Below, in pieces: positions 1 to 64,000 of a stretch of 64,000 nucleotides of DNA. Both the position numbers and the translations under genes were made by a program. The stretch is from contig CP021423.1 in assembly GCA_002162075.1 (NCBI GenBank), positions 2,914,001-2,978,000 of the forward strand, given 5' to 3'. The notes below the pieces were generated by a model. It had not been told where the DNA came from, searched no databases, and saw only the letters and a list, made by a program, of their open reading frames with translations. The stretch comes from Armatimonadetes bacterium Uphvl-Ar1 (GTDB taxonomy: Bacteria > Armatimonadota > Fimbriimonadia > Fimbriimonadales > Fimbriimonadaceae). Every line of letters begins with the position of its first letter. Positions within the stretch are counted from its first letter, which is position 1.

Positions 1-1672
1 AGGTAATCCGGTAGTTGCCAGACTGTCTGATTTGAGTTGAGAGATCAAATGTGATGGTTGACCAGTCGGCTTGGAGCATGGTGGGGTTCCAACTGCCGGC
101 AGGAGTGTCGCTGACTTCGAGGGTTCGGAAATGGACACTGCGTTTTGTCAGAACTTCGAGGTTGGGAGCGAGGCGGACAAGGAAATTATCGTAGTTTCGG
201 AGGGTTTGGGGAGTCCAACCGACTTCGGCGACAGCCAGGGCACGGGGGAAGGCCATGTATTCGCGGTGGGCGAATGTCTTCATGTACTCCGTCCAAATGT
301 TGCCTTGGACACCGAGGACGCGGGGGTGATTTACCGGCTTGATTTCGGGAACGATCGGGTTGAAGCTATAGACTTGCTGAAGGGGGAGATAGCCACCGAT
401 GGCAAGGGGTTCTTCGGGTGATCGAGACTGGTAGTAGTCAAGATACATATGGCTCGTGGGGGTCATGACGACATCTTGCCCGAGGTTGGCGGCGGTTACT
501 CCACCACCCGTTCCGCGCCAACTCATGACAGCGGATCGTTTGGGGAGACCACCTTCAAGAATCTCATCCCAGCCGATGAGGCGACGACCGTTTTGGTGGA
601 GGTGGTCTTCCATTTGTTGGATGAACCAAGATTGAAGTTCGTGCTCGTCTTTGAGCCCTCGCTCTTTTATCCTTTGTTGTTCGGCGGGGTCTTTTTCCCA
701 CTGGGTTTTGGGACACTCATCGCCGCCAATATGAATGAACTCGCTGGGGAAGATGTCCATGATCTCGGTGAGGACGTCGCGGCAGAATTGGACGGTTTCG
801 GGTTTGGTGTTGAGGACTCGGTCGCTGACGCCCCACCGCATCATGACTTCGGCGGGTTTGCCGTCACCGAGTTCGGGATATGCAGCGATGGCAGCGACCA
901 TATGACCAGGCATATCAATTTCTGGGACAACGGTGATATGGCGTTCAGCAGCGTAAGCGACGATTTCCCGGAGGTCGTCTTGGGTGTAGAAGCCACCGTG
1001 CGGGATGTTGTCGTACTCGGCGGTGTTCCGTCCGATTACGGTTTTGGGTCGGACGGAGCCGATTTGAGTCAGGCGGGGATATTTCTTGATTTCGACTCGC
1101 CAGCCTTGATCATCGGTGAGGTGGAAGTGGAATGTGTTGATCTTGAAAAGGGCGAGAGTGTCGATGAATTTGAGAACCTCGGCTTTGGTAGTGAAGTGCC
1201 GGGCGACATCGAGCATGATTCCGCGCCATTTGAATCGGGGCTGATCGGTGATAGTGAGGCAGGGAATTTGCCAGTTTTGAGTCTGGAGAGTAGTGGAGTG
1301 AATTGAGACGGGAAGGAGTTGGCGAAGAGTTTGGACACCGTAGAACAATCCGGCTTCGGATGGTGCTGTGATTGTGAGGTTGTTTGGAGTTGCTACGAGC
1401 GAATAGCTTTCTGGATTGGCTTTGGGATTAGGCTTGACGAGGAGGGCAATGGCGTTCTCATTTTTTGAACTGAGATTGAATTTGAATCCAGTTGCGGGGG
1501 AAAGTGATGCACGTAGATGCTGGGCGGCGAACGATGATGACTCAGATGTGAGAGTCGTTTGAGCGTTGATTCGAAACGTACCGGGAGTCGTTTTGATCTC
1601 AGCGGGGTAGGGGACGAGTGGAAGAGTGCTGAGAGGCATGAAAGCGAGAGAGGCAGCAAGGGTAGCGATCAT
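1..1672 (-). CDS. Beta-N-acetylhexosaminidase, GH20 family (3' end cut by window)
   Basis: Exo-hydrolase that removes terminal GlcNAc/GalNAc from chitin fragments or glycans, probably exported. Reading from ATG at 1672 the protein begins with a short hydrophobic leader and a GH20b-like N-domain, then the catalytic barrel. The signature HIGGDEC lies near residues 314-320 with the catalytic Asp-Glu pair, preceded by typical GH20 segments (FKWRGIMLDVARHF; HFHLTDDQGWR; VPEIDMPGH). 557 codons are visible and the frame is still open at base 2, so the C-terminus lies outside the window. It is transcribed away from the sugar ABC transporter that starts 60 bases off, which suggests joint use of amino-sugar oligomers. 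Family call is secure; substrate is inferred. Confidence 0.9.
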   Translation of the reverse strand, partial: MIATLAASLAFMPLSTLPLVPYPAEIKTTPGTFRINAQTTLTSESSSFAAQHLRASLSPATGFKFNLSSKNENAIALLVKPNPKANPESYSLVATPNNLTITAPSEAGLFYGVQTLRQLLPVSIHSTTLQTQNWQIPCLTITDQPRFKWRGIMLDVARHFTTKAEVLKFIDTLALFKINTFHFHLTDDQGWRVEIKKYPRLTQIGSVRPKTVIGRNTAEYDNIPHGGFYTQDDLREIVAYAAERHITVVPEIDMPGHMVAAIAAYPELGDGKPAEVMMRWGVSDRVLNTKPETVQFCRDVLTEIMDIFPSEFIHIGGDECPKTQWEKDPAEQQRIKERGLKDEHELQSWFIQQMEDHLHQNGRRLIGWDEILEGGLPKRSAVMSWRGTGGGVTAANLGQDVVMTPTSHMYLDYYQSRSPEEPLAIGGYLPLQQVYSFNPIVPEIKPVNHPRVLGVQGNIWTEYMKTFAHREYMAFPRALAVAEVGWTPQTLRNYDNFLVRLAPNLEVLTKRSVHFRTLEVSDTPAGSWNPTMLQADWSTITFDLSTQIRQSGNYRIT

Positions 1673-1731
1673 GAGAACGTTGTAATGATGACTGAAATAG
1701 TTGATGAAGTGGTTTCAGTTGAGTGGTTTTT

Positions 1732-3077
1732 ATGGGTAAGTTAAAATTTATGCGGAATCGAAGCAGATTTTGGGTTGGGATGGGGGTTTTGGCTCTGTCA
1801 GTCGTGGGTTTGGTTGCTTGTAATGGGGGCGGAGGGGCCGCGGAGACCAAAAAAGAGACCGAGGTTATGGTCTTTGAGGGGGCTATGGGAAGGATTTTTA
1901 TGAAGTTGCAGCGACCGAGTTCAACGAGAAAACGGGGGCAACTGTGGTGGTGATTGGCGATCCTCGGATTGATCAGCAAGTGATTCCTCGGATGCAGAAA
2001 GGGAGTCCACCGGATTTGACTTATCCAGGTTGGCGCTTTGATAGTTGGAAAGCGGTGCAGGACGGAGCAGTTGAAGAGCTTTCGGCGGCTTTGAAAGAGC
2101 CAGCTTATGGGAGTAAAACTCCTTGGGGTGAAACATTCAATCCGAGCCTGTTGAAACTGGGTCAGAGTGAGGGCAAACAGTATTTGATGCCTTATTTCTT
2201 CTCGCTGTTTGGGTGGTACTACGATCCTGATTTGTTTGAAGAAAAGGGTTGGAAAGTGCCGAAGACTTACGCCGAGTTGCTGGTTTTGTGTCAGCAGATT
2301 AAAGCGAGCGGGATGGCTCCGATTACATATCAGGGTCAGTATCCGGATTATATGATAGCGGGGATGCTGCAGCCATGGATTTTGAGTTCGGGGGGGATGG
2401 AGGCTTTGGCGGCTTGTCAAAACTTGGAGCCGGGAGCATGGCAAAGTGAGCCAGTGATTCGGGCGGCGAAGATGGTGCGCGAGTTACGGGACATGGGTTA
2501 TTTCCAGAGTGGAGCCACTGCGATGAGCCATACGGAAGCGCAAGCAGAGTTTATCAATCGCCGAGCGGCGATGATTCCCTGCGGGACGTGGTTGTACTCG
2601 GAGATGGAAAGCTCAATGCCCGAAGGTCGCCGGATGAAGTTTATGTTGCCACCGGTTTTGCCAGACGGCAAGGGTGACCCGACGGCGTTGATGGTCAAGG
2701 TTGAGCCTTGGTTTGTGCCGAGTGCGGCAAAGAACAAAAAGACGGCAATTGATTACTTTAAATTCTTGACTTCGCAGGAGAAGGCAACCCAGTTTGTAAA
2801 AGAGAAGGGAACGTTTATGGCGGTTAAGGGTTCGACTCCGACCGATCTGCCTGAGCACTTGGCGAGTGCGGGCGAGCTCTATGATGCGAGCTCCCAACTT
2901 TGGGCGGCTCAGTGGCGGGAGTGGTATCCGGACTTTTACAAAATTGTTGGTGATATCGTTACTGAACTCTTGAACGGAGAATTGACTCCAGAAGAGTTTG
3001 GGGCGAAGGTCGAGGCAGAAGCAGAAAAATTGCGGGCAAATAAGAACGTCGCCAAGTACGAATACTCGGCGGATTAG
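1732..3077 (+). CDS. Sugar ABC transporter substrate-binding lipoprotein, frameshifted at 1878-1882
   Basis: Periplasmic sugar-binding lipoprotein of the CUT1 (family 1) type. ATG at 1732 (or ATG 1750) gives a signal peptide ending in a lipobox (VVGLVAC) followed by a Gly-rich linker. The reading frame breaks in the G5 run at 1878-1882. Adding one G restores a continuous protein of 448 residues (FEGGYGKDFYEVAATEFNEKTG), with the mature part continuing to the stop at 3077. The downstream part has the usual features of this family (WYYDPDLFEEKGW, KAKNKKTAIDYFKFL-like segment). The two permeases follow directly. No ATPase gene is nearby, as is common for CUT1 systems that share an ATPase. Undercalled homopolymer is the likeliest cause of the break. 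Confidence 0.85.
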
Positions 3078-3088
3078 GGCGACGAGTG

Positions 3089-3969
3089 ATGGCAGGTCAG
3101 GACATTCGGAAAACAGGGTTTGTCCTGACCTGTTTGGTTCCAGGATTGACGCTTTATCTGTGGCTCGTCGTAGTGCCGTTCATAAAGACTCTTGAATTGA
3201 GTGGCTATCGGTTTTCTGGTGTATCGACAAAGCGGACTTGGGTGGGGTTTGAGAATTTTGCGGAGCTTGGTAACCGGGAAGAATTTTGGTGGGCGGTTCG
3301 GAATAGCTTTACAATTTTGTTGGTCGTGGCTCCGATCCTGCTTTTGATGGCGATGGGGCTTGCGCATTTGGCTCAAGGGGATTCCAAGGGGGCAAAATTG
3401 ATGCGGACGATTTATTTGTTTCCTAATTTAATTTCTCTGGTGGCGGCGGCGTTGATTTGGCGAGCGGCATACAATCCGAGTGTTGGGCTCCTGCGCGGAA
3501 TTGGGCTCACGGGGCCAGAGAATGGATGGTTGGGGGATGTCGGAACGGCTTTTGGCGCGTTTGCGGTTGCGTTTGTGTGGGTGAGTTTGGGGTTTTATAC
3601 GATGCTTTACTGTGCGGGGTTGGCGGGGATTCCGGGCGAGGTTCACGAGGCTTGCGAACTGGAGGGCGCAAAGGGATGGCGTAAGTACTGGTTGGTGACG
3701 AGGCCGTTGATGTGGCCAGTTCGCCGGGTGGCATCGGTCCATGTGACGATTGCATCGCTTGGAGTTTTTGCGTTGGTCAACGTGATGACCGAGGGGGCAC
3801 CCAGTAACCGCACTGAGACGATGCTCCATTCCTTGTATCGGATGATGACGATGGGGGTGAATTTGGCAAGGCAGCGGCGATGGGGGTTGTGATGATGGTG
3901 GTCACGGCTTTGGCAAGTATTGCTTTGTGGGGTGTATTTCGTCGTAATCCGGTGGAGGGTCAGCGATGA
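3089..3969 (+). CDS. Sugar ABC transporter permease 1 (MalF/UgpA type), frameshifted at 3853-3857
   Basis: Inner-membrane permease of a CUT1 sugar importer. It has about six hydrophobic segments and the EAA loop near the C-terminus (EACELEGAKGWRKYWLVTRPLM), which docks the ATPase. The frame is lost in the G5 run at 3853-3857. One extra G gives MGGEFGKAAAMGVVMM and carries the last membrane helix to a TGA at 3967-3969, making 293 residues. The corrected stop overlaps the ATG of the second permease by four bases (ATGA), which supports the corrected reading as the true gene. Without correction the last helix is lost. Confidence 0.87.
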
Positions 3970-4772
3970 AGTGGCTGAGAAATGGTTTGCTGATTGGGTT
4001 TGGGGCGGTAGTGATCCTGCCGGTGCTCTGGGTGTTTTTTAGCTCGGTCCGGGGGAATCAGGAGATTTTGAATTCGCCGTTTGCGGTGACGATTCCGCCA
4101 GCATTTGACAATTTTGGTAAGGCTTGGGGGGCTCAGAATTTGGGAGCGGCATTCATTCTGAGTTTGATTGTGACGTTGTTGACTTTGGTCTTTTTGATTC
4201 CGATTGGCGGGATGATGGCTTATGCATTGTCACGGTATCAGTTTCGAGGTTCGGGGTTGATCTTGGGATTGGTGACGTTGGGGATGCTTTTCCCGAATTT
4301 GCTTGCGGCAGTACCGCTCTTTTTGATGATGGCGGATATGGGTTTGGATGATTCTTTGGTGGGCTTGGTGATGGCGTACGTAGCTTATTCTTTGAGCTTT
4401 ACGGTGTTTGTTCTCCACGGTTTTTTTGCGGCGTTGCCCAATGAATTGGCGGAGGCGGCGACGATTGATGGGGCGGGACATTGGAGTTTGTTTTTGCGCG
4501 TGATGGTTCCGCTAGCTTCGCCGGGGATTTGGGTGGTGGTGATTTTTAATGTTATTGGGCTCTGGAACGAATACAACCTGGCGAAAATATTGATGTTGCA
4601 ACAGAAAACGTTGCCGGTGGGTTTGGCTGATTTGATTTCTCAACAGCAATATGCGGGAGATTGGGGGGCGATCTTTGCGGGGGCGGTTCTGGTCATTTTT
4701 CCAGTGATGACATTGTATCTGTTTTTGAAGGACAAGGTTCAGCAAGCGATGCTCGCTGGAGCCATCAAATAA
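3966..4772 (+). CDS. Sugar ABC transporter permease 2 (MalG/UgpE type)
   Basis: Second inner-membrane subunit of the CUT1 importer, 268 residues with six predicted membrane helices. The EAA motif (LAEAATIDGAGHWSLFLRVMVPL) sits around residue 160, and the C-terminus is the usual short cytosolic tail after the last helix. It overlaps the corrected end of permease 1 by ATGA. The next gene starts 23 bases after its stop, so the aminotransferase may be co-transcribed. The substrate cannot be read from the sequence; the divergent GH20 gene hints at amino sugars. Confidence 0.9.
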   Translation: MKWLRNGLLIGFGAVVILPVLWVFFSSVRGNQEILNSPFAVTIPPAFDNFGKAWGAQNLGAAFILSLIVTLLTLVFLIPIGGMMAYALSRYQFRGSGLILGLVTLGMLFPNLLAAVPLFLMMADMGLDDSLVGLVMAYVAYSLSFTVFVLHGFFAALPNELAEAATIDGAGHWSLFLRVMVPLASPGIWVVVIFNVIGLWNEYNLAKILMLQQKTLPVGLADLISQQQYAGDWGAIFAGAVLVIFPVMTLYLFLKDKVQQAMLAGAIK

Positions 4773-4795
4773 ACGCGATCAAGTAAGATCGTTTG

Positions 4796-6034
4796 ATGGT
4801 CGGTACGACTCCAAGTATTGAGATGATCCGGGCGCAGTTTCCGGGATTGCGGGATGATTTTGCGTTTCTTGAAAATGCCGGTGGCAGCCAAGTTCCAGGT
4901 GTGGTTATTGATGAGATTGGTCGGTTTTATCGCGAGGATTATGCTCAGAAGGGGGCGACCTATGGGATGAGTGTACGGGCGACGGAATTGCACGATCAAT
5001 GCAAGGTGTTTCTCAGTCGGATTTTTGGGGGAGAGGAAACGGGCTATGTTGCCGTTGGGCCGAGTGCGACGGCGTTGTTTAATATGTTGGCGGGGGCTTT
5101 GCGACCAACTCTGAGACCGGGAGATGAAGTTGTGATCTCAGTCGCGAATCACGAGAGTCATATCGGATGTTGGGAGCGGTTGGCGGAGTTTGGAGTGGTG
5201 ATCAAATGGTGGGGTGTTGACCCTGAGTCGGGTTTGAGCTCGCTTGATGATTTAGCGGCAATCGTCAATGAGAAAACGAAAGTGATTGCGTTTACGCAAA
5301 CTTGTAATTTGGTGGGCGATATTGTTGATGCAAAAGCGGTGGTTAAGATTGCTGAGCAGGTAGGAGCGGTGACAGTGATGGATTCAGTCGCGGCGGCGAG
5401 TCACCAGGCGTTGTTTGTTGATGAGTGGGGAGTTGATTTTTGTTGCTTCAGTTGCTACAAGGTTTATGGCCCGCACATGGCGGCAATGTGGGGGAAAAAG
5501 GAGCGATGGAGCGAGCTAACGGGGCCGAATCATAAACAGCTACTGGATAAGGGAGCTATGAAATTTGAGCTTGGCTGTTTGAGCTATGAATCGATGGCGG
5601 GGTTTTTGGCTTTGGGGCGTTACTTTGGATTCCTTGTGGGTGAGGAGGTTGGTTTTGGCGAGGTTGCGAGTCGGGCGGTGATTGAGCGGGCTTATCAAGT
5701 GATGGATGAGCGTGAGACATTTTTGGAGGAGGCGATGCTGGGGTGGTTGAATTCCCGGAGCGATTTGCGGGTTTTGGGGGTGAGGACAGCCGGTCAAGAT
5801 CGGCATCCGACGTTTAGCTTTCGGCATAATCGACTATCGAGCCAGGAGATTGAGCGTCGGGCGCATGAGCATCCGGTCGCGTTGAAATACGGGAATATGT
5901 ATGCATGGCGGATTTGCGAGGCGTGTGGCATTCCGGCGGATGATGGGGTGGTACGAGTGAGTGCAGTTCACTACAACACCGTTGAGGAAATTCAGCGTGT
6001 GTGCGGGTTGCTCGAAACGATCTTAAACGGTTGA
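4796..6034 (+). CDS. Class V aminotransferase, cysteine desulfurase-like (VC1184 subfamily)
   Basis: PLP enzyme of the cysteine desulfurase/SufS fold, 412 residues. The Schiff-base lysine is Lys222 in the CYKVYGPH motif, and the PLP-binding Asp lies in VMDSVAA (Asp196). The N-terminus (FLENAGGSQVP) matches the subfamily known as cysteine desulfurase-like protein VC1184, whose exact substrate is not settled. The family releases sulfur from cysteine or sulfinate from cysteine sulfinate. It is followed 33 bases later by a cysteine dioxygenase and then a YeiH-type exporter, so a cysteine-sulfinate desulfinase role is attractive but inferred. Start ATG at 4796 was preferred to the TTG just before it. 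Confidence 0.85.
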   Translation: MVGTTPSIEMIRAQFPGLRDDFAFLENAGGSQVPGVVIDEIGRFYREDYAQKGATYGMSVRATELHDQCKVFLSRIFGGEETGYVAVGPSATALFNMLAGALRPTLRPGDEVVISVANHESHIGCWERLAEFGVVIKWWGVDPESGLSSLDDLAAIVNEKTKVIAFTQTCNLVGDIVDAKAVVKIAEQVGAVTVMDSVAAASHQALFVDEWGVDFCCFSCYKVYGPHMAAMWGKKERWSELTGPNHKQLLDKGAMKFELGCLSYESMAGFLALGRYFGFLVGEEVGFGEVASRAVIERAYQVMDERETFLEEAMLGWLNSRSDLRVLGVRTAGQDRHPTFSFRHNRLSSQEIERRAHEHPVALKYGNMYAWRICEACGIPADDGVVRVSAVHYNTVEEIQRVCGLLETILNG

Positions 6035-6067
6035 TTTTGCTGAATCTAGTAGAATAGGGCCACGACT

Positions 6068-6640
6068 ATGGCTACAGATCGAAAAGCGAATTTGGACAAG
6101 TTCATTGCGGCTCTCGATAAGGCGGTTGATATTGAGCCTTGCGACGCGCGGTGTGACATGATCAAGCGGATTCTGGAGCAGGCTTTTACGCACAAGTTAG
6201 AGATTCTGGATGACGAGCATATGCGGCCCGCGGATGGCACTTATGCACGCCATTTGGTTCACAAGGATCCGGCGGGTCGTTATTCGGTGGTGGCGATGGT
6301 TTGGGATGTGGGGCAGGGGACAGCTTTGCATGACCATGCGGGTGAGTGGTGTGTTGAGTGCGTTTACCGAGGATTGATCCGGGTGACGTCTTTTGATTTG
6401 GTGGGTTCGCCGGAGGATGAAATCGTTCAATTCAAGGCCGAAGATTCGGTGTTGGCGGGGGTTGCGGAGGCGGGGGCTTTGATTCCGCCGTTTGAGTATC
6501 ACGTTTTGGAAAATGCGGTCAAGGATGGCCCTTCTGTGACAGTTCACGTTTATGGGCACGAGTTGACCCAATGTCATATTTTTGTTCCGGTTGATGGGGG
6601 CTATAAGCGCGAAACGCGCGAACTGGGTTACACGGCTTGA
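6068..6640 (+). CDS. Cysteine dioxygenase family protein (cupin)
   Basis: Non-haem iron cupin of the cysteine dioxygenase type I family, 190 residues, cytosolic. It would oxidise cysteine (or a related thiol) to its sulfinate. The three iron ligands known from the family are all in place: His88 and His90 in ALHDHAGEW, and His145 in EYHVLEN. Cys95 lies seven residues after His88, and Tyr162 lies in VHVYGHELTQCH. These match the Cys-Tyr cross-link pair of mammalian CDO, which many bacterial CDOs lack. A TAGAAT at 6050-6055 may give it its own promoter. The stop overlaps the next gene's TTG start (TTGA), implying translational coupling with the exporter. Confidence 0.85.
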   Translation: MATDRKANLDKFIAALDKAVDIEPCDARCDMIKRILEQAFTHKLEILDDEHMRPADGTYARHLVHKDPAGRYSVVAMVWDVGQGTALHDHAGEWCVECVYRGLIRVTSFDLVGSPEDEIVQFKAEDSVLAGVAEAGALIPPFEYHVLENAVKDGPSVTVHVYGHELTQCHIFVPVDGGYKRETRELGYTA

Positions 6641-7661
6641 ACCGATTAAAGTCAGTTGGTGAGGTTTTGCCGGGCTTGGCTTTGGTTGTGGCGATGGCTA
6701 TTGCTGCCAACTGGATTGCTGAATTGCCGTTTGTGAAGGATAGTTTGCGCTTCTCATCGTTGCTCATTGTTATATTGCTTGGAATTCTGTTGGCATCGGT
6801 TTGGAAGTTGCCCGATCTGCTGGGGGCGGGGATCAAGTTGGCTCAGAAGCCGATTTTGCGATGGGCGGTGGCGGGATTGGGTTTTCGGTTGACTCTGCAG
6901 GAGGTAGCGGCGATTGGAGTACCGGCAATTGCGGTGGTTTGTTTGGGGGTAACAGGTTCATTCTTGTTTTGCGTGTGGTTGGGGAAGATTTTGGGTCTGG
7001 GGGAGAAGTTGAGTTTGCTGTTGGCGACCGGGGGGGCGATTTGTGGGGCGAGTGCGATTGTGGCAGCCGATTCGGTTGTTGAAGCTGAAGGAAAAGATGC
7101 GGCGGTGAGTTTGGGGATTATCACTTTGTGGGGAACGGTGGGGATTTTTCTATTTCCAGCGGTGGCGAAAGCTTTGGGCTGGGGGATTTTGCTTATGGAT
7201 TGATTTGCGGGGCGACATTGCATGAGACGGCGCAGGTAGTTGCGGCGGCGAGTGGGCTCTCGCCGGAAGCGACTAATGTGGCGACAGTGGTCAAGTTGGT
7301 GCGGATTTGCACTTTGGCCCCGATGGTATTGGGGATTGGTTGGTGGATTCGGCGGTCGGCGGTCGGGAAAGCCGGGGAGGCGAAAGTCAGCTTGGTGCCT
7401 TGGTTTTTGGTGATGTTTGTGGTGTTTTCGTTGTTGGTGAGTGTCGTGAGTGACGCGGGGTTCCAGGGCTTTGTCAAGGATGCGGTGAACCCGTTTGTCA
7501 AGTTGCTTTTGGCAGTGGGGATGGCAGGGGTTGGATTGCAGACCAACGTTCGCGATTTATGGAAAGCAGGGTGGAAGGCTTTGGGGCTTGGGCTGGCGCA
7601 GTGGCTTGTCTTGATCGGGATCACTTTGCTCGCGATGTTGGCCCTTGGAATGTTTGCTTAA
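6637..7661 (+). CDS. YeiH/UPF0324 family putative sulfur-anion exporter, frameshifted at 7181-7185
   Basis: Polytopic membrane protein of the Cons_hypoth698 family, often annotated as a putative sulfate exporter. The frame breaks in a G5 run at 7181-7185. One added G joins ALGWG to DFAYGLICGATLHETAQVVAAA, giving 341 residues with about ten hydrophobic segments. Family motifs include LGFRLTLQEV and ATGGAICGASAI before the break and GATLHETAQVVAA, SPEATNVATVVKL after it. The TTG start overlaps the TGA of the cysteine dioxygenase gene, so it is probably coupled to it. Context suggests export of sulfite or sulfate from cysteine breakdown; transport activity of the family is weakly established. 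Confidence 0.85.
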
Positions 7662-7724
7662 AAATTTGCAAATTATTCGATCTTTGGCGCGGAAAGTGTC
7701 GTCCAAGCTGGTTAAGGTTTCTTT

Positions 7725-9005
7725 ATGGCTCAAGGTGATTCGCTCGTTGGGGGTTCGGTCGGTGAGGCGGTCACAGCTCGTCAAATGTTGGAGCTCATCC
7801 ACGATTTGGGTCAATGTGATGACGCACGTCAGATTTTGGTAGCGGCCTTGCGGCACTATCGGTACTTGTTTGGTGATTACAAGGGATTATGTTTACTGCT
7901 CAATGATCCGAAAACGGGGCATTGGCGAAGTGTTGCGTTTGAAAATCCTTATGGATTGAGCTGGGGCGGGGTGAAGGTTGGACAGCTCCCGGAGAGAACA
8001 GATCTTGAACAATTGGCATCATTTTTGGGTCAGGCAGCACCTTGGATTGTCACTGACACTCCGGTGCGACGTGATTTGATTGATTCTCAATCAGCATTTG
8101 TGGCCGATGGTTCGGTCTTAGCGGTTCGAATGGGGATGTTTACGGGATTGACGGCGGATGTTTATTGGGTTGCAAGTTGGAGTCGTCCCGGAGGTGGGCG
8201 GGGTTGGAGTGTGCTTGGATTTGATCGTGAAAATGTTCCGCCGGAGTCAATGTTTGGACTGTATGAGACAGCAGTTGAGACAACGAGTCGGATGTCGTTC
8301 TACCCTTCGCTCCTCCAATCAGTTGCTCAGGCAGAGCGGGTGAATCATAGTTTGCGGCGGAACTTGGTTCATGACTTGAAAACACCAATTACGGTGATCA
8401 AGGGGTACGGCGAAACGCTGGGTATGGTACGGGAAGATGAGGAGATGTTTGACGAATTATTGGGCGGGATATTGGAGAGTTGCGACAGGCTCTTGGCGGA
8501 TGTGAAAGACATTATTGAGCCGATGGAGGGGGCCTGGACTCCGAAAAAGGAAGAGTTTGATCTGAGTTTGATGCTTCAGAAAGTAGTTTTGGCGGAACGG
8601 CACACGGAGCGATCGCGCACCCATACGATTGAGATTGAAGGGTGCGAGGAGCCGGTTATGGTGCTTGCTGATCGCCGAAAATTGATGCGGGTCGTTGAGA
8701 ATTTGTTGAGTAATGCGGTGAAGTATTCGCCGGGGGCGGGCAAAACGGTTTGGGTGAAGCTGAGGCAAGCGGGGGATCTCGTTGCCATTGAAGTGCGCGA
8801 TCAAGGATTGGGGCTCAGTAGCGAGCAAATTCAGCGGGTGTTGACGGATTGTGAGCGGGTCGTGGATGAGAGTTTGGGGATTGAGGGGAGTGGGTTCGGG
8901 TTGAATTCTTGTCAAATGGTTTTGCGTGCACACGGGGGCGAGTTGCAGGTTGAAAGCGAGGTCGGGGCGGGGTCAGTCTTTCGGGCTGTGATCAAGCGCG
9001 ATTGA
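7725..9005 (+). CDS. Soluble sensor histidine kinase with N-terminal GAF-like region (orphan)
   Basis: Cytosolic two-component sensor of 426 residues with no membrane helix. Residues 1-190 look like a GAF-type sensing domain. The dimerisation/phosphoacceptor box has His216 in LVHDLKTPITVIKGYGE. The ATPase part has an N-box (VVENLLSNAVKYSP), G1 (VRDQGLGLS) and G2 (GSGFGLNSC), so it should be catalytically competent. No response regulator lies beside it. It follows the exporter by 63 bases and is on the same strand, so it may be transcribed with the sulfur genes, but a functional link is unproven. Confidence 0.88.
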   Translation: MAQGDSLVGGSVGEAVTARQMLELIHDLGQCDDARQILVAALRHYRYLFGDYKGLCLLLNDPKTGHWRSVAFENPYGLSWGGVKVGQLPERTDLEQLASFLGQAAPWIVTDTPVRRDLIDSQSAFVADGSVLAVRMGMFTGLTADVYWVASWSRPGGGRGWSVLGFDRENVPPESMFGLYETAVETTSRMSFYPSLLQSVAQAERVNHSLRRNLVHDLKTPITVIKGYGETLGMVREDEEMFDELLGGILESCDRLLADVKDIIEPMEGAWTPKKEEFDLSLMLQKVVLAERHTERSRTHTIEIEGCEEPVMVLADRRKLMRVVENLLSNAVKYSPGAGKTVWVKLRQAGDLVAIEVRDQGLGLSSEQIQRVLTDCERVVDESLGIEGSGFGLNSCQMVLRAHGGELQVESEVGAGSVFRAVIKRD

Positions 9006-9118
9006 GAAACTTGATTTGAGTACTTTCTCCCTGTTTGGTTGCTTAACTCTGAATGCTCCAGTGCCACCCGAGTTTTGATCTGAGTGATTATGAGGTCGGG
9101 AGTCATCTGATGATGCTG

Positions 9119-9124
9119 TATAAT
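9119..9124 (+). promoter_or_regulatory. Probable -10 box (TATAAT) for pyrG
   Basis: A perfect TATAAT lies in the 179-base gap between the kinase gene and pyrG, about 60 bases before the pyrG ATG. No convincing -35 box is visible at the usual distance, so this is a moderate call. Confidence 0.5.
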
Positions 9125-9184
9125 TGTTGAGACCCGCTGGACTTTTTTGAGTCAGTTGTGCGTGTCGCTTTTCAGAGAACAGGC

Positions 9185-10810
9185 ATGACGAAGTACATAT
9201 TCGTGACAGGTGGGGTGGTTTCCTCGATTGGGAAGGGGATTACGAGCGCGAGTTTGGGGCGGATGCTTCGGAACCGCGGGTACACGGTTGCGCCGGTCAA
9301 GCTTGATCCTTATATCAACGTTGATGCGGGGACGATGAACCCTTACCAGCATGGGGAAGTTTTTGTGACCGAAGACGGCACCGAAACGGACTTGGATTTG
9401 GGGCACTACGAGCGATTTATTGATGTGAACTGTTCGAGTTCAAGTTCGATTACGACGGGGAAGGTTTATCAGAACGTGATTGAAGCAGAGCGGCGAGGTG
9501 ACTATCTTGGGGGGACAGTTCAGGTCATTCCGCATGTAACGAACGAGATCAAGCGGCTCTTGATTGATGCGGGGAAAAAAGAAGAGGCGGACATTGTATT
9601 GGCGGAGATTGGGGGAACGGTTGGGGACATTGAGTCTTTGCCGTTTTTGGAAACCATCCGTCAGGTTCGGAAAGATTTGGGGAAAGAGAACACTTTGTTT
9701 GTTCATGTTACGTTGGTGCCGACGGTTGGCCCGTGGAGTGAGATTAAGACAAAGCCGACTCAGCACTCGGTGATCAACTTGCGACAGATCGGGATTTCGC
9801 CGGATGTGTTGATTTGTCGTTGCGAGGAGGATTTGCCGGAGGATGTGAAGGAGAAGATTTCGCTCTTTTGCGACGTTCCCCAGGAGGCGGTGATTGAAAG
9901 CCGGACGGCAGAAACGATTTATGAAGTTCCGTTGATGTATGAGGCTACAGGTCTTGGTGAACTGGTTTGTCGCCGATTGGGACTTGAGAATTTGAAGGCG
10001 GATTTGAGCGAGTGGGAGGAGATTGTGAAAGTGATCAAGAATCCCACGAATGAGTGCACGGTTGGGGTTGTGGGTAAGTATACGAGCAACGGGGACGCCT
10101 ACAAGTCAATTGCGGAGTCGCTCGGGCACGCAGGAATTGCGAATGATTGCCGGGTGAAGATCAAGTGGATTGAGAGCGACGTTTTTGAAGGCGCGGCGGA
10201 GCCGGCTTCTTTGTTAGAGGGTCTTGACGGAGTGGTTATTGCGCCCGGTTTTGGAACCCGAGGGATCGAGGGCAAGATTGAGGCGTTGCGGTATGTGCGG
10301 GAGAACGGTGTTCCGTTCCTTGGAATTTGTTTGGGTATGCAGATGGCGGTGATTGAATATGCAAGGAACGTGTGCGGGATTGCGGGGGCGGGAAGTGAGG
10401 AGTTTGAGACTCCTGATGCAAAAGTGAATGACCCGGTGATTCACTTTATTCCTGATCAAACGGGGATTACGCATAAGGGTGGAACTATGCGGTTAGGCAG
10501 TTACCCTTGCCATTTGAGCGCGGGAACTTTGGCATTTGAAATTTATGGGGAATCTCCGATTTATGAACGTCATCGCCACCGGTATGAAGTGAATAACGAT
10601 TACCGGGAGTTGCTGATTAAGCATGGGTTGCAGGTGAGCGGTGTCTCGCCAGATTACCGTTTGGTGGAAATGGTGGAGTTACCGGGGCATCCGTTCTTTA
10701 TTGCGACGCAGGCACACCCGGAATTTAAGAGTCGCCCGAATCGGCCCTCGGCGCTGTTCGCATCGCTTGTGGCGGCGGCTTTGGTGCGCAAATCCAAAGT
10801 TTTAGCTTAG
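9185..10810 (+). CDS. pyrG: CTP synthase
   Basis: Makes CTP from UTP using glutamine and ATP, the last step of pyrimidine nucleotide synthesis; cytosolic tetramer. The N-terminal synthetase domain starts canonically (MTKYIFVTGGVVSSIGKG) with the DPYINVDAGTMNPYQHGEV block. The C-terminal class I glutamine amidotransferase has its nucleophile Cys in FLGICLGMQ, with the His-x-Glu pair in AHPEFKSRP. The 541 residues match the normal family length. ATG 9185 was chosen because the conserved N-terminus begins there; an upstream GTG at 9158 would add nine unconserved residues. The stop overlaps that of the convergent oxidoreductase gene. Confidence 0.98.
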   Translation: MTKYIFVTGGVVSSIGKGITSASLGRMLRNRGYTVAPVKLDPYINVDAGTMNPYQHGEVFVTEDGTETDLDLGHYERFIDVNCSSSSSITTGKVYQNVIEAERRGDYLGGTVQVIPHVTNEIKRLLIDAGKKEEADIVLAEIGGTVGDIESLPFLETIRQVRKDLGKENTLFVHVTLVPTVGPWSEIKTKPTQHSVINLRQIGISPDVLICRCEEDLPEDVKEKISLFCDVPQEAVIESRTAETIYEVPLMYEATGLGELVCRRLGLENLKADLSEWEEIVKVIKNPTNECTVGVVGKYTSNGDAYKSIAESLGHAGIANDCRVKIKWIESDVFEGAAEPASLLEGLDGVVIAPGFGTRGIEGKIEALRYVRENGVPFLGICLGMQMAVIEYARNVCGIAGAGSEEFETPDAKVNDPVIHFIPDQTGITHKGGTMRLGSYPCHLSAGTLAFEIYGESPIYERHRHRYEVNNDYRELLIKHGLQVSGVSPDYRLVEMVELPGHPFFIATQAHPEFKSRPNRPSALFASLVAAALVRKSKVLA

Positions 10811-11928
10811 AGGGATTGGCTGACCATTTGGGCGGTTTCTTCGCCGACAAGCGTGCCGATGGCAACGCCCATTCCGCCCATACGGACGGCGCAGAAGGTT
10901 GTTGGATTGATCTGTTGGATAATGGGCTTTTTGGTTGTGCCCATGCCCATGATCCCGGCCCAAGCGTAGTCAATCTCGTGGGGTGTTTTGGGGAGAATTG
11001 TGGTTTGCAGAAGGGTTTTGAGTTGATTTTGGATAAGGGTTGTGGTTTGCATATCAGTGGTTGTTTCGCACTCAAAGTCAAGATTGCGACCGCCGCCGAA
11101 GAGGACACGGTTGTGGATGTTACGGAAATAGTAGTATCCACGGTCGAGGTGGAATGTGCCTTGGAAGGGAAGGTTGGGGATTGGTTTGGTGATCAGGACT
11201 TGCGCCCGGGCGGGGTTGACATCAAGATCGGGGAGGAGTTGGCGGGCGAATCCGTTAGTGCAAATGATTAACCTTTTGGTAGAAATTGGCGGGGTTTGGT
11301 CGGTATGGACGGTTGCTTCGTCGAAGTGAGTGACGGTGATTTGATTGAGGATTTTGATGCCTTTTGATGCTGCAATCTGGATCAGGGCTTGCATCATTTG
11401 GCCCGTGTTGATTTGGCCTTCAGCATGATTGAGGAAGAGCGAGTGCGTATTTTGGAAACAAAATTGGGGGAGCTTGTTGCTGGCATCGGTAAAGGTTTCG
11501 GCGAGGTTGGTGATTGGGGTGAGAAGCGTGTTGAGGCGATCCAGGTTGTGTTCGCAGAGTTCGTGGGTGGTTTGGTCGGCGATGAGCTCGTATCCTCCGA
11601 GGGGCTGGTAGTCGAGGATTTGGTCGGTAACACGGTGGCGCAATTTTTGAAGGCCCTGGTAGCGGCGGTTGACGAGTGCTTGAACTTCTTGATCGGAGAG
11701 TACGTTGAGGTCGTCGAGAATTTCGGTGATTGAACCGATGCATGCGAACCCAGCATTTTTGGTGCTGGCACCGGTGGGGATGAGTCCCCTTTCGAGGACT
11801 ATGATTTTAAGGTTTGGATGGAGCTCTTTGAGGGAGATGGCGGTGCTGAGGCCGACAATTCCTGAACCGATGATGGTGACATCGGCTTGGTCGAAGTAAG
11901 TGGACTGTTCCCAGTAGCTGAACTGCAC
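10807..11928 (-). CDS. FAD-dependent oxidoreductase (DAO/glycine oxidase-like)
   Basis: Flavoprotein of the DAO family, 373 residues. The N-terminal Rossmann dinucleotide-binding motif (VTIIGSGIVGLSTAISL) is followed by an acidic ribose-binding Glu in IIVLERG, and a second FAD contact region at the C-terminus (AWAGIMGMGTTKKPII). Such enzymes oxidise amines or amino acids, or remodel glycerol-type substrates; the substrate cannot be told. The start is GTG at 11928, six bases after TAAACT, a spacing repeated elsewhere in the window and suggestive of a leaderless transcript. It converges with pyrG, with overlapping stop codons. Confidence 0.85.
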   Translation of the reverse strand: MQFSYWEQSTYFDQADVTIIGSGIVGLSTAISLKELHPNLKIIVLERGLIPTGASTKNAGFACIGSITEILDDLNVLSDQEVQALVNRRYQGLQKLRHRVTDQILDYQPLGGYELIADQTTHELCEHNLDRLNTLLTPITNLAETFTDASNKLPQFCFQNTHSLFLNHAEGQINTGQMMQALIQIAASKGIKILNQITVTHFDEATVHTDQTPPISTKRLIICTNGFARQLLPDLDVNPARAQVLITKPIPNLPFQGTFHLDRGYYYFRNIHNRVLFGGGRNLDFECETTTDMQTTTLIQNQLKTLLQTTILPKTPHEIDYAWAGIMGMGTTKKPIIQQINPTTFCAVRMGGMGVAIGTLVGEETAQMVSQSL

Positions 11929-11934
11929 GGGATT

Positions 11935-11940
11935 AGTTTA
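11935..11940 (-). promoter_or_regulatory. -10-like TAAACT placed 6 bases before a GTG start
   Basis: On the minus strand TAAACT ends six bases upstream of the oxidoreductase GTG at 11928. The spacing fits a -10 box whose transcript starts at or next to the start codon. Confidence 0.5.
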
Positions 11941-12008
11941 GTCGGTTTGAGTGGGTCTTGCGATTGAGGTTATGCCTACGGTGCGGAGGGTTTGGATGGG
12001 GGGCGTTT

Positions 12009-12014
12009 CATAAT
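12009..12014 (+). promoter_or_regulatory. -10-like CATAAT before the RGG-protein gene
   Basis: CATAAT followed by AGGGG, the same extended context seen before the genes at 26554 and 42890. Here a leader of about 30 bases follows with a clear Shine-Dalgarno (GGAAGGAG) about ten bases before ATG 12050. Confidence 0.45.
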
Positions 12015-12049
12015 AGGGGTCTTTCCTGCGTGGAAGGAGTGAGTTTGAG

Positions 12050-13305
12050 ATGAGCAACCGCCAATTTAGCCGAGACCCTGAAGACTTTGACCAATATCGT
12101 CGGCGATTGATATTGAAGTCTAAGCCAGTGGGGAAAGAGGAGCGGGCGGAGTGGTTTCAGAGTTTTTGCGACCTGATTGAAAAGGCGTTTCCGGCACAGG
12201 AGAGTCGGGTGAATCGTCCGGGGGTGGCGCACAGGTTGTTTGCGGCGGAGATTGCGATTCCCCGGATGAAGCCAGAGACCCTAGTCGGGTTTGCCAATGA
12301 GTTTGAGCAGCTCTTTTTGGAGGCAATGCCGGTAACGATGGAAGGGTGCCGAACCCATTTGTATCAGGATCGGCTGGACGTCATTTGGGAGGCGGTGATT
12401 GATTTGGGCGATGCGTACGTCACGCTTGGGGTGAAGTTGCGGAACGCGGATTTTGGGATGAAGGAGTTCAACAATGACGACCGGAACGACTTCAAGCGGG
12501 AGAGGGGGACTTTCGAGAAAGATCGGGATGATCGGCCACGAAAGTTTGATCGTGGTGGCGGCGGAGGGGGCGGATTCCGAGGTGATCGCGATGGCGGGGA
12601 CCGTGGGGGCTATCGGGGAGGCGGGGATCGAGGAGGTTCTGGCGGCGGCTATCGGGGTGATCGGGACGGAGGTGATCGAGGGGGCTATCGGGGAGGCGGT
12701 GATCGCGGTGGATCTGGTGGTGGATATCGGGGTGATCGAGATGGCGGGGATCGTGGCGGATATCAAGGAGGCAGTGATCGCGGTGGATCAGGCGGAGGTT
12801 ATCGGGGCGGAGATCGAGAAGGGGATATCGAGGCGGCGGCGACCGTGACAACCGGGGCGGCGGAGGTGGATATCGAGGTGGTGGTGGCGGCTATCGCGGG
12901 GGTGGGGACGATCGTGGAGGATCGGGTGGATACCGTGGCGGAGACCGGGACAATCGAGGTGGCGGCGGAGGTTATCGTGGAGGAGGAGACGACCGCGGAG
13001 GATCGGGTGGGTACCGTGGCGGTGGTGGCGATCGGGACAATCGTGGCGGTGGAGGAGGATATCGAGGCGGCGGAGATCGAGACAATCGAGGTGGCGGCGG
13101 AGGTTATCGTGGAGGAGGAGACGACCGTGGAGGATCGGGGGGATACCGTGGAGGCGGTGGAGATCGGGATAATCGAGGTGGTGGTGGCGGTTTCCGGGGT
13201 GGCTCCGGTGGTGGTGGATTCAAACGCGGCGGCGGTGGCGGCGGTGGATTCAAGGGCGGCGGGGGCGGGTTCAAAAAAGGCGGCCCACCGAAACGGCGTG
13301 ACTAA
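12050..13305 (+). CDS. RGG/YRGG-repeat putative RNA-binding protein, frameshifted at 12821-12824
   Basis: No named family recognised. Residues 1-145 form an ordered, charged N-terminal domain, and the rest is low-complexity RGG/GGYRGG/DRGG repeat ending in GGFKKGGPPKRRD. The repeat frame breaks at the G4 run 12821-12824, after which the other frame reads Ala/Val/Glu-rich nonsense. One extra G restores uninterrupted Gly-Arg repeats to a TAA at 13303-13305 and 418 residues in total. RGG boxes bind RNA and promote condensates in other proteins; such a long one is unusual for a bacterium. A strong Shine-Dalgarno precedes ATG 12050. Function is not known. Confidence 0.75.
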
Positions 13306-13314
13306 CGGTTGGGG

Positions 13315-13662
13315 CTACCCTGTAGTGCTTTTGCGATAAGTGGGGTGGTTCATCTCACGGATTTCGAGAGTCCAAGACACGGGCAGTTGAGCGTGACTTT
13401 CGATGTACTCGGTGCCGATGGCGTAGAGTCGATCACTGATTTCTTGGAGCGTATCGGGGTTCCTGCCTTCGAGGAGGCAGACGGCAAGATGGATGAATTG
13501 GGTTGGCGCACTGTTTCCGGGGATGTAATGCTCGGCGGGTCGAGAATATGATTTAACGGATGCGGGATCAATAGTTTTGATTTGGCAGAATTCTTCGGTG
13601 AGAAGTTCCAGGAGGGGTTTTATAGAGACTGTGGTTGAATGGTCGAGTTGAAGATGGGGCAT
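13315..13662 (-). CDS. 5-carboxymethyl-2-hydroxymuconate isomerase (CHMI) family tautomerase
   Basis: Small protein of 115 residues starting MPHLQLDHS. The Pro right after the initiator Met is the catalytic base of the tautomerase superfamily and matches the CHMI (HpaF) start. The later SPE/FIHL region and length also fit CHMI. The true substrate is uncertain because no homoprotocatechuate pathway genes are near. TAAACT (13669-13674) lies six bases before the ATG on this strand but also overlaps the stop of the upstream hydrolase gene, so an own promoter is possible but doubtful. The two genes are ten bases apart and may be one unit. Confidence 0.75.
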   Translation of the reverse strand: MPHLQLDHSTTVSIKPLLELLTEEFCQIKTIDPASVKSYSRPAEHYIPGNSAPTQFIHLAVCLLEGRNPDTLQEISDRLYAIGTEYIESHAQLPVSWTLEIREMNHPTYRKSTTG

Positions 13663-13671
13663 AAAGTCAGT

Positions 13672-14667
13672 TTATCTGGAACTGATGGGGTTGAGAATTT
13701 TTGCTAGAGCTTCGGTGATGGCTGGGCTGATTGCAGACCAAGCCATGTTGCCGTTGGTGAGCAGGACGACTCCTGCTCCATCCAGGGGCCGTAGGGTTGA
13801 GTTTCCACTGTAACCGTCGCACTGACCGCCGAGAAAGATTTCAAAAGAGTTGTCCAGATTCCGTCGGTTAAGTCCATGGGTTGATTGACCAGTGTGGATT
13901 GAAAAGAGTAAGTCTGCTGATGACTTGGAAATAAGGCTCGGTTTATTTTGGTAGGCTTGGATCATTGCCGCGTACATTGCGGCTATGTCAGCGGCATTAC
14001 TCCAAAGCCCTTGAGCTGATGATTCGGGGTAGTAGCGCCGCTTGATTTCACCTGGTGCGATTAGATTTGGGTTTTTTGGTTCAAAGTAGGATGAGTTTGT
14101 GAGATTTAAGGGTTTGAAAACACGAATTTCGGCTAAGGATTCGATGGTTTGACCTGTGATGTCTTCGACTATTGCCTGGAGGAGTAGGATGTCGGGGGCG
14201 GAGTTAGATTGTTTGGTTCCGGGGGCGTTTGAAATGATGAATCGTTTCAGAATTTCATTTCTTGGCGGAATGTTTTGAGAGGTTGGGTAGCCGAAGTATT
14301 TGTACTGCGTATTCCCACTCAATCCGGTGAGAAGATGGCGAACAAGGAGTGGGTTAGTTGATTCAAACGGGTTGTTGGGAAGAGGAAATGTTTTTTGGTA
14401 GAAGCTGACCTTTTGATCGAGGTCGAGTTGTTTAGAGTCGACAAGTTGGAATGTGATGATTAGGAGGGGTAATCGGGAGAGAAAGCCAACTTGGAAGGCT
14501 TGGTGATTGGGGTCACCGATTGATTGCGCTTGATCGAGCTGGCCATTTTTTATTGTTGCAATGGAAACTGCTGCGGCACCAACGGCCCTGAATTTTGGTT
14601 GCCACTCTGCGGCGTTAAGAATGTCTCGAGTGACCAAGAATGGGAGGAAAAGTGGCACGATTGTCAT
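13672..14667 (-). CDS. Beta-lactamase-like serine hydrolase with lost catalytic motifs
   Basis: 331-residue protein with the class C beta-lactamase/esterase EstB layout: FQVGFLSRLPLLIITFQLVDS near residues 58-78, LVRHLLTGLSG near 108, PGTKQSNSAPDILLLQAIVEDITGQ near 150, and a late glycine-rich strand. The family SxxK at the first site (usually GSISK) reads GFLSR here, so the nucleophile Ser is Phe62 and the Lys is Arg65. The second motif (YxN) reads NSA. The fold is therefore likely kept while serine hydrolysis is lost. A short hydrophobic N-terminus suggests export. The open frame is intact, so it is not an obvious pseudogene. Role unknown. Confidence 0.65.
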   Translation of the reverse strand: MTIVPLFLPFLVTRDILNAAEWQPKFRAVGAAAVSIATIKNGQLDQAQSIGDPNHQAFQVGFLSRLPLLIITFQLVDSKQLDLDQKVSFYQKTFPLPNNPFESTNPLLVRHLLTGLSGNTQYKYFGYPTSQNIPPRNEILKRFIISNAPGTKQSNSAPDILLLQAIVEDITGQTIESLAEIRVFKPLNLTNSSYFEPKNPNLIAPGEIKRRYYPESSAQGLWSNAADIAAMYAAMIQAYQNKPSLISKSSADLLFSIHTGQSTHGLNRRNLDNSFEIFLGGQCDGYSGNSTLRPLDGAGVVLLTNGNMAWSAISPAITEALAKILNPISSR

Positions 14668-14684
14668 AGTGTCCTAGCCTTGAG

Positions 14685-14712
14685 TCGCCTCCTGGCACCT
14701 GCCAGGAAGCGA
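14685..14712. terminator. Strong 13-bp hairpin between yceI and the hydrolase gene
   Basis: A 13-base stem (one G-T pair) closed by a two-base loop, centred on TCCTGGCA/TGCCAGGA. It lies between the end of the YceI gene and the start of the hydrolase gene, both on the minus strand. No U-run follows, so it may be a weak terminator or an mRNA-stabilising hairpin. Confidence 0.45.
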
Positions 14713-14723
14713 TATTTATTCAA

Positions 14724-15344
14724 CTATTTTATTGTGTAGCCGACGGCTGCGAGGTCAATGTCAACCTTGTTGCCGATGACGTTTTGGTTGAGATCGGGGG
14801 CGAGGTTATGGTCGAGTCGGTTGAAGCTGAATTTTGTTCGGACGACGACGAGGTCACCTTTCTTGCCGGGAACTCCTCCTCGCGCGGCGAGGGCATCGGG
14901 CAGGTGGGTAGCGGTGGCTTTGACGGTGAGGTCTTTGGTGATGCCGTTGAGGGTGAATTTGCCTTTGACGTCGGACTCAAAGACTCCTTTCTTGATCTCT
15001 TTGGTATTGGCCAGGGAGACGATTTCAAATTCAATGGTCGGAAATTTTTGGGGATTGAGGCACCAGTCGCCTTGCATGGCATCGGTCATGCCCTGGGATG
15101 CAGCTTTGACTTTTGCAGTTTCGACAGTAATTTTTCCGGTGGTTTTTTCTGGGTGAGCGGGGTCGAACTGGATATTTCCGGAAACGGCGTCAGTGGTGCC
15201 AAAGATAGGTTCGAGGGGACTGTCTACGGCGAAGGTGAGTCCGTTGACGCCTTTTGGATCCTTGAAATCGTAAGGGGCGGGGGCGAAGGTGGGGGCGACC
15301 AAAACTGAGGCGGCAAGGGCAAAGAGCGCGGATTTAACAATCAT
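14724..15344 (-). CDS. YceI family secreted protein
   Basis: Exported lipocalin-like protein of the YceI family, which binds isoprenoid chains such as polyprenols; physiological role often unclear. ATG at 15344 gives a signal peptide (MIVKSALFALAASVLVAPTF). Then come typical YceI strands: FAVDSPLEPIFG, VSGNIQFDP, FPTIEFEI, VKGKFTLNGITKDLTV and FNRLDHN. Total 206 residues, normal for the family. TACATT lies eight bases before the ATG, near the leaderless arrangement seen elsewhere. The 202-base AT-rich gap up to the DUF4331 gene holds the divergent promoters. Confidence 0.88.
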   Translation of the reverse strand: MIVKSALFALAASVLVAPTFAPAPYDFKDPKGVNGLTFAVDSPLEPIFGTTDAVSGNIQFDPAHPEKTTGKITVETAKVKAASQGMTDAMQGDWCLNPQKFPTIEFEIVSLANTKEIKKGVFESDVKGKFTLNGITKDLTVKATATHLPDALAARGGVPGKKGDLVVVRTKFSFNRLDHNLAPDLNQNVIGNKVDIDLAAVGYTIK

Positions 15345-15546
15345 GACTGTGTAATGTACGACTTCCGACAAAACTTTGTTTCGCGATTTGATATGGAAAT
15401 CAGTAAATTTAACGAAGTGCTATTAGTAGGTGGAAATGTCATTTATGAAATTTCATTCAAAAATGAGATTACGTTCAGGCTATATTCAGATTGGATTTGT
15501 AGATTATCGATAACTCTCCGGCGAAAGACTTGGAGGAGATGAACCT
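15345..15546. promoter_or_regulatory. AT-rich divergent intergenic region
   Basis: 202 bases between the divergent yceI and DUF4331 genes, clearly richer in A+T than its surroundings. It must carry both promoters. A Shine-Dalgarno GGAGGAG lies eight bases before ATG 15547. No hairpin or repeat stands out. Confidence 0.4.
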
Positions 15547-16224
15547 ATGAAACAGAAACATTATTGGCTGATGGCGGGGGTTGTCGTTTTGGCAACTGGT
15601 TCGGGCATTCGGCTAGCTCAGGCGAGTGACCATGCGGACACTCAGGAAGTTGTGAGTCGAGCGGGGACGGATTTGACGGACGTTTACGTTTTTCCGAGCC
15701 CTGAAAACTCAGACAATGTGGTTTTGGCGATGAATTTCAATCCGCTGATCCCACGCGGGGGAACCGCTCAATTTGATACCGACGTGCTGTATCAGTTCAA
15801 ATTGGATTTGAATGCAGACGGAGTTGAGGATCGGGTGATTCAGGTGACATTTACAGGCAGCGGAGCGAATCAGCGGGTTCGCGTTGCGGGTCCGATGCGA
15901 CCAAATCAAGTAGGCGGAACCAACACTTTGCTTCCGGTGACGATGAATGAAGGCGCGGTCAACACAACGTTTTTTGCAAGTCCGACGGTGAAGGTGTTTG
16001 CGGGATTGCGAGAAGACTCATTCTTCTTTGATTTGGAGCAGTTCTTCACGATTCTTCCGGATCGCGGGGTTCCGAGTGGTTTGACTCAACCGCCGGCGAA
16101 TCCGAACCAGCCGATGGCGACGAGTTGGAGACCGACGGGTCAGGCGGTGGACTTTTTATCGAATGGCGGATTCAATGTGCTTTCGATTGTGATTGAGTGC
16201 CCGAGGGCACTTTTGGTGAACTGA
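15547..16224 (+). CDS. DUF4331 protein, N-terminal half
   Basis: Secreted protein of 225 residues. A signal peptide (MAGVVVLATGSGIRLAQA) is followed by the canonical DUF4331 opening SDHADTQEVVSRAGTDLTDVYVF. The family normally continues for about 450 residues. Here the protein stops after VLSIVIECPRALLVN, just where full-length members read on into a xIGVWATTS segment. That segment and the rest of the domain are found in the next gene, one base downstream. Function of DUF4331 is unknown; it often neighbours TPR proteins, as here. Confidence 0.85.
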   Translation: MKQKHYWLMAGVVVLATGSGIRLAQASDHADTQEVVSRAGTDLTDVYVFPSPENSDNVVLAMNFNPLIPRGGTAQFDTDVLYQFKLDLNADGVEDRVIQVTFTGSGANQRVRVAGPMRPNQVGGTNTLLPVTMNEGAVNTTFFASPTVKVFAGLREDSFFFDLEQFFTILPDRGVPSGLTQPPANPNQPMATSWRPTGQAVDFLSNGGFNVLSIVIECPRALLVN

Positions 16225-16225
16225 T

Positions 16226-16849
16226 ATGAAACGACAGATTCAAATTTTGGCTTTGGGATCGCTGGTTGCGGTCTCGATGGTGTCAGGTTGTGGAGGATCG
16301 AATAATTCTGGTTCTTCGGCGAACTTGGGCCGGATTGGGGTTTGGGCGACAACAAGTGTTCGATCTGGATCGAGCTTTGCGCAACAAGACCGATTGTCGA
16401 ATCCCGTTGTGAACGAAGTGTTTGCGACGTTTGCGAATGATCGGCACAGGATCAACAATTTGGCTCAGCCCAATGAGGATGTGAACAATCTGGCGAATGA
16501 CATTCAGGGTTTTATGACTGGAGTTGCCGGGCGTTCCCAGGCGATCACGGATGTTGTCAAAGCGGTATTTGCTCAGGATGTAATGGTTGTTGATTTGGGT
16601 TCGAGTGCTCAGACAGCGGCTTATCTTGGTGTCCAGACCGGCGGCGCAACAGGCAGTACGTTTGGTGGTCGTGCGTTGACGGATGACGTTGTGGACACTT
16701 CGCTCGGAGTGGTCTTTGGTGGAACGGTACCGGCCTTGGGTTTGGCACCGGATGATGGTAACCAGATTCCAACTCTAACGAGTGACAATGTTGGCCCTGG
16801 AGGCAAGCAGTTCACTAATACGTTCCCTTATCTGGGGGCTCCGCGCTAG
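16226..16849 (+). CDS. DUF4331 protein, C-terminal half with its own lipoprotein signal
   Basis: 207-residue lipoprotein. ATG 16226 starts a signal peptide with lipobox (SMVSGC at residues 17-22) and a short Gly/Ser linker. From GRIGVWATTSVRSG onward it matches the second half of DUF4331, including RLSNPVVNEVFATFANDRHRINN and the ending TFPYLGAPR. The gene starts one base after the TGA of the preceding N-terminal half, so the two halves are exported separately and may reassemble, with this one membrane-anchored. No single indel would merge them cleanly, because the signal peptide lies between. Confidence 0.75.
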   Translation: MKRQIQILALGSLVAVSMVSGCGGSNNSGSSANLGRIGVWATTSVRSGSSFAQQDRLSNPVVNEVFATFANDRHRINNLAQPNEDVNNLANDIQGFMTGVAGRSQAITDVVKAVFAQDVMVVDLGSSAQTAAYLGVQTGGATGSTFGGRALTDDVVDTSLGVVFGGTVPALGLAPDDGNQIPTLTSDNVGPGGKQFTNTFPYLGAPR

Positions 16850-16856
16850 GGTGAGG

Positions 16857-16895
16857 TTCTCCGAGGTTGGTTGTCTGGCCTCGGAGAAAATTTTT
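16857..16895 (+). terminator. Intrinsic terminator after the DUF4331 genes
   Basis: Ten-base perfect stem TTCTCCGAGG/CCTCGGAGAA with a 12-base loop, followed by AATTTTT. It ends just before the TPR lipoprotein gene, so it either ends the DUF4331 transcript or attenuates reading into that gene. Confidence 0.75.
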
Positions 16896-16909
16896 AAGGG
16901 GAATCGGAG

Positions 16910-18244
16910 ATGACGATGAGAGCATTTGCAATTTTGGGATTAGGATTGATTGCGGTTCTAGTCGGTTGCGGCCCGACCATTGGGCGTGAAGTGGGCAAGG
17001 GCACCACAGAAGATTCAGTTGTTGTGCAGGATCAAATTCGGCAAGAGATTGCATTTCACCAGGAGCGGGTGGAGAATGATCCGAAGGGGGCATTGGGTTG
17101 GGTGATGTTGAGCGAGAGCTATCTGAAGTTGGCGCGTTTGGCGGACGATGACGAGGCGGCAGTTGAAGGGGAAAAAGCGGCAATGGAGTCGCTCAAGATT
17201 CGAGAAGTGAACAATGCTCGGGCGGCGATGCGGGTGACGGAGGCGCGGTTGCACCAGCATCGATTTGCGGATGCGGAGGATTCGGCGCGCATGGCAGTTC
17301 GTCTCTCGGGAAGCGAAATCCAAGCAATTCGACAGCTTGGCGACGTACTTTTGGAACTGGGGAAGTATGAGGAGTTTGGGCGCGAAGTGCGTGATGAACC
17401 AGGTTTGAACGCAATTCCGGAGGGGAAAGCAGTTTTGGCCCGGTGGTATGAATTGAAAGGGGATTTTCGGGGTGGGAGTGCACTTCTGGAAGATGCGGCA
17501 GGTCAGATTCGGGACGGTCGGGGAGGGGATGTGCCGGAGATGAGCTGGTATTTGAGTCAGGCGGGTTGGATGGCTTTGCGGGGAGGCGATTTGGAACGAG
17601 CGGAAGCAGCATTTGGTCGTGCGCTCAAGTTGAATTCAGGTGATCGCAAGGCTTTGGCGGGGCAGGCTCGGTTGGCTCTGGAGCGGCGAGAATTTGGATC
17701 AGTGGTGGCGTGGGCAGACCAGGCGAATGCCATTGCGCCGCTGACGGATGTTTTGGGATGGAAGCTGCTCGCTTTGAAGCAGCTTGGAAATGAGGACGAG
17801 GCGGAGTTAGTTTTTGGGGAGATTTTGCGTCTGAATCACTTTGAAGCGGGAGAGTCATTGAGCGCAGGGCACTCGCAGAATCATGGGAATGCTGCTCATA
17901 GCCATGAGCACTCGAGCGGTCATTCACATGATCATGAGCTTGATGGCGGGAGGCACACTCATCACCGGTTGTTGGCTCGATTGCTTGCAGATTTTGGTCG
18001 GGAGTTGAAGTTTGCTCACTTGGCGGCGGAAGAAGATTTGAAATGGCGCAAGGACATTTATGCTTACGACACATTTGCTTGGGCGACTTATCGGTATTGG
18101 CTGCTTGATCCGGAAGCAAAAGTCGAGGGAAATGGGCTTTTGAATGAGGCCAAGGATGCAATGGCCTTGGCGTTGCGGACAGGTACGAAGGACTCCGAGA
18201 TTCTGCGCCACTCGAAGGAGATATTTGCCGCTCGGCCCCGATAA
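16910..18244 (+). CDS. TPR-repeat lipoprotein with a histidine-rich insert
   Basis: 444 residues. The N-terminus is a lipoprotein signal (LIAVLVGC), followed by several TPR-like helical pairs (about residues 60-310, for example LGWVMLSESYLKLARL and DLERAEAAFGRALKLNS). Around residues 320-352 an insert holds eleven histidines (AHSHEHSSGHSHDHE and neighbours), a likely metal-binding loop. A final helical part of about 90 residues follows. TPRs mediate protein-protein contacts in the periplasm. It sits just downstream of the split DUF4331 genes, from which it is parted by a terminator hairpin; a functional link is likely but unproven. Confidence 0.75.
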   Translation: MTMRAFAILGLGLIAVLVGCGPTIGREVGKGTTEDSVVVQDQIRQEIAFHQERVENDPKGALGWVMLSESYLKLARLADDDEAAVEGEKAAMESLKIREVNNARAAMRVTEARLHQHRFADAEDSARMAVRLSGSEIQAIRQLGDVLLELGKYEEFGREVRDEPGLNAIPEGKAVLARWYELKGDFRGGSALLEDAAGQIRDGRGGDVPEMSWYLSQAGWMALRGGDLERAEAAFGRALKLNSGDRKALAGQARLALERREFGSVVAWADQANAIAPLTDVLGWKLLALKQLGNEDEAELVFGEILRLNHFEAGESLSAGHSQNHGNAAHSHEHSSGHSHDHELDGGRHTHHRLLARLLADFGRELKFAHLAAEEDLKWRKDIYAYDTFAWATYRYWLLDPEAKVEGNGLLNEAKDAMALALRTGTKDSEILRHSKEIFAARPR

Positions 18245-18293
18245 ATATTGATGTCGATTTTTCGGTTGTGAGGCGGTTGGGAATGTTGGTAGG

Positions 18294-19346
18294 GTGGGGA
18301 TTGTGGAAGGGCAGCTCTTTGATGAAGTGTATGCGGAGATGGCGGCTCGGTCGGGGAAGTTCGACCGGGTTTGGTATGTCGGGGTGAAGACGACGGGGAT
18401 TTTTTGCCGGATGATTTGTCCAGCGCGAACACCGCTGGCTAAGAATGTTGAGTTTTTCGGTTCAATTCAGGAGTGTCTTCATGCGGGATTTCGGCCTTGT
18501 AAGCGGTGCAAACCGATGAGTTTGCGAGATGAAGGGCCGGTGTGGGTGGGTGAGTTGGTGAAACGAGTTCAGGTGTCTCAGGTGAAACTTCGCGATGGAG
18601 ATTTACGAAAGATGGATTTGGAGCCGGCGACGGTGCGACGTCATTTTGAGCGGTTTTTTGGGATGTCGTTCCACGCTTACCAGCGGGCTTGGCGGATGGG
18701 CCAGGCGATTGGGAGTTTGCGGTCGGGCGGTGATTCGGTTGATGCGGCGATGGCGGCGGGATATGCCAGCGAGAGTGGATTCCGGGAGGCATTTGAGCGA
18801 ATCGTGGGGGTGAATGTTCGGGATTCTGATTCTGCGCGGTTGGCCTATGCTCGGTGGATCGAGACGCCGATTGGGGGGATGGTTGCGGTGGGATCGGACG
18901 ATGGACTCGGGATTTTGGAGTTTGTGGATCGGCGGATGCTGGAGACGGAGTTGCGGGACTACGAGCGATTGACTCAGAGGAAGATTGTGCCCGGGGATCA
19001 TGCGGTATTGGATCAAATTGATGCGGAATTGGGCGAGTATTTTCGAGGTGAGCGGAGAGAATTTGGGGTTCGATTGGATTTACGGGGAACGGAGTTTCAG
19101 CGGCGTGTTTGGCGGGAGTTGGTTATGATTCCTTGGGGCGAGGTGCGGAGTTACGGAGGGCAAGCGAAGCGGTTGGGGAATTTGGGTGCGGTTCGGGCGG
19201 TGGGCCGGGCGAACGGGATGAACCGGATTGCGATTGTTGTGCCGTGTCACCGGGTGGTGGGGGCGGATGGGAGTTTGACGGGATATGGGGGCGGTTTGTG
19301 GCGAAAGAAATGGTTGCTGGAATTGGAGGGGATTAACACAAATTGA
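18294..19346 (+). CDS. ada: Ada: methylphosphotriester/O6-methylguanine-DNA methyltransferase and regulator
   Basis: Suicidal DNA repair protein of 350 residues that also activates the adaptive response to alkylation. The N-terminal zinc site has four Cys in the Ada spacing (Cys38, Cys42, Cys69, Cys72), one of which accepts methyl from phosphotriesters. An AraC-type helix-turn-helix follows (around residues 100-170, [15 protein letters not shown]). The C-terminal MGMT domain has the acceptor Cys318 in VVPCHRVVG. The start is uncertain: GTG 18294 is used because the conserved Ada domain needs the N-terminal residues, and the first ATG (18339) would leave little room. Confidence 0.93.
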
Positions 19347-19364
19347 GAAATTTTTGTAAATGTA

Positions 19365-19394
19365 TTGACAATAAAACAGAGATTTTGCGAGAAT
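19365..19394 (+). promoter_or_regulatory. Putative promoter TTGACA-18-GAGAAT
   Basis: A perfect -35 TTGACA at 19365-19370 and a weak -10 GAGAAT at 19389-19394. The ATG at 19401 follows six bases after the -10, the same spacing as in other putative leaderless genes here. Confidence 0.5.
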
Positions 19395-19400
19395 TTGAAA

Positions 19401-21044
19401 ATGAGATGCTCTCTCTCTCTCTCTCTCTCTCTGTTAGCACTTTCCGCGTTGAGTCATGCAGGTCAGTACGTTTTGAATGCCACGCATGACGGTGTAACCA
19501 ATCCGAGTGGAGGTGTGGGCACAACAAACAATGGTAGTGTCGGATATGGTTGGAGTTCGGGAAGCTATGGCTCGACTCAAACGATTGATGCTCAACCAGC
19601 CGCCGCTACTTGTTCTGGCGAAATCAAATGGGTTTTTGTTTGGCAGAGAGATATGATTCCGGGAACGAATACTCCTGATCTGGGCGACAATCCGCCGCCG
19701 AGTGTTGTTGTCGAGGAGTTTTGCGAAGCAAAGTATGCTTGGTCTCCATTTGAGGGTTCAGGCTCTGGGAGTTGCGATAATGGCTTGGGATTTGCGGTTG
19801 TAGAAACTCAAGAGTTTAATGTGCGGCGCGGTATTGCTTCGGGAGTGCGGTACCGATTACAGGGAGGCGGGGAAACGGTAGAGATTTCACTGAGTCCGTC
19901 GGCTCAGGCGAGCGCCGACTTTGGTTCCGTTTCGGCTTCAGTGAAATACACCTGCACGATCTATATCCCAGAAGTATCCCTTGAGGGACTGACAAATTTT
20001 AGTGGAGCATTAAAGGTGCTTGCTGGTCAAGAAGTGATCAGTAGCTTTGTACTTAAGCCCTCTTTTTCGCAATATCCAATGGTTGATCGGGGTCTGAGGG
20101 TGAAAAGTAAGCGCTGGTTTGAACCGGATGTAGTCAAGCCGTTTAAAGATTTTGTTCCTGCGCGAGCAACTAATCAGTATCAAGCATTGACCCGGGCTGA
20201 CCACTTGGCTGACCAGTTGAAGTTCTTCACTGCGGCGAAAGGAACATTTGAGGTTCCTTGCATGGCGACACTTGAGTTTCCAGAAGGTGCACGGGTGATC
20301 GGCGATGGAATTCCTGTGACTCCGGATTTGCCGTTGGTGTTTGCGAAATCAAGGCAAGCAGAGTCGAAAAAATTTGATGTTGAAACAACGGGGCGCGTAG
20401 GAAATGTCGTACTTTATACGAATCAGGTTGAAGGATTTGGGCCGCTCGGAGTAGGAGATGCTGGCAATTTGGGCTCGCGTTGGGCTACAAAGTTTAAGCC
20501 ATTCGATTCTTTGACTGATTTCGCTTTGGACGGAATCGCAAGTTTTGCGCAAATCGCAAACTTTAGTAGGAGCTTGCAGAGGTCACTTGCCGCCGGGGCT
20601 CCTTCTGGAACACCGACAAACTTCAGTCTGGCAGCAGGAAATGGAAAATCATGGCTTGATGTTCAATATCCTTACCCGTTTAGTGAGGGTGTTTCGACGA
20701 GCGGCTTTTTTCCGATTATTGAAGAAGTAAAGGGTTCGGATAATCCGCTCCATATCTTGTCTCTGAACAACCTGCAGTGGACTAACCGGTGGGAAACTTC
20801 TGAAGCGCGCGATTCATTTGAAACTTACACAATGTATCGTCCACCGTCGAAGGATGGGCTACGAACCATGTTGGTTCCGTATTCTATTCACAATTGGTAT
20901 TGGAGTGGGGAGGCGTCAAGAAATGCGACGGGAGGATGGCAGGTTAAAGGAGAAGGAAAGATGTCATCTGTAGAGCAAACGGACAATCACCCAACGTGGG
21001 TCAGAGTCATGCCGTATGGAGGGTTTAATTTTTCTGGATTTTGA
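19401..21044 (+). CDS. Secreted protein of unknown function with a CT-repeat-encoded signal peptide
   Basis: 547 residues from ATG 19401. The signal peptide core is encoded by twelve CT dinucleotides (CSLSLSLSLLALSALSHAG), so any gain or loss of a unit not divisible by three would shift the frame. The mature part is Gly/Ser/Thr-rich with few repeats and contains a Cys-bearing segment (ATCSGEIKW, EEFCEAKY, GSCDNGLGF, KYTCTIYIP). No known family recognised. It is AT-richer than its neighbours. The next gene, also secreted and unknown, starts 32 bases later, so they form a pair. Confidence 0.7.
   Translation: MRCSLSLSLSLLALSALSHAGQYVLNATHDGVTNPSGGVGTTNNGSVGYGWSSGSYGSTQTIDAQPAAATCSGEIKWVFVWQRDMIPGTNTPDLGDNPPPSVVVEEFCEAKYAWSPFEGSGSGSCDNGLGFAVVETQEFNVRRGIASGVRYRLQGGGETVEISLSPSAQASADFGSVSASVKYTCTIYIPEVSLEGLTNFSGALKVLAGQEVISSFVLKPSFSQYPMVDRGLRVKSKRWFEPDVVKPFKDFVPARATNQYQALTRADHLADQLKFFTAAKGTFEVPCMATLEFPEGARVIGDGIPVTPDLPLVFAKSRQAESKKFDVETTGRVGNVVLYTNQVEGFGPLGVGDAGNLGSRWATKFKPFDSLTDFALDGIASFAQIANFSRSLQRSLAAGAPSGTPTNFSLAAGNGKSWLDVQYPYPFSEGVSTSGFFPIIEEVKGSDNPLHILSLNNLQWTNRWETSEARDSFETYTMYRPPSKDGLRTMLVPYSIHNWYWSGEASRNATGGWQVKGEGKMSSVEQTDNHPTWVRVMPYGGFNFSGF
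19409..19432 (+). repeat. (CT)12 dinucleotide repeat inside a signal-peptide coding region
   Basis: Twelve perfect CT units just after the start codon, encoding alternating Leu and Ser. Dinucleotide tracts of this length are prone to slipped-strand mispairing. Confidence 0.95.
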
Positions 21045-21076
21045 CAATTATTGAGAGGAAGAATAGGTAAACGAAA

Positions 21077-22060
21077 ATGACAATCATCAACAAAACACAT
21101 ATCGCAACTGGCATGCTTGCCTTGCTGCTGATTCCTACTATGGCGTTCGCACAACTGACTCCGGCTGAGAGAGTATCTCTAGCCTCTCAGCGGGCATTTG
21201 AGTTTACAGAACTAGTTGATAAAAGTCGTTATGTGCAAGCTCAACAAAAACTTAGTGAACTTTACGATGCTTGGCGAGATATCAATAGCAGTCCGGGCAC
21301 CGACGTTTATGTTAAAGCCGCCAAGATGTACCATGCGCTGGGGGACAGTGCGGCAGAGAAGCGGGCATACGAGATGTCACTTTATTGGCAAGGCGGCATC
21401 ATGTCACCAAATTCGGAGTTCATCTTTGGAGGGAATGTGGAGCATTACAGTGCCTATATCCGTTATCTCTTGAGGAATGACCGAGATGAGGATGCGGTTC
21501 GGCTTTATTATGCGATGCTTAGGCAGAAGAGCGGCATGGAGCGAACCGTGATGTTTCCGATACACGATTTTGAAAAAGAGAAGCTTCCTATCCTGGTGGT
21601 TTTTGCTTCAGATCCTCACGCAGAATCCTGGTCGTATACGCGGCCCAAGCTCGAGTTACTTCTTAAAATTTTTGAGGTTGAGCGAGGAACGTGGGAAGAG
21701 AAGCTAGCCGTAATGGCCGAGGCGCACGACTTGGTTCCGAGTTGGTATTTGCCCGTTGCTCACTTGGCGTTCACGGTGCCTTACAAGGTTAATGAGGTGC
21801 GATACCAGCAGGCGTTGGCGTTAGCACCGGGGGAGAAGGAACGGACATGGATTGTGAATTACCGGCGGTACCACACGACCCAGCCGATTGATCGGAGGGA
21901 AGATCCTGAGTTTCCAGTGATGGTGGACGGTCATGCGGAGCGGCGGAAGATTCCTTTGTTGGAGGCGGAGCGATTGGCATTGATTCCGATTTATCGTCGG
22001 CTTTCGGCGGGTTTCCAACAAGGTAAATTTCACGAGTTTTGGGAAGAGCCGGAGAACTGA
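21077..22060 (+). CDS. Secreted helical protein of unknown function
   Basis: 327 residues. A clear signal peptide (MLALLLIPTMAFAQ) is followed by a mostly helical, TPR-like protein (for example YVKAAKMYHALGDSAAEKRAYEMSLYWQGG and NDRDEDAVRLYYAMLRQ). No family recognised. It lies 32 bases after the CT-repeat gene and is probably co-expressed. The last third uses the G-rich codons typical of plus-strand genes here, while the first two thirds are AT-richer. Confidence 0.65.
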   Translation: MTIINKTHIATGMLALLLIPTMAFAQLTPAERVSLASQRAFEFTELVDKSRYVQAQQKLSELYDAWRDINSSPGTDVYVKAAKMYHALGDSAAEKRAYEMSLYWQGGIMSPNSEFIFGGNVEHYSAYIRYLLRNDRDEDAVRLYYAMLRQKSGMERTVMFPIHDFEKEKLPILVVFASDPHAESWSYTRPKLELLLKIFEVERGTWEEKLAVMAEAHDLVPSWYLPVAHLAFTVPYKVNEVRYQQALALAPGEKERTWIVNYRRYHTTQPIDRREDPEFPVMVDGHAERRKIPLLEAERLALIPIYRRLSAGFQQGKFHEFWEEPEN

Positions 22061-22135
22061 TTCGGAAAATCTTCGTCAGAAGGCTTAAGTAGAAACCCCA
22101 GATTTGTAGAGCGGGTTGTTGAGGATTGGCATGGA

Positions 22136-23245
22136 ATGTGCGTCAGCTTCTGGAACCTGGTAAGTGTGGCGGTTTTGAGCTTGGGGGATGTTTGGTACTA
22201 TGATTTTGTGCTTTTGCGTGGAGAGGAGAGGAAAGACGGAACCCTTTATTGGTTAGAGCTTGTCCGCTTTTTTGCGGCGACTCTGGTCGTCTTTGCGCAT
22301 TTAAGTTGGAATGTTGATTTTTATGGGTTGGACTGTGGCGAGATAGGGGTTGAGATTTTCTTCGTGATGTCGGGGATTGTGATTGCGCTTTCGACTCAAC
22401 GAAGTGGAGATTTACGGAGGTTTTTTGTGAATCGGGTTTCGCGGATCGTGCCTCTGTATTGGTTTGTGACGGGGGCAGTTGTGGTGGGGATGTCAGTGGC
22501 TCCATCGCTCTTTACGTCTTCGACTCCGACAGCGGCTGAAATTGTCAAGTCGTTCTTGTTCGTTCCTTATTTGCAGGAGTCGGGGAAGGTTTTGCCGCTG
22601 GTGGAGGTGGGTTGGACGCTTTGTTTGGAGATGGTGTTTTACGCGATTTATGCGGGCTCGATGGCGATCAGTTATAAGTGGCGGAATGCGATAGCGGTGG
22701 GGGTTTTGGTGAGTCTTGTCGGGTTGGGAGTTGTTTTGCAGCCGGAGAATCTGATGGTGGCGTTTTACTTGACGCCGAAGTGGTTGGCATTTGCGTTTGG
22801 GGTTGGGATTGCGGTTGGATTGGCGCGGATTCAGGCTCAGCCGTTGGGGCAGCGGCGAACGGTTGCGGTTTCAGGCGCGATGGCGATGTTTTTGGGGGTG
22901 TGTTTGGTGATTCCTGCGGTTGGACAAGTTGCGGCGGATACGAAATTGGTTTGGGGGGTTTTGATGGGAATGTTGGTTCTGTTGGAGGTTCAGTTTGGGG
23001 GGATGAAGTTCGGTTGGGTGAAGACGGCGGGAGCGATTACTTATGCGCTGTATATTTGCAATTTGTATGTGATTATTGCGGGTCAGAAGGTTTTGGGGCG
23101 GTTCGGCTTGCCTGAGATTGTTGTTGGATTGGGGCTTGTCGGGGCTTCGATGGTGGTTTCTTATGGGCTATGGAAACTGGTGGATGCTCCGGGGGCACGG
23201 TCTTGCCGGGATTGGTTGAATGGGCTGGGCCGTCGGGAGCGGTGA
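22136..23245 (+). CDS. Acyltransferase 3 family integral membrane protein
   Basis: Membrane O-acyltransferase of the Acyltransf_3/OafA type, 369 residues with about ten hydrophobic segments. The family opening LELVRFFAATLVVFAHLSW (about residues 40-58) contains the conserved Arg and catalytic-type His, followed by GVEIFFVMSGIVIA and the RRFFVNRVSRIVPLYW block. Members acetylate surface polysaccharide, peptidoglycan or lipids; the acceptor is unknown. ATG 22136 precedes the first conserved motif by some 38 residues, so a later start is possible. Confidence 0.85.
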   Translation: MCVSFWNLVSVAVLSLGDVWYYDFVLLRGEERKDGTLYWLELVRFFAATLVVFAHLSWNVDFYGLDCGEIGVEIFFVMSGIVIALSTQRSGDLRRFFVNRVSRIVPLYWFVTGAVVVGMSVAPSLFTSSTPTAAEIVKSFLFVPYLQESGKVLPLVEVGWTLCLEMVFYAIYAGSMAISYKWRNAIAVGVLVSLVGLGVVLQPENLMVAFYLTPKWLAFAFGVGIAVGLARIQAQPLGQRRTVAVSGAMAMFLGVCLVIPAVGQVAADTKLVWGVLMGMLVLLEVQFGGMKFGWVKTAGAITYALYICNLYVIIAGQKVLGRFGLPEIVVGLGLVGASMVVSYGLWKLVDAPGARSCRDWLNGLGRRER

Positions 23246-23544
23246 TTTTAGATCGGGCGGTTGTCTCGGAGCGGGTTGAGGAACCGGTTGAGCCGGAAGT
23301 TGTCAAGTGATTTTGGTGGCTGGGTTTTGGAAATCAGCCAATTCAACTACTGAGCCCACCGTAGCCAACCCGAGTATTGAGACGGGGCTACCTCACTGTA
23401 AGCTCGGTGACGGAATGTGATAGCCCATTTGGACAAGAGCGTTGTGAACAGACCGGAGGGCTCAGCGTTTTGAAGCATGGTCTCCATCTTGAAACCTCAC
23501 CCCCAGCCCCTCTCCATTAAAACGGAGAGGGGAGTTCCAATTGG
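23246..23544. other. Intergenic region with a dispersed-repeat-type hairpin
   Basis: About 300 bases between convergent genes (acyltransferase and purM). Most of it shows no open frame of note. At 23507-23532 a 9-base perfect stem (CCCCTCTCC/GGAGAGGGG, 8-base loop) lies in a context (cctcacccccagcccctctcc) like intergenic repeats that recur in many bacterial genomes. On the minus strand it lies just after the purM stop and could end that transcript. Confidence 0.55.
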
Positions 23545-24585
23545 CTATACAATTTGGACGTCTTGCGGGCCGGATTGGAGTTTGCCGATTTCGGCGGCGG
23601 GAGTGCCGGAATCATTGAGAGCGGTGATGGTATCGGTGAGGTGGTCGGGATCAACGACAAGGATCATCCCGATGCCCATGTTGAAAGCGCGGCACATTTC
23701 TGGTTCGGGGATGTTGCCGAGAGCTTGGATGGCTTCAAAAATGGGTAAGGCTGTCCAGGCACGGCGATTGATTTTTGCTTGGACATTGAGGGGGAGGACT
23801 CGGGGGAGGTTATCGTAGAGTCCGCCGCCCGTGATGTGGGCGATGGCCTTGATTGCTCCGGATTGAAGGAGCGGGTAGACGCTGTTGAAGTAGCAGGTGT
23901 GGGGGCGGAGGAGGGCTTCTCCGATTGCGGTGCTTTCCGGGTCGCCGGGGACGGGGTCTTTGGTGGTTAATCCCGAGTCGTGAAAGAGGACTTTTCGGGC
24001 GAGGGAGTAACCGTTGGTGTGGAGTCCGTTGGAGGCGAGGCCGACCAGGCGATCACCGGCAACGATGGGGGGGCGGGGGAGTTTGTGGGTTTCATCAACG
24101 ACCCCTGTGATGCATCCGACGATGTCCACTTCGCCGTCGTGATAGACGCCGGGCATCTCGGCGGTTTCTCCGCCGATGAGGGCGCAGTTGACGGCAGCGC
24201 ATGCTGCGGCGGCCCCGGAGACAATTTGGTTGAAGACATCGCGTTCGAGTCGGCTGCAACCGAAATAGTCGAGGAAAAAGAGTGGGCGGGCGCCTTGGCA
24301 GAGGATGTCGTTGACGCAATGGTTGACGATGTCGTGTCCGAGACCACTGTAGTCGCCGGTCATTTGCGCGACAATGGTTTTTGTCCCGACTCCGTCGATC
24401 GAACTGACGAGGATGGGCCGTTCGATGCCGGGGAATTGGGCGTTGAACATGGCACCGAATCCGCCGATGCCGCCGAGAACATTTTCGTTGTGGGATGCGG
24501 CGATGGCATCGCGTACGGAATCGAGCGAAGCTTGGGCTTCGTCGATATTGACTCCGGCGTCGGCGTAGTTTTTGCCCTCATCCAT
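23545..24585 (-). CDS. purM: Phosphoribosylformylglycinamidine cyclo-ligase (AIR synthetase)
   Basis: Fifth step of purine synthesis: ATP-dependent closure of the imidazole ring of FGAM to AIR, cytosolic dimer. The 346 residues have the family start (YADAGVNIDEAQ), SIDGVGTKT and GLGHDIVNHCVNDILCQGARPLFFLDYF blocks, GGETAEMPGVY, and the C-terminal AHITGGGLYDNLPRVLP and RAFNMGIGMILVV. Length is normal. Other purine genes are not adjacent. It runs toward the acyltransferase gene and away from tRNA-Lys. Confidence 0.97.
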   Translation of the reverse strand: MDEGKNYADAGVNIDEAQASLDSVRDAIAASHNENVLGGIGGFGAMFNAQFPGIERPILVSSIDGVGTKTIVAQMTGDYSGLGHDIVNHCVNDILCQGARPLFFLDYFGCSRLERDVFNQIVSGAAAACAAVNCALIGGETAEMPGVYHDGEVDIVGCITGVVDETHKLPRPPIVAGDRLVGLASNGLHTNGYSLARKVLFHDSGLTTKDPVPGDPESTAIGEALLRPHTCYFNSVYPLLQSGAIKAIAHITGGGLYDNLPRVLPLNVQAKINRRAWTALPIFEAIQALGNIPEPEMCRAFNMGIGMILVVDPDHLTDTITALNDSGTPAAEIGKLQSGPQDVQIV

Positions 24586-24668
24586 GGGTTTTGTTTTACC
24601 CGTGGATTTGCTTGGGTCTGACTAAAGTTCCGGTCGGGATTTGCTGATTTGGGTATTGTTAGTTGCGT

Positions 24669-24743
24669 GAGACGTTAGCTCAGCGGTAGAGCAACGCCCT
24701 TTTAAGGCGTGGGCCCTGGGTTCGAATCCCAGACGTCTCACCA
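24669..24743 (+). tRNA. tRNA-Lys (anticodon TTT), CCA encoded
   Basis: Cloverleaf reads directly: acceptor GAGACGT/ACGTCTC, D arm GCTC-AGCGGTA-GAGC, anticodon stem ACGCC/GGCGT with loop CTTTTAA (anticodon TTT), T arm CTGGG-TTCGAAT-CCCAG, discriminator A and encoded CCA. Confidence 0.97.
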
Positions 24744-24763
24744 CTTTTGAGCTTTTATTCGAC

Positions 24764-26529
24764 CTATCGTTCTGTTTCCAGTTTCAGCGAGAAGTTCCAA
24801 TTGACGGTTGCCTCACCGTTTCTCAGGCTCGCGTTGCGACTCCAAGTTTCTTCGACTTTGATTTTGTCTTTTTCTACAACGATTGGGAATGTCGGATCCT
24901 TTTCTTCTTGACTTCGACCAATCACGAATTTTGCTGGTTGGATTGGAAAGTCAAAGCTCTTGACGATCGGTATGGGAAGAGCTTTATCCGCACCGACCAT
25001 AATCAGACGATTTTTGAACTGACTCGTGAAGTCAAACTTGGCATCCCCTTGTTTGAGAGTCAGGTCTTTGTCGGTCATCATCGCGGTGTAGTCGATATAG
25101 TACGCGCCAGGCAGTGAGGCCCGTATGAGCGCGGTTCCAGTTCCCTTGTTGGCAAGGTCTGTCTTCATGTGGGGTGCCGGAACTTTCTTGCGGAGAACGA
25201 CCGTTCCGGTCACGGGTTTTTCTTCGATGAGGAAGATATTTTCGTCGAATTCGACTGAAGTGACATTTCCTTCAATCCACCCTTTCATTGGGATTCCGGT
25301 TTTGGCGCTGTATCCTTTCCCTTTTTCATAGTAGAGGGTCATTTTTCCGGCAATTGTCAGTTTGGTACGCCACCAAATTTGGTTGCCCGCCCGGTGAGTT
25401 TCTTCGTATGTTCCCTTGATCGGTCCGGAAATTGCTACGCAATAACCCCGAAAGAGATCCTTCATCATGTATTGTCGAATGGGATCAACAATGGAGGGGA
25501 GTGCCCTCGTAAAGCTTTCGATCCCTTCAACAGCTTTTTGAGACAGGTCAACGGTGTTTTTAGCGGCTTCCTTTTTGTCTTCAAATCGGGGGTCATCTTC
25601 GGTCAGAGTTCTGAGCCTTCGGACTTGTCTTGCAACGTCGCCGCGCCATCCAAATTCAGTTTCCGGGTTAGGCTGAGGATTTCTCGGAGGTTGAGCGGCG
25701 GCACGAGCAGTGTATTCAGCGGTGAGCCTTGAGACAACCTCGGTCTTAATGATTGTTCCTAGAGTTGCCCAAGGCTGCGCCGCAGCGAGTAGGAGAGACA
25801 TTCCTTCAGAAGCGAGGTTGATCGCTTCGCAAACACCTCGGGAATTTTCTACTTCTTTCAACCTAGCGTCACGTTCGGCAATTTCGTCTTTGATGTCTTC
25901 CGCCCAAGCTCCCAGTGAGGCGAGTGCGGGTCCGGCACCTTCGGGATCGGTATTGGCGAAGTCGCGGACTCTTCTGATGGCGTTGATCGCAGCTTCTTTG
26001 CTGACTTGTTGGCTTTGATCCCACGCACGGTAATCATTGAAGTCCTCCTCGACTTCCTTCTTGGGGTCGCTCGGGGAAGTTCATCGATTCGATCATCCAC
26101 CGCTTCTTCCACTCGGTCATTGAAATGGTCAAAGTTTTGAATTGCTTGTTCGACTCGGTTTAAGATGGTGCTTGGTGATTGGACTTCAAATTGACCGTCC
26201 ACTCGAGTTTTGGAATCTGCGCTCACGATTACAAATCGATAGACTCCAGGTGCTTCCGTTTCTGTGAATTCGGTTTCAAACTCCCCTTCTTTCGAGATGG
26301 GAATATCTTTTGTTCTTTGCGCTCCGCCGGGCAGAGTAACGGTCAATTTTGCATTGATGGGCCGGCCATCGGTGAAAGTTGTTCCAGAGATGATTGCTGG
26401 CAATCCGGGCGGGATGAGCCTGTCTCCAGCAGCCAATTCGACGGGAGCCCCCGCTGACCCAGCCTGACCTGAGGCCAGGATGAATGCAAGAACCATAAAG
26501 CTAAAAACGGCAAGAAGTTTGCTGTTCAT
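24764..26529 (-). CDS. Secreted protein of unknown function, frameshifted at 26063-26066
   Basis: Signal peptide (MNSKLLAVFSFMVLAFILASG) and an N-terminal beta-sandwich-like region (about residues 30-130: PAIISGTTFTDGRPINAKLTVTLPGG), then a helical middle and a mostly beta C-terminus. The frame is broken at the four-base C run (minus strand) at 26063-26066. One more C converts the nonsense tail into ATPKKEVEEDFNDYRAWDQSQQ and joins both parts into one 588-residue protein ending at 24764. No named family recognised. ATG 26529 lies six bases after TATACT, back to back with the promoter of the divergent 26554 gene. Confidence 0.75.
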
Positions 26530-26535
26530 AACTTT

Positions 26536-26547
26536 AGTATACATAAT
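26536..26547. promoter_or_regulatory. Abutting divergent -10 boxes (TATACT minus, CATAAT plus)
   Basis: The 24-base gap between divergent start codons holds TATACT on the minus strand (26536-26541), six bases before ATG 26529. CATAAT on the plus strand (26542-26547) is six bases before ATG 26554. TTGCTG at 26519-26524 could be the plus -35 at a 17-base spacing. Both transcripts would be leaderless. Confidence 0.65.
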
Positions 26548-26553
26548 AGGGGA

Positions 26554-27669
26554 ATGACGCTTTCCACTTTAATCGTTGCTTCCGCGCTGATTCAACCGAG
26601 ACCGTATTTGTTGTTAGGAGAACGAAGTCGGCGCATCACGCCTCGCCCAGTCGTTGCCTCTTTTGATGCGAATAATAAGCCGTTTACGCTCGCCGCAGAT
26701 GGCACCGTGAGGTTCTTCGACAATCCTTTGCTCGACCCTGTTCGACTCGGGAAGATTTCAGAGGCAGATACACCCCAATTCGATTTGACTTCGGAGCAGA
26801 AGAAAGATGTCGCGGATGCGATCAAGGCGCATAAGGCAATGTGGGGAGACATTCCTTGGAACCAATTTGCTGGTTTGATTTTTGTCCCTCGGCCCGGTTT
26901 TGCCGAGTTTGGGTTGACAGATCGCCACAATAAAATTTGGTTCTACAGCACTCAGGATGGCAAATTGTTGCGGAAACTTGCCCTGAAATACAAGAAACCC
27001 ACGCCGTTTGCACCGATCGAATTTAGCATGACAAACGACGGTGCTTATGTTCTTACGAGAAATTCTCATACTCGCATGGCCTATATCTTTGATGGTAAGT
27101 CTGGGAGTGAGCTTTACAGTTTCCCGGTGAAGATCTTTGATATTCCGATGTTGTCGGCAACGGGGGAGTTTTATATCATGAAAAATACGATTCTCGAAGT
27201 ATATGACTTGAAATCGGGGGAAAAAAAGTCACCAGATATCAAATTGGTGGGCGATGAATGCGGCTCGGGAGTTGTATCTCCCGATGGCAAGCTCATTGCT
27301 TATGCAAACTACATGAAAGGACAGCGAGCTGGGAGCATGATTCTCGATCTGGCGACAGGAAAATCAAGACCTATTGTTGCGACTTTGAAGATGTTTCGTC
27401 CCAAATTCTTTACTCCAGATTCTAAAGAAGTGATCATGCACGAACCCCGGTTTTTGCACTTCGTTGATGTGGCGACTGGACAACACACTCGGAGTTACAA
27501 TAGCGGCTATCCAGATATCTGGGATACGATTGACGACTTGAGCTTTAGCCCCGATGGAAAAAACCTTGCGTTGATCCCCAATCATGCCGTTGATCCGTTC
27601 GTGGATTATTTTTGTCTTGTTGATCTGACCCAAAAAGCCGTTAGAAAAGTGGACAAAATCGGCCCCTAG
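26554..27669 (+). CDS. WD40-like beta-propeller protein
   Basis: 371 residues with repeated blade-like segments, including GVVSPDGKLIAYANY and LSFSPDGKNLALIPNH typical of WD40/PD40 propellers, plus about 130 N-terminal residues (FFDNPLLDPVRLGKISEAD and following). A short hydrophobic N-terminus suggests export but is not a clear signal peptide. No enzyme motif seen; probably a binding scaffold. It diverges from the secreted 24764-26529 gene through a shared 24-base promoter, so the two may act together. A terminator overlaps its stop. Confidence 0.7.
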   Translation: MTLSTLIVASALIQPRPYLLLGERSRRITPRPVVASFDANNKPFTLAADGTVRFFDNPLLDPVRLGKISEADTPQFDLTSEQKKDVADAIKAHKAMWGDIPWNQFAGLIFVPRPGFAEFGLTDRHNKIWFYSTQDGKLLRKLALKYKKPTPFAPIEFSMTNDGAYVLTRNSHTRMAYIFDGKSGSELYSFPVKIFDIPMLSATGEFYIMKNTILEVYDLKSGEKKSPDIKLVGDECGSGVVSPDGKLIAYANYMKGQRAGSMILDLATGKSRPIVATLKMFRPKFFTPDSKEVIMHEPRFLHFVDVATGQHTRSYNSGYPDIWDTIDDLSFSPDGKNLALIPNHAVDPFVDYFCLVDLTQKAVRKVDKIGP

Positions 27670-27694
27670 CTTCTGAGAAGTCGGAGCCGATTTT
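27655..27694 (+). terminator. Intrinsic terminator overlapping the end of the propeller gene
   Basis: Stem AAAATCGGC (27655-27663) pairs with GCCGATTTT (27686-27694), followed by further T. It lies between convergent genes and may serve both directions, since the 5' arm is A-rich. Confidence 0.75.
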
Positions 27695-27722
27695 TAGCGA
27701 AAGTTGGCCGGGGCCAAACTTG

Positions 27723-28328
27723 TCAGACGATTCTCGCCATCGCGTCAAAGTCGTGGCGGAAGTGGGGGAATCCTTCCTCGGCGGGGACGCCCATCGCGAC
27801 GATGGCGGGAATTTGGGCGTGAGCGGGCAGGTTGTAGAGCGCTTTGACTTGCTCGGGATCGAATCCGAGCATGGCGCTGGTGGCAAATCCGTGGGACTGG
27901 GCGGCAAGGAGAAGGAAGCTCATGAAGCTATAGCCTTGGGCTCGGCCCCACCAGTGGAAATCGGCTTCTGAATAGTTGGCGAAATGGTCGCGGATTTGTT
28001 TGGCGACTTCAGCCTCGCGGTCTTTCATGCCGGGGTGGACGGTATTTTCGACATTGTCAATCGCTTCGGTCATGTCGGTGTAGATGACGAAGGTGACGGC
28101 GGATGCACCGACTTGGTGTTGACCGTAGGCGGCTTGCATGAGTTTTTGCTTGTCGTCCTCGGTTTTAACGGCGATGATGCGCCAAGGTTGGATGTTCCAA
28201 GGGGATGGAGCGAGTCCGGCAAGATCGACGAGTTGGCGGATAGTTTCATCTGAGATAGGTTCACCGGTGTACTTGCGGGTTGATTTACGGGCGTGGATGG
28301 CCTGTGAGACGGATAGTTCGTTTTGCAT
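27723..28328 (-). CDS. Nitroreductase family protein
   Basis: FMN-dependent NAD(P)H oxidoreductase of the nitroreductase family, 201 residues, cytosolic homodimer. The FMN-phosphate-binding opening is present (AIHARKSTRKYTGEPIS), with APSPWNIQPWRIIAV, the mid-protein hydrophobic helix and GFDPEQVKALYNLPAHAQIPAIVAMGVP. Start ATG 28328 was chosen over upstream in-frame codons because the conserved motif begins about 18 residues later. Natural substrate unknown. Confidence 0.9.
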   Translation of the reverse strand: MQNELSVSQAIHARKSTRKYTGEPISDETIRQLVDLAGLAPSPWNIQPWRIIAVKTEDDKQKLMQAAYGQHQVGASAVTFVIYTDMTEAIDNVENTVHPGMKDREAEVAKQIRDHFANYSEADFHWWGRAQGYSFMSFLLLAAQSHGFATSAMLGFDPEQVKALYNLPAHAQIPAIVAMGVPAEEGFPHFRHDFDAMARIV

Positions 28329-28394
28329 CAAGGGAATTCTACGCCTCAAATGCAAGAATGTTGTACGGCTCGTTTCGTAATTGCGAAAAAAGTC

Positions 28395-29456
28395 TTATTT
28401 GTTAATCGTTATGGTGCCCGGAGTGCCTTCGGTGCCTTTGATGGTAATTGCAATTGGGGTGAATTGTTTGATGACCCAGGCCATGGTTTTGAGGCGGCGG
28501 GTGATATTTGAAGTGGAATATGTGGTCGGGCCATCAGCGAGGCAGGCAGGAAGCAGGAGTTGATCGGCGAGGTAGGGGTCAACGGTCGCGGTGGTTTGAA
28601 TGAATGTGGTGAATTGTTCCCAAGCACGGGCGACGACTTCGGACGGTTTTCCTCCCCGATTCAAGCATGCAGAAGTGGAACCATATCCGCGCTCATATTT
28701 AATCCAGAACGTGACACAGAGTCCGGGTTCGGGGCCATTCATTTCAATTTGGTCGACCTGATCCCCGTAGCCGGCTTCGGTGATGAGTTTGAGGCTGGCG
28801 GTGACGGCATCGGCGATAAATTGGCTGTGAGTGTCGCAGGCAGTGATCCGGGCACCAGCGGCAATGACACCACCGCGCTGAGACCAGTGGAGGGGCTCGA
28901 ATGCACTCGGTTCGACTTCGATATGGATTTGTCCGCGTCCAGCAAAGCCGAATCCAGCTTGATGAATGCTTGGGTAGATACCGATGCCCTGGGCGGCGTG
29001 GGCAGGGGCGGTTGCAAGTTCAAATTCGTCGAAGGTGAGGGTGTTGTTGTTGTGGGTTTCACCGTTAAGAGAGAGCGTGCTGATGGCTCCGGTTCGGGCG
29101 AGGATTGGGGCAAGTGTTTGAGCAACGACAAGGGTGTTGCCGGGTGACCGCCCGGAGCCCGAGCGGGGAATATCGTGGCTGAAATGGATTCGCCGGGGGA
29201 GGTTTTTGGGGGTGAAAGTGAGGGTTTCGGAGCCAATGTCATCATCTTCGAGATCGGCGTTCGTTGATTTGCCCAGGGCTTGAAGGACGGCGAAGTCTTC
29301 GGGCGATATTCCTGGTTTTCGGGTTGCACCTCTTATGGAATGAATTTGAAGGGGTTTTTGAGTGAGGGCACTCATGCAGAGCGCGGTTTTGAGAAGGGCT
29401 CCTCCCCCTTCGCCGTAACTGCCGTTGAGTGTGACCGGGCTTTCTGCGGTGGGCAT
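28395..29456 (-). CDS. RNA 3'-terminal phosphate cyclase-like protein (RtcA family), catalytic His replaced
   Basis: 353 residues with the RtcA fold signatures: GSYGEGGGALLKTALCMSAL at the start, IRGATRKPGISPED, and YLADQLLLPACLA near the C-terminus. RtcA forms 2',3'-cyclic phosphate ends through an adenylated His (His309 in E. coli, in PSCHLLTN). Aligning by eye, this protein has Arg321 there (ITRRLKTMAW), so it may not adenylate RNA, as in the eukaryotic relative Rcl1. No RtcB or RtcR gene is near. Its ATG lies ten bases after the stop of the Cys-rich membrane protein gene, and with efp they form a minus-strand run. Confidence 0.75.
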   Translation of the reverse strand: MPTAESPVTLNGSYGEGGGALLKTALCMSALTQKPLQIHSIRGATRKPGISPEDFAVLQALGKSTNADLEDDDIGSETLTFTPKNLPRRIHFSHDIPRSGSGRSPGNTLVVAQTLAPILARTGAISTLSLNGETHNNNTLTFDEFELATAPAHAAQGIGIYPSIHQAGFGFAGRGQIHIEVEPSAFEPLHWSQRGGVIAAGARITACDTHSQFIADAVTASLKLITEAGYGDQVDQIEMNGPEPGLCVTFWIKYERGYGSTSACLNRGGKPSEVVARAWEQFTTFIQTTATVDPYLADQLLLPACLADGPTTYSTSNITRRLKTMAWVIKQFTPIAITIKGTEGTPGTITINK

Positions 29457-29465
29457 GGGAGGGGG

Positions 29466-30566
29466 TTAGATTTTGAGTTTCCAGATGAGGAACTCAAGGA
29501 CTTTGATGGCATAGGCGAGGGCTACGAGGGCAAGAACAAAGAGGATGATTTCGTTGTAAGGAACAGCGCCGCCATCGATAGAGGTTGCTCGGGCGGAATC
29601 ATCCGAAGCGGTTTGCACTGCGTTCAATGTGACGGTCTTGTAAACGCCATCGACCCCGCGAAGGGCGGACTGAATTCCATCAGCCATAACCGGGCGAAGA
29701 GCGATATAGGATGCGGCAATTCCCATGATTGTGATGGGGAGGAAAAGATTGTATTTATGCTTTTGGTGCTCGTTGTAGATTACGCATTGACGGCACCGTT
29801 CGGCTTTGGCGGCGGGGCTGAGTTTGGTGTTTTTTGGAATAAATTTTGATGCGGCGATCATATCTTTGGAGATAACTTTGTTCTCCATTGCTGTTTTGAT
29901 CACGCTCTCTTCGCACATACAGCCGACGCGTTCTTTCCAGCAGGTTCGTTTGGCGTGGTAGATCGGGCATCGTTCGCGGACGAACTTGCGGCAGTAGGGG
30001 AGTTGCCAGCATTTGCCGAGGAACTGGTTGCGGACATCCTTTTCCTCTTTCATGCCTTTGCCGTACTTCATCTGTTCGGCCTTGGCCCCCTGTTCGAGGC
30101 GAATTTTGGTGGCTTGGATGGCGGCGGCGAGCACCATCAGAATGCCAATGAGCACGGCGGGATATCCAGCCGTGGAGAGATAAGTGATGGCGTTGCCTTG
30201 GAGTTCGCCGCCTTGGCCTTGTATGGCAAGGGGGAGATACCAAGATGATAGAGCGAGGGCAAGGCCCACGATCAGGAGAATTGGCCCGGAGACTTCTTCG
30301 CCCCAGAAGAGCCAGGCGGCTCCGATTCCGGCGGCAAGAATGCCCCAGAGAGCGGCTTGGCGGAAATAGTCTTGGTATTTGAGTGCTTGAGCGAGCGCCT
30401 GTGGGTCGGCGTTTCCTGATCCAAAAACGTGCCAGATGAGAACGGCGATCCCAACCACTGCGGCGAGCAAGCCGCCCGTGAACATGAGCTTGGCGGCACC
30501 GTCGACGAATCCGACGATTGTGTCGCTGAGTACGTTGCTCTTGTAGTTTGGATTGGGTCGGCCCAT
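29466..30566 (-). CDS. Multi-pass membrane protein with an eight-cysteine cytoplasmic or periplasmic domain
   Basis: 366 residues, no known family recognised. Four hydrophobic segments (about residues 28-48, 70-88, 93-113, 133-151) precede a charged soluble stretch (about 155-270). That stretch carries Cys186, 192, 200, 209, 216, 218, 258 and 261, including CMC and CRQC, a pattern fit for zinc or Fe-S binding. Two more membrane segments follow (about 273-290 and 343-362). The N-terminus (GRPNPNYKS) is soluble. It lies ten bases after efp and ten before the RtcA-like gene, so it probably belongs to their operon. Confidence 0.65.
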   Translation of the reverse strand: MGRPNPNYKSNVLSDTIVGFVDGAAKLMFTGGLLAAVVGIAVLIWHVFGSGNADPQALAQALKYQDYFRQAALWGILAAGIGAAWLFWGEEVSGPILLIVGLALALSSWYLPLAIQGQGGELQGNAITYLSTAGYPAVLIGILMVLAAAIQATKIRLEQGAKAEQMKYGKGMKEEKDVRNQFLGKCWQLPYCRKFVRERCPIYHAKRTCWKERVGCMCEESVIKTAMENKVISKDMIAASKFIPKNTKLSPAAKAERCRQCVIYNEHQKHKYNLFLPITIMGIAASYIALRPVMADGIQSALRGVDGVYKTVTLNAVQTASDDSARATSIDGGAVPYNEIILFVLALVALAYAIKVLEFLIWKLKI

Positions 30567-30575
30567 GGGTTTACA

Positions 30576-31145
30576 TCATTTTTTGACGCGTTCGAGGTAT
30601 TCGCCGGTTCTTGTATCTACTTTGACAATTTCGCCTTCTTTGACAAAGAAGGGCACGTTCACAACGGCTCCGGTTTCGAGAGTTGCGGGCTTGCCGCTTC
30701 CTCCTGTGACGGTGTCGCCTTTGTGGCTCGGATCCGTTTGGGTGACTTCAAGTTCAACAAAGTTGGGGATTTCATAGCCGAGCATTTCGCTGCCAGCGCG
30801 GAGAGCGAGAACTTCCATTTCCTCTTTGAGGAATTTGGCTTGATCGCCGAAGACGGATTCATCAACGGGGAATTGCTCGTATGAATCGAGATCCATGAGG
30901 ACGAGTTCTTGACCTTGTCGGTAGAGGTATTGATAGTTGATTTTTTCAAGAAATACGTCGTCGAATTTTTCGCCAGATCGGAATGTTTTCTCGAAAGTTG
31001 CTCCGGTTTTGAGCTTGCGGAGTTTCGTCCGGACAAAGGCGGGGCCTTTTCCGGGTTTGACGTGCTGAAATTCAAGAATTTGGTGTACTTCCCCATCAAG
31101 GTAGAACGCCATACCGGGTTTGAAGCTGCTGGTATCGATTGCCAC
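30576..31145 (-). CDS. efp: Translation elongation factor P
   Basis: Stimulates peptide-bond formation at polyproline stretches. 189 residues in three OB-like domains. The tip loop reads HVKPGKGPAFVRTKL with Lys33 at the modifiable position, and the C-terminal domain has DPSHKGDTVTGGSGKPATLETG and VPFFVKEGEIVKVDTRTGEYL. Start is GTG 31145, seven bases after a Shine-Dalgarno AGAGGA. No epmA/epmB or earP gene is in the window, so the modification type cannot be told. Start of a run with the Cys-rich membrane protein and the RtcA-like gene. Confidence 0.96.
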   Translation of the reverse strand: MAIDTSSFKPGMAFYLDGEVHQILEFQHVKPGKGPAFVRTKLRKLKTGATFEKTFRSGEKFDDVFLEKINYQYLYRQGQELVLMDLDSYEQFPVDESVFGDQAKFLKEEMEVLALRAGSEMLGYEIPNFVELEVTQTDPSHKGDTVTGGSGKPATLETGAVVNVPFFVKEGEIVKVDTRTGEYLERVKK

Positions 31146-31199
31146 AGAAAAGTCCTCTTGTTGTTGAGTTCAATCTTACTCTATTTGAGTTCGATGAGT

Positions 31200-32339
31200 T
31201 TAGAGTCGGCCGATGGGATTGACGGGTTTACCGTTGACTCGCACTTCAAAGTGGAGGTGGGGGCCAGTGCTGTATCCAGTTGAACCAACCGCGGCGATGC
31301 GCTGTCCGGTGGTGACGTTTTGACCGACGCTGACATAGAGACGGGAGCAGTGACCGTAGAGAGTGGAGATTCCGCCACCATGGTCGATGACGACGGTGTT
31401 CCCGTATCCACGGAGGTAGGCGGCGGTGATGACTTTTCCGGCTCCAGCGGCTTTGATCGGGGTTCCGGTTGGAGCGGCCCAGTCAACACCAGTGTGCATT
31501 TTTGAACGACCGGAAATTGGGTGTCTTCGCATTCCGAACTTTGAGGACATCCTGCCCGAGACCGGTTGAATGAACTTGCCTTTAAAGATCGCAACAGAAC
31601 CAGCGGATTTGGCTTGGATCGCGGCGATCTGGGATTCCAATCGCTGGGATTGACGTTCCATTTCGTTGAGCTGATCTTCGATCTGATTCTCTTGGGCTTT
31701 GAGGACACTGAAAATTTGTTTCTTTTTTGACCGAATAGTCTGGAGTTCAGCGATTTCGGCTTCTTGATTTATGACTAATTCGGCGATGCGGGTTACGCTG
31801 AGGTCTCGTTCCTTTTTCTTGGAGAGGACGGAGTCTCGAAGAACCCGGACTTCATTAAAGATTTTCCGGTCGTAGTCGGCAATTCTTTCGAGAAGGGCTT
31901 TCCGGGCGGCAAGATCGCTGATCGATTCGGCATCAGCAAGAATGGTGATCGGGGAAGCTTCGCCTTGGACGTAGATCGCCCGGATTCGTTGTCCTACTTT
32001 GCGTTTGACGTCGTCTAGCTTTTCGGTTTGGACGCGAAGCTCGGTGGCGAGTCGTTGTTGTTCTTTTTTGTTGAACGCAAGGTCGTCTTCTGTCTTTTGG
32101 AGTTTGGCCTCCATTTTTGACATCTGCTCATCCACCTTGTGGACTTCGTCCATCATTCCGCCGACTTCCGCTTCTTTCTTGCGGAGTTGTGATCGGAGCG
32201 CGTTGCGTTTGTCTTTGACTTTGGAAAGCGATTGGGACAGGCTACTTTTCTTGGCCTTGTCCTTACTGGAAAGTTGGGCAAATGTGCCGACGCTCGCGAA
32301 GACGAGGATGATGACGAGAAGGGGAGTGATTCGTTTCAT
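31200..32339 (-). CDS. EnvC-like murein hydrolase factor, coiled coil plus M23 peptidase domain
   Basis: Secreted protein of 379 residues. Signal peptide (LLVIILVFASVGTFA), two long coiled-coil stretches (about residues 25-115 and 165-240), then a C-terminal LytM/M23 domain. Zinc-site motifs are HTGVDWAAPTGTPI and GPHLHFEVRVNG, both with their His and Asp residues kept, so unlike E. coli EnvC it may itself cut peptidoglycan. It overlaps ftsX by ATGA, so FtsEX likely controls it during division or elongation. Comparable to the PcsB/CwlO arrangement. Confidence 0.9.
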   Translation of the reverse strand: MKRITPLLVIILVFASVGTFAQLSSKDKAKKSSLSQSLSKVKDKRNALRSQLRKKEAEVGGMMDEVHKVDEQMSKMEAKLQKTEDDLAFNKKEQQRLATELRVQTEKLDDVKRKVGQRIRAIYVQGEASPITILADAESISDLAARKALLERIADYDRKIFNEVRVLRDSVLSKKKERDLSVTRIAELVINQEAEIAELQTIRSKKKQIFSVLKAQENQIEDQLNEMERQSQRLESQIAAIQAKSAGSVAIFKGKFIQPVSGRMSSKFGMRRHPISGRSKMHTGVDWAAPTGTPIKAAGAGKVITAAYLRGYGNTVVIDHGGGISTLYGHCSRLYVSVGQNVTTGQRIAAVGSTGYSTGPHLHFEVRVNGKPVNPIGRL

Positions 32340-33223
32340 CTGGGGGTGGCTTCCTTAGGATTTTCACGAATAGCTAAATTGCTGCAGATATAGCCGTAGA
32401 TGGCTCCAGCAAGGGCTAGGCTGAACATGGTTGCGAAGAGCGGGAATGGGGCAACTTTGCTGAATGGTATTCCGCTCATTACTTTGAGGATGACACCGTG
32501 ACCGATCCACAGGATGAGCGTTGCGCAGAGGGCACCGAGGACACCGTGGGTGATTCCTTCTATGAGAAGTGGAATGCGAACCGTTGATTTTGCCGCTCCA
32601 ACGAGTTCCATGATGCGGAGTTCTTTCCTTCGCGAATTCATCGTCAGTCGGATCGTGTTGTAGATCAAGATGCCGCCAGTGATCAGGGTGACGATTCCGA
32701 GAGCGAGTCCCAGCCAACGGAGAGAGGCCATCACTTCTTGGAGGAAATCTTGAACTTCCCCCGAAAGCTGTACGCCATCGTTTGGGGCAACTTCGGGCAT
32801 GTTGCTGACGAGGCCCTTGACTTCGTTGACTTTCTCGAGGTTCTTGAAGGTCACGGTATAAGTATCGGGCATAGGGTTGTCAAGTTCAAGTCCGGCAGTG
32901 ATGGCGGGCTCCTCTTTTTTCCACTCGGCCCAGACTTCGGCTTTTGATTTGAACGAGACGCCATTCACGCCTTCGAGTTTCTTGATTTGGTTTCCTAGGT
33001 TAGTGACTTGGTCGGGAGTGGCATCCTGACGGGCAAAAACCTTCATTTCAAACTTAGAGACTTGTTCGTTGACGTATTTGCTCAGACCAACATAAGTGAG
33101 GGTGAATCCACCGACGATGACGAGGGCGAGGGCTGATGCAACGATGGAAGCGAAGGTCATGCCCCGATTCCGACGGAGGCTGATGATTGCTTCTGAGAGC
33201 AGGAATTCGATTCGATCAAGCAT
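32336..33223 (-). CDS. ftsX: Cell division permease-like protein FtsX
   Basis: Inner-membrane partner of FtsE that passes ATP-driven changes to a murein hydrolase. 295 residues: one N-terminal membrane helix (about 24-44), a periplasmic loop with FtsX features, then three C-terminal helices (about 170-190, 220-245, 260-280). RRNRGMTFASIVASALALVIVGGF near the start is typical. It overlaps ftsE by eight bases upstream and the M23 gene by four bases downstream, so all three are translationally coupled. Confidence 0.94.
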   Translation of the reverse strand: MLDRIEFLLSEAIISLRRNRGMTFASIVASALALVIVGGFTLTYVGLSKYVNEQVSKFEMKVFARQDATPDQVTNLGNQIKKLEGVNGVSFKSKAEVWAEWKKEEPAITAGLELDNPMPDTYTVTFKNLEKVNEVKGLVSNMPEVAPNDGVQLSGEVQDFLQEVMASLRWLGLALGIVTLITGGILIYNTIRLTMNSRRKELRIMELVGAAKSTVRIPLLIEGITHGVLGALCATLILWIGHGVILKVMSGIPFSKVAPFPLFATMFSLALAGAIYGYICSNLAIRENPKEATPR

Positions 33224-34043
33224 GAGGAGGCTCGGTGGCTGTCTCGGTTGGGTTGACGGTTGGTTGGGAAAGGGGTTCAGCGATCAAGACGTTTAGCGGA
33301 TTGCTCGATGTTTCTTCGGGAGTACTCATTTCAGGGACGAATGCTGGTTCGCGGTGGGTTCCGGTGGCATCAATTTCTTCGTCAACAAGCCCGGCATTCA
33401 TCATGATGACTCGCTTACCGGCCCGTTCAACTTGATTGACATCATGAGTTGCAACGACGATGGTCGTTCCTTGAGCGTTAAGTTCGAGAAGGATGTTAAT
33501 AATTTCGTCGCTGTGCGCGGGATCCAGGTTCCCGGTTGGTTCATCCGCGAGGAGCAGTGGTGGATTGTTGATCAGGGCCCTGGCGATGGCGACCCGTTGC
33601 TGTTCTCCTCCGCTGAGTTCGGTGGGATAGGCGTCGGCGCGTTGGAGAATGTTAACTCGTTCTAGAATTGTGGGCACTTGGTCGCGGACTTCGGCTTTCG
33701 TCCGACCGATGGCCCGCATTGCATAACCGACGTTTTCCCAAACTTTCTTGTTGGGGAGCAATCCGAAATCTTGAGGGACGATCCCGATTTGGCGCCGCAG
33801 TTCGGGGATTTCTTCCGGGGTGACCTGGGAGAGTGGGCGATTATTGAGAATGACTTCGCCTTTAGTTGGTTTGATTTGGGAGCTCAGCAGGCGAATGATC
33901 GTGGACTTACCGCTTCCGGTTTGACCGCACAGAAAAACAAACTCGCCTTTTTCTACATTGAGACTGACTCCGCGGAGTCCAGCGACGTAATCGTTGTAGC
34001 TGACTTCGACCTTGCGGAGCGAGATGTACGGTTCTTGGGCCAT
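33216..34043 (-). CDS. ftsE: Cell division ATP-binding protein FtsE
   Basis: ABC ATPase partner of FtsX. From ATG 34043 it has 275 residues. Walker A is GQTGSGKST (near residue 40), signature [15 protein letters not shown], Walker [13 protein letters not shown] and the H-loop VVATHD. The C-terminal 45 residues beyond the ATPase core are Thr/Pro/Glu-rich and unusual in length. The start was set at [16 protein letters not shown] because upstream in-frame residues are not conserved and run into the divergent thioesterase region. First gene of ftsE-ftsX-M23. Confidence 0.95.
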
Positions 34044-34138
34044 GGGTTCGATGGACGAGACGTTTGGAAGATGGTACCCGTGTGAATTGCTGGGGGTTCC
34101 AGAATCGTGGGGTTTTGATCTGGTAAACCGGGACCGCA

Positions 34139-34564
34139 ATGAAAAGTGTGACGGTAGAACGGATTCGGATTCGGTACGGGGAAACGGATCAGATGGGCCA
34201 CGTTTACTACGGGAACTACATGTTGTTTTTTGAGCAGGCCCGTGCAGCTTGGTGTCGGGAACGGGGCGCTCCATACAAAGAGATTGAAGCGATGGGTTAC
34301 AAATTGCCCTGCGTTGAGGTGTGGACGAAGTACCGTGGCGAGATCAAATATGATGATGTGATCGCGGTTCGAGTTTGGGTGGAGGAAGCGCGTCGAGCGG
34401 CGATGCAATTTCAATATGAGATCGTCAACGAAAGTAGTTGGAAGTCAGTTACCGAAGGCTACACCTGGCATGTTGTGGTTGACGAGACAATGAAAGCGGT
34501 GAGCATCCCGCCTTTTATTCGCGAAATGATTGAAAAAGAGCCTGAAAATAGCGATTCGGCGTAG
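34139..34564 (+). CDS. Acyl-CoA thioesterase, 4-hydroxybenzoyl-CoA thioesterase/YbgC type
   Basis: Hotdog-fold thioesterase of 141 residues. The active-site loop has the family pattern RYGETDQMGHVYYGNYMLFFEQAR, with the catalytic Asp at the DQMGHV position. Cytosolic; hydrolyses acyl-CoA or acyl-ACP of unknown chain. It diverges from ftsE over 95 bases and precedes the large metalloprotease gene by 42. Confidence 0.9.
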   Translation: MKSVTVERIRIRYGETDQMGHVYYGNYMLFFEQARAAWCRERGAPYKEIEAMGYKLPCVEVWTKYRGEIKYDDVIAVRVWVEEARRAAMQFQYEIVNESSWKSVTEGYTWHVVVDETMKAVSIPPFIREMIEKEPENSDSA

Positions 34565-34594
34565 AATCCGCAACTTTATTTTTAGAGATTGGGA

Positions 34595-34600
34595 TAGAGT
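34595..34600 (+). promoter_or_regulatory. -10-like TAGAGT six bases before ATG 34607
   Basis: TAGAGT, then GAAGTT, then the ATG of the metalloprotease gene; the spacing matches the leaderless pattern seen elsewhere in the window. Confidence 0.5.
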
Positions 34601-34606
34601 GAAGTT

Positions 34607-37600
34607 ATGCACTCTCGCGCTTCGATTTGGGCATTCGCCTTTGCTTTGATGCTGGCGGCGCCTTCGGTTGGTCTTGCCCAAGATAAAGTCTTATTGGAGT
34701 TTAAGCCGGAAGCGGGTCAGAAATCCCGCGCTAAAGGAACTTCAAAAATCAGTTTTGATGCAATGGGTCAAAAAGTGACGATTGAAGAGAAAGGGACTTA
34801 CGAGGCCGAGGTTCTTTCCGCCGATGAAATGAAATCAGTCTTGAAAAGTGTTGTCATCGATTCAACGACAACGATCAATGGCGAGCCAATGGAATTGGAG
34901 GCTGACGAAGAGGAGAGCTACACCGAAACGACTTATGCTCGTAACGGAAACATTTTGGCGATTAAGCACCAGCCCGAAATGGACGATCCTATGCAGGTGA
35001 CATTGGAAAACACGTTGGCCTTGGGCGGCACAATTGTTTTTAAAAGTGAACCCGTTGGGGCGGGTGACAGCTGGAAGCACGAGTTTCCGGCGAATGATGA
35101 TCTCAAAACGAAAGCGGCGAGTTCAACTTACACAGTTTTAGCGCTCGAAGAATTGGACGGAGTTCCGGTTGCCAAGATTAAAGTTGAATTTGCTGAAAAA
35201 TCCGGGAGCCCGGCCGTCAGAGTGGTGGCAACGCACTGGATTGAGATTGCAAGCGGGGATTCGATCAAAGTTGAATCAAAAGTAACCGGTGCGCAACTCG
35301 ATTTGGGTTTTGGCTCACCAACAATTTTGTCAATTGACAGTGATTCGAACCGGTCGAGCGGGGGTTTGGTGAAGGTCGAAGGGCAGACCGATCCAGGGGA
35401 TGAGCCAGAGAAGGGTGCGATTGATGAGGCGGTTGACGGTTACGAAAAAGTTGAAGGAGTAGTGACGCTTTGGCGGAAGGTTGAGAATGGTCGAACTTCA
35501 TTGAAGCTAGAACTCACTGAGGCGCAACTTGGACAAATGATGATGCTCCAGGCTACAGCTTCGACTGGTCTCGCCGATGGAGTGATTGCGGCAGGTGATC
35601 CGATCAGCGATTTGGTTTTTGAATTCCGCAAGATGCCCAATGGTCGTTTGGCGATGTATGTTCCGAACTACTTGTTCCGCGTTGATAACAACTTGGCGAT
35701 TGCAAAAGCGGTTCGCCGCTCGTTTCCAGATGCAATCGTCGAAAGTTTTGCTATTGAAGCTGAGCAGGAAGATCGAAAAGCGATTTTGATCGACGTGTCG
35801 GAGTTGTTCCGAGGTGATATCAGCCGCATTGCGACGAACATGGCCGGCGGTGGTGGTGGGGGACTGTTTGGCGGTGGCGGCAGCTCTTACATGTTGGATC
35901 GGGAGAATTCTTTCGTCAAAACGGTCAAGAATTTCCCTAAGAACTTGGTGGTGGACGTGACTCTTAACTTCATTGGTCGCGGTGGTGGGAATCCTCTGGC
36001 CGCTCTTCTGGGAGGAGGGGGAAGCACAACAGTTGATGACCGATCGGTGGTCATGGATCTCAGTTACAACCTCTTTGCTTTGCCGGACAATGGCTACCAG
36101 CCCCGACATTTTGATCCACGCGTTGGCTACTTCACCAATGATTATCAACTCTTCAGCGATCCGACAGCGGAGGACATGAAGGTCATGTACATCAACCGAT
36201 GGCACTTGGTGAAAAAGGATCCGACATCAGCAGTGAGTGACCCGGTTGAGCCGATCACATTTTGGATTGACAATGCGACGCCGGTGGAGTATCGCGACGC
36301 GGTTAGAGATGCGATTTTGATGTGGAATGAAGCATTTGAACTCGCCGGGTTCAGCAATGCGGTCGTGGCAAAACAAATGCCCGACGATGCTGATTTCGAT
36401 CATGCGGATATGCGGTACAGCTTGGTACGATGGATTACATCCCCGGGCAATGCCTATGCTATCGCGCAATTTCGCACGAATCCGCTGACGGGACAGATTC
36501 TCAACGGATCGGTGAGCGTAGATGCGAACATTGTTCGAGCATTTGCTCAGGAGTACGGTTCGGTTATCCGACCAGAGGCGTGGCAAGATCGGCTGAAAGC
36601 TCGGGCGGAAAAAATGGCCCACAGTTGCAATCATCCGGGTCGATGTAATGCGATGGCGGAAGGCAGTTTGAGTTTGATGACTGGGCTTCGGGCATCGGTT
36701 CAGGCAGGAATGATCTCCCGTGATGATTACGTGAAGCAGTTTGTCAAATGGGTGGTTGGTCACGAGATGGGCCACATGATGGGCTTGCGACACAACTTTG
36801 TGGCGTCCACTTTGCTTGACTTGGATGAGCTTGGGAACCCGGTAAAGGTTGAAGAAGAAGGGACTTCGGCTTCGATGATGGATTACGTTGCTTTCAATCC
36901 TTCAGCTTTGAATAAGCCTGGAGTCAAGTTCTATGGTGACCGGGTTGGTCGGTACGACAAATGGGCGATTCAGTACGGCTATACGGACTTCCCGAACAAG
37001 GACGCAAACGAAGAGCGGTTTGACTTGCACCAGATTGCTCAGCGCGGATCGCAGAAAGGGCTGATGTGGCTGGGAGATGAGTACGCAGACAGTATTGATC
37101 CCTACATCACTCGGTTTGACTTGAGCGGAGATCCTCTTGGGTACTGGACGCGGATGGGCAACCTGACCCGGCAGCTCCTCCTTGATTTGCCGGCTACGAC
37201 TATGCGCCCAGGTGAGGGTTATTACAGCTTCACCAGGGAGTTCAATGGTCTACTTGGTCAGCATGTCCGCGCAGCGAGCGAGTTGACTCGATTCATCGGT
37301 GGCGTGCGGAAGAGCAACAGCTTCCCGAATGATCCGGGGGCGCAGAAAGCGATTCGGAACTTGCCCGGGAGAGAGCAACGTGCGGCGTTGAACCAAGTCA
37401 TGAAGATGGTTTTTGCTAAAGAAGCATTCAGCTTCCCCAAAGGATATTTCAAGAACTTCACGATGGATCCGAAAGGCGGCCTCCTGGAATCACTCATGAG
37501 TGGTGGCGAAGACTATCCAATGCGCGACCAATTTTCGAGTATTCAAGCCTCGGTGCTTGGTTCGATTATGGAGCCGGGAACGCTGAATCGGGTGATCAAT

Positions 37601-38026
37601 GCCGAATTCGAAGCGGAGGCAGGCGAGGATGTCTTGACGTTGGTTGAGCTGTTCACAACCGTTCGACAAGCCGTTTGGGCAGAACTCGGCGCAGGAACGG
37701 CCGTTTTGCCACTCCGACGCGATCTTCAGCGAACCCACGCAGAAACCTTGATGGCGATGGTCCTGGAAAAACGGGCGGCACCTGCAGAAGCGGTTGCGAT
37801 GGCACGTTACCAGTTAGCTCAATTGCAGAAGGAGTTGGCGGTGGCTTCTGGCAAAACAAAGGATATGACAACGGCGATGCATTACGCTGATCTAGCGGAT
37901 CGCATTGATAAAGCACTTGATGCCCGCCCATCCGTTGGAGCAACTGGTGGGGGTGGTACTCCAAGTTTGCTTGATCTGCTTGGCGGAGCAAAGAAACAAT
38001 CGGGTGGCGGCGAGCCGCGCGGCTGA
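34607..38026 (+). CDS. Secreted zinc metalloprotease (DUF4953/DUF5117 type)
   Basis: 1139 residues with a signal peptide (FAFALMLAAPSVGLAQ). About 280 residues of N-terminal, mostly beta, region come first, then a family core with the long zinc motif HEMGHMMGLRHNF (His719, Glu720, His723, His729), a metzincin-like site in the family described as zinc-dependent metalloprotease DUF4953. Other family blocks are YDKWAIQYGY and SASMMDYVAFNP just after the active site. A glycine-rich loop (about residues 412-425 and 468-478) is unusual. Extracellular or periplasmic protein turnover is likely; no specific target known. Confidence 0.85.
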   Translation: MHSRASIWAFAFALMLAAPSVGLAQDKVLLEFKPEAGQKSRAKGTSKISFDAMGQKVTIEEKGTYEAEVLSADEMKSVLKSVVIDSTTTINGEPMELEADEEESYTETTYARNGNILAIKHQPEMDDPMQVTLENTLALGGTIVFKSEPVGAGDSWKHEFPANDDLKTKAASSTYTVLALEELDGVPVAKIKVEFAEKSGSPAVRVVATHWIEIASGDSIKVESKVTGAQLDLGFGSPTILSIDSDSNRSSGGLVKVEGQTDPGDEPEKGAIDEAVDGYEKVEGVVTLWRKVENGRTSLKLELTEAQLGQMMMLQATASTGLADGVIAAGDPISDLVFEFRKMPNGRLAMYVPNYLFRVDNNLAIAKAVRRSFPDAIVESFAIEAEQEDRKAILIDVSELFRGDISRIATNMAGGGGGGLFGGGGSSYMLDRENSFVKTVKNFPKNLVVDVTLNFIGRGGGNPLAALLGGGGSTTVDDRSVVMDLSYNLFALPDNGYQPRHFDPRVGYFTNDYQLFSDPTAEDMKVMYINRWHLVKKDPTSAVSDPVEPITFWIDNATPVEYRDAVRDAILMWNEAFELAGFSNAVVAKQMPDDADFDHADMRYSLVRWITSPGNAYAIAQFRTNPLTGQILNGSVSVDANIVRAFAQEYGSVIRPEAWQDRLKARAEKMAHSCNHPGRCNAMAEGSLSLMTGLRASVQAGMISRDDYVKQFVKWVVGHEMGHMMGLRHNFVASTLLDLDELGNPVKVEEEGTSASMMDYVAFNPSALNKPGVKFYGDRVGRYDKWAIQYGYTDFPNKDANEERFDLHQIAQRGSQKGLMWLGDEYADSIDPYITRFDLSGDPLGYWTRMGNLTRQLLLDLPATTMRPGEGYYSFTREFNGLLGQHVRAASELTRFIGGVRKSNSFPNDPGAQKAIRNLPGREQRAALNQVMKMVFAKEAFSFPKGYFKNFTMDPKGGLLESLMSGGEDYPMRDQFSSIQASVLGSIMEPGTLNRVINAEFEAEAGEDVLTLVELFTTVRQAVWAELGAGTAVLPLRRDLQRTHAETLMAMVLEKRAAPAEAVAMARYQLAQLQKELAVASGKTKDMTTAMHYADLADRIDKALDARPSVGATGGGGTPSLLDLLGGAKKQSGGGEPRG

Positions 38027-38049
38027 TTTTCGGACTGGTTAGTCTAGTG

Positions 38050-38081
38050 AGCCAGAGGTTCAAATGAACCTCTGGCTTTTT
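38050..38081 (+). terminator. Intrinsic terminator after the metalloprotease gene
   Basis: Twelve-base perfect stem AGCCAGAGGTTC/GAACCTCTGGCT with a four-base loop, followed by TTTTTC. It lies 24 bases after the metalloprotease stop. Confidence 0.9.
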
Positions 38082-38123
38082 CATTTGTGCAACCTTTTTA
38101 CAAAATTGACCGTCTAGTCTGTT

Positions 38124-38723
38124 ATGTCGGCAGGACGCCCAAGAACATTTGAAGAACAGGAAGTTTTGGATCGAGCTATTGAGCTTTTTTGGCGACAGGG
38201 TTATGAGGTCACGGGTTTGTCGCAACTGTTGGAACACATTGGGATGGCTCGACAAAGTTTGTATAACGTTTTTGGCGACAAGCGCGGGTTGTACTTAAAA
38301 GCTTTGGATGCTTATTCGGCCCAAGAACTGGCTCGATTGGAATCGAATTTGAGTGTGAATGTTTCGGCTTATGATTCTCTATGCGATTGCATTCTGGCTT
38401 ATGCCGATGAACCCAAGATGGGAAAGCCGGCAGGGTGCATGATTGTCAATGCGAGTTGCGAATTCGGTACGACTGATGCAGAAGTGACGAGTACCGCCCA
38501 ACAATTTTGGGATCACTATGCAGGTCGGATTCAGCGCAGTTTGGAGGCGGCAATGGCGGCGGGTGATTTACCGCCGGGTCTGGATGCGCGACGGAGTGCC
38601 TGGGCAGTGACTCAAGCTGTGACGGCGATGCGGGTTTTGCAACGAGCTGCTGTTCCGAAAGATCGGGTTCGAGACGTGGCGAATTCTGCGATCGAGGGGA
38701 TAGCCGTTAACGCTGGGTTTTAA
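38124..38723 (+). CDS. TetR family transcriptional regulator
   Basis: 199 residues. The N-terminal helix-turn-helix is typical (DRAIELFWRQGYEVTGLSQLLEHIGMARQSLYNVFGDKRGLY, here noted by its ends: VLDRAIELF and SLYNVFGDK). The ligand domain (about 75-199) has Cys residues in CDCILAY, GCMIVNASCEFG, a pattern seen in the TetR_C_16-like group. It stands alone on the plus strand, convergent with pgi, so its target is not evident; autoregulation is common for the family. Confidence 0.88.
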   Translation: MSAGRPRTFEEQEVLDRAIELFWRQGYEVTGLSQLLEHIGMARQSLYNVFGDKRGLYLKALDAYSAQELARLESNLSVNVSAYDSLCDCILAYADEPKMGKPAGCMIVNASCEFGTTDAEVTSTAQQFWDHYAGRIQRSLEAAMAAGDLPPGLDARRSAWAVTQAVTAMRVLQRAAVPKDRVRDVANSAIEGIAVNAGF

Positions 38724-38747
38724 GCGATTTCTGGGTTTCCCACTGTT

Positions 38748-40358
38748 TTATGGGGCGACGGCGATGTGGAGTTCGGCGGCGAGTTGGGCGAGAGCGGATG
38801 AGATATCGTCGTTAGTGATGTGGATGTGGACGACGCGGCGGCCGTTGTCGCGAAGGGCACCAATGTCGCCAAGTGCTTGGGCCATTTTGAGCTGACCAAA
38901 TGTGACTCCCATACTAGGGATTTCTGGGTCTTCGGTGTCTTGGGCGGTGAGGACGATATAGAGGCCGTTGTTCGGGCCGCCTTTGTGATACTGTCCGGTG
39001 CTATGGAGGTAGCGCGGTCCGTAGCCAAAGCTTGTAGCGAGGTTCAGTCGGTCGCGAATTGCGGCGCGAAGTGTTTGGATGAGGACGGTTGTTTCGTCAG
39101 TTTCGGGGAGAAAAGTGAGAAACGCGACTTGGTCGCCGGGGTTGTGGTTGTGGATGAAATTCGCGAGAGCTTGACCGACTGACTGACCGGTTGCGCCTTG
39201 GAGGTGGAGGGGCTCCGAGATTGTATCGAAACTGAGTTCGGGAAGTTCTTTGGTGGCTTGGATTTTTTGAAGCTCTCGTTGAGCGATGATTTTAGCGGCT
39301 TGGACGTTGGGTTGGTCGAATGGGTTGACCTGGAGAACCGCTCCGGCGGCGGCAGTTGCGATTTCGAGAGTATAGAGAAGGTGCGCAAGTTCGCCCGGAG
39401 TTGTAATAGATGATTGGAACGAGGGGTGAAGGTCGGGATGTTCGGAGTTGATTTGGAAGAAAATTCGATCGGGGCCGTAGGTTTCGGGATTTCCAAGGGG
39501 TTCAGTGGCGAGGGGAAGAACTCCGAGACCATGTTTTCCGGTGGACTCGGCGATGAGCTGCTCGGCCCAGAGGGCAATACCTTCGAGATGAGGTGGGGTG
39601 AGAAAAGTGACTTTGTCTTTACCCGCTTGGGCGAATTCGGCAAGAGCGATTCCAAGGTTGACCGCGTTTTGATCTTGGCGATTATGAAGCTTGATTGCTT
39701 CGTGGAGCATTTCTGCGATTGGAAGTCCGGCAAGAGCAGCGGGAATCATTCCGAATACGGTGAATACGCTGAATCGTCCGCCGACTTCTGGTTCGCCAAG
39801 GAAGATGCGGCGGTAGTTGCGCTCGGTCGCGCGGGCTTCCATTTGGGAGCCAGGATCGGTAATGGCGATGATGTTCTGGGAGGCTTGGCCTCCGAGTTCA
39901 GATTGAAGTTGTTGGTAGAAGAATTCTTCAAAGGCGAGGGGTTCGACGGTCGAGCCGGATTTGCTGGCGACGATGAAGAGGGTTTTGGCGAGGTTTACGC
40001 TTCCTCTAATGCGGAGCACATCTCCGGGGACGGTGCTATCGAGAACGTGGAGGTTGAGTCCGCCTTGGTTGGGGAATGCCTGGGCGAACATTAGGCTGGA
40101 GAGACTGGAGCCACCCATGCCGAGGACAACGGCATCGGTGAAGCCTGCGGCTTGGATTTCCTGGGCAAAAGCGGTGATTGCTTGAGTGTTTGTCCGAAGG
40201 GGGGCATCGACCCAGCCAAGGAATGCGGCAACTTCTTTCTGGACTGATTGGTCTTCGCTCCAAAGCGAAGCATCTTTTCCATAGATTCGGGGGCCGATTT
40301 CGTTGGAGCGATACTTGGAATCGGCGAGAAGGCTTTGGGATTCGGGTGGGAATTTCAT
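38748..40358 (-). CDS. pgi: Glucose-6-phosphate isomerase
   Basis: Interconverts glucose-6-P and fructose-6-P. From ATG 40358 the protein has 536 residues. It has the SIS-type phosphosugar fold with VVLGMGGSSLSSLMFAQAF, TLFIVASKSGSTVEPLAFEEFF and a C-terminal HSTGQYHKGGPNNGLY carrying the active-site His and Lys region. The start was chosen because the upstream tal gene ends at 40366, leaving seven bases; the longer open frame would overlap it. In some bacteria the two genes are fused as tal-pgi; here they are separate and adjacent. Confidence 0.95.
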   Translation of the reverse strand: MKFPPESQSLLADSKYRSNEIGPRIYGKDASLWSEDQSVQKEVAAFLGWVDAPLRTNTQAITAFAQEIQAAGFTDAVVLGMGGSSLSSLMFAQAFPNQGGLNLHVLDSTVPGDVLRIRGSVNLAKTLFIVASKSGSTVEPLAFEEFFYQQLQSELGGQASQNIIAITDPGSQMEARATERNYRRIFLGEPEVGGRFSVFTVFGMIPAALAGLPIAEMLHEAIKLHNRQDQNAVNLGIALAEFAQAGKDKVTFLTPPHLEGIALWAEQLIAESTGKHGLGVLPLATEPLGNPETYGPDRIFFQINSEHPDLHPSFQSSITTPGELAHLLYTLEIATAAAGAVLQVNPFDQPNVQAAKIIAQRELQKIQATKELPELSFDTISEPLHLQGATGQSVGQALANFIHNHNPGDQVAFLTFLPETDETTVLIQTLRAAIRDRLNLATSFGYGPRYLHSTGQYHKGGPNNGLYIVLTAQDTEDPEIPSMGVTFGQLKMAQALGDIGALRDNGRRVVHIHITNDDISSALAQLAAELHIAVAP

Positions 40359-40365
40359 GAGTTGT

Positions 40366-41454
40366 TTAGCCGACAACGATTTGATCTTGTTTGGCTTTGA
40401 GGGCGGCGAGAAGCTTTTCGAACGGTTCAACGAATTTGTCAATTGCTTGTTGTTGGAGTTCGTCGGCGACGGTTTCGATGTCGAATCCAGCAGCAACGAA
40501 TTCGTTCATGTGTTGGCGCTGAATGTCGTACTGACCAGTCAAGTTATCTTGGGGTTGCCCCATTTCGAGGTAAGCGTCAATCGTCTCGATGGGCATGGTG
40601 TTGACGGTATCGGGGCCGATCAGAGTTTCAACGTACAGCACGGGAGAGTAAGCGGGATTTTTCGCAGAGGTTGAGGCCCAGAGGAGGCGTTGGGGTCGGG
40701 CACCCGCTTCTACGAGTATTTGGAACCGATCGGTCTTAAATAGGTTTTCGTAGATTTTGTACGCCATGTGGGAGTTCGCGATGGCGATTTTCCCGACGAG
40801 TGAAGGAGCCTGGGATTCGAGTTGGGGGTCTAGGAGGGTGTCGACTCGGCTGACGAAGAAGCTGGCGACAGAGGCTTGATTGAGGGGTAGGTTTTTGGCG
40901 TGTCGCTCTTCGAGAGCAGTGATGTAGGCTTCGGCAATTGCTTGATAGCGAACGGTGCTGAAAAGGAGGGTGACATTGACATTTACTCCGGCGGCGGTGA
41001 GGCGTCGGAATGCGGCAACCCCAGCCTCCGTTGCGGGAACTTTGATCATTACATTGGGCCGATTGAGGGCTGCCCAGAGTCGGAGACCATCGGCAACGGT
41101 GCCATCTTCATCATCGGCGAGGAGAGGGCTGACTTCGAGGCTGACATAGCCATCGAGCCCTTCGGTTTGATCGTAGATCGGACGGAAAAGGTCAGCGGCC
41201 ATAGCGACATCATCGATGCTGAGAGTGTCGAGAATTTCTTCGGGGGTATGGGCGGCCCCAGTGAGGGAGATGATTTCTGAATCGTAGTCGTTGGATCCGG
41301 CGATTGCTTTTTCGAAGATTGCAGGGTTTGAAGTGACGCCACGAATTCCGAGGTCAATCATGCGTTGGAGGCTGCCGTCTTGAATGTAGCCACGCCGGAT
41401 GAAATCGAGCCAGGGAGATTGTCCGTAATGAGGGAGTTGTTGGATGGGGTTCAT
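40366..41454 (-). CDS. tal: Transaldolase
   Basis: Pentose-phosphate enzyme that moves a dihydroxyacetone unit between sugar phosphates. 362 residues with GIRGVTSNPAIFEKAIAGS at the N-terminus, the Schiff-base Lys in NVMIKVPATEAG and VNVNVTLLFSTVRY just after it. LVEAGARPQRLLWASTSAKNP and YVETLIGPDTVNTMP are typical of the long TalB-like/Tal-Pgi group. It is directly upstream of pgi on the same strand, so both are expected to be one transcript. Confidence 0.96.
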   Translation of the reverse strand: MNPIQQLPHYGQSPWLDFIRRGYIQDGSLQRMIDLGIRGVTSNPAIFEKAIAGSNDYDSEIISLTGAAHTPEEILDTLSIDDVAMAADLFRPIYDQTEGLDGYVSLEVSPLLADDEDGTVADGLRLWAALNRPNVMIKVPATEAGVAAFRRLTAAGVNVNVTLLFSTVRYQAIAEAYITALEERHAKNLPLNQASVASFFVSRVDTLLDPQLESQAPSLVGKIAIANSHMAYKIYENLFKTDRFQILVEAGARPQRLLWASTSAKNPAYSPVLYVETLIGPDTVNTMPIETIDAYLEMGQPQDNLTGQYDIQRQHMNEFVAAGFDIETVADELQQQAIDKFVEPFEKLLAALKAKQDQIVVG

Positions 41455-41661
41455 GGCGTTGCTGGGCTTTATTTTATCGTTTTGAGGGTTTGGGATTGGG
41501 GCGGGCGGCGGGTGGGGTGAGTTGGCCAGAAAAGTTTTTCACATGAGGGCGTCTTTTTGTGGAAAAGTCGCGTCTGGAATTGTGGCCAAAGGAATGGCGG
41601 GCGAGCGGCCAAGGAGGGCGATTTTTTGGCTTGGGTCTGCCGACAATTCAGCTAGGAACAC

Positions 41662-42579
41662 ATGGCATTCGTTAGTAAGTGGTTTGGTTTTGGTCAGGAC
41701 GCGGCATTTGATGACGGCGTGCGCGCTTTTGAGAAGCGATCATTTCGAGAGGCGTTGGAGCATTTTCGATCGAGCGTGAGTGGTTCGGCGGATCGGGCGG
41801 TGAAAGATCGGGCAAAGAGTTATGTGGCGGGGTGTTTGGGGAGATTGGCGCGAGATCAGTATGCGGGGCGATTGTTTGACGATGCTTACGGTTTGATTCG
41901 GGAGGCGACGGATGTTCGACCGGAATTTGCAGATTTGTGGTTGTTGAGATCGCGGATTGAAAAGGCGTTAGGAAAGCGAGACGAAGCTCGCTTTTCGGTG
42001 GAGACGGCTTTGAAGGTTAATCCGAGATACGGGGCGGCTTTGGTTATGCGGGGGGTGCTTTTGATGAACGAGGGTGAGACCCAGATTGGGTTTCGGTCGG
42101 TGCAAGAAGGGGTGAAGATGGATGACCGGCTGGTTTCGAAGAATTGGATTGAGGGGGAACGGGCTTTTCGGAGTGGAGACTTTTTGACGGCTTTGTCGGA
42201 GTTCGAGGAGATGGAGCCTCGGGGCTCAGATATTCATGATTTAATTAGCCAAGCGGACGGTTTTGCGAAGAGGGGGAATTGGCCGGCAGCGGTGGCGATC
42301 TTGGAGTCGGTGATTGAGGCGGCTCCCACATATGCGGATGTCCGCGTGCGGCACGGTCAGGCTCTCATGGAGTTGGGGGATTTGGATCGGGCGAACCAGG
42401 CGTTTCAACATGCTGTCGCGGCGAACCCGGAATTTGCCGAGGCTTATGCATTGATGGGGGTTGTGGCGCGTCGTCAGAATGATGAGGAGACGGCGATGAG
42501 CTGTTTTCGGAAGGCGATGGAGTTTGACCCGCATCATCCGATTGCGAGTCAGGAAGTCTTGTATCGCCGGAAGTACTGA
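41662..42579 (+). CDS. TPR-repeat protein
   Basis: 305 residues without signal peptide, probably cytosolic. Several TPR motifs can be seen, for example LWLLRSRIEKALGKRDEARFSVETALKVNP, VRHGQALMELGDLDRANQAFQHAVAANP and ALMGVVARRQNDEETAMSCFRKAMEFDP (about residues 90-125 and 220-290). A protein-protein adaptor role is likely; partner unknown. It diverges from tal over about 200 bases. Confidence 0.8.
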   Translation: MAFVSKWFGFGQDAAFDDGVRAFEKRSFREALEHFRSSVSGSADRAVKDRAKSYVAGCLGRLARDQYAGRLFDDAYGLIREATDVRPEFADLWLLRSRIEKALGKRDEARFSVETALKVNPRYGAALVMRGVLLMNEGETQIGFRSVQEGVKMDDRLVSKNWIEGERAFRSGDFLTALSEFEEMEPRGSDIHDLISQADGFAKRGNWPAAVAILESVIEAAPTYADVRVRHGQALMELGDLDRANQAFQHAVAANPEFAEAYALMGVVARRQNDEETAMSCFRKAMEFDPHHPIASQEVLYRRKY

Positions 42580-42889
42580 GAGTTAGTGTTGGAGACCGGT
42601 TCCGTTGAAAATCATACTCACAGCTACTAAACCCGAAGATTACATTCATCTCAAACGCGACTAGGTGCAGTCGCGAAAGTGATGAGTCTGACAGAATCAC
42701 GTTGCTTTGCGGAGGAGGAGAGGTCCTTGTTGATGCGCTACTTAAGGGCATCAGTATTTGGTAGATTTGGCTTCGAAAGGTGTTTCTACTGGAGCGTATG
42801 GGTTCATTCTGACAAGTAAAATTGCTGGTTAATCTTGATTAGCCTATGTGGTGCGGCAATGAGCGAGAGATGTCTATATAATAGGGGCG
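42580..42889. promoter_or_regulatory. 310-base intergenic region with a TATAAT box before the PEP-CTERM gene
   Basis: No gene seen. A perfect TATAAT at 42877-42882 lies seven bases before ATG 42890, with AGGGGCG between, again a leaderless layout. No convincing -35 box or terminator is visible elsewhere in the gap. Confidence 0.5.
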
Positions 42890-43546
42890 ATGAGAGGAGT
42901 TCTGGTTTTTTCGATTTGCGCAGCAGTTGTGCCAGCGTACGGTTCTATCTTGGTGAATTTTGATTCACAAGTCAATGCGGATATCACTACATTCACAGGC
43001 GGTAGCGGCTACCCCCAGAATGGGGGCTTCGTCAATGTGGCAGGCATTGACCATCGTCTGGCACAAACGACATCGGGCAAAACCGGATCAATGTTTTTTG
43101 TAAACGAAACGAAAACGATCACGATCAATGAATTTGGGATAGGCGAGGTATACACATTGATTAACAGCACGACAGGAGTTAATGGTCAGCTTAATGGTCG
43201 AATCGAGATTGCAGGTAGTGGTGGTCTTTTGCAGACAGTTGTTTTGACTCAAGGCGATAATATCCGCGACCACTTCAATGGGTCATTTAACAATTCTGCA
43301 CCGAACCTAAATGGCACCTTGTCGTATCAAAGCGGCGTTCGATTTGACCAACAGAAGATTGTTCTAGATACAGCTTTCCACACGGCGACTCTGACGGAGA
43401 TTCGCTTTATTGGTCAGAACAACTTTGGAAGCAATGGATTTCCTATGCTCCAGTCCCTGACATTGGAAGCAGTTCCAGAGCCTGGAACTATGATCGCGCT
43501 TGCAGCAGGCGCAACCCTTCTCATGAGACGGAAAGTTAAGAGATAG
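42890..43546 (+). CDS. PEP-CTERM sorting domain protein
   Basis: 218-residue secreted protein: signal peptide (VFSICAAVVPAYGS), a beta-rich middle, and a C-terminal PEP-CTERM sorting tag. The tag reads VPEPGTMIALAAGATLLMRRKVKR: the PEP motif, one membrane helix and a basic end. Such proteins are handled by an exosortase and linked to exopolysaccharide; no exosortase gene is in the window. Middle-domain function unknown. TATAAT lies seven bases before the ATG. Confidence 0.88.
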   Translation: MRGVLVFSICAAVVPAYGSILVNFDSQVNADITTFTGGSGYPQNGGFVNVAGIDHRLAQTTSGKTGSMFFVNETKTITINEFGIGEVYTLINSTTGVNGQLNGRIEIAGSGGLLQTVVLTQGDNIRDHFNGSFNNSAPNLNGTLSYQSGVRFDQQKIVLDTAFHTATLTEIRFIGQNNFGSNGFPMLQSLTLEAVPEPGTMIALAAGATLLMRRKVKR

Positions 43547-43569
43547 ACTTGACGTGGATGAAGCAATTC

Positions 43570-43590
43570 GGAGGGTCTACTTGACCCTCC
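43570..43590. terminator. Bidirectional terminator hairpin
   Basis: Perfect 8-base stem GGAGGGTC/GACCCTCC with a 5-base loop, placed between the convergent PEP-CTERM and cysS genes. No long T-run follows on either side. Confidence 0.55.
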
Positions 43591-43594
43591 TCGT

Positions 43595-45084
43595 CTACGT
43601 TATTTTGCGCCAAGTGGTTCCTTCGGGGGAGTCACGGAGTTCGAATCCGGCACCGGCGACCTGTTCGCGGATCCGATCGGCAGTGGCGAAGTCCTTTGAT
43701 TTTTGGCTTCGGCACGTTGGATGATGAGTTCGCTGATCGGGTGACCGGCGATGATTGGCTCGGCTTCTTCTTCCAAATGGGTATCAGCGGTGGCTTGGGT
43801 GTTGTAGACGATGCCGAGCAGTTCGTTCATTTTTCGGAGGAACCATGCGGCATGGGCGGCGGATTCGGCGGTAAGGGGATCGCGAAGAATTTGCTTGTTG
43901 CCTTCGAGGGCTTTTGCGACGGCCACGCTCGTGTTGAGGTCGTTGAGCATGGCGGCGAGGGCTTCTTCGTAAATGGTTTGGTATGGGTTGTTGGGAGAAT
44001 CGGTCGGGAAGGTATCGGGCTCGAGACCGTGGGCGGCGATTCGGGAGAGAGATTCTTGAAACCGCTCGGTGTGGGCTTGGGAATCCTTGAGGGTTTGGAT
44101 TGTGAAATTATGCGGTTTGTTGTACGGGACGGAGATCAGAGCCATGCGGAGGGCGAGGGGGCTAAACCCTTGGGCGAAAATGTCTCGGGCGGTGAAGAAA
44201 TTGCCTTTTGATTTGGACATTTTTTCTCCTTCAACCTGGAGGAAGGTGACGTGGAACCAGTGGTCGCAGAACGGTTTGCCAGTTTTAGCTTCGGCTTGAG
44301 CTATTTCACATTCGTGGTGCGGGAATCGGAGGTCTTCTCCGCCGCCGTGGAGGTCAATGGTGTCGCCGAGATACTTTTGGGCCATGACGGAGCATTCGAT
44401 GTGCCAGCCGGGGAATCCCCAACCCCAGGGGCTGAACCACTGCATCAGGTGCTTATCATCTTTTTTCCAGAGAGCAAAGTCGGCGGGGTTTTTTTTGTTA
44501 TCGTCCTGGACGATGTCGCGTACGGCAACTTGGAGTTCTTCTCGGTCGCGGTTGCCGCTGAGTTTGCCGTAGTCGGCGAATGATTCTACGCTGAAATAGA
44601 CTCCGGTGGGGGTTTCGTAGGCGTGTCCTTGTTCGATGAGTGCTTGGACGGCAACGATTTGTTCTCGCATGTGTTCCGTGGCGCGGGGGCGGACAGAGAG
44701 GGGGAGTAGGTTGAGATTTGCCCAGTCTGATTCGAACGCGTTGGCGTAGTAGCGGGCAAGATCCCAGACATTGGCGAACGATTCTCCTTCTTTGGATTGG
44801 AGAGCCTTGGCCATTTTGTCATCGCCGGAAGCGTCGGCGACATTGTCTTCGGTGAGGTGACCGACGTCAGTGATGTTTCCGACACTGGTGACGCGCCAGC
44901 CAATGGCTTGGGCGGTGCGGATGACGAGATCGGTGGTGATGAAGGTGCGGAAGTTGCCGATGTGGGCGTATGAGTAGACGGTGGGGCCGCAAGAGTAGAG
45001 TCGGAGGTGGCCGGGTTCGGTGGTCGTGATGGGTTTTACGGTTCGGGAGAGGGAATCGTAGAGGCGGAACTCGGGGCTGGGCAT
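43595..45084 (-). CDS. cysS: Cysteinyl-tRNA synthetase, frameshifted near the C-terminus at 43695-43697
   Basis: Charges tRNA-Cys. The class I HIGH motif lies in [15 protein letters not shown], zinc ligands in [17 protein letters not shown] and [16 protein letters not shown], and KMSKS in [11 protein letters not shown]. The last 30 residues of the uncorrected frame are nonsense. One more A in the 43695-43697 run gives the normal end [29 protein letters not shown] and a stop at 43595, for 496 residues. The core is intact even without correction. It lies 144 bases after the membrane-protein gene. Confidence 0.93.
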
Positions 45085-45228
45085 TGGTTTTATTTTGGGT
45101 GGTTTTTGGGGTTGTGGGTTGGGTACGCCTTTCTACACCTTATGCGGCAGAATGGGTTCTTATTTGAGGGAATTACACAGTGTTATAGGAGAATGCGACG
45201 GAAAGAACTTGAGATTAAAAGGAATGGA

Positions 45229-45870
45229 TTAAGAGCGGGATTTATGGTCTTGGTGGACGAGGTTGATGAGGAAGAGTGCTTCGCGGGGGGTGAGGGGGGT
45301 TTGGAGTCGAACGTACTTGACGTTTTCGAGCCAACCGCCGGGGCGGAACCGCTCGACGATGCCTTGATAGAGGTCTGATTCGCGGGGGAGGCGGAGTTGG
45401 ATGTGTCCGGGCATGAGGAGGACGGGGGGAGAGCTGAGCTTGCGGAGAGACAGGAGCGGGAGGGCGATTTGGTAGAAGGCGATGATGGCGGGGTCGGGGA
45501 AGCTGATTTCGTCGGAGAGAAGCGCGAAAACCCACGCAAGGAAAATGCTGTGAGGGGCGGCGCGGAGGGCGATGGCAAGGAAGTAGATGATTTTTGATGT
45601 GCGCTCGCCGGGTGGGGTGCCAAGTTTGTCGCCAGTGGCGAGGTCGAGGAACCAGCCGCTCATCCATTGGGTGAAGAACAGGCCGAGGCCATAGAGAAGC
45701 CACATGGAGGTGCTATCGGGTGCGGTGACGCCGGCGATACCTTGGGCGAGGGCGACGACAAGAAATGCGAAGAGTATCCGGCTCACGAAATGAATGAGGC
45801 GCCGGGAGATGGCGAGTTGGAGGGTTTTATGGGGCGCGGGGCTCCAATACTGTTCGAGATCGACGGGCAT
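45229..45870 (-). CDS. Membrane protein of unknown function
   Basis: 213 residues, about four hydrophobic segments (roughly residues 24-46, 57-75, 92-117 and 125-140), then a soluble C-terminal 70 residues. There is a faint resemblance to RDD proteins at the N-terminus, not enough to assign. Start ATG 45870 lies seven bases after TAAAGT (45878-45883), and also ten bases after the stop of the phosphodiesterase-like gene, so it may be co-transcribed or have its own leaderless promoter. Confidence 0.6.
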   Translation of the reverse strand: MPVDLEQYWSPAPHKTLQLAISRRLIHFVSRILFAFLVVALAQGIAGVTAPDSTSMWLLYGLGLFFTQWMSGWFLDLATGDKLGTPPGERTSKIIYFLAIALRAAPHSIFLAWVFALLSDEISFPDPAIIAFYQIALPLLSLRKLSSPPVLLMPGHIQLRLPRESDLYQGIVERFRPGGWLENVKYVRLQTPLTPREALFLINLVHQDHKSRS

Positions 45871-45880
45871 GTTTATGACT

Positions 45881-46701
45881 TTAATCTTCTAGGCCGAAGA
45901 CGGTAGTTTGGTTGCGGGCTTGGGCCTGTGGGTGGTCTTTGATTGCTTCGGCGATGAGTTTGCCTTGCCATTCTTTGGCGGGGGGAAGATTCATGAGGTA
46001 GGCGATGGTGGGAGCAACATCGAGGAGGGAGATATCTGATTCGAGCTTGCGACCTTGGACGCAACGGTACCCCAAAGGTAGAGAGGGAGGTCGTCTGAGC
46101 CGGTGGCGTTGGCACCGGAGTGGTTGGAGGCGATGACGAAATCAACCGGTTGGTGGAGAGCGATGAGGGCGTCGGTGAACTTGCCAATGCAGTTATCGGT
46201 GAAGGTCATGGCTTGGATGTATTCATCGGAATGCCACCCGTAGTGCGCTCCCATGTATCCAGCGTGGCCGAGGTTGATGAACATGAAGTCAAAGTCTTCG
46301 GCGGCGGCGGTTCGGATGGCCATTTCGACGATGTGATTGTCGCCGTCGGAGACGTGGGTGCGAGCGTTGCAGTAGTTGACGTCGGCGGATTCGGGGAGGC
46401 AGACTTCGCGGAGGGATGGGATGGTGTAGAACATCCCGACCTTTTGGTCAGCTTGGGCGATGATATCTATGAGGGAGGGGATGGTGCGTTTGAAGCCATT
46501 CAGGACGACGCCAGTTGCGCCATGGATGTCGGGGGTGACGCCTCGGAAGAGGGATTGTTGTCCGGCGAGGGGAAGGTTGGGGTGGACGGGTTTTACGGTT
46601 TGGGAGGTTGATCCATCGCGGGCGATTCGGTCGAGATGGGGGGTGGCGGCGCGGACGAGTCCGTCGGGCCGGGCACCATCGACGCAGATGAGGACAACCA
46701 T
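45881..46701 (-). CDS. Phosphodiesterase/alkaline-phosphatase-superfamily-like protein, frameshifted at 46069-46072
   Basis: 273 residues after correction. The fold of nucleotide pyrophosphatase/phosphodiesterases is recognisable: VVLICVDGARPD at the N-terminus with the first metal Asp, GVTPDIHGATG, a HYGWHSDEYIQAM segment, and a final DVAPTIAYLMNLPPAKEWQG block. The break at the C4 run 46069-46072 (plus strand) is healed by one base (LYLWGYRCVQGRKLESDISLLDVAPT). Compared with active members, the nucleophile Thr region (TFPNH) reads NLPLAGQ and the SDHG motif reads SNHSG, so catalysis may be lost. Directly upstream of the membrane protein gene. Confidence 0.65.
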
Positions 46702-46838
46702 GATAGTGTTGTTTTACCTTTAAGCCATCAACGGTTCGGAATTTCTGGTTCTGTTGTTGGGGGCGAGTTTGAGCAAGTTAGTCTCGACAGGATGATAGGA
46801 ATTTCCATTCGGTGCGAGATCGTATGGGGTTTTCTTGC

Positions 46839-47171
46839 TTAATGCTTGGATTTCGATTTCTTTGGCTTTGGATTTGGAAGCTCAGCTGCGGTTAATTCAA
46901 TGAGGCTCGACATCCAGATCGGATCATCAAGTTGTTCTCCGATCAGAAAATGCGGCTTTGCTCCAGGGTAGGGTGGCGCTTCGATAACCTCCCCGATCAT
47001 TGATCGACCACCGGGTGTCGGCTTTAAGTACAATTGGTTGTCGCAGACAAGGCCCACGACTTTTTCATCGTAGTAGAGGGCGTATTCGCCAAACATTTTT
47101 TTGAATGAGACTCGTCCCGATCTATTTATTTGATCTGAGACGTGTTCAACAAAGTTCAAATCCGAGGGCAT
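46839..47171 (-). CDS. TfoX N-terminal domain protein
   Basis: Small cytosolic protein of 110 residues made only of the TfoX-N domain: RVSFKKMFGEYALYYDEKVVGLVCDNQLYLKPT followed by the conserved YPGAKPHFLI stretch, here noted by its parts KKMFGEYALYYD and PYPGAKPHF. In gamma-proteobacteria the full TfoX regulates competence; single-domain forms have no proven role. It follows the DUF1579-like gene by 29 bases on the same strand. Confidence 0.82.
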   Translation of the reverse strand: MPSDLNFVEHVSDQINRSGRVSFKKMFGEYALYYDEKVVGLVCDNQLYLKPTPGGRSMIGEVIEAPPYPGAKPHFLIGEQLDDPIWMSSLIELTAAELPNPKPKKSKSKH

Positions 47172-47200
47172 GCGCTTTCTGTTTTTCGTTCTGGATCAGT

Positions 47201-47755
47201 CTATTTTTGCTTCAAAGTGAGTTTGCCAAAGGGGGAAGACTTGCCGGATTTGTCCAGATTATCGATGCTCCAAGTCCATGTGTTGCTCGCACGTTGGTAT
47301 GCAAAGGTGTTGTGGATTCCGCTTCCATCTGCCAGTTTCCAAATGAATGGGATGCGATCTCCGTCTGGTTTTCCGTGTCCAACTCCTTCTGCAGCGAAGT
47401 TTGTTACTCCAGTGCTGTCGAGCCACATGACGACAAACTCCTCGTTCTGTTTGTCCCAGGCGATATGAATCCAGGCTTCATATGCTGGATCACCGTTTGC
47501 ATCCTTTTCACGAGCGATTTCATGAATGCGGACATATTGATTATTGAGGATACGGTCAATGATCACATCGTGCGTCACGTTTTCGTCGTCAATTGTTCCT
47601 TGCATTACCCATATTCCGATCATTTTATCCATGAGGAACTCATGGTGTGGTTTCTCTTGTTCTTGAGGTATTGCCATGTTGGGAAAACTAGGGCCTGAGA
47701 CAAAACCGGCGACAAAGCAGAAAAGAACGAAACTGCGCAGCATCGGGATTGTCAT
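47201..47755 (-). CDS. Secreted lipocalin-like protein (DUF1579-like)
   Basis: 184 residues from ATG 47755, which has a good Shine-Dalgarno (AAAGGAG, six bases before it). Signal peptide LRSFVLFCFVAGFVSG, then a compact beta-barrel-like protein (MIGIWVMQGTI, IHIAWDKQNEEFVVMWLDSTG, NTWTWSIDNLD) with the feel of DUF1579. Assignment is by general pattern only. TATGAT just upstream may be the promoter -10. Confidence 0.55.
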   Translation of the reverse strand: MTIPMLRSFVLFCFVAGFVSGPSFPNMAIPQEQEKPHHEFLMDKMIGIWVMQGTIDDENVTHDVIIDRILNNQYVRIHEIAREKDANGDPAYEAWIHIAWDKQNEEFVVMWLDSTGVTNFAAEGVGHGKPDGDRIPFIWKLADGSGIHNTFAYQRASNTWTWSIDNLDKSGKSSPFGKLTLKQK

Positions 47756-47842
47756 TTGAACTCCTTTGGTCAATCATAACACATCGGATAGGTCGGTTTT
47801 TCCAGATGAACGGAACTGATTTAGAGTCTAGATTTCTTCACT

Positions 47843-48843
47843 TTAGTTTTCAAATTCGTCGATGATGGGTAGGGTGCGTCGGACGTGGCGGCCGGTTATT
47901 TCGGTGGGGAGTGTGGGGGTGTGTTCGCGGAATTCGGTGAGGCGGGGGAGGTTGTCTTCGTTTTCTTCGATCCATTCGCGGGCGAATTTTCCGGATTGGA
48001 TTTCGGAGAGGATGTCTTTCATTTCGGCCCGGGTTTGGTTGGTGATGAGTCTGCGGCCGGCGAGGTAGCCGCCCCATTCGGCGGTGTCGGAGATGCGTTT
48101 GTTCATGTATGTGAGGCCGCCGCGATAGAGGAGGTCTACGATGAGGCGGGTTTCGTGGAGGCATTCGAAGTAGGCGACTTCGGGGGTGTATCCGGCATCG
48201 ATGAGGGTTTGGACACCGGCTTCGATGAGGGCGGGGATGCCTCCGCAGAGGACGGCTTGCTCGCCGAAGAGGTCGGTTTCGGTTTCTTCGCGGAAGGTGG
48301 TGCGGAGGATTCCGGCGCGGGCGGAGCCGATGGCCCATGCGTAAGAGAGGGCGAGTTGCTCGGCGTCGCCGGAGGGATTTTGGTGGACGGCGACGAGGGC
48401 GGGGAGTCCGGAGCCGGCGAGGAATTCGGAGCGGAGTCCGTTGCCGGGGCCTTTGGGGAGACCATGGCGACGTCAGTGGTTTTGGGCGGGGTGATGGTTT
48501 GGTAGTGGATGTTGAATCCGTGGCAGAAGAGGAGGGTTTTTTCGTGGGTGAGGTGGGGGGCGATGTCGGTTTTGTAGATGTTCGCCATGGGGACATCGGG
48601 GGTGCAGAGCATGATGACGTCGGCGATTTGGGTGGCTTCGGGGGTGGTGAGGACTTGGAATCCGTCTTGTTCGGCGGTCTTTTTGGTGGGGGAGGCGGGG
48701 TAGAGGCCGATGGTGACTTGGACACCGGAGTCGCGGAGGTTTTGGGCGTGGGCGTGGCCTTGTGATCCGTAGCCGATGATGGCGACGTGTTTTTCTTGGA
48801 TGAGGTTGGGGTTGACGTCGGGGGTGAAGAGGAAGTCGGCCAT
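47843..48843 (-). CDS. ilvC: Ketol-acid reductoisomerase, frameshifted at 48455-48458
   Basis: Second step of valine/isoleucine synthesis: Mg- and NADPH-dependent isomerisation and reduction of acetohydroxy acids. The N-terminal Rossmann motif reads [19 protein letters not shown]. The frame breaks in the G4 run at 48455-48458. One more base gives [14 protein letters not shown], then [45 protein letters not shown] and the ending at 47843, 333 residues and all catalytic Asp/Glu residues. Class I length. A CATAAT lies a few bases before the ATG on this strand. Other ilv/leu genes are not in the window. Confidence 0.93.
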
Positions 48844-48882
48844 CTGTGGACTATTATGGATGCGATTTCAATTCAATAAAAG

Positions 48883-48916
48883 AATCGGGCTGGCTCTTGA
48901 TTGAGTCAGCCCGATT
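48883..48916 (-). terminator. Terminator downstream of tRNA-Val
   Basis: Fourteen-base stem with one G-T pair (AATCGGGCTG/CAGCCCGATT core, 6-base loop). On the minus strand it follows the tRNA 3' end by 14 bases and is followed by CTTTTATT. Confidence 0.85.
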
Positions 48917-48930
48917 TTGTTTGATAAAGA

Positions 48931-49005
48931 TGGTGCGCGATACAGGATTTGAACCTGTGACCCCTACAGTGTCATTGTAGTGCTCTACCACTGAGCTAAT
49001 CGCGC
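48931..49005 (-). tRNA. tRNA-Val (anticodon GAC), CCA encoded
   Basis: Minus-strand cloverleaf: acceptor GCGCGAT/ATCGCGC, D arm GCTC/GAGC, anticodon stem CTACA/TGTAG with loop ATGACAC (anticodon GAC), T arm ACAGG-TTCAAAT-CCTGT, discriminator A and CCA encoded. Confidence 0.96.
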
Positions 49006-49123
49006 GCGTGGAGTTGGAGTATGGCAGGAATTGGGTTTTTGGTCAAGGGGACCCGGGGGTGAGGGTTTGGTTGGTGAATGCTGGTTTCATCAGTGCCACC
49101 CGGAGGTTTGCGTTTGAGATTCT

Positions 49124-49404
49124 GGGTCACGCCGAGAATGACGACGTACGAGCATTCCTTGAGCTAAGGCCGTGGTTAGCCCCCTCCTAAGTCCTCCCCC
49201 GAAGGGGGAGGGGGGTAGCAATCATCTTTCTGAATAATTGCGGGTCACGCCGAGAATGACGACGTACGAGCATTTCTTGAGTTTGAGCCTCAGGTAGCCC
49301 CCTTCTAAGTCCCCTGTTCAAGCCAGGGGCAGGCTCTCCCCCAAAGGGGGAGGGGGAAAGCAATCATCTTTCTGATTGACTCTTGGTCATGTTTGGAATG
49401 ACGA
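49124..49404. repeat. Tandem intergenic repeat, two 118-base-type units and a partial third
   Basis: Unit 1 (49124-49241) and unit 2 (from 49242) share GGGTCACGCCGAGAATGACG, then GACGTACGAGCATT, TTGAG and a C5/G5 hairpin (CTCCCCC/GGGGGAG). They also share TAGCAATCATCTTTCTGA-type ends. Unit 2 carries an extra stretch of about 25 bases with its own small hairpin. A third degenerate start (GGTCATGTTTGGAATGACG) follows at 49386. No open frame of note; the region fills the 425 bases between tRNA-Val and the dehydrogenase gene. Confidence 0.85.
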
Positions 49405-49430
49405 ATCTGCAAGCCAAAAATGAGGGGGGG

Positions 49431-50879
49431 TTATTGTCCTTGACCGAGGCTGAAGCCGGGGACGCCGTCGAATGTGCAGAGGTTTTCGGTTTTGATGAAA
49501 TCGAGGCCCGTGTCGTTGACACGGTTGAGGAGGGCGATGATATCGCCTCCGCTTATCGAGGCATTGCTGGTGAACCGGCAGCGCCAGTGATCGGTGCATT
49601 GGGTTTCGGGGTGTCCGTCGGGCCAGACTTTGAGGCCACGATTGGAGATCATCTGAAGCGGCAGGAGATCGTTGCCGCACGGTTGGAGTGATGCGGCAAG
49701 GGCATCGGGTGACCCGATGAAGTTGATGAAGACGTCAACGCCGACCGTGTCTTTGGTGATCGGTTTTCGGGGTGGTTCGGGGATCGAGATGCAGGTGTGG
49801 AGGTCGGGATAGTCAATCGGCTTGAGTTGTGTGGGGCGTTGTCCGAGACGGGCGATGACGGCTTCGGCGAACTCTTGGGTGCCGACACGTTGCTTGCTGT
49901 GGCCCTCTTTGTAGATATCTCCGGTGTGGATTCCATCTTCGATGGTTTTGAGCCAAGCATTGTGGATTTTCCCGGCGACAGCACCCTGTCCGATGTGAAC
50001 GAGCATTTGGACAGCTCCGAGGAGGAGTCCGGAGGGATTTGCGACGCCTTTTCCGGCGATGTCGGGGGCGGAGCCGTGGATGGCTTCGAACATGGCGCAG
50101 GAGTGACCGATGTTAGCGGAACCGGCGAGGCCGACGGAGCCGGTGACTTCGGCGGCGATGTCGGACATGATGTCGCCGTAGAGATTGGGGACGACGATAA
50201 CGTCAAAGAGGTTCGGGCGAGTGGCGATGCGGGCCATTCCGATGTCGATGATGTAGTGTTCGGTTTCGATGCCCGGATATTCGGTTGCCATTTCGTCAAA
50301 GATTTTGTGGAACAGACCATCGGTCAACTTCATGATGTTGTCTTTGGTCATGCAGGTGACTTTTTTACGTCCGTTGGCTTTGGCGTATTCAAATGCGTAG
50401 CGGATGATTCGTCTGGAGCCGGGTTCGGTGATGAGCTTGAGGCATTGGACAACGTCTTGGGTTTGGCGGTGTTCGATTCCGGCGTAAAGATCTTCTTCGT
50501 TTTCGCGGACGATGACGACATCCATTCCATCGGGTCCGCTGGTGAGGGCGGGGTGGTAGGTGACGCAGGGGCGGACGTTCGCGAAGAGTCCCAAGGTTTT
50601 GCGGACGGTGACGTTGAGGGATTTAAATCCCCCACCTTGGGGAGTGGTGATGGGGGCTTTGAGGAAGACTTTGGTGCGGCGGAGGGATTCCCAAGCCTCT
50701 TTGGAGATTCCGGCGGAATTTCCGGAGAGGTAAACCGCTTCTCCGATTTTGATTTCTTCGATTTCGATGGCGGCTTCGGCGGCATGAAGAATGCTCAGGG
50801 TTGCGGCCATGATTTCTGGGCCGATACCGTCACCGTACGCGATGGTTATGGGGGTTTTGGGAGTTGACGCCGCGCTCAT
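49431..50879 (-). CDS. icd: Isocitrate dehydrogenase (long, Thermus-type)
   Basis: Oxidises isocitrate to 2-oxoglutarate in the citric acid cycle. 482 residues, the length of the Thermus-like class that bears a C-terminal extension (about residues 350-482) beyond the dehydrogenase core. Core motifs: ITIAYGDGIGPEI, SLNVTVRKTLGLFANVRP (substrate Ser and Arg), VRENEEDLYAGIEH, the metal-binding NLYGDIMSDIAAEV and SCAMFEAIHGSAPDIAGKG. The cofactor was not deduced. It is the last gene of ileS-lspA-small protein-icd on the minus strand. Aconitase, the preceding enzyme, lies at 60 kb. Confidence 0.92.
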   Translation of the reverse strand: MSAASTPKTPITIAYGDGIGPEIMAATLSILHAAEAAIEIEEIKIGEAVYLSGNSAGISKEAWESLRRTKVFLKAPITTPQGGGFKSLNVTVRKTLGLFANVRPCVTYHPALTSGPDGMDVVIVRENEEDLYAGIEHRQTQDVVQCLKLITEPGSRRIIRYAFEYAKANGRKKVTCMTKDNIMKLTDGLFHKIFDEMATEYPGIETEHYIIDIGMARIATRPNLFDVIVVPNLYGDIMSDIAAEVTGSVGLAGSANIGHSCAMFEAIHGSAPDIAGKGVANPSGLLLGAVQMLVHIGQGAVAGKIHNAWLKTIEDGIHTGDIYKEGHSKQRVGTQEFAEAVIARLGQRPTQLKPIDYPDLHTCISIPEPPRKPITKDTVGVDVFINFIGSPDALAASLQPCGNDLLPLQMISNRGLKVWPDGHPETQCTDHWRCRFTSNASISGGDIIALLNRVNDTGLDFIKTENLCTFDGVPGFSLGQGQ

Positions 50880-50924
50880 TGTGCCCGGTGTATACCCTTT
50901 AGATTCGGTGGCGGGAGTGAGGGT

Positions 50925-51311
50925 CTAGTCTTTTGGTTTGGGTTGGGTGGGCTTCTTTGTGGCGGGCGTTGCTCTGACGGTCTTTTTGGGTTTAGGTTTT
51001 GCGGTTGATTTGGTGGTTGGTTTGGCTTGCGGGGGTTTGTTGGCCTTTGGGGTTGGCTCGGCTGCTTCGGTTTTGGGCTCTGGAGAGGTTGCTTCGGCAG
51101 AATTTTCCTGGGTGGGTTCTTCGGTGGGTTGGTCGGCAGTTTTGTGTTTGTTGCGAACTTCTTCTTGGGCGGCTTCTTGGAGTTTCGCGCCATATTTTTC
51201 CATTGCTTGACCAATTTTTTTGGCTAGGGGTTTGGACGATTTGATGATGATGGGGACGGCGGCGGCAGCGATGACGAATAGTCCAGAACCGGAGATGGGA
51301 AGTCGTCTCAT
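50925..51311 (-). CDS. Small membrane-anchored protein with a Lys/Pro/Ala-rich tail
   Basis: 128 residues. A short hydrophobic N-terminal segment (GLFVIAAAAVPIIIKSS, residues 10-26) precedes a helical stretch (KPLAKKIGQAMEKYGAKLQEAAQEEV). A disordered tail rich in Lys, Pro, Ala and Glu ends in KPTQPKPKD. No family recognised. It starts 11 bases after lspA and ends 45 before icd, so it is in that run. The basic tail resembles histone-H1-like or cell-wall-contacting tails, without proof. Confidence 0.6.
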   Translation of the reverse strand: MRRLPISGSGLFVIAAAAVPIIIKSSKPLAKKIGQAMEKYGAKLQEAAQEEVRNKHKTADQPTEEPTQENSAEATSPEPKTEAAEPTPKANKPPQAKPTTKSTAKPKPKKTVRATPATKKPTQPKPKD

Positions 51312-51322
51312 GGTGAGCTTTC

Positions 51323-51919
51323 CTACTCGGTTGGTTTGGATTCGGTTGCGTTTTGGGGCTCTGGGCTGGGTTCAGCTGATTTGTGGTCAGGAGAGATGGA
51401 GTCACTTGGGCCGGATTCGAACGGGGATGGTTCGAGCTTGGGTTCTGACTTGGAGAAAGTGTCTTTGAGCGCGAGAAGCACAATGAGAGTTCCGGCGAGG
51501 GAGATACAGATGTCGGCGATGTTAAAGACGGGAAAGTCTATGAACCGGGCATAGAACATATCGGTGACTTTGCCCATCCAAAGGCGGTCGATGAGGTTGC
51601 CGATGGCACCGGCGCAAAGGAGGGTGAGGGCGGTGAAGACTCCGGGCGGATCGTTTTTGGATTTGGAAATGTGATAGGTTGCGTATCCGGCGATGATGAT
51701 GGCGATGGGGGTGAGAAAGACTCCGGCCCCTTGAGCCATGCCGAAGGCAATGCCGTGGTTATAAACGAGTTTGAATTCAAAAACATTGGGCCAGATCGGC
51801 CAAAACGTGCGATATTCGACCCAACCAGCGGCGTCGCGGGCCCATGCTTTCACCAGTTGGTCAACTGCGATGAGGGAGACTACGTAGATGAGAAACTTGG
51901 AGAGACGGGGGTTTTTCAT
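51323..51919 (-). CDS. lspA: Signal peptidase II (prolipoprotein signal peptidase)
   Basis: Cleaves lipoprotein signal peptides in the inner membrane. From ATG 51919 it has 198 residues: four membrane helices and the two catalytic aspartates in GNLIDRLWMGKVTD and FNIADICISLAG. A tail of about 45 residues rich in Ser, Pro and Glu after the last helix is longer than usual. The start is set by the four-base ATGA overlap with ileS, since the in-frame extension upstream lies wholly inside ileS. It fits the many lipoproteins in this window. Confidence 0.94.
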   Translation of the reverse strand: MKNPRLSKFLIYVVSLIAVDQLVKAWARDAAGWVEYRTFWPIWPNVFEFKLVYNHGIAFGMAQGAGVFLTPIAIIIAGYATYHISKSKNDPPGVFTALTLLCAGAIGNLIDRLWMGKVTDMFYARFIDFPVFNIADICISLAGTLIVLLALKDTFSKSEPKLEPSPFESGPSDSISPDHKSAEPSPEPQNATESKPTE

Positions 51920-54696
51920 CCGATCAGGCTCAGGACACGTTGGTCGCGGGCAGAAAGGGGGAATTCTTCCCCGTTCCAGGTGACTAGCTCTACGTCGGGT
52001 CGGCGGACACGACTGCGGGCGCATTCGAGATAGTTAGATTTTTGGAAAGTTGTCTTTGGCTCTCCGATTGTGATGTGGACATCGGCCATTTTGAAGAGAT
52101 TGGGGAGGTCTTGGAATTGACTGAGTGTTGTTGCTTCAGACTCGGAGACGGTCAGGTGGGCTTCCACATCCTGAGAGTTCTTGAGTCCGAGGGTGGCTTT
52201 CTCTTGTTCCCACTGAACGAATGTCCGCCCTCGGATGGCGAGAAGTAATTCGACCTGTTGGTTGATTTCCTGATTGATCGGTTTTGCGGGGGCTCGCCAA
52301 GTTTCCATGTGGACGCTTGCTTTGTGGTTGATGTGGGGGATTTTTTCGTATGTTTCTTCGGCGGTGTGCATCAGAACGGGGGCGATCAATCCGGTGAGTC
52401 GGTCGAGAACGTAGTGGCACGCGGCCTGGGCGGCGCGGCGCTTGGGGTCCGTGGTGGCGTCGCAATAGATTGTGTCTTTGATGGCGTCGAGATAGAAGCG
52501 ACTGAGTTCGTTGACACAGAAATTGTGGATCGCACTCATGGCTTGCAGGTAGTCGTATTCCTCAAAGTGGGACTTGACCTTTTGGATGAGTTCGTCGCTC
52601 GCTTGCATGATCCATTGGTCAATGAGGCTGGGTGTTTGCGGATCGGTCGGGTCGTAATCGGCAAGGTTGGCGAGGAGGAATCGAATACAGTTGCGAACGG
52701 AGCGGTAATTTTCTCCGGCGATTTTGAGGAGTTCTTTGCTACAGGGGACATCGTTGCTGTAGTTGACCGATGCGGCCCAGTAGCGGAGAACGTCGGCCCC
52801 GTATTCGTCGGAGGCTTGGATGGGGTCGATGACATTGCCCAATCTTTTGGACATTTTGTTGCCTTGACCATCCACGACGAATCCGTGGGTGACGACAGCG
52901 TTAAATGGGCGCTGGCCCCGGGCGGCCATACCGAGGAACATGCTGATGTTGAACCAGCCGCGGTGTTGGTCGGAGCCTTCGGAGAACAGGTCAGCGGGGA
53001 GATGTTCCTTCCACTCGGGATCAACATTGCCTTCTAAGACGGCGATGTGGGAGCAAGCGGAATCGAACCAGACATCGAAGACATCGGTTTCTTTTGTGAA
53101 TTCGGATTCGCCAGTTTCGGGGTGAGTGTAACCATTTGGTAGAATTTCTGTAGGGTCGGCGGTGTACCATGAATCGGAGCCGTTTTTGGCGATGTGCGCG
53201 GCAACGGCTTCGATGGCTACGGGGTCGAGCACGGGTTTACCGGAGGATTTCCCGTAGAAAATGGGGATGCCGATTCCCCAGGGTCTTTGGCGAGAGATGC
53301 ACCAGTCGGGACGACCTTCGATCATGCTAGTGAATCGGCCCTTGGCGGAGGCGGGGTACCAACTGACTTCCGGGATTTGCTCCAGCATTGCCTGGCGAAG
53401 AGTTTTGGAATTGTCGGCATGGAAAGGGAGATCGATGCCGATGAACCATTGCTCGGTGGTGCGAAAGATGACGGGTTGGTTGTCTCGTTCGGCGAGGGGG
53501 TATTTGTGGTGGTAGGGTTCGGTGTGGAGGAGGGCACCGAGTTCGCGCAATCGTTCAGTGACGACGACATCGCACTTTTTGAAATGAACACCGTTGAACT
53601 CTCCGGCTTCGGCGGTGAGAATGCCTCGTTCGTCCACGGGGCAGAGGACGGGAAGGCCGTACTTTTGTCCGGTTAGGAAGTCTTCGCGTCCGTGACCGGG
53701 GGCGGTGTGGACGATTCCGGTGCCATCTTCGGTGGTGACGTAATCAGCAAGAACGGCGAGGGATGTGCGGTCAAAGATGGGGTGTTTGAAGGTCGAATAC
53801 TCGATTTCTGCGCCTTTGAATTCTTTGACCACTTGGTGGGATGTGATTCTGCAAGTGTCGAGAGTTTTTTGGAGGAGGTCTTTGAGGAGGATGAGATGAC
53901 CGTGGTCGGTCTTGGCGACGACGTATGTGAATTCGGGGTGGAACGCGACGGCGAGGTTGGCGGGGATTGTCCAGGGGGTAGTTGTCCAGATGACGACGCT
54001 GACATCTTCCATACCGGAGAAGAGTTTGTTTTTATCTTCAAGGAGGGGGAATTTGACGAAGATGGACTGACTGATATGATTTTCGTCGTAGACGATTTCG
54101 GTGTCGGCGAGGGCTGTTTGGAAGGTCGGTGACCAGAGGACGGGGCGAAGTCCGCGGTAGATGTAGTCATTTTCAACCAAACGCTTGAAAATCCGGACAA
54201 TTTCGGCACCATAGGCGGGACGCATGGGGGTGTAGTAATTTTCCCATAGGCCGAAAACACCGAGTCTTTGGAACTGCTCAGACTGCACGTCGATATAGTG
54301 CTCGGCATGCTTTCGACATTCAGCGCGGAGGGTGGGGACGTCGAAGTCGACTTTAGCCTCTTGGAGTTTCTTGATTACTGCTTGCTCGATGGGGAGGCCG
54401 TGGTTGTCGAAGCCAGGAACAAATGGGGCACGAAAGCCCATCATAGTCCGAGATTTGATAACGAAATCCTTGAGAATCTTCTGGAAACCGGTGCCGATGT
54501 GGATGGGGGAATTGGTGTAGGGAGGGCCATCGTGGAGGACGAAACTGGGGGCATCCTTTCGATCTGCTTGGATGAGCTGGTAGATATTTTGGGTGTTCCA
54601 GTTGGCCTGAATGGTGGGCTCAAGCTCAGGGAGGTTTGCCTTCATGGGGATGGAGAACTCGGCGTTGGGTAGGTTGAGTGTGTCCTTCAGGTTCAT
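51916..54696 (-). CDS. ileS: Isoleucyl-tRNA synthetase
   Basis: 926 residues, class I. HIGH is HIGT in NSPIHIGTGFQKIL; KMSKS is KMSKR in GNKMSKRLGNVIDP; WSPTFQTALADTEI and the CP1 editing-domain stretches (VIWTTTPWTIPANLAVAF, DGTGIVHTAPGHGREDF) are complete. The C-terminus lacks the usual CxxC...CxxC zinc finger; only one Cys (YLECARSRVRRPD) remains there. It is followed by lspA with a four-base overlap, as in many bacteria, and diverges from the propeller-like lipoprotein gene. Confidence 0.96.
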   Translation of the reverse strand: MNLKDTLNLPNAEFSIPMKANLPELEPTIQANWNTQNIYQLIQADRKDAPSFVLHDGPPYTNSPIHIGTGFQKILKDFVIKSRTMMGFRAPFVPGFDNHGLPIEQAVIKKLQEAKVDFDVPTLRAECRKHAEHYIDVQSEQFQRLGVFGLWENYYTPMRPAYGAEIVRIFKRLVENDYIYRGLRPVLWSPTFQTALADTEIVYDENHISQSIFVKFPLLEDKNKLFSGMEDVSVVIWTTTPWTIPANLAVAFHPEFTYVVAKTDHGHLILLKDLLQKTLDTCRITSHQVVKEFKGAEIEYSTFKHPIFDRTSLAVLADYVTTEDGTGIVHTAPGHGREDFLTGQKYGLPVLCPVDERGILTAEAGEFNGVHFKKCDVVVTERLRELGALLHTEPYHHKYPLAERDNQPVIFRTTEQWFIGIDLPFHADNSKTLRQAMLEQIPEVSWYPASAKGRFTSMIEGRPDWCISRQRPWGIGIPIFYGKSSGKPVLDPVAIEAVAAHIAKNGSDSWYTADPTEILPNGYTHPETGESEFTKETDVFDVWFDSACSHIAVLEGNVDPEWKEHLPADLFSEGSDQHRGWFNISMFLGMAARGQRPFNAVVTHGFVVDGQGNKMSKRLGNVIDPIQASDEYGADVLRYWAASVNYSNDVPCSKELLKIAGENYRSVRNCIRFLLANLADYDPTDPQTPSLIDQWIMQASDELIQKVKSHFEEYDYLQAMSAIHNFCVNELSRFYLDAIKDTIYCDATTDPKRRAAQAACHYVLDRLTGLIAPVLMHTAEETYEKIPHINHKASVHMETWRAPAKPINQEINQQVELLLAIRGRTFVQWEQEKATLGLKNSQDVEAHLTVSESEATTLSQFQDLPNLFKMADVHITIGEPKTTFQKSNYLECARSRVRRPDVELVTWNGEEFPLSARDQRVLSLIG

Positions 54697-54747
54697 GGAT
54701 GGATTTGATGGTACCTGGGGGTGAATTTCGGGTTCGGGGCGGGACTT

Positions 54748-54820
54748 ATAGCCGGATTTGTAAACGGATACGGGAACATTTGATATGATCGAATGGTCGG
54801 ACGGGACATAGCCGGATTCG
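54748..54820. promoter_or_regulatory. Direct repeat flanking a putative promoter in the ileS/lipoprotein divergent region
   Basis: ATAGCCGGATTtG at 54748-54760 recurs as ATAGCCGGATTcG at 54808-54820, each preceded by CGGGAC. A TATGAT (54783-54788) lies between them, and the second copy also forms a small hairpin (AGCCG/CGGCT) with what follows. It could be an operator pair. Confidence 0.4.
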
Positions 54821-54844
54821 TTCGGCTAGCCGGAAATAAAAGAA

Positions 54845-55879
54845 ATGAAAACGTTGACATTTGCCGTTGGATTGATGAGTGTGGCCTTGGCTTTGGTGGG
54901 CTGTGGTGGATCGGGTGGGGGTGCGAATAAGCAGATTCGGCTTTTGGCGGTCGGTTCGGGGTCGGCGAGTTATTATTCGGTCTCTGAGAGTGGATCGTTG
55001 ACTCAGCTAGCGGTCTATGACAATGCGGGTCAGATTCGTTCGGTTATTGCCGGGGATGCTTCGGGTTCGTTTTACTTTTCTCAGATGAATTCTGATGCTG
55101 TGTTTTTGGCGGAGTTTGATTTGAATGGGAATGTTTCTAATGCAGACTCGGGATTGGCGGCTCCCGATGCGGGGTCTGTTCTCTATAAACATCCAAGCAA
55201 GCCGATGGTTTATGCTTTGGCACCGACATCGAATTCGATGACGCAGGGAACGATGCTTGGGAATGGCAGCATCACCCCGGCGGTTTCGGTTTCGGTGGTT
55301 GTCGGTTCTAAGGATATGGCGTTTAGTGGAAATGGTCAGTTTGCTTATGTTGCGTTCACAACAATTGACCAGATTGGGATTTATGCGGTCGGAGCGACGG
55401 GATTGATTGGGGCTAATCCGATGATGGTTGTGAACACGGTTGATGAGCCGGCGAAGTTGATTGTTTCGGATGATGGGGCGAATTTGTATGTGATGAGTTC
55501 GGCGGGTGGGATTGGTCAGTTTGCGATTCAGGGCGGAAATTTGGTGGCTTTGAATCCAGCGGTGATTCCTTATGCGAGTGCGAACTTCCGGGCGGCGATG
55601 ACGGGGAACGGGGTGTTGTCGTTCTACCGGGAGGATGATGAGGGGATTGAAACGTATGGCCGGACGGTGGGGGGTGCGTTGACGAATCTTGGGGCGGCGA
55701 ATGTTGTGACTTCGGCGGTGACGGATGTTTATCGGTTGCCGGGGACGAACATGGTGTTGCTGTTGACGGGGAGTGGTTCAGGCCGGGTGATGGCGATGGG
55801 AAGTAACGGGGTGGGGAGTCAGTTGGGGACGGTGAGTTTCCCGGCGGGGGTGAAGAGCTTGGCGTTGACGGAGTTCTGA
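54845..55879 (+). CDS. Beta-propeller-like lipoprotein
   Basis: 344 residues. Lipoprotein signal with lipobox (ALALVGC) and a Gly linker, then repeated blade-like segments of the 3-carboxymuconate cyclase (lactonase)/YVTN type: SVSESGSLTQLAVYD, FAYVAFTTIDQIGIYAVGATG, IVSDDGANLYVMSSAGGIGQFAIQGGNLVALN. Probably outer- or inner-membrane anchored, binding role unknown. It is preceded by a pair of CGGGAC-ATAGCCGGATT repeats. Confidence 0.7.
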   Translation: MKTLTFAVGLMSVALALVGCGGSGGGANKQIRLLAVGSGSASYYSVSESGSLTQLAVYDNAGQIRSVIAGDASGSFYFSQMNSDAVFLAEFDLNGNVSNADSGLAAPDAGSVLYKHPSKPMVYALAPTSNSMTQGTMLGNGSITPAVSVSVVVGSKDMAFSGNGQFAYVAFTTIDQIGIYAVGATGLIGANPMMVVNTVDEPAKLIVSDDGANLYVMSSAGGIGQFAIQGGNLVALNPAVIPYASANFRAAMTGNGVLSFYREDDEGIETYGRTVGGALTNLGAANVVTSAVTDVYRLPGTNMVLLLTGSGSGRVMAMGSNGVGSQLGTVSFPAGVKSLALTEF

Positions 55880-56042
55880 AGGGAGATGGTGTGTTCGGCC
55901 CTGGGACTGACCTGGGGCCGGACACTGGATTTGAATTCCTCGACTACTCCCACTCAGCTAGTTTCTTTTTGCTGAAAGCGATCCAGTTCTCCCACTTCTT
56001 GCGCTCGGATCGGTCTGAAGATTGCATACCTTCGAGATATTT

Positions 56043-56714
56043 TTAAAGCAGTCCGATTGACTCGACCATCATGGCTTTGTCTTTGTGCTTGAGTGCCAAG
56101 TTGTTTAGGGCGAACCCAGCGACTCGGGCATGAATGTAGACGCCTCTTTTCGATTTGGCGAGGTTTCGAGCGGCGGTGGCTACTTCAGATTTCGTGAAAT
56201 CATCCAACCGAAACGTCATGAAGTTCACGAGAGCTTCTTGGAAGTGAAGGTCGTCCGCGAGATATGGGCTCAATTTTTTGATCGTGAGAATGGGAGGAAA
56301 TTTCCCTTGGTTTCCGAATTCATAGACGAACAACGTGCAGATTTTCATGAACGAGAGTGAGTCCACTTTCTTCGTCCATCCAAAGAGTTGAAAGTCGATA
56401 TCTTTACGCGCGGCAGTAAAAATTGGCTCCTTTTCGATTCCGATAGCCGTTCTTGCCCGGTAAACAAGGGCCATCAGTTTGGCGAGTGTGGCAGGATCGC
56501 CGCCAGACGTGCTGTTTTTGATGCGGGCTTCTTTTATGAGTGGCAACAGAGTTTTTGCGCTTTCGTAGCCAGTCGTGGTTTTTTGACCGAGCCCGGAATC
56601 GACGGCCGCTTTTAGAGAAGTGATTTCCTTCGTAGGATCCCCCTCCCACCATTTTGGGTTTGGAGTTTCAAAAGTGAGGAAAGTAGTACAGAGGAGAAAA
56701 GCGGATATCGTCAT
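56043..56714 (-). CDS. Secreted helical protein of unknown function
   Basis: 223 residues. Signal peptide-like start (ISAFLLCTTFLTF), then a mostly helical, Lys-rich protein (LKAAVDSGLGQKTTTGYESAKTLLPLIKEA; ARNLAKSKRGVYIHARVAGFALNNLALKHKDKA, given by these parts). It has a HEAT- or TPR-like look but no clear repeat. It lies 46 bases downstream of nothing obvious and is separated from uvrC (which ends at 56761) by the same distance on the same strand, so it may follow uvrC in transcription. Confidence 0.55.
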   Translation of the reverse strand: MTISAFLLCTTFLTFETPNPKWWEGDPTKEITSLKAAVDSGLGQKTTTGYESAKTLLPLIKEARIKNSTSGGDPATLAKLMALVYRARTAIGIEKEPIFTAARKDIDFQLFGWTKKVDSLSFMKICTLFVYEFGNQGKFPPILTIKKLSPYLADDLHFQEALVNFMTFRLDDFTKSEVATAARNLAKSKRGVYIHARVAGFALNNLALKHKDKAMMVESIGLL

Positions 56715-56760
56715 GGCTACTGTTCCGTTTAGCTATTGTGAACCGATCAACATTGAGTAT

Positions 56761-58668
56761 TCAAGCATTTTCCCCTTTGAGATAGTCGCTGATGGTTTGG
56801 GCTTGGCGGAGGGTGAGGGTGGGGACGGAGGCGATGTCTTGGACAGTGGCGCGGCGGATGCCTTCGATTGATCCGAAGGTACGAAGGAGCATTCGGCGGC
56901 GTTTGGGGCCGATCCCGGGGATTTCGTCGAGAGCGGAACCGTGCATGCGTTTGTCGCGGAGTTTGCGGTGGAAGGTGATGGCGAATCGATGGGCTTCGTC
57001 GCGGAGGCGGCGGAGGAGCATGAGGCCGGGGGAGGTGAGGGGGAGGACGACTTCGCGGTAGCTATAGATGGGGAGTCCGTCGCGGGTTTTGCCGGTGATT
57101 TGGTCGGGGACGAAGATGATTTCTTGTTTTTTGGCGAGGCCGACCATGGGGACGGTGAGTTCGAGAGTATCACGGGCTTCGAGGGCGGAGCTGAGTTGGC
57201 CTTTTCCGCCATCAATCATGATGAGGTCGGGGAGTTTAGTGAATTTGGGATCGCCATCGAGGTAGCGGCGGAGGCGTCGGGTGACGACTTCGTGCATCAT
57301 GGCGAAGTCGTTGGGTTCTTCGGGGTTCCATTTGATTTTGAATCGGCGGTATTCGTCTTTGGCGGCCTGTCCGTTTTCGGTGACGACCATTGAGCCGACG
57401 GGCATTTTGCCTTGGATGTTGGAGATGTCGTAGCCTTCGATGCGGAGGGCGGGGGTGGGGAGTCCGATTTCGTCGCTGAGTTGGGCAATGGCTTGGGTGG
57501 CCCATTCTTCTTTTGCTTCGAGTTCGAGGGCCATTGTTTCGAGGGCAAGTTGAGCATTTTTGGCGGCCATATCGACAAGGCGGAGTCCTTCTCCGCCTTG
57601 GGGGACTTCGATGGTGACGGCGGCGCCTCGTTTTTGTCGGAGCCAGGACTGGACGATAGCGCGTTCTTCGATTTCGAGGGGGAGGAGGACTTCGCGGGGG
57701 ATTTCGGGAGCGGTGGCGTAGTACTGCTTGACGAATTCTTGGACAGCTTCGGTGGGGGAGGCGTCTTTGGAGCCATCCATCATGTAGTTGGTTTGTCCGA
57801 TGAGGCGTCCGCCGCGAATGTATAGCATTTGGATGGCGGCACCTCGCTCGTCTTTGACGACGGCGACGATGTCTCGGTCTTGCTCTTCAGTGCTGAGGAC
57901 TTTTTGGCGTTCGAGGATGGTTTTGAGGGCGGTGATGCGGTCGCGGATGGCGGCAGCTTTTTCGAAGTCGAGGTCTTCGGCGGCGGTCTCCATTTGGGTG
58001 GTGAGATTGGGGAGGAGGTCGGAGTTTTTGCCTTCGAGGAAGCGGGAGACTTGGTCAAGAACTTCTCGGTATTCGGATTTTTTGGCAAGTCCTGCGCAGG
58101 GGGCGAGGCATTGGTGCATGTGATAGTAGAGGCAGGGGCGTTGTTCTTCGCGACCGGACCACGATTTGCCGCAGGGGATGAGGGGGAAGATTTTGTGGAG
58201 GGTTTGGAGGGTTTCCCGGACGGCGTATGCGTTGGTATAGGGTCCGAAGGTTTTGCCGAGAGATTTTCGGGGATTGCGGGTGTAGAGGACGCGGGGGAAG
58301 GCTTCTTTGGTAATGGCGATGTAGGGATAGGATTTATCGTCCCTCATGCGGACGTTGTAGGGGGGGCGGTGTTCTTTGATGAGGTTGCATTCGAGGACAA
58401 GGGCTTCGAGCTCGGAGTCTACGACGATGGTTTCGATATCGCGGATTTTGCGGACGAGGCGTTCGATGCGGGCTCCGTGTTGGGTGGATTTGCGGAAGTA
58501 GGAGCGAACTCGGGAACGGAGGTTGACGGCTTTTCCAACGTAGAGAATCGCTTTGTTCTCGTCGCGGTAGATGTAGCAACCGGGTGAGGTGGGGATGTTT
58601 TTGAGTTTGTCTTCGACGTGGGGGTTGGTTGAAGTTGATCTCTTTTTGGGGGTGGGGGTTTCGCTCAC
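56761..58668 (-). CDS. uvrC: Excinuclease ABC subunit C
   Basis: Makes the dual incision in nucleotide excision repair. From GTG 58668 it has 635 residues. The GIY-YIG 3'-endonuclease is at the N-terminus (SPGCYIYRDENKAILYVGKAVNL), then the UVR motif (EDLDFEKAAAIRDRI). The RNase-H-like 5'-endonuclease follows (IEGYDISNIQGKMPVGSMVV, DLIMIDGGKGQ), then two helix-hairpin-helix motifs (DEIPGIGPKRRRMLLRTFGS, IASVPTLTLRQAQTI). The GTG start was chosen because further upstream is non-conserved and runs into the divergent lipoprotein gene. CATAAT upstream on this strand could be the -10. Confidence 0.95.
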   Translation of the reverse strand: MSETPTPKKRSTSTNPHVEDKLKNIPTSPGCYIYRDENKAILYVGKAVNLRSRVRSYFRKSTQHGARIERLVRKIRDIETIVVDSELEALVLECNLIKEHRPPYNVRMRDDKSYPYIAITKEAFPRVLYTRNPRKSLGKTFGPYTNAYAVRETLQTLHKIFPLIPCGKSWSGREEQRPCLYYHMHQCLAPCAGLAKKSEYREVLDQVSRFLEGKNSDLLPNLTTQMETAAEDLDFEKAAAIRDRITALKTILERQKVLSTEEQDRDIVAVVKDERGAAIQMLYIRGGRLIGQTNYMMDGSKDASPTEAVQEFVKQYYATAPEIPREVLLPLEIEERAIVQSWLRQKRGAAVTIEVPQGGEGLRLVDMAAKNAQLALETMALELEAKEEWATQAIAQLSDEIGLPTPALRIEGYDISNIQGKMPVGSMVVTENGQAAKDEYRRFKIKWNPEEPNDFAMMHEVVTRRLRRYLDGDPKFTKLPDLIMIDGGKGQLSSALEARDTLELTVPMVGLAKKQEIIFVPDQITGKTRDGLPIYSYREVVLPLTSPGLMLLRRLRDEAHRFAITFHRKLRDKRMHGSALDEIPGIGPKRRRMLLRTFGSIEGIRRATVQDIASVPTLTLRQAQTISDYLKGENA

Positions 58669-58714
58669 TCTTTGTCTACCCTTATTATGACGAGGTGGGG
58701 GTAGATTGTGTTTT

Positions 58715-59977
58715 ATGCGTGGGCTGGTTATTGGCTTGGTGGCGGGATTGGCTTTGGTGGGTTGCGGTCGGGGGGCGACTGCGGAGATAGTGGTGACGGT
58801 CGGTGAGTTTTGGGAGATGATGTGGGGGAAGGACGTTGACCTGGCGATGGGTGGTGGGGATGAATGGACGGCTCGGGCTTGGGTAGCGGTTGATCCTCCG
58901 ATGGATGGGATTTTGATTGATGCGATGGCGGATCCGTTTTCGGAGACGGCGGAATGGGTTAAGCCGGGGATGGCGAAAGAACGGGCTGACATGTTGGGGC
59001 GGCTGAAAAGTTGGCGAGATTCGGCTCTGAAGGAAAAGGGGCGTGATGAGGGGTGGCCTGAAGAAGAGGTGAGTTCCCGGTTTGGGGTGGTAGTTGCGGC
59101 CTTGGTTTTAGAAAGTCGGCTCTTGGCTTTGTCAGGAGATGAGGCAGGGGCCCGGAGTCAGGCTATAGAAACCTTGGTTGTTGCGCGGGAGGCGGTTGAG
59201 TCGGCTCCAGGTTTAGTGAAGGCGGACATTTTCCCTTCATTTTTGATTGCAGCGGAGGCGGTCACTCAGTTTCAGCTTGAGCCAGACGAAGTCAGTGCAG
59301 TTTTGGAGCAGTTGGATTTGAATTTGGTGGAGACGATCGGAAATTCGATTGATGGCGAATTTAACGAAACTAAGTTGAGCGGTATTTTGGAATTGCTCAA
59401 TGGTGGACGAGATGCAGCGGAGGTTTTGGTCGCGGTTGATCCGATGGAACTGGGCGGGGAGAGCGGGGTTCAGAGTGAGTTGCAGAAATTACTGGATGGC
59501 GCACGGTCAGTCGTGAACATTGAGAAGAGTGCGCAGTTAGCGAAGGAGCTTTATGAATCTAAGGCTCCGGCTACTTTTGACGAGCTCCGGACGAAGCGGG
59601 CGAAATTGGACGAGCGGGTTGTGAGTGCGTGGGGAATTGATGTTTTAAGTCAGCGACCGGAGAAATGGGATATGGCAATGGTGGGAAAAGCCGTTGGCGC
59701 GTCAGATAATGCGGTTGGCGTCTTGGTTTTTGCGCAGATTGAGCGAAACTGGATGACGAAGATTGAGAGTGCTTACATGACTCAGATGAACTTGGATGCC
59801 ATTCGGATGTCTTTAGGCGGGAAATACGGGGTGGAGATAGAGTTGGTGGATCGACTCACGGGCGAGCCTTATGTTGTGGATCAAACGAGTGGGGTTTTGC
59901 GGAGCAGTTTAGTAGAAGTTGATCCTCAATTTATCTTTGTGAATCAGATTGTTCAGAATGGAGTGCCGCTTCTGTAA
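58715..59977 (+). CDS. Lipoprotein of unknown function
   Basis: 420 residues from ATG 58715. Lipoprotein signal (LVIGLVAGLALVGC), then a mostly helical protein (for example VVAALVLESRLLALSGDEAGARSQAIETL and KSAQLAKELYESKAPATFDELRTKRAK). No family recognised; the helical repeats are loosely TPR-like. It diverges from uvrC and ends 84 bases before acnA. Confidence 0.6.
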   Translation: MRGLVIGLVAGLALVGCGRGATAEIVVTVGEFWEMMWGKDVDLAMGGGDEWTARAWVAVDPPMDGILIDAMADPFSETAEWVKPGMAKERADMLGRLKSWRDSALKEKGRDEGWPEEEVSSRFGVVVAALVLESRLLALSGDEAGARSQAIETLVVAREAVESAPGLVKADIFPSFLIAAEAVTQFQLEPDEVSAVLEQLDLNLVETIGNSIDGEFNETKLSGILELLNGGRDAAEVLVAVDPMELGGESGVQSELQKLLDGARSVVNIEKSAQLAKELYESKAPATFDELRTKRAKLDERVVSAWGIDVLSQRPEKWDMAMVGKAVGASDNAVGVLVFAQIERNWMTKIESAYMTQMNLDAIRMSLGGKYGVEIELVDRLTGEPYVVDQTSGVLRSSLVEVDPQFIFVNQIVQNGVPLL

Positions 59978-60061
59978 TGGTTCATTAGTCTGTCCCGTTT
60001 GGTAGGGGTCTGGCAGGTAACCTTTGCAGTACCGAAAATCCATTGGGACGCAACGCGCACT

Positions 60062-62698
60062 ATGAACAGCTTTAACACCAAAACCACGGCTTCTTTTGGC
60101 GGTCAATCCGTCACATTTTTCAACATGAAGGCTTTGGAGGAGGCGGGTTTTAATGTCGCTCGATTGCCGTATGCGCACCGGGTTTTGCTTGAAAATTTGT
60201 TGCGAAATGAGGACGGGGTCAACGTGCGCAAGGCGGATATTGAGGCGTTGTTGAATTGGGATGCGACGGCAACACCGGATGCCGAGATTGCCTTTACGCC
60301 AGCGCGGGTTTTATTGCAGGATTTTACGGGGGTGCCTTGTGTGGTGGACATGGCGAGTATGCGGGACGCGATGGCGGAGCTTGGGGGTGATCCGGAGAAG
60401 ATCAATCCGTTGCAGCCGGTTGAATTGGTCATTGACCACTCGGTTCAGATTGATAGCTACGGGAAAGACGCGAGCTTGCAGATCAATTTGGATTTGGAGT
60501 TTGAGCGGAATAATGAGCGATATGAATTTTTGAAGTGGGGGCAGGGCGCGCTTGAGAATTTTAAGGTGGTTCCGCCGAACACGGGGATTTGCCACCAGGT
60601 GAACTTGGAATATCTGGCCCGGGTGGTGATGCAGGCGGATGGGGTGGCTTATCTGGATACGCTCGTGGGGACGGATAGTCACACGACGATGATCAATGGA
60701 TTGGGAGTTTTGGGTTGGGGAGTTGGGGGAATTGAAGCCGAAGCGGCGATGTTGGGTCAGCCGGTGAGCATGTTGATTCCTCAGGTGGTCGGCTTTAAAC
60801 TCACGGGCAAGTTGCCGGAAGGGGCGACTGCGACTGATCTAGTTTTGACGGTCACCGAAATGCTCCGTAAGCACGGAGTTGTCGGGAAATTTGTTGAGTT
60901 CTATGGTCCGGGGATTACTAATATGCCGTTGGCGGATCGGGCAACGATTGCGAACATGGCTCCGGAATACGGGGCGACTTGTGGATTGTTCCCGGTGGAC
61001 GAGGAAACGCTCCGGTACTTGATGGTGAGCGGACGGGCCGAATCTCAAGTTGCGTTGGTTCGTGACTACTATTCAGCGCAAGGGTTGTTGCACACGGCGG
61101 ATTCGGCGGAGGCGGAATATAGCTCTCGGTTGGAGTTAGATATGGGTTCGGTGAAGCCGAGCGTCGCAGGTCCAAAGCGGCCTCAGGATCGAGCAGAACT
61201 CAGTAATGCAAAGGAGACATTTTTTGAGGCGTTCCCGGATGCCCGGGGGTCTGATGATGCACTTTCTCACGGAAGCGTGGTGATCGCTTCTATCACGAGC
61301 TGTACGAACACGAGTAATCCCAGCGTGATGGTTGCGGCGGGATTAGTTGCGCGGAAGGCACGCGCTCTTGGCATGACACCAAAGCCTTGGGTCAAGACCT
61401 CGTTGGCACCGGGAAGTCGGGTGGTCGAGCGGTACTTGGAAGCGGCTGGTTTGCAAGAAGATCTGGACGCAATCGGGTTCAACATCGTTGGTTTTGGGTG
61501 TACGACTTGCATCGGGAACTCTGGTCCGTTGCCGGATGACGTGGCGGCGGTTGTTCGCGAGAACGATTTGACCGTTGTCAGTGTTTTGAGTGGTAACCGG
61601 AACTTTGAGGGCCGGGTGAACCAGGATGTGAAGGCGAATTACTTGATGTCGCCGCCGCTCGTCGTTGCCTACAGTTTCGCAGGAACCATTGATATTGATT
61701 TGGCGAATGACGCGATCGGAACTGATCGCAATGGCAATTCGGTCTATTTGCGCGATGTTTGGCCGAGCCAGCAAGAGATTGCGGATGTTGTGGAGCAGAA
61801 CATTACTCGGGAGATGTTTACCAAGAGTTACGCCACGGTTTTTGAGGGTGATGAGAAGTGGAAGGCGATTGAAGTTTCGGGAGGACAGCGGTACGAATGG
61901 GATGAGAATTCGACTTACGTTAAGCAAGCTCCGTTCTTTGCTGGAATGCCGAAAGATGCGCCGGATTCGGTTGAAGATTTGAACGGCTTGAAGTGTTTGG
62001 CTAAGCTCGGTGATTCGGTTACGACAGATCATATTTCACCAGCGGGATCGATCAAAGCGACTTCACCAGCAGGGACTTATTTGATTGAACGCGGAGTTTC
62101 ACCGCATTTGTTCAACAGCTATGGGGCTCGGCGCGGCAATGACGAAGTGATGGTTCGAGGAACGTTTGCGAATATCCGATTGCGGAACCAGTTGGCACCG
62201 GGAACTGAAGGTGGGTTCACGACGAACTACTTATCGGGCGAAGTGACTTCGATTTATGATGCAGCGATGGATTACCAGAAAAATGGAATCGGATTGGTTG
62301 TTTTGGCGGGTAAGGAGTACGGGACTGGTTCGAGCCGTGACTGGGCGGCCAAGGGCACTCGACTTCTCGGTGTGAAAGCGGTTATTGCGGAAAGCTTTGA
62401 ACGAATCCACCGGTCAAATTTGATCGGGATGGGGGTTTTGCCTTTGCAATATCAGGACGGTCAGACGGCGGAATCACTCGGATTGACGGGTGAAGAGGAG
62501 TTTTCGGTGATTGGTTTGAGTGCGGGCGTGGCGTCTAAATTCTCGGGTGGAAAGATGTTGCATGTTCGGGCGACAACGGAGGACGGACAGGTCACGGCCT
62601 TTGATGTTGTTTGCCGATTGGATACGCCGACGGAGATGGATTACTACCGCCACGGTGGGGTCTTGCAGTACGTTCTGCGTGGCTTGCTTAAGGGTTGA
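60062..62698 (+). CDS. acnA: Aconitate hydratase (AcnA/IRP type)
   Basis: Isomerises citrate to isocitrate through a [4Fe-4S] cluster. From ATG 60062 it has 878 residues. The cluster ligands are Cys414 in SCTNTSNPS and Cys480/Cys483 in [12 protein letters not shown]. Also present are [21 protein letters not shown], the active-site [13 protein letters not shown] and [16 protein letters not shown]. The upstream in-frame codons (from 59999) are not conserved. It feeds isocitrate dehydrogenase (49.4-50.9 kb), though the genes are not linked. Confidence 0.97.
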
Positions 62699-62707
62699 TG
62701 AGTTTGA

Positions 62708-63055
62708 ATGAGTCACCGCATTTACAAGATGAGCTTTACTGGTCTTTACCGGGCTTATCTGAACAAAGTTGAGCGGAAAGGCCGGACAAAGGATGAACTG
62801 GATGAGGTGATCCGTTGGTATACAGGTCACACTCAGGATTCTTTGGACGCGGAGTTGGCGAAAGAGACAATTATTGAGGATTTTGTGGCCGGGGCACCGG
62901 CTTTGAATCCCAATCGGCTGTTGATCACGGGGGTGGTTTGCGGAGTTCGGGTTGAAGATGTGGAGGAGGAGTTGATGCGGGAGCTTCGGTATTTGGATAA
63001 GCTTGTAGATGAATTGGCAAAGGGGCGGGTGATGGGGAAGATATTGCGGAGCTAA
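62708..63055 (+). CDS. DUF2200 family protein
   Basis: 115 residues, cytosolic, in DUF2200: [51 protein letters not shown] and [15 protein letters not shown]. These match the family start, middle and end over the full length. Function unknown. It lies ten bases after acnA and 16 before DUF554, so the three are likely one unit. Confidence 0.9.
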
Positions 63056-63071
63056 ATGTGTTGAGATTTTG

Positions 63072-63797
63072 ATGAAGCATCTGTCATTTCGTGGTTTGGG
63101 AACAGTTATCAATTCCGGAGCGGTTGTGATTGGATCCTTGATAGGGCTTGCGGTTGGGGGGAGCTTTCCGGATCGGGTTCAGGATGTGGCAATTTTTGGG
63201 ATAGGTTTGATCACGATGGGGTTGGGAGTGCAGATGTTTTTGCGGACAAAGAATCCGTTGGTAACGGTAGGTGCGATTTGCTTGGGAGGCATTTTGGGGG
63301 CTTTGATGGGATTAGATATGGGGGTTGAAGCTCTTGCGGAGTGGGCGAGGGTGAGTTTGGGAGGAGATAGTCGGTTTAACGAAGGATTTGTGACGGCATG
63401 TGTTTTGTTTTGCATCGGGCCGATGACCTTGATGGGGTGCTTACAGGATGCCTTGGAACGAAAGATTGAGCTTTTGGGCTTGAAAAGTTTGCTGGATGGT
63501 GTGAGTTCGATTTTCATGGCGGCGGCATTGGGGGTAGGGGTTCTGGTATCGGCGGTGTTTGTCTTGGTTTTTCAAGGATTATTGACAGGATTGGCGGGGT
63601 TTTTGTCCGGTTTTGCCAAGGATGAGGAGCTAGTCGGGGAATCGGTCGCTTGTGGTGGTGTGATTATGCTGGCGATTGGACTGAACATCACGGGGATAAA
63701 AGAGTTTTCCAGTGTTTTGTTTTTGCCATCGCTTTTCCTTGCGCCCTTGTTTGCCATTGGGAGTCGCCAAGTATTGGCTCGTTTTTCAAAAGAGTAG
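63072..63797 (+). CDS. DUF554 family membrane protein
   Basis: 241 residues, about six to seven hydrophobic segments, DUF554 family. Recognisable family stretches: GTVINSGAVVIGSLIGLAVG at the start, FCIGPMTLMGCLQDAL in the middle, and CGGVIMLAIGLNITGIKEF near the end. A transporter role is sometimes suggested for the family, not shown. The ATG at 63072 is preferred to the adjacent TTG. Confidence 0.9.
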   Translation: MKHLSFRGLGTVINSGAVVIGSLIGLAVGGSFPDRVQDVAIFGIGLITMGLGVQMFLRTKNPLVTVGAICLGGILGALMGLDMGVEALAEWARVSLGGDSRFNEGFVTACVLFCIGPMTLMGCLQDALERKIELLGLKSLLDGVSSIFMAAALGVGVLVSAVFVLVFQGLLTGLAGFLSGFAKDEELVGESVACGGVIMLAIGLNITGIKEFSSVLFLPSLFLAPLFAIGSRQVLARFSKE

Positions 63798-63831
63798 TTT
63801 CTGGGAGTGGGGTTTGGCTAGACTCTTAACT

Positions 63832-64000
63832 ATGCGCAGGTCTTTGCTGTTGGTGGGTTTGGTTTTGTCGAGTTTGGGGATCGCTCAGGATCGCTGGCCA
63901 TTGATGCCGGGATACAAAGAGATGCAAGCGGGGGCCGCATCGGGACGGGATTGGAAGGTTTCGCAGTTGCGGGGGCAATGGGTAGGGAATACGAAATATC
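63832..64000 (+). CDS. Partial secreted protein of unknown function (runs off the window)
   Basis: From ATG 63832, 56 codons are visible and the frame remains open at the window end. It starts with a hydrophobic leader (SLLLVGLVLSSLGIAQ) ending in a plausible signal peptidase site, then DRWPLMPGYKEMQAG. TAGACT (63819-63824) lies seven bases before the ATG. Too short to classify. Confidence 0.6.
   Translation, partial: MRRSLLLVGLVLSSLGIAQDRWPLMPGYKEMQAGAASGRDWKVSQLRGQWVGNTKY

Follow-up and report, generated by a model that had tools for sequence, protein, structure and literature searches.

A cysteine dioxygenase–YeiH gene pair in Armatimonadota and other phyla, and its putative role in cysteine disposal

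In several bacterial phyla, genes for cysteine dioxygenase (CDO) lie next to genes for YeiH-family membrane proteins, and in the Armatimonadota locus described here this pair is preceded by a gene for a class V PLP enzyme. We consider it somewhat more probable than the contrary that these genes form a cysteine-disposal module, in which cysteine would be oxidised, sulfite released and the sulfite exported. CDO and YeiH are the firm core of this module, and the class V enzyme is its likely but unproven third step. The locus was analysed in a stretch of 64,000 nucleotides (the window) from a genome of 2.99 Mb, assembled as one contig and 98.8% complete, which belongs to the Fimbriimonadaceae within the Armatimonadota. 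The relevant features are the following:

Left of the ABC set, minus strand: GH20 gene (PF00728, 406 bits on the intact copy of the relative G151)
Left of 4796: sugar ABC transporter set with an NgcE-like binding protein (248 bits against a cut-off of 400)
4796-6034, plus strand: class V PLP enzyme, VC1184-like and related to FGM3 and UstD (PF00266, TIGR01976); putative cysteine-sulfinate desulfinase
6068-6640, plus strand: Arg-type CDO (PF05995 and conserved residues)
6637-7661, plus strand: YeiH/PSE-family transporter, frameshifted near 7181 (frames 6637-7203 and 7128-7661, each with half of PF03601); putative sulfite exporter
7725-9005, right of the YeiH gene: PhoR-like sensor kinase

The class V, CDO and YeiH genes are co-directional in the ORF map, with gaps of 23 and 33 bp followed by a TTGA overlap. 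The tight spacing and TTGA coupling noted in the preliminary description are thus borne out, as is the presence of a GH20 gene beside the sugar importer. The gene after the sensor kinase is presumably CTP-synthase-like, judging by its sequence. An Rfam scan of the 64-kb window returned two tRNAs and nothing else, and scans for promoters and terminators gave no signal clearly exceeding that of shuffled sequence.

The YeiH gene had been described as a single reading frame. Its family assignment stands, but a single-base frameshift within a run of G residues at about position 7181 breaks the gene, so that PF03601 covers profile positions 1-168 in the first frame and 172-303 in the second (133.6 and 109 bits, cut-off 24.5). 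YeiH is intact in relatives: in G151, whose CDO is 97% identical to that of the window, it is a single ORF of 341 aa that scores 249 bits. Compared with a close relative, one-base breaks also occur near 1885, in the ABC binding-protein gene, and near 3856, in the first permease gene, and all three frameshifts fall in G-rich runs inside 6 kb. Because similar one-base breaks are also found in the two ABC genes, the pattern suggests uncorrected long-read errors rather than gene decay.

The CDO matches PF05995 with 37.6 bits (cut-off 23) and is the only match to this profile in the whole genome. An alignment was built from 34 of the 40 phylum CDOs at mapped loci (L037, L043, L044, L066, L070 and L071 were excluded). 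In it, the iron triad His88, His90 and His145 given in the preliminary description is identical in 34/34 homologues, as are Tyr59 and Arg61, and the Cys95 and Tyr162 named with the triad are kept in at least 90% of them. The position of Arg61, which we take to be the carboxylate-binding one, where an Arg would mark the use of cysteine, is occupied by Gln in three aligned mercaptopropionate-type dioxygenases. Against this assignment, solved mercaptopropionate dioxygenases score higher (54 bits) than mammalian CDO (40 bits) in a comparison with solved structures. The gene neighbourhoods add a further indication. The upstream neighbour of CDO is cystathionine beta-synthase-like in five other loci (a cluster of which two members were scanned, both just below the curated cut-off), and a Cys/Met-metabolism PLP gene lies near CDO in some loci; the adjacency of such genes in several loci ties the enzyme to cysteine. 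Among the best 80 of 289 relatives, the nearest named ones come from Fimbriimonadaceae MAGs, and the closest is that of isolate BC.035, with 97% CDO identity. A plasmid search with the CDO returned only distant matches, of about 30% identity.

A CDO of this type is present in 41 of 291 genomes of the phylum, and 40 of these loci were mapped, G141 being excluded as a contig-edge fragment. YeiH adjoins CDO in half of them (20/40), lying downstream in 17 and upstream in two, with the window as the remaining case. A scan of named genomes restricted to the best 80 of 289 CDO relatives, and hence favouring near ones, found YeiH within about 1.2 kb of CDO at 27 of the 80 loci. Twelve of these 27 are titled Eisenbacteria (7), Planctomycetota including Phycisphaerae (4) and Oligoflexia (1), and YeiH is mostly not adjacent among the remoter relatives of the same scan. 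The CDO–YeiH pair is therefore common, though not universal. The three genes presented as a unit in the preliminary description stand together less often, at 8 of the 40 phylum loci. Two genomes, G152 and G157, keep the class V and CDO genes with no adjacent YeiH, which counts against the module. The CDO of G152 (L059) lies at the same locus as that of the window and is only about 50% identical to it, whereas the genes around it reach 60-88% identity and YeiH is lacking; this CDO may have been replaced or may have evolved fast.

The phylogeny of YeiH gives the linkage further structure. The tree comprises 51 rows, namely the linked named loci other than the fragment L137 and the near-copy L158 (25 of 27), two more linked YeiHs, two at 4 kb and 22 unlinked ones. 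A single clade, supported at 100/99 and extending across phyla, holds 22 linked and two unlinked YeiHs, and the genomes of both unlinked ones (G077 and G146) carry a CDO elsewhere. Five further CDO-linked YeiHs are scattered in a distant clade, and at least six label changes are forced by starred branches. The position of these five indicates repeated gain or loss of the linkage. The two genes also go together at the level of whole genomes. In an inferred family of 85 genomes (G074-G157 and G000), CDO occurs in 18 of the 19 genomes with a close-type YeiH and in 19 of the 66 without one. The sole genome with a close-type YeiH that lacks a full CDO is G105, where the match is cut by a contig end.

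YeiH-family proteins have been connected to sulfite in Salmonella, where deletion of yeiH results in 20 times greater sulfite sensitivity, yeiH responds to sulfite and not to sulfate, and the protein is presented, on the evidence of a resistance phenotype, as the main sulfite-resistance factor (PMC12880088, consulted as an excerpt). In Bordetella pertussis, according to the section of the source available, expression of YeiH drops along with that of two CDO-family genes under putative cysteine starvation, one of the two CDO genes being listed with 7.87E-02 (PMC9976334). The family model TIGR00698, which NCBI names putative sulfate exporter, gives 179 bits for the intact G151 protein, under its cut-off of 233, and this counts against a straightforward assignment. 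No PDB sequence matched YeiH at E 0.1. The predicted structure (mean pLDDT 91) bears a weak likeness to the elevator-type symporter CitS (best Foldseek E 1.3e-4, TM 0.32), and TM values against CitS and Na/H antiporters are about 0.3-0.5.

Export is the likeliest fate of any sulfite formed in this cell, because the genome profile search found no match for NIR_SIR (sulfite reductase), Oxidored_molyb (SUOX-type oxidase) or PAPS_reduct; among 14 genomes, the controls of this search had matches in 9 to 14. Oxidation by a SoeA-like enzyme was considered and rejected, the three PF00384 (molybdopterin) proteins of the genome resembling only NasC, NuoG and QrcB, though an oxidase of some new type may still be present. 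Four TauE-family matches are alternative candidate sulfite exporters, and for this reason YeiH need not be the sole exit. One TauE-family gene lies just upstream of the NasC-like molybdopterin gene (L244 and L239; genome positions 1702702-1705019).

The class V enzyme is harder to place. Its ORF matches PF00266 with 156 bits, and by far the best NCBIfam model is TIGR01976 (VC1184), at 307 bits. This lies below the cut-off of 352, which a relative in L040 passes with 364 bits, and the VC1184 type proposed in the preliminary description is retained. Among PDB sequences, the nearest are the retro-aldol enzyme FGM3 (9x4u, 204 bits) and the decarboxylative aldolase UstD (7mkv, 126 bits), ahead of all SufS entries (reactions as given in the available portion of PMC10367076). 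The fold search with the predicted model (mean pLDDT 77) does not separate the two kinds: SufS entries, on which the model superposes with Z about 36-38.6 and rmsd 2.6-3.4 over 360-375 residues, rank with UstD, and FGM3 is absent among the matches listed. The PLP lysine K222 is invariant in the alignment and the stacking histidine is also kept, while Tyr replaces the desulfurase catalytic Cys in 47/47 rows from the phylum (46 distinct genes, since L053 equals L113). An Fe-S cysteine desulfurase was accordingly discarded as an identity, the catalytic Cys being absent from every row and a separate, true SufS with a GHHC motif being encoded elsewhere in the genome. Cysteine-sulfinate desulfination is a putative activity that fits the enzyme; the consulted part of PMC3781023 gives this reaction for SufS and CsdA of E. 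coli.

In the favoured reading, the cysteine-disposal module, three steps would follow one another. The Arg-type CDO would oxidise L-cysteine to cysteine sulfinate, for which its family is a strong indication. The class V enzyme may then remove SO2 from cysteine sulfinate and leave L-alanine, an assignment of intermediate strength, perhaps through an alanine-enamine step of the kind shared with UstD and FGM3; in genomes that lack this enzyme, the same outcome would be reached by ordinary transamination, which gives unstable sulfinylpyruvate. Finally, the YeiH-family carrier would probably export the sulfite. Surplus cysteine would thus be turned into alanine and exported sulfite in a cell seemingly unable to reduce or oxidise sulfite. 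There is no obvious branch to hypotaurine, since Pyridoxal_deC has no match in the genome. Oxidation of cysteine to sulfite followed by export, as first proposed, is consequently still the best-supported reading; the place of the class V enzyme in it is weaker than was claimed.

This weakness leads to the alternative that survives best, rather unlikely as it is: CDO and YeiH would form a real module in which sulfite arises through a general aspartate-type aminotransferase, and the class V enzyme would be a neighbour of different function, for instance an aspartate beta-decarboxylase or an aldolase of the UstD/FGM3 kind. Streptomyces is described, in the part of the source seen, as using CdoI plus AspC (PMC12763843). 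CDO has the class V gene immediately before it at 12 of the 40 phylum loci and next to it at 7 of the 80 named ones (best 80 of 289), all of them in Armatimonadota. The class V gene is also far more widespread than CDO, occurring in 68 of 291 phylum genomes against 41 and mostly unlinked, with varied neighbours at loci away from CDO. At the level of the 85-genome family, however, the two genes co-occur, class V being present in 33 of 37 genomes with CDO and in 23 of 48 without it (Fisher p 7e-5, kinship uncorrected); class V and close-type YeiH are not associated (Fisher p 0.27, kinship likewise uncorrected). Two other observations speak against a mere bystander: at least four changes of linkage label are forced on the class V tree (46 of the 47 rows), so that linkage occurs more than once, and no other recurrent functional partner appears among the neighbours scanned.

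The same alternative draws on the order of genes in genomes lacking CDO. The congeners G155 and G156 keep the class V gene without CDO, and in these two and in G103 it is followed by the PhoR-like sensor kinase (L094, L095 and L102). The adjacency of class V and kinase genes is therefore older than, or separate from, the CDO–YeiH pair. In G156 (L094) the ABC–class V–kinase order is kept with neither CDO nor YeiH, and on our reading the CDO–YeiH pair was either gained at an existing locus of this order or lost there.

A second alternative retains both CDO and the exporter and changes their purpose: sulfite would be secreted deliberately to break the disulfides of external protein, as in dermatophytes (Cdo, Ssu), and not to dispose of cysteine. 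In dermatophytes and Streptomyces, Cdo with a sulfite exporter has indeed been described as a pair that degrades keratin (PMC7181669, accessible in part). We regard this as improbable here, given that no recurrent secreted protease lies beside the pair among the neighbours scanned, and that the cystathionine beta-synthase-like or Cys/Met-metabolism PLP genes in several loci fit an internal cysteine flux. Least credible of all is a role within the sugar import system, with the genes acting on a sulfonated or cysteine-bearing sugar, as the preliminary description had suggested: the ABC genes are directly upstream in 6/6 own-genus loci having CDO, but outside the genus CDO has other neighbours, G156 has the ABC and class V genes without CDO or YeiH, and both the binding protein and GH20 suggest GlcNAc/chitin. 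The linkage to the sugar transporter is confined to the genus and probably incidental.

More ambitiously, the Cys-to-Tyr class V enzymes might be dedicated desulfinases and the CDO-linked YeiH clade dedicated sulfite exporters, so that bacteria able neither to reduce nor to oxidise sulfite would encode the entire path from cysteine to alanine and exported sulfite, with the CDO–YeiH half present in several phyla; we put this forward tentatively, as possible but doubtful. If true, it would account for the removal of cysteine sulfur by bacteria that have neither a sulfite reductase nor a sulfite oxidase. YeiH is widespread, and through a clade that adjoins CDO in several phyla the family acquires a specific physiological role that can be tested. 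In E. coli, cysteine sulfinate is a metabolic dead end, and loci with a producer, a candidate consumer and an exporter could show the purpose of desulfinase activity. In the literature searched, no description was found of the CDO–YeiH gene pair, of its YeiH clade or of its spread, and the single paper bearing both terms lists them within an expression table only. The arrangement of the pair appears to be new, while the individual parts and the concept of CDO with a sulfite exporter are known.

This concept is represented by the dermatophyte Cdo and the sulfite efflux pump Ssu (PMC7181669, citing Grumbt 2013). Both systems couple CDO to a sulfite exporter, a putative one in the present case; however, the dermatophyte one is fungal, keratin-directed and uses another exporter family, whereas the genes described here are bacterial neighbours. 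Streptomyces SCUT-3 offers a bacterial case, in which cdo1/cdo2 and the sulfite exporter gene tauE are co-induced on feathers, with TauE in place of YeiH and no gene pair described in the part of the paper available (PMC7181669). The YeiE–YeiH system of Salmonella likewise has a membrane protein of the YeiH family, there connected to resistance against sulfite, but it is induced by sulfite through YeiE, and the excerpt consulted describes no CDO neighbour (PMC12880088).

For the class V enzyme, UstD and FGM3 are the nearest solved relatives by sequence and likewise have no Cys at the aligned desulfurase position, although they are fungal biosynthetic enzymes for aldol-type reactions and not for desulfination, as far as the available text goes (PMC10367076). 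E. coli CsdA and SufS share the class V PLP fold and the proposed reaction to alanine and sulfite. Unlike the enzyme of the window, they have a catalytic Cys and, in the part of the source consulted, no known source of sulfinate (PMC3781023), whereas here a Tyr takes that position and a CDO is encoded next door.

What the first reader, a model, noticed from the sequence alone, without database searches (positions are those of the whole stretch)
19409..19432. (CT)12 tract in the signal peptide of a secreted unknown protein: candidate phase-variable locus
Twelve perfect CT units code the hydrophobic core of the signal peptide. Dinucleotide tracts of this kind switch genes on and off by slipped-strand mispairing in surface genes of other bacteria. 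Gain or loss of one or two units would shift the frame; a change of three units would only lengthen the Leu-Ser core. The gene is secreted, unknown and paired with another secreted gene.
Basis: partly seen in the sequence, partly recalled or inferred. Interest (0 to 1): 0.6.

Follow-up and report, generated by a model that had tools for sequence, protein, structure and literature searches.

The report
Repeat-controlled on/off switch, secreted protein
A run of twelve CT letters inside the export signal of an unknown secreted protein is very probably a stutter-prone on/off switch, and relatives of this gene and many other secreted genes in the same bacterial lineage carry similar switches, in a group where I found no report of such switching.

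Summary
A perfect (CT)12 tract lies at 19409-19432 and encodes the Leu-Ser core of the signal peptide of gene A (547 aa, no known family). It is the only CT tract of 8 or more units in the complete 2.99-Mb genome.

Comparison supports the phase-variation reading. Orthologues of A in other genera carry different frame-shifting or promoter tracts at the same end: C10 in the signal peptide (two genera, both OFF, one base from ON), C12 in the promoter spacer, and an octamer repeat. Seven N-terminal (CT)/(AG) tracts were found in the phylum: two ON, five OFF and one unit from ON. The own genome has two further long tracts (both G12), each at the 5' end of a secreted gene. TTGAC-N-G9+ sites precede secreted genes in 19 of 29 cases, against 6% of control sites.

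The whole promoter-tract-A-B cassette is a 2.79-kb insertion absent from the closest congener. One correction: adding a unit puts a second ATG in frame, so the switch may have three states.

Length variation within a strain or culture could not be tested. The mechanism matches CT repeats in Helicobacter pylori oipA/hopZ/sabA, so it is a new member of a known kind.

The parts
19409..19432 (+). (CT)12 tract, the proposed switch
   Evidence: sequence; only CT/AG tract of 8 or more units in the genome
19401..21044 (+). gene A, 547-aa secreted protein of unknown family, all-beta in the model
   Evidence: ORF; homologues in 10 of 60 related genomes; no Pfam or NCBIfam match; model
19401..19460 (+). 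signal peptide code MRCSLSLSLSLLALSALSHA, cleavage expected after SHA
   Evidence: read from the sequence; no signal-peptide predictor was available
19406..19408 (+). second ATG in another frame, in frame with A when n = 7, 10, 13 or 16
   Evidence: frame simulation
19365..19394 (+). promoter-like TTGACA-18-GAGAAT with TG before the second box; would place the transcript start next to the first ATG
   Evidence: consensus scan, 10 of 12 matches; function not shown
21077..22060 (+). gene B, 327-aa secreted partner protein
   Evidence: ORF; homologues follow A in G004, G008-unrelated excluded, namely G004, G019, G025, G029 and G002
19334..22121 (.). segment (promoter, tract, A and B) absent from the closest congener G006, where 56 bp stand instead

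Best explanation
The tract is the switch of a simple-sequence-repeat contingency locus. During replication the (CT)12 run gains or loses whole CT units by slipped-strand mispairing. With n = 0 mod 3 the first ATG reads through and A is exported. With n = 2 mod 3 no start is in frame and only peptides of about 9-28 aa are made. With n = 1 mod 3 only the second ATG is in frame, giving A with a signal peptide that lacks its positive charge; if the mRNA is leaderless this state is probably weak or off. A clone therefore holds ON and OFF cells for a secreted, probably surface-associated beta-sheet protein, a bet-hedging device in the manner of the H. pylori CT-repeat adhesin genes. Shown here: the tract, its frames, its uniqueness, the convergent repeats at orthologues, the OFF states in analogous genes, and the 5' enrichment at secreted genes. 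Inferred: that the tract changes length in living cells, that B is co-expressed, and that variation is selected (phage, predator or surface interaction).
For: Unique, perfect, codon-improbable tract. Frame consequences. Orthologues of A carry other switches at the same end: G029 C10 and G034 C10 in the signal peptide, both OFF and restored by one base, G019 C12 in the promoter spacer with sister promoters at C10 and C11, G004 octamer; P = 3.6e-6 without the window and without the octamer. Seven N-terminal CT/AG tracts in the phylum, 2 ON and 5 OFF by one unit. 12 of 21 long CT/AG tracts at 5' ends of signal-peptide-like genes, P = 3e-6. Two G12 tracts in the own genome, one OFF in a 614-aa secreted gene and one in a 17-nt promoter spacer of a secreted gene. 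Homologous hsdS junction tracts of 10 and 18 units. Published precedent.
Against: No length variation within the species was seen, because no second strain or reads could be examined. MutS and MutL are present, so slippage may be slower than in H. pylori. The CT tract itself is not conserved in orthologues. Some OFF calls could be homopolymer or dinucleotide length errors in assemblies.
Confidence: 0.83

Rival explanations
1. Neutral slippage product: the repeat expanded by chance in a tolerant Leu-Ser signal peptide of an accessory, partly decaying gene family. It may be mutable but is not a selected switch.
For: The cassette is accessory and several homologues are fragments or broken away from any repeat. 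(CT)n reads Leu-Ser in every frame, which a signal peptide tolerates.
Against: Independent, different repeats recur at the 5' end of A orthologues, long tracts are concentrated at secreted genes, and G tracts sit between promoter boxes.
Confidence: 0.11
2. Protein-level feature only: a Leu-Ser-rich hydrophobic core that happens to be written with alternating CTC and TCT codons; the tract is stable.
For: The Leu-Ser core is a plausible signal-peptide core, and the ORF is open at n=12.
Against: Codon choice P about 6e-6; no CT run of intermediate length in 124 kb; orthologues have ordinary signal peptides without Leu-Ser runs.
Confidence: 0.03
3. Regulatory pyrimidine-rich start: the CU run at the very 5' end of the message affects ribosome or S1 binding on a leaderless mRNA, and length tunes expression without frame switching.
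For: No clear Shine-Dalgarno; the -10-like box ends 6 nt before the first ATG.
Against: Most related tracts are arranged to break frame or promoter spacing, not to tune. Not exclusive of switching.
Confidence: 0.03

Closest known systems
Helicobacter pylori CT-repeat outer-membrane protein genes (oipA/hopH, hopZ, sabA)
   Same: [quoted passage not shown] frame decides ON or OFF (PMC3960876, PMC10564699).
   Different: Different, unnamed lineage; protein with no Pfam or NCBIfam family; mismatch repair genes present; a second ATG may add a third state; length variation not yet observed.
Neisseria opa genes (CTCTT repeat in the signal-peptide code)
   Same: Pyrimidine repeat in the hydrophobic core of the signal peptide, frame switching (from my own knowledge; papers located but not read).
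   Different: Pentanucleotide instead of dinucleotide; unrelated protein.
Homopolymer promoter-spacer phase variation (for example Neisseria porA, from my own knowledge)
   Same: Relatives of A and many secreted genes in this lineage have G/C tracts between a TTGACA-like and a -10-like box.
   Different: Not the mechanism at the window locus; at several loci here the start codon follows the -10-like box by only about 6-8 nt.
Phase-variable type I restriction specificity genes (hsdS)
   Same: AG tracts at the junction of two Methylase_S halves in G014 and G089.
   Different: Only a side finding in relatives, not at the window locus.

Membership tests
SSR contingency (phase-variable) locus | Long perfect short-unit repeat whose unit is not a multiple of 3, in the 5' coding region or promoter | tested here: met
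   (CT)12 at codon 3 onward
SSR contingency (phase-variable) locus | Changes of one unit move the gene between full-length and truncated frames | tested here: met
   547 aa at n=12; at n=11 9-28 aa peptides; n=13 open only from the second ATG
SSR contingency (phase-variable) locus | Tract length varies within a clone or among strains | not testable with these tools
   one genome per species held; no reads and no metagenome scans. Indirect: paralogous promoters C10/C11/C12 in G019 and hsdS tracts of 10 and 18 units
SSR contingency (phase-variable) locus | Reversible switching of expression measured | not testable with these tools
   needs an experiment
H. pylori Hop-type CT-repeat adhesin genes | CT repeat inside the signal-peptide code | tested here: met
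   codons 4-11 of a 20-residue signal peptide
H. pylori Hop-type CT-repeat adhesin genes | Protein belongs to a known outer-membrane adhesin family | tested here: not met
   No Pfam or NCBIfam family; so it works like these genes but is not one of them

The most novel reading that the evidence does not exclude
The lineage holds a sizeable unrecognised repertoire of phase-variable secreted proteins: dinucleotide tracts in signal peptides, G/C tracts in signal peptides and in promoter spacers ahead of (near-)leaderless genes, and hsdS junction tracts. In it, gene family A has acquired a switch repeatedly and by different repeats.
Probability: 0.7. Interest if true: 0.72.

Novelty: new member of a known kind. 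Interest (0 to 1): 0.62.

Why it matters
SSR contingency loci are studied mainly in a few host-associated pathogens. Finding them convergently on one secreted gene family, and at many secreted genes in a lineage with no phase variation reported in the papers searched, would show that this bet-hedging strategy is wider. It would also point to which secreted proteins face fluctuating selection (phages, predators, neighbours). The claim is directly testable by reading tract lengths in existing sequencing reads.

Tried and rejected
Function of A: no Pfam or NCBIfam family. The AlphaFold model (13 sequences, pLDDT 73) is all-beta, but Foldseek found no match at E<=0.001 and VIA-align Z did not exceed 5.4 (FN3/Ig-like domains and streptococcal antigen I/II C-termini among the top rows), which is not above background. 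Missing mismatch repair as a cause of the repeat: rejected, MutS and MutL are present. Sequence relation among the tract-bearing secreted proteins: none detected. Poly-G tracts at contig ends (for example in G060 and G007) look like artefacts and were not used. TTGAC-N-C9 sites were less clear than the G version: 24 matches against a similar number for the reversed pattern.

Full report
OBSERVATION. The window contains a perfect (CT)12 tract at 19409-19432. It starts eight bases after the first base of the ATG of an ORF at 19401-21044 (547 aa) and encodes the Leu-Ser core of MRCSLSLSLSLLALSALSHA|GQYVLN. CT runs of 2, 3, 4 and 12 units occur 612, 32, 2 and 1 times in 124 kb of this genome, both strands. 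The genome is a single contig of 2,985,450 bp with no other CT or AG tract of 8 or more units; only one other end-anchored CT tract of at least 5 units exists. Using genome codon frequencies, the chance of writing these Ser and Leu residues with only TCT and CTC is about 6e-6. So the repeat is a DNA feature, not just a Leu-Ser-rich peptide.

FRAMES. Simulation of n=7-17 shows that ATG1 (19401) gives full-length A at n=9, 12, 15. A second ATG (19406, other frame) gives full-length A at n=7, 10, 13, 16, with a signal peptide MLSLSLS... lacking the Arg. At n=8, 11, 14, 17 neither works. A promoter-like TTGACA-18-GAGAAT ends six bases before ATG1; if real, the mRNA would begin at or next to ATG1 and the second ATG would be used little. 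That step is inference.

THE GENE PAIR. A has no Pfam or NCBIfam family. It has homologues in 10 of 60 related genomes searched. In G004, G019, G025, G029 and G002 a homologue of B, also with a signal peptide in most, lies directly downstream. The cassette is accessory: in the closest congener (G006, flanks 87% and 90% identical) window positions 19334-22121 are replaced by 56 bp, and five of the seven congeners lack A. The AlphaFold model is all-beta with moderate confidence, and no fold match stands out.

CONVERGENT REPEATS ON THE SAME GENE. None of the orthologues has the CT tract, but several have another one at the same end. G029: C10 in the signal peptide, frame broken (44 aa), 604 aa at n=11. 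G034: C10 at the end of the signal peptide, broken (40 aa), 559 aa at n=11; a decayed paralogue has C10 at the same spot. G019: C12 directly after TTGACATA upstream of A; the same promoter occurs three times on that contig with C10, C11 and C12. G004: an octamer GGGTTGTC repeated three times in the signal-peptide code, open from GTG but broken from the nearby ATG. Excluding the window itself, counting G034 once and leaving out the octamer, three of eight homologues carry such a tract, against 0.004 expected per 300 bp: P=3.6e-6, or 4e-4 if the background were five times higher. This is the strongest evidence that A is a contingency gene.

THE SAME KIND OF TRACT ELSEWHERE. Scans of the class (113 genomes) and phylum (291 genomes) gave 21 distinct CT/AG tracts of 9 or more units. 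Twelve sit at the 5' end of a signal-peptide-like gene by an automatic rule that fires at 7.0% of 8736 control sites per strand (P=3e-6 for either strand). The rule is crude, but it was applied equally to the controls. Seven tracts are inside the N-terminal code: G000 (window) and G008 (MGRKLALSLSLSLLASLARAQ, an unrelated protein) are in frame; two loci in G150, two in G167 and one in G247 are out of frame, and each becomes an ORF of 191-520 aa with one unit more or less. Two tracts (G014 n=10, G089 n=18) lie at homologous junctions between halves of a type I specificity subunit (Methylase_S; frames).

OTHER SWITCHES IN THE OWN GENOME. Only two G tracts of 10 or more exist. G12 at 839496-839507 follows the signal peptide MSNFLRLCTLLSALLFALVASAQ of a secreted protein: 42 aa now, 614 aa at n=13, 613 aa at n=10. 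G12 at 2397488-2397499 fills most of the 17-nt spacer between TTGACA and GGTAAT just upstream of a 157-aa secreted protein. In the class, TTGAC-N(0-10)-G9 gave 57 matches against 8 for the reversed pattern (overlapping matches counted). 19 of 29 distinct sites are followed within 70 nt by the ATG of a signal-peptide-like ORF, against 52 of 923 TTGAC control sites. The corresponding C pattern was not clearly above its reversed control.

COMPARISON WITH KNOWN SYSTEMS. H. pylori oipA, hopZ and sabA are switched by CT dinucleotide repeats at the 5' end of the gene; for oipA the repeat is stated to lie in the signal-peptide code (PMC3960876; PMC10564699). The window locus works like these but belongs to another protein family. 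My searches for Armatimonadetes with phase variation, and of recent phase-variation papers with Armatimonadota as a term, found none for this lineage, with the caveats that only open-access papers are held and that the phylum name is my guess.

LIMITS. No strain or read data for this species could be examined, so hypermutability is inferred. Mismatch repair genes are present, so the switching rate may be low. Repeat lengths in assemblies can be wrong, which weakens individual OFF calls but not the presence or position of the tracts. ON/OFF calls assume the start codon I judged most likely.

Noticed in passing
L115 (G000:C1:839496-839507): G12 tract right after the signal peptide of a secreted protein in the same genome; out of frame at 12 (42 aa), 613-614 aa at 10 or 13. 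A second candidate switch.
   Followed up: partly
L116 (G000:C1:2397488-2397499): G12 tract filling most of a 17-nt spacer between TTGACA and GGTAAT, upstream of a 157-aa secreted protein and a following 332-aa secreted protein. A third candidate switch.
   Followed up: partly
L205 (G000:C1:1716545-1716566): TTGACAATTCCGA-G9 upstream of a 210-aa signal-peptide-like protein; a possible fourth, weaker case.
   Followed up: no
L025 and L028: AG tracts of 10 and 18 units at the junction of two Methylase_S halves in two genera; in the third frame the halves would fuse. Looks like a phase-variable type I specificity gene.
   Followed up: partly
L201 (G019:C16:51001-68000): Array with at least one full and one partial A-B copy and three near-identical TTGACATA-C(10,12,11) promoters.
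   Followed up: partly
L058, L071, L059, L072, L070: Secreted genes of unknown family in other families of the phylum, each broken by an N-terminal CT/AG tract one unit from open.
   Followed up: partly
window 12581-13269: Degenerate Gly/Arg/Asp-rich tandem repeats (75-, 39-, 81- and 132-bp units).
   Followed up: no
window 18294-19346: Ada-type fusion (metal-binding, AraC-like HTH and O6-methylguanine methyltransferase domains) directly upstream; it marks the left border of the A-B insertion.
   Followed up: partly
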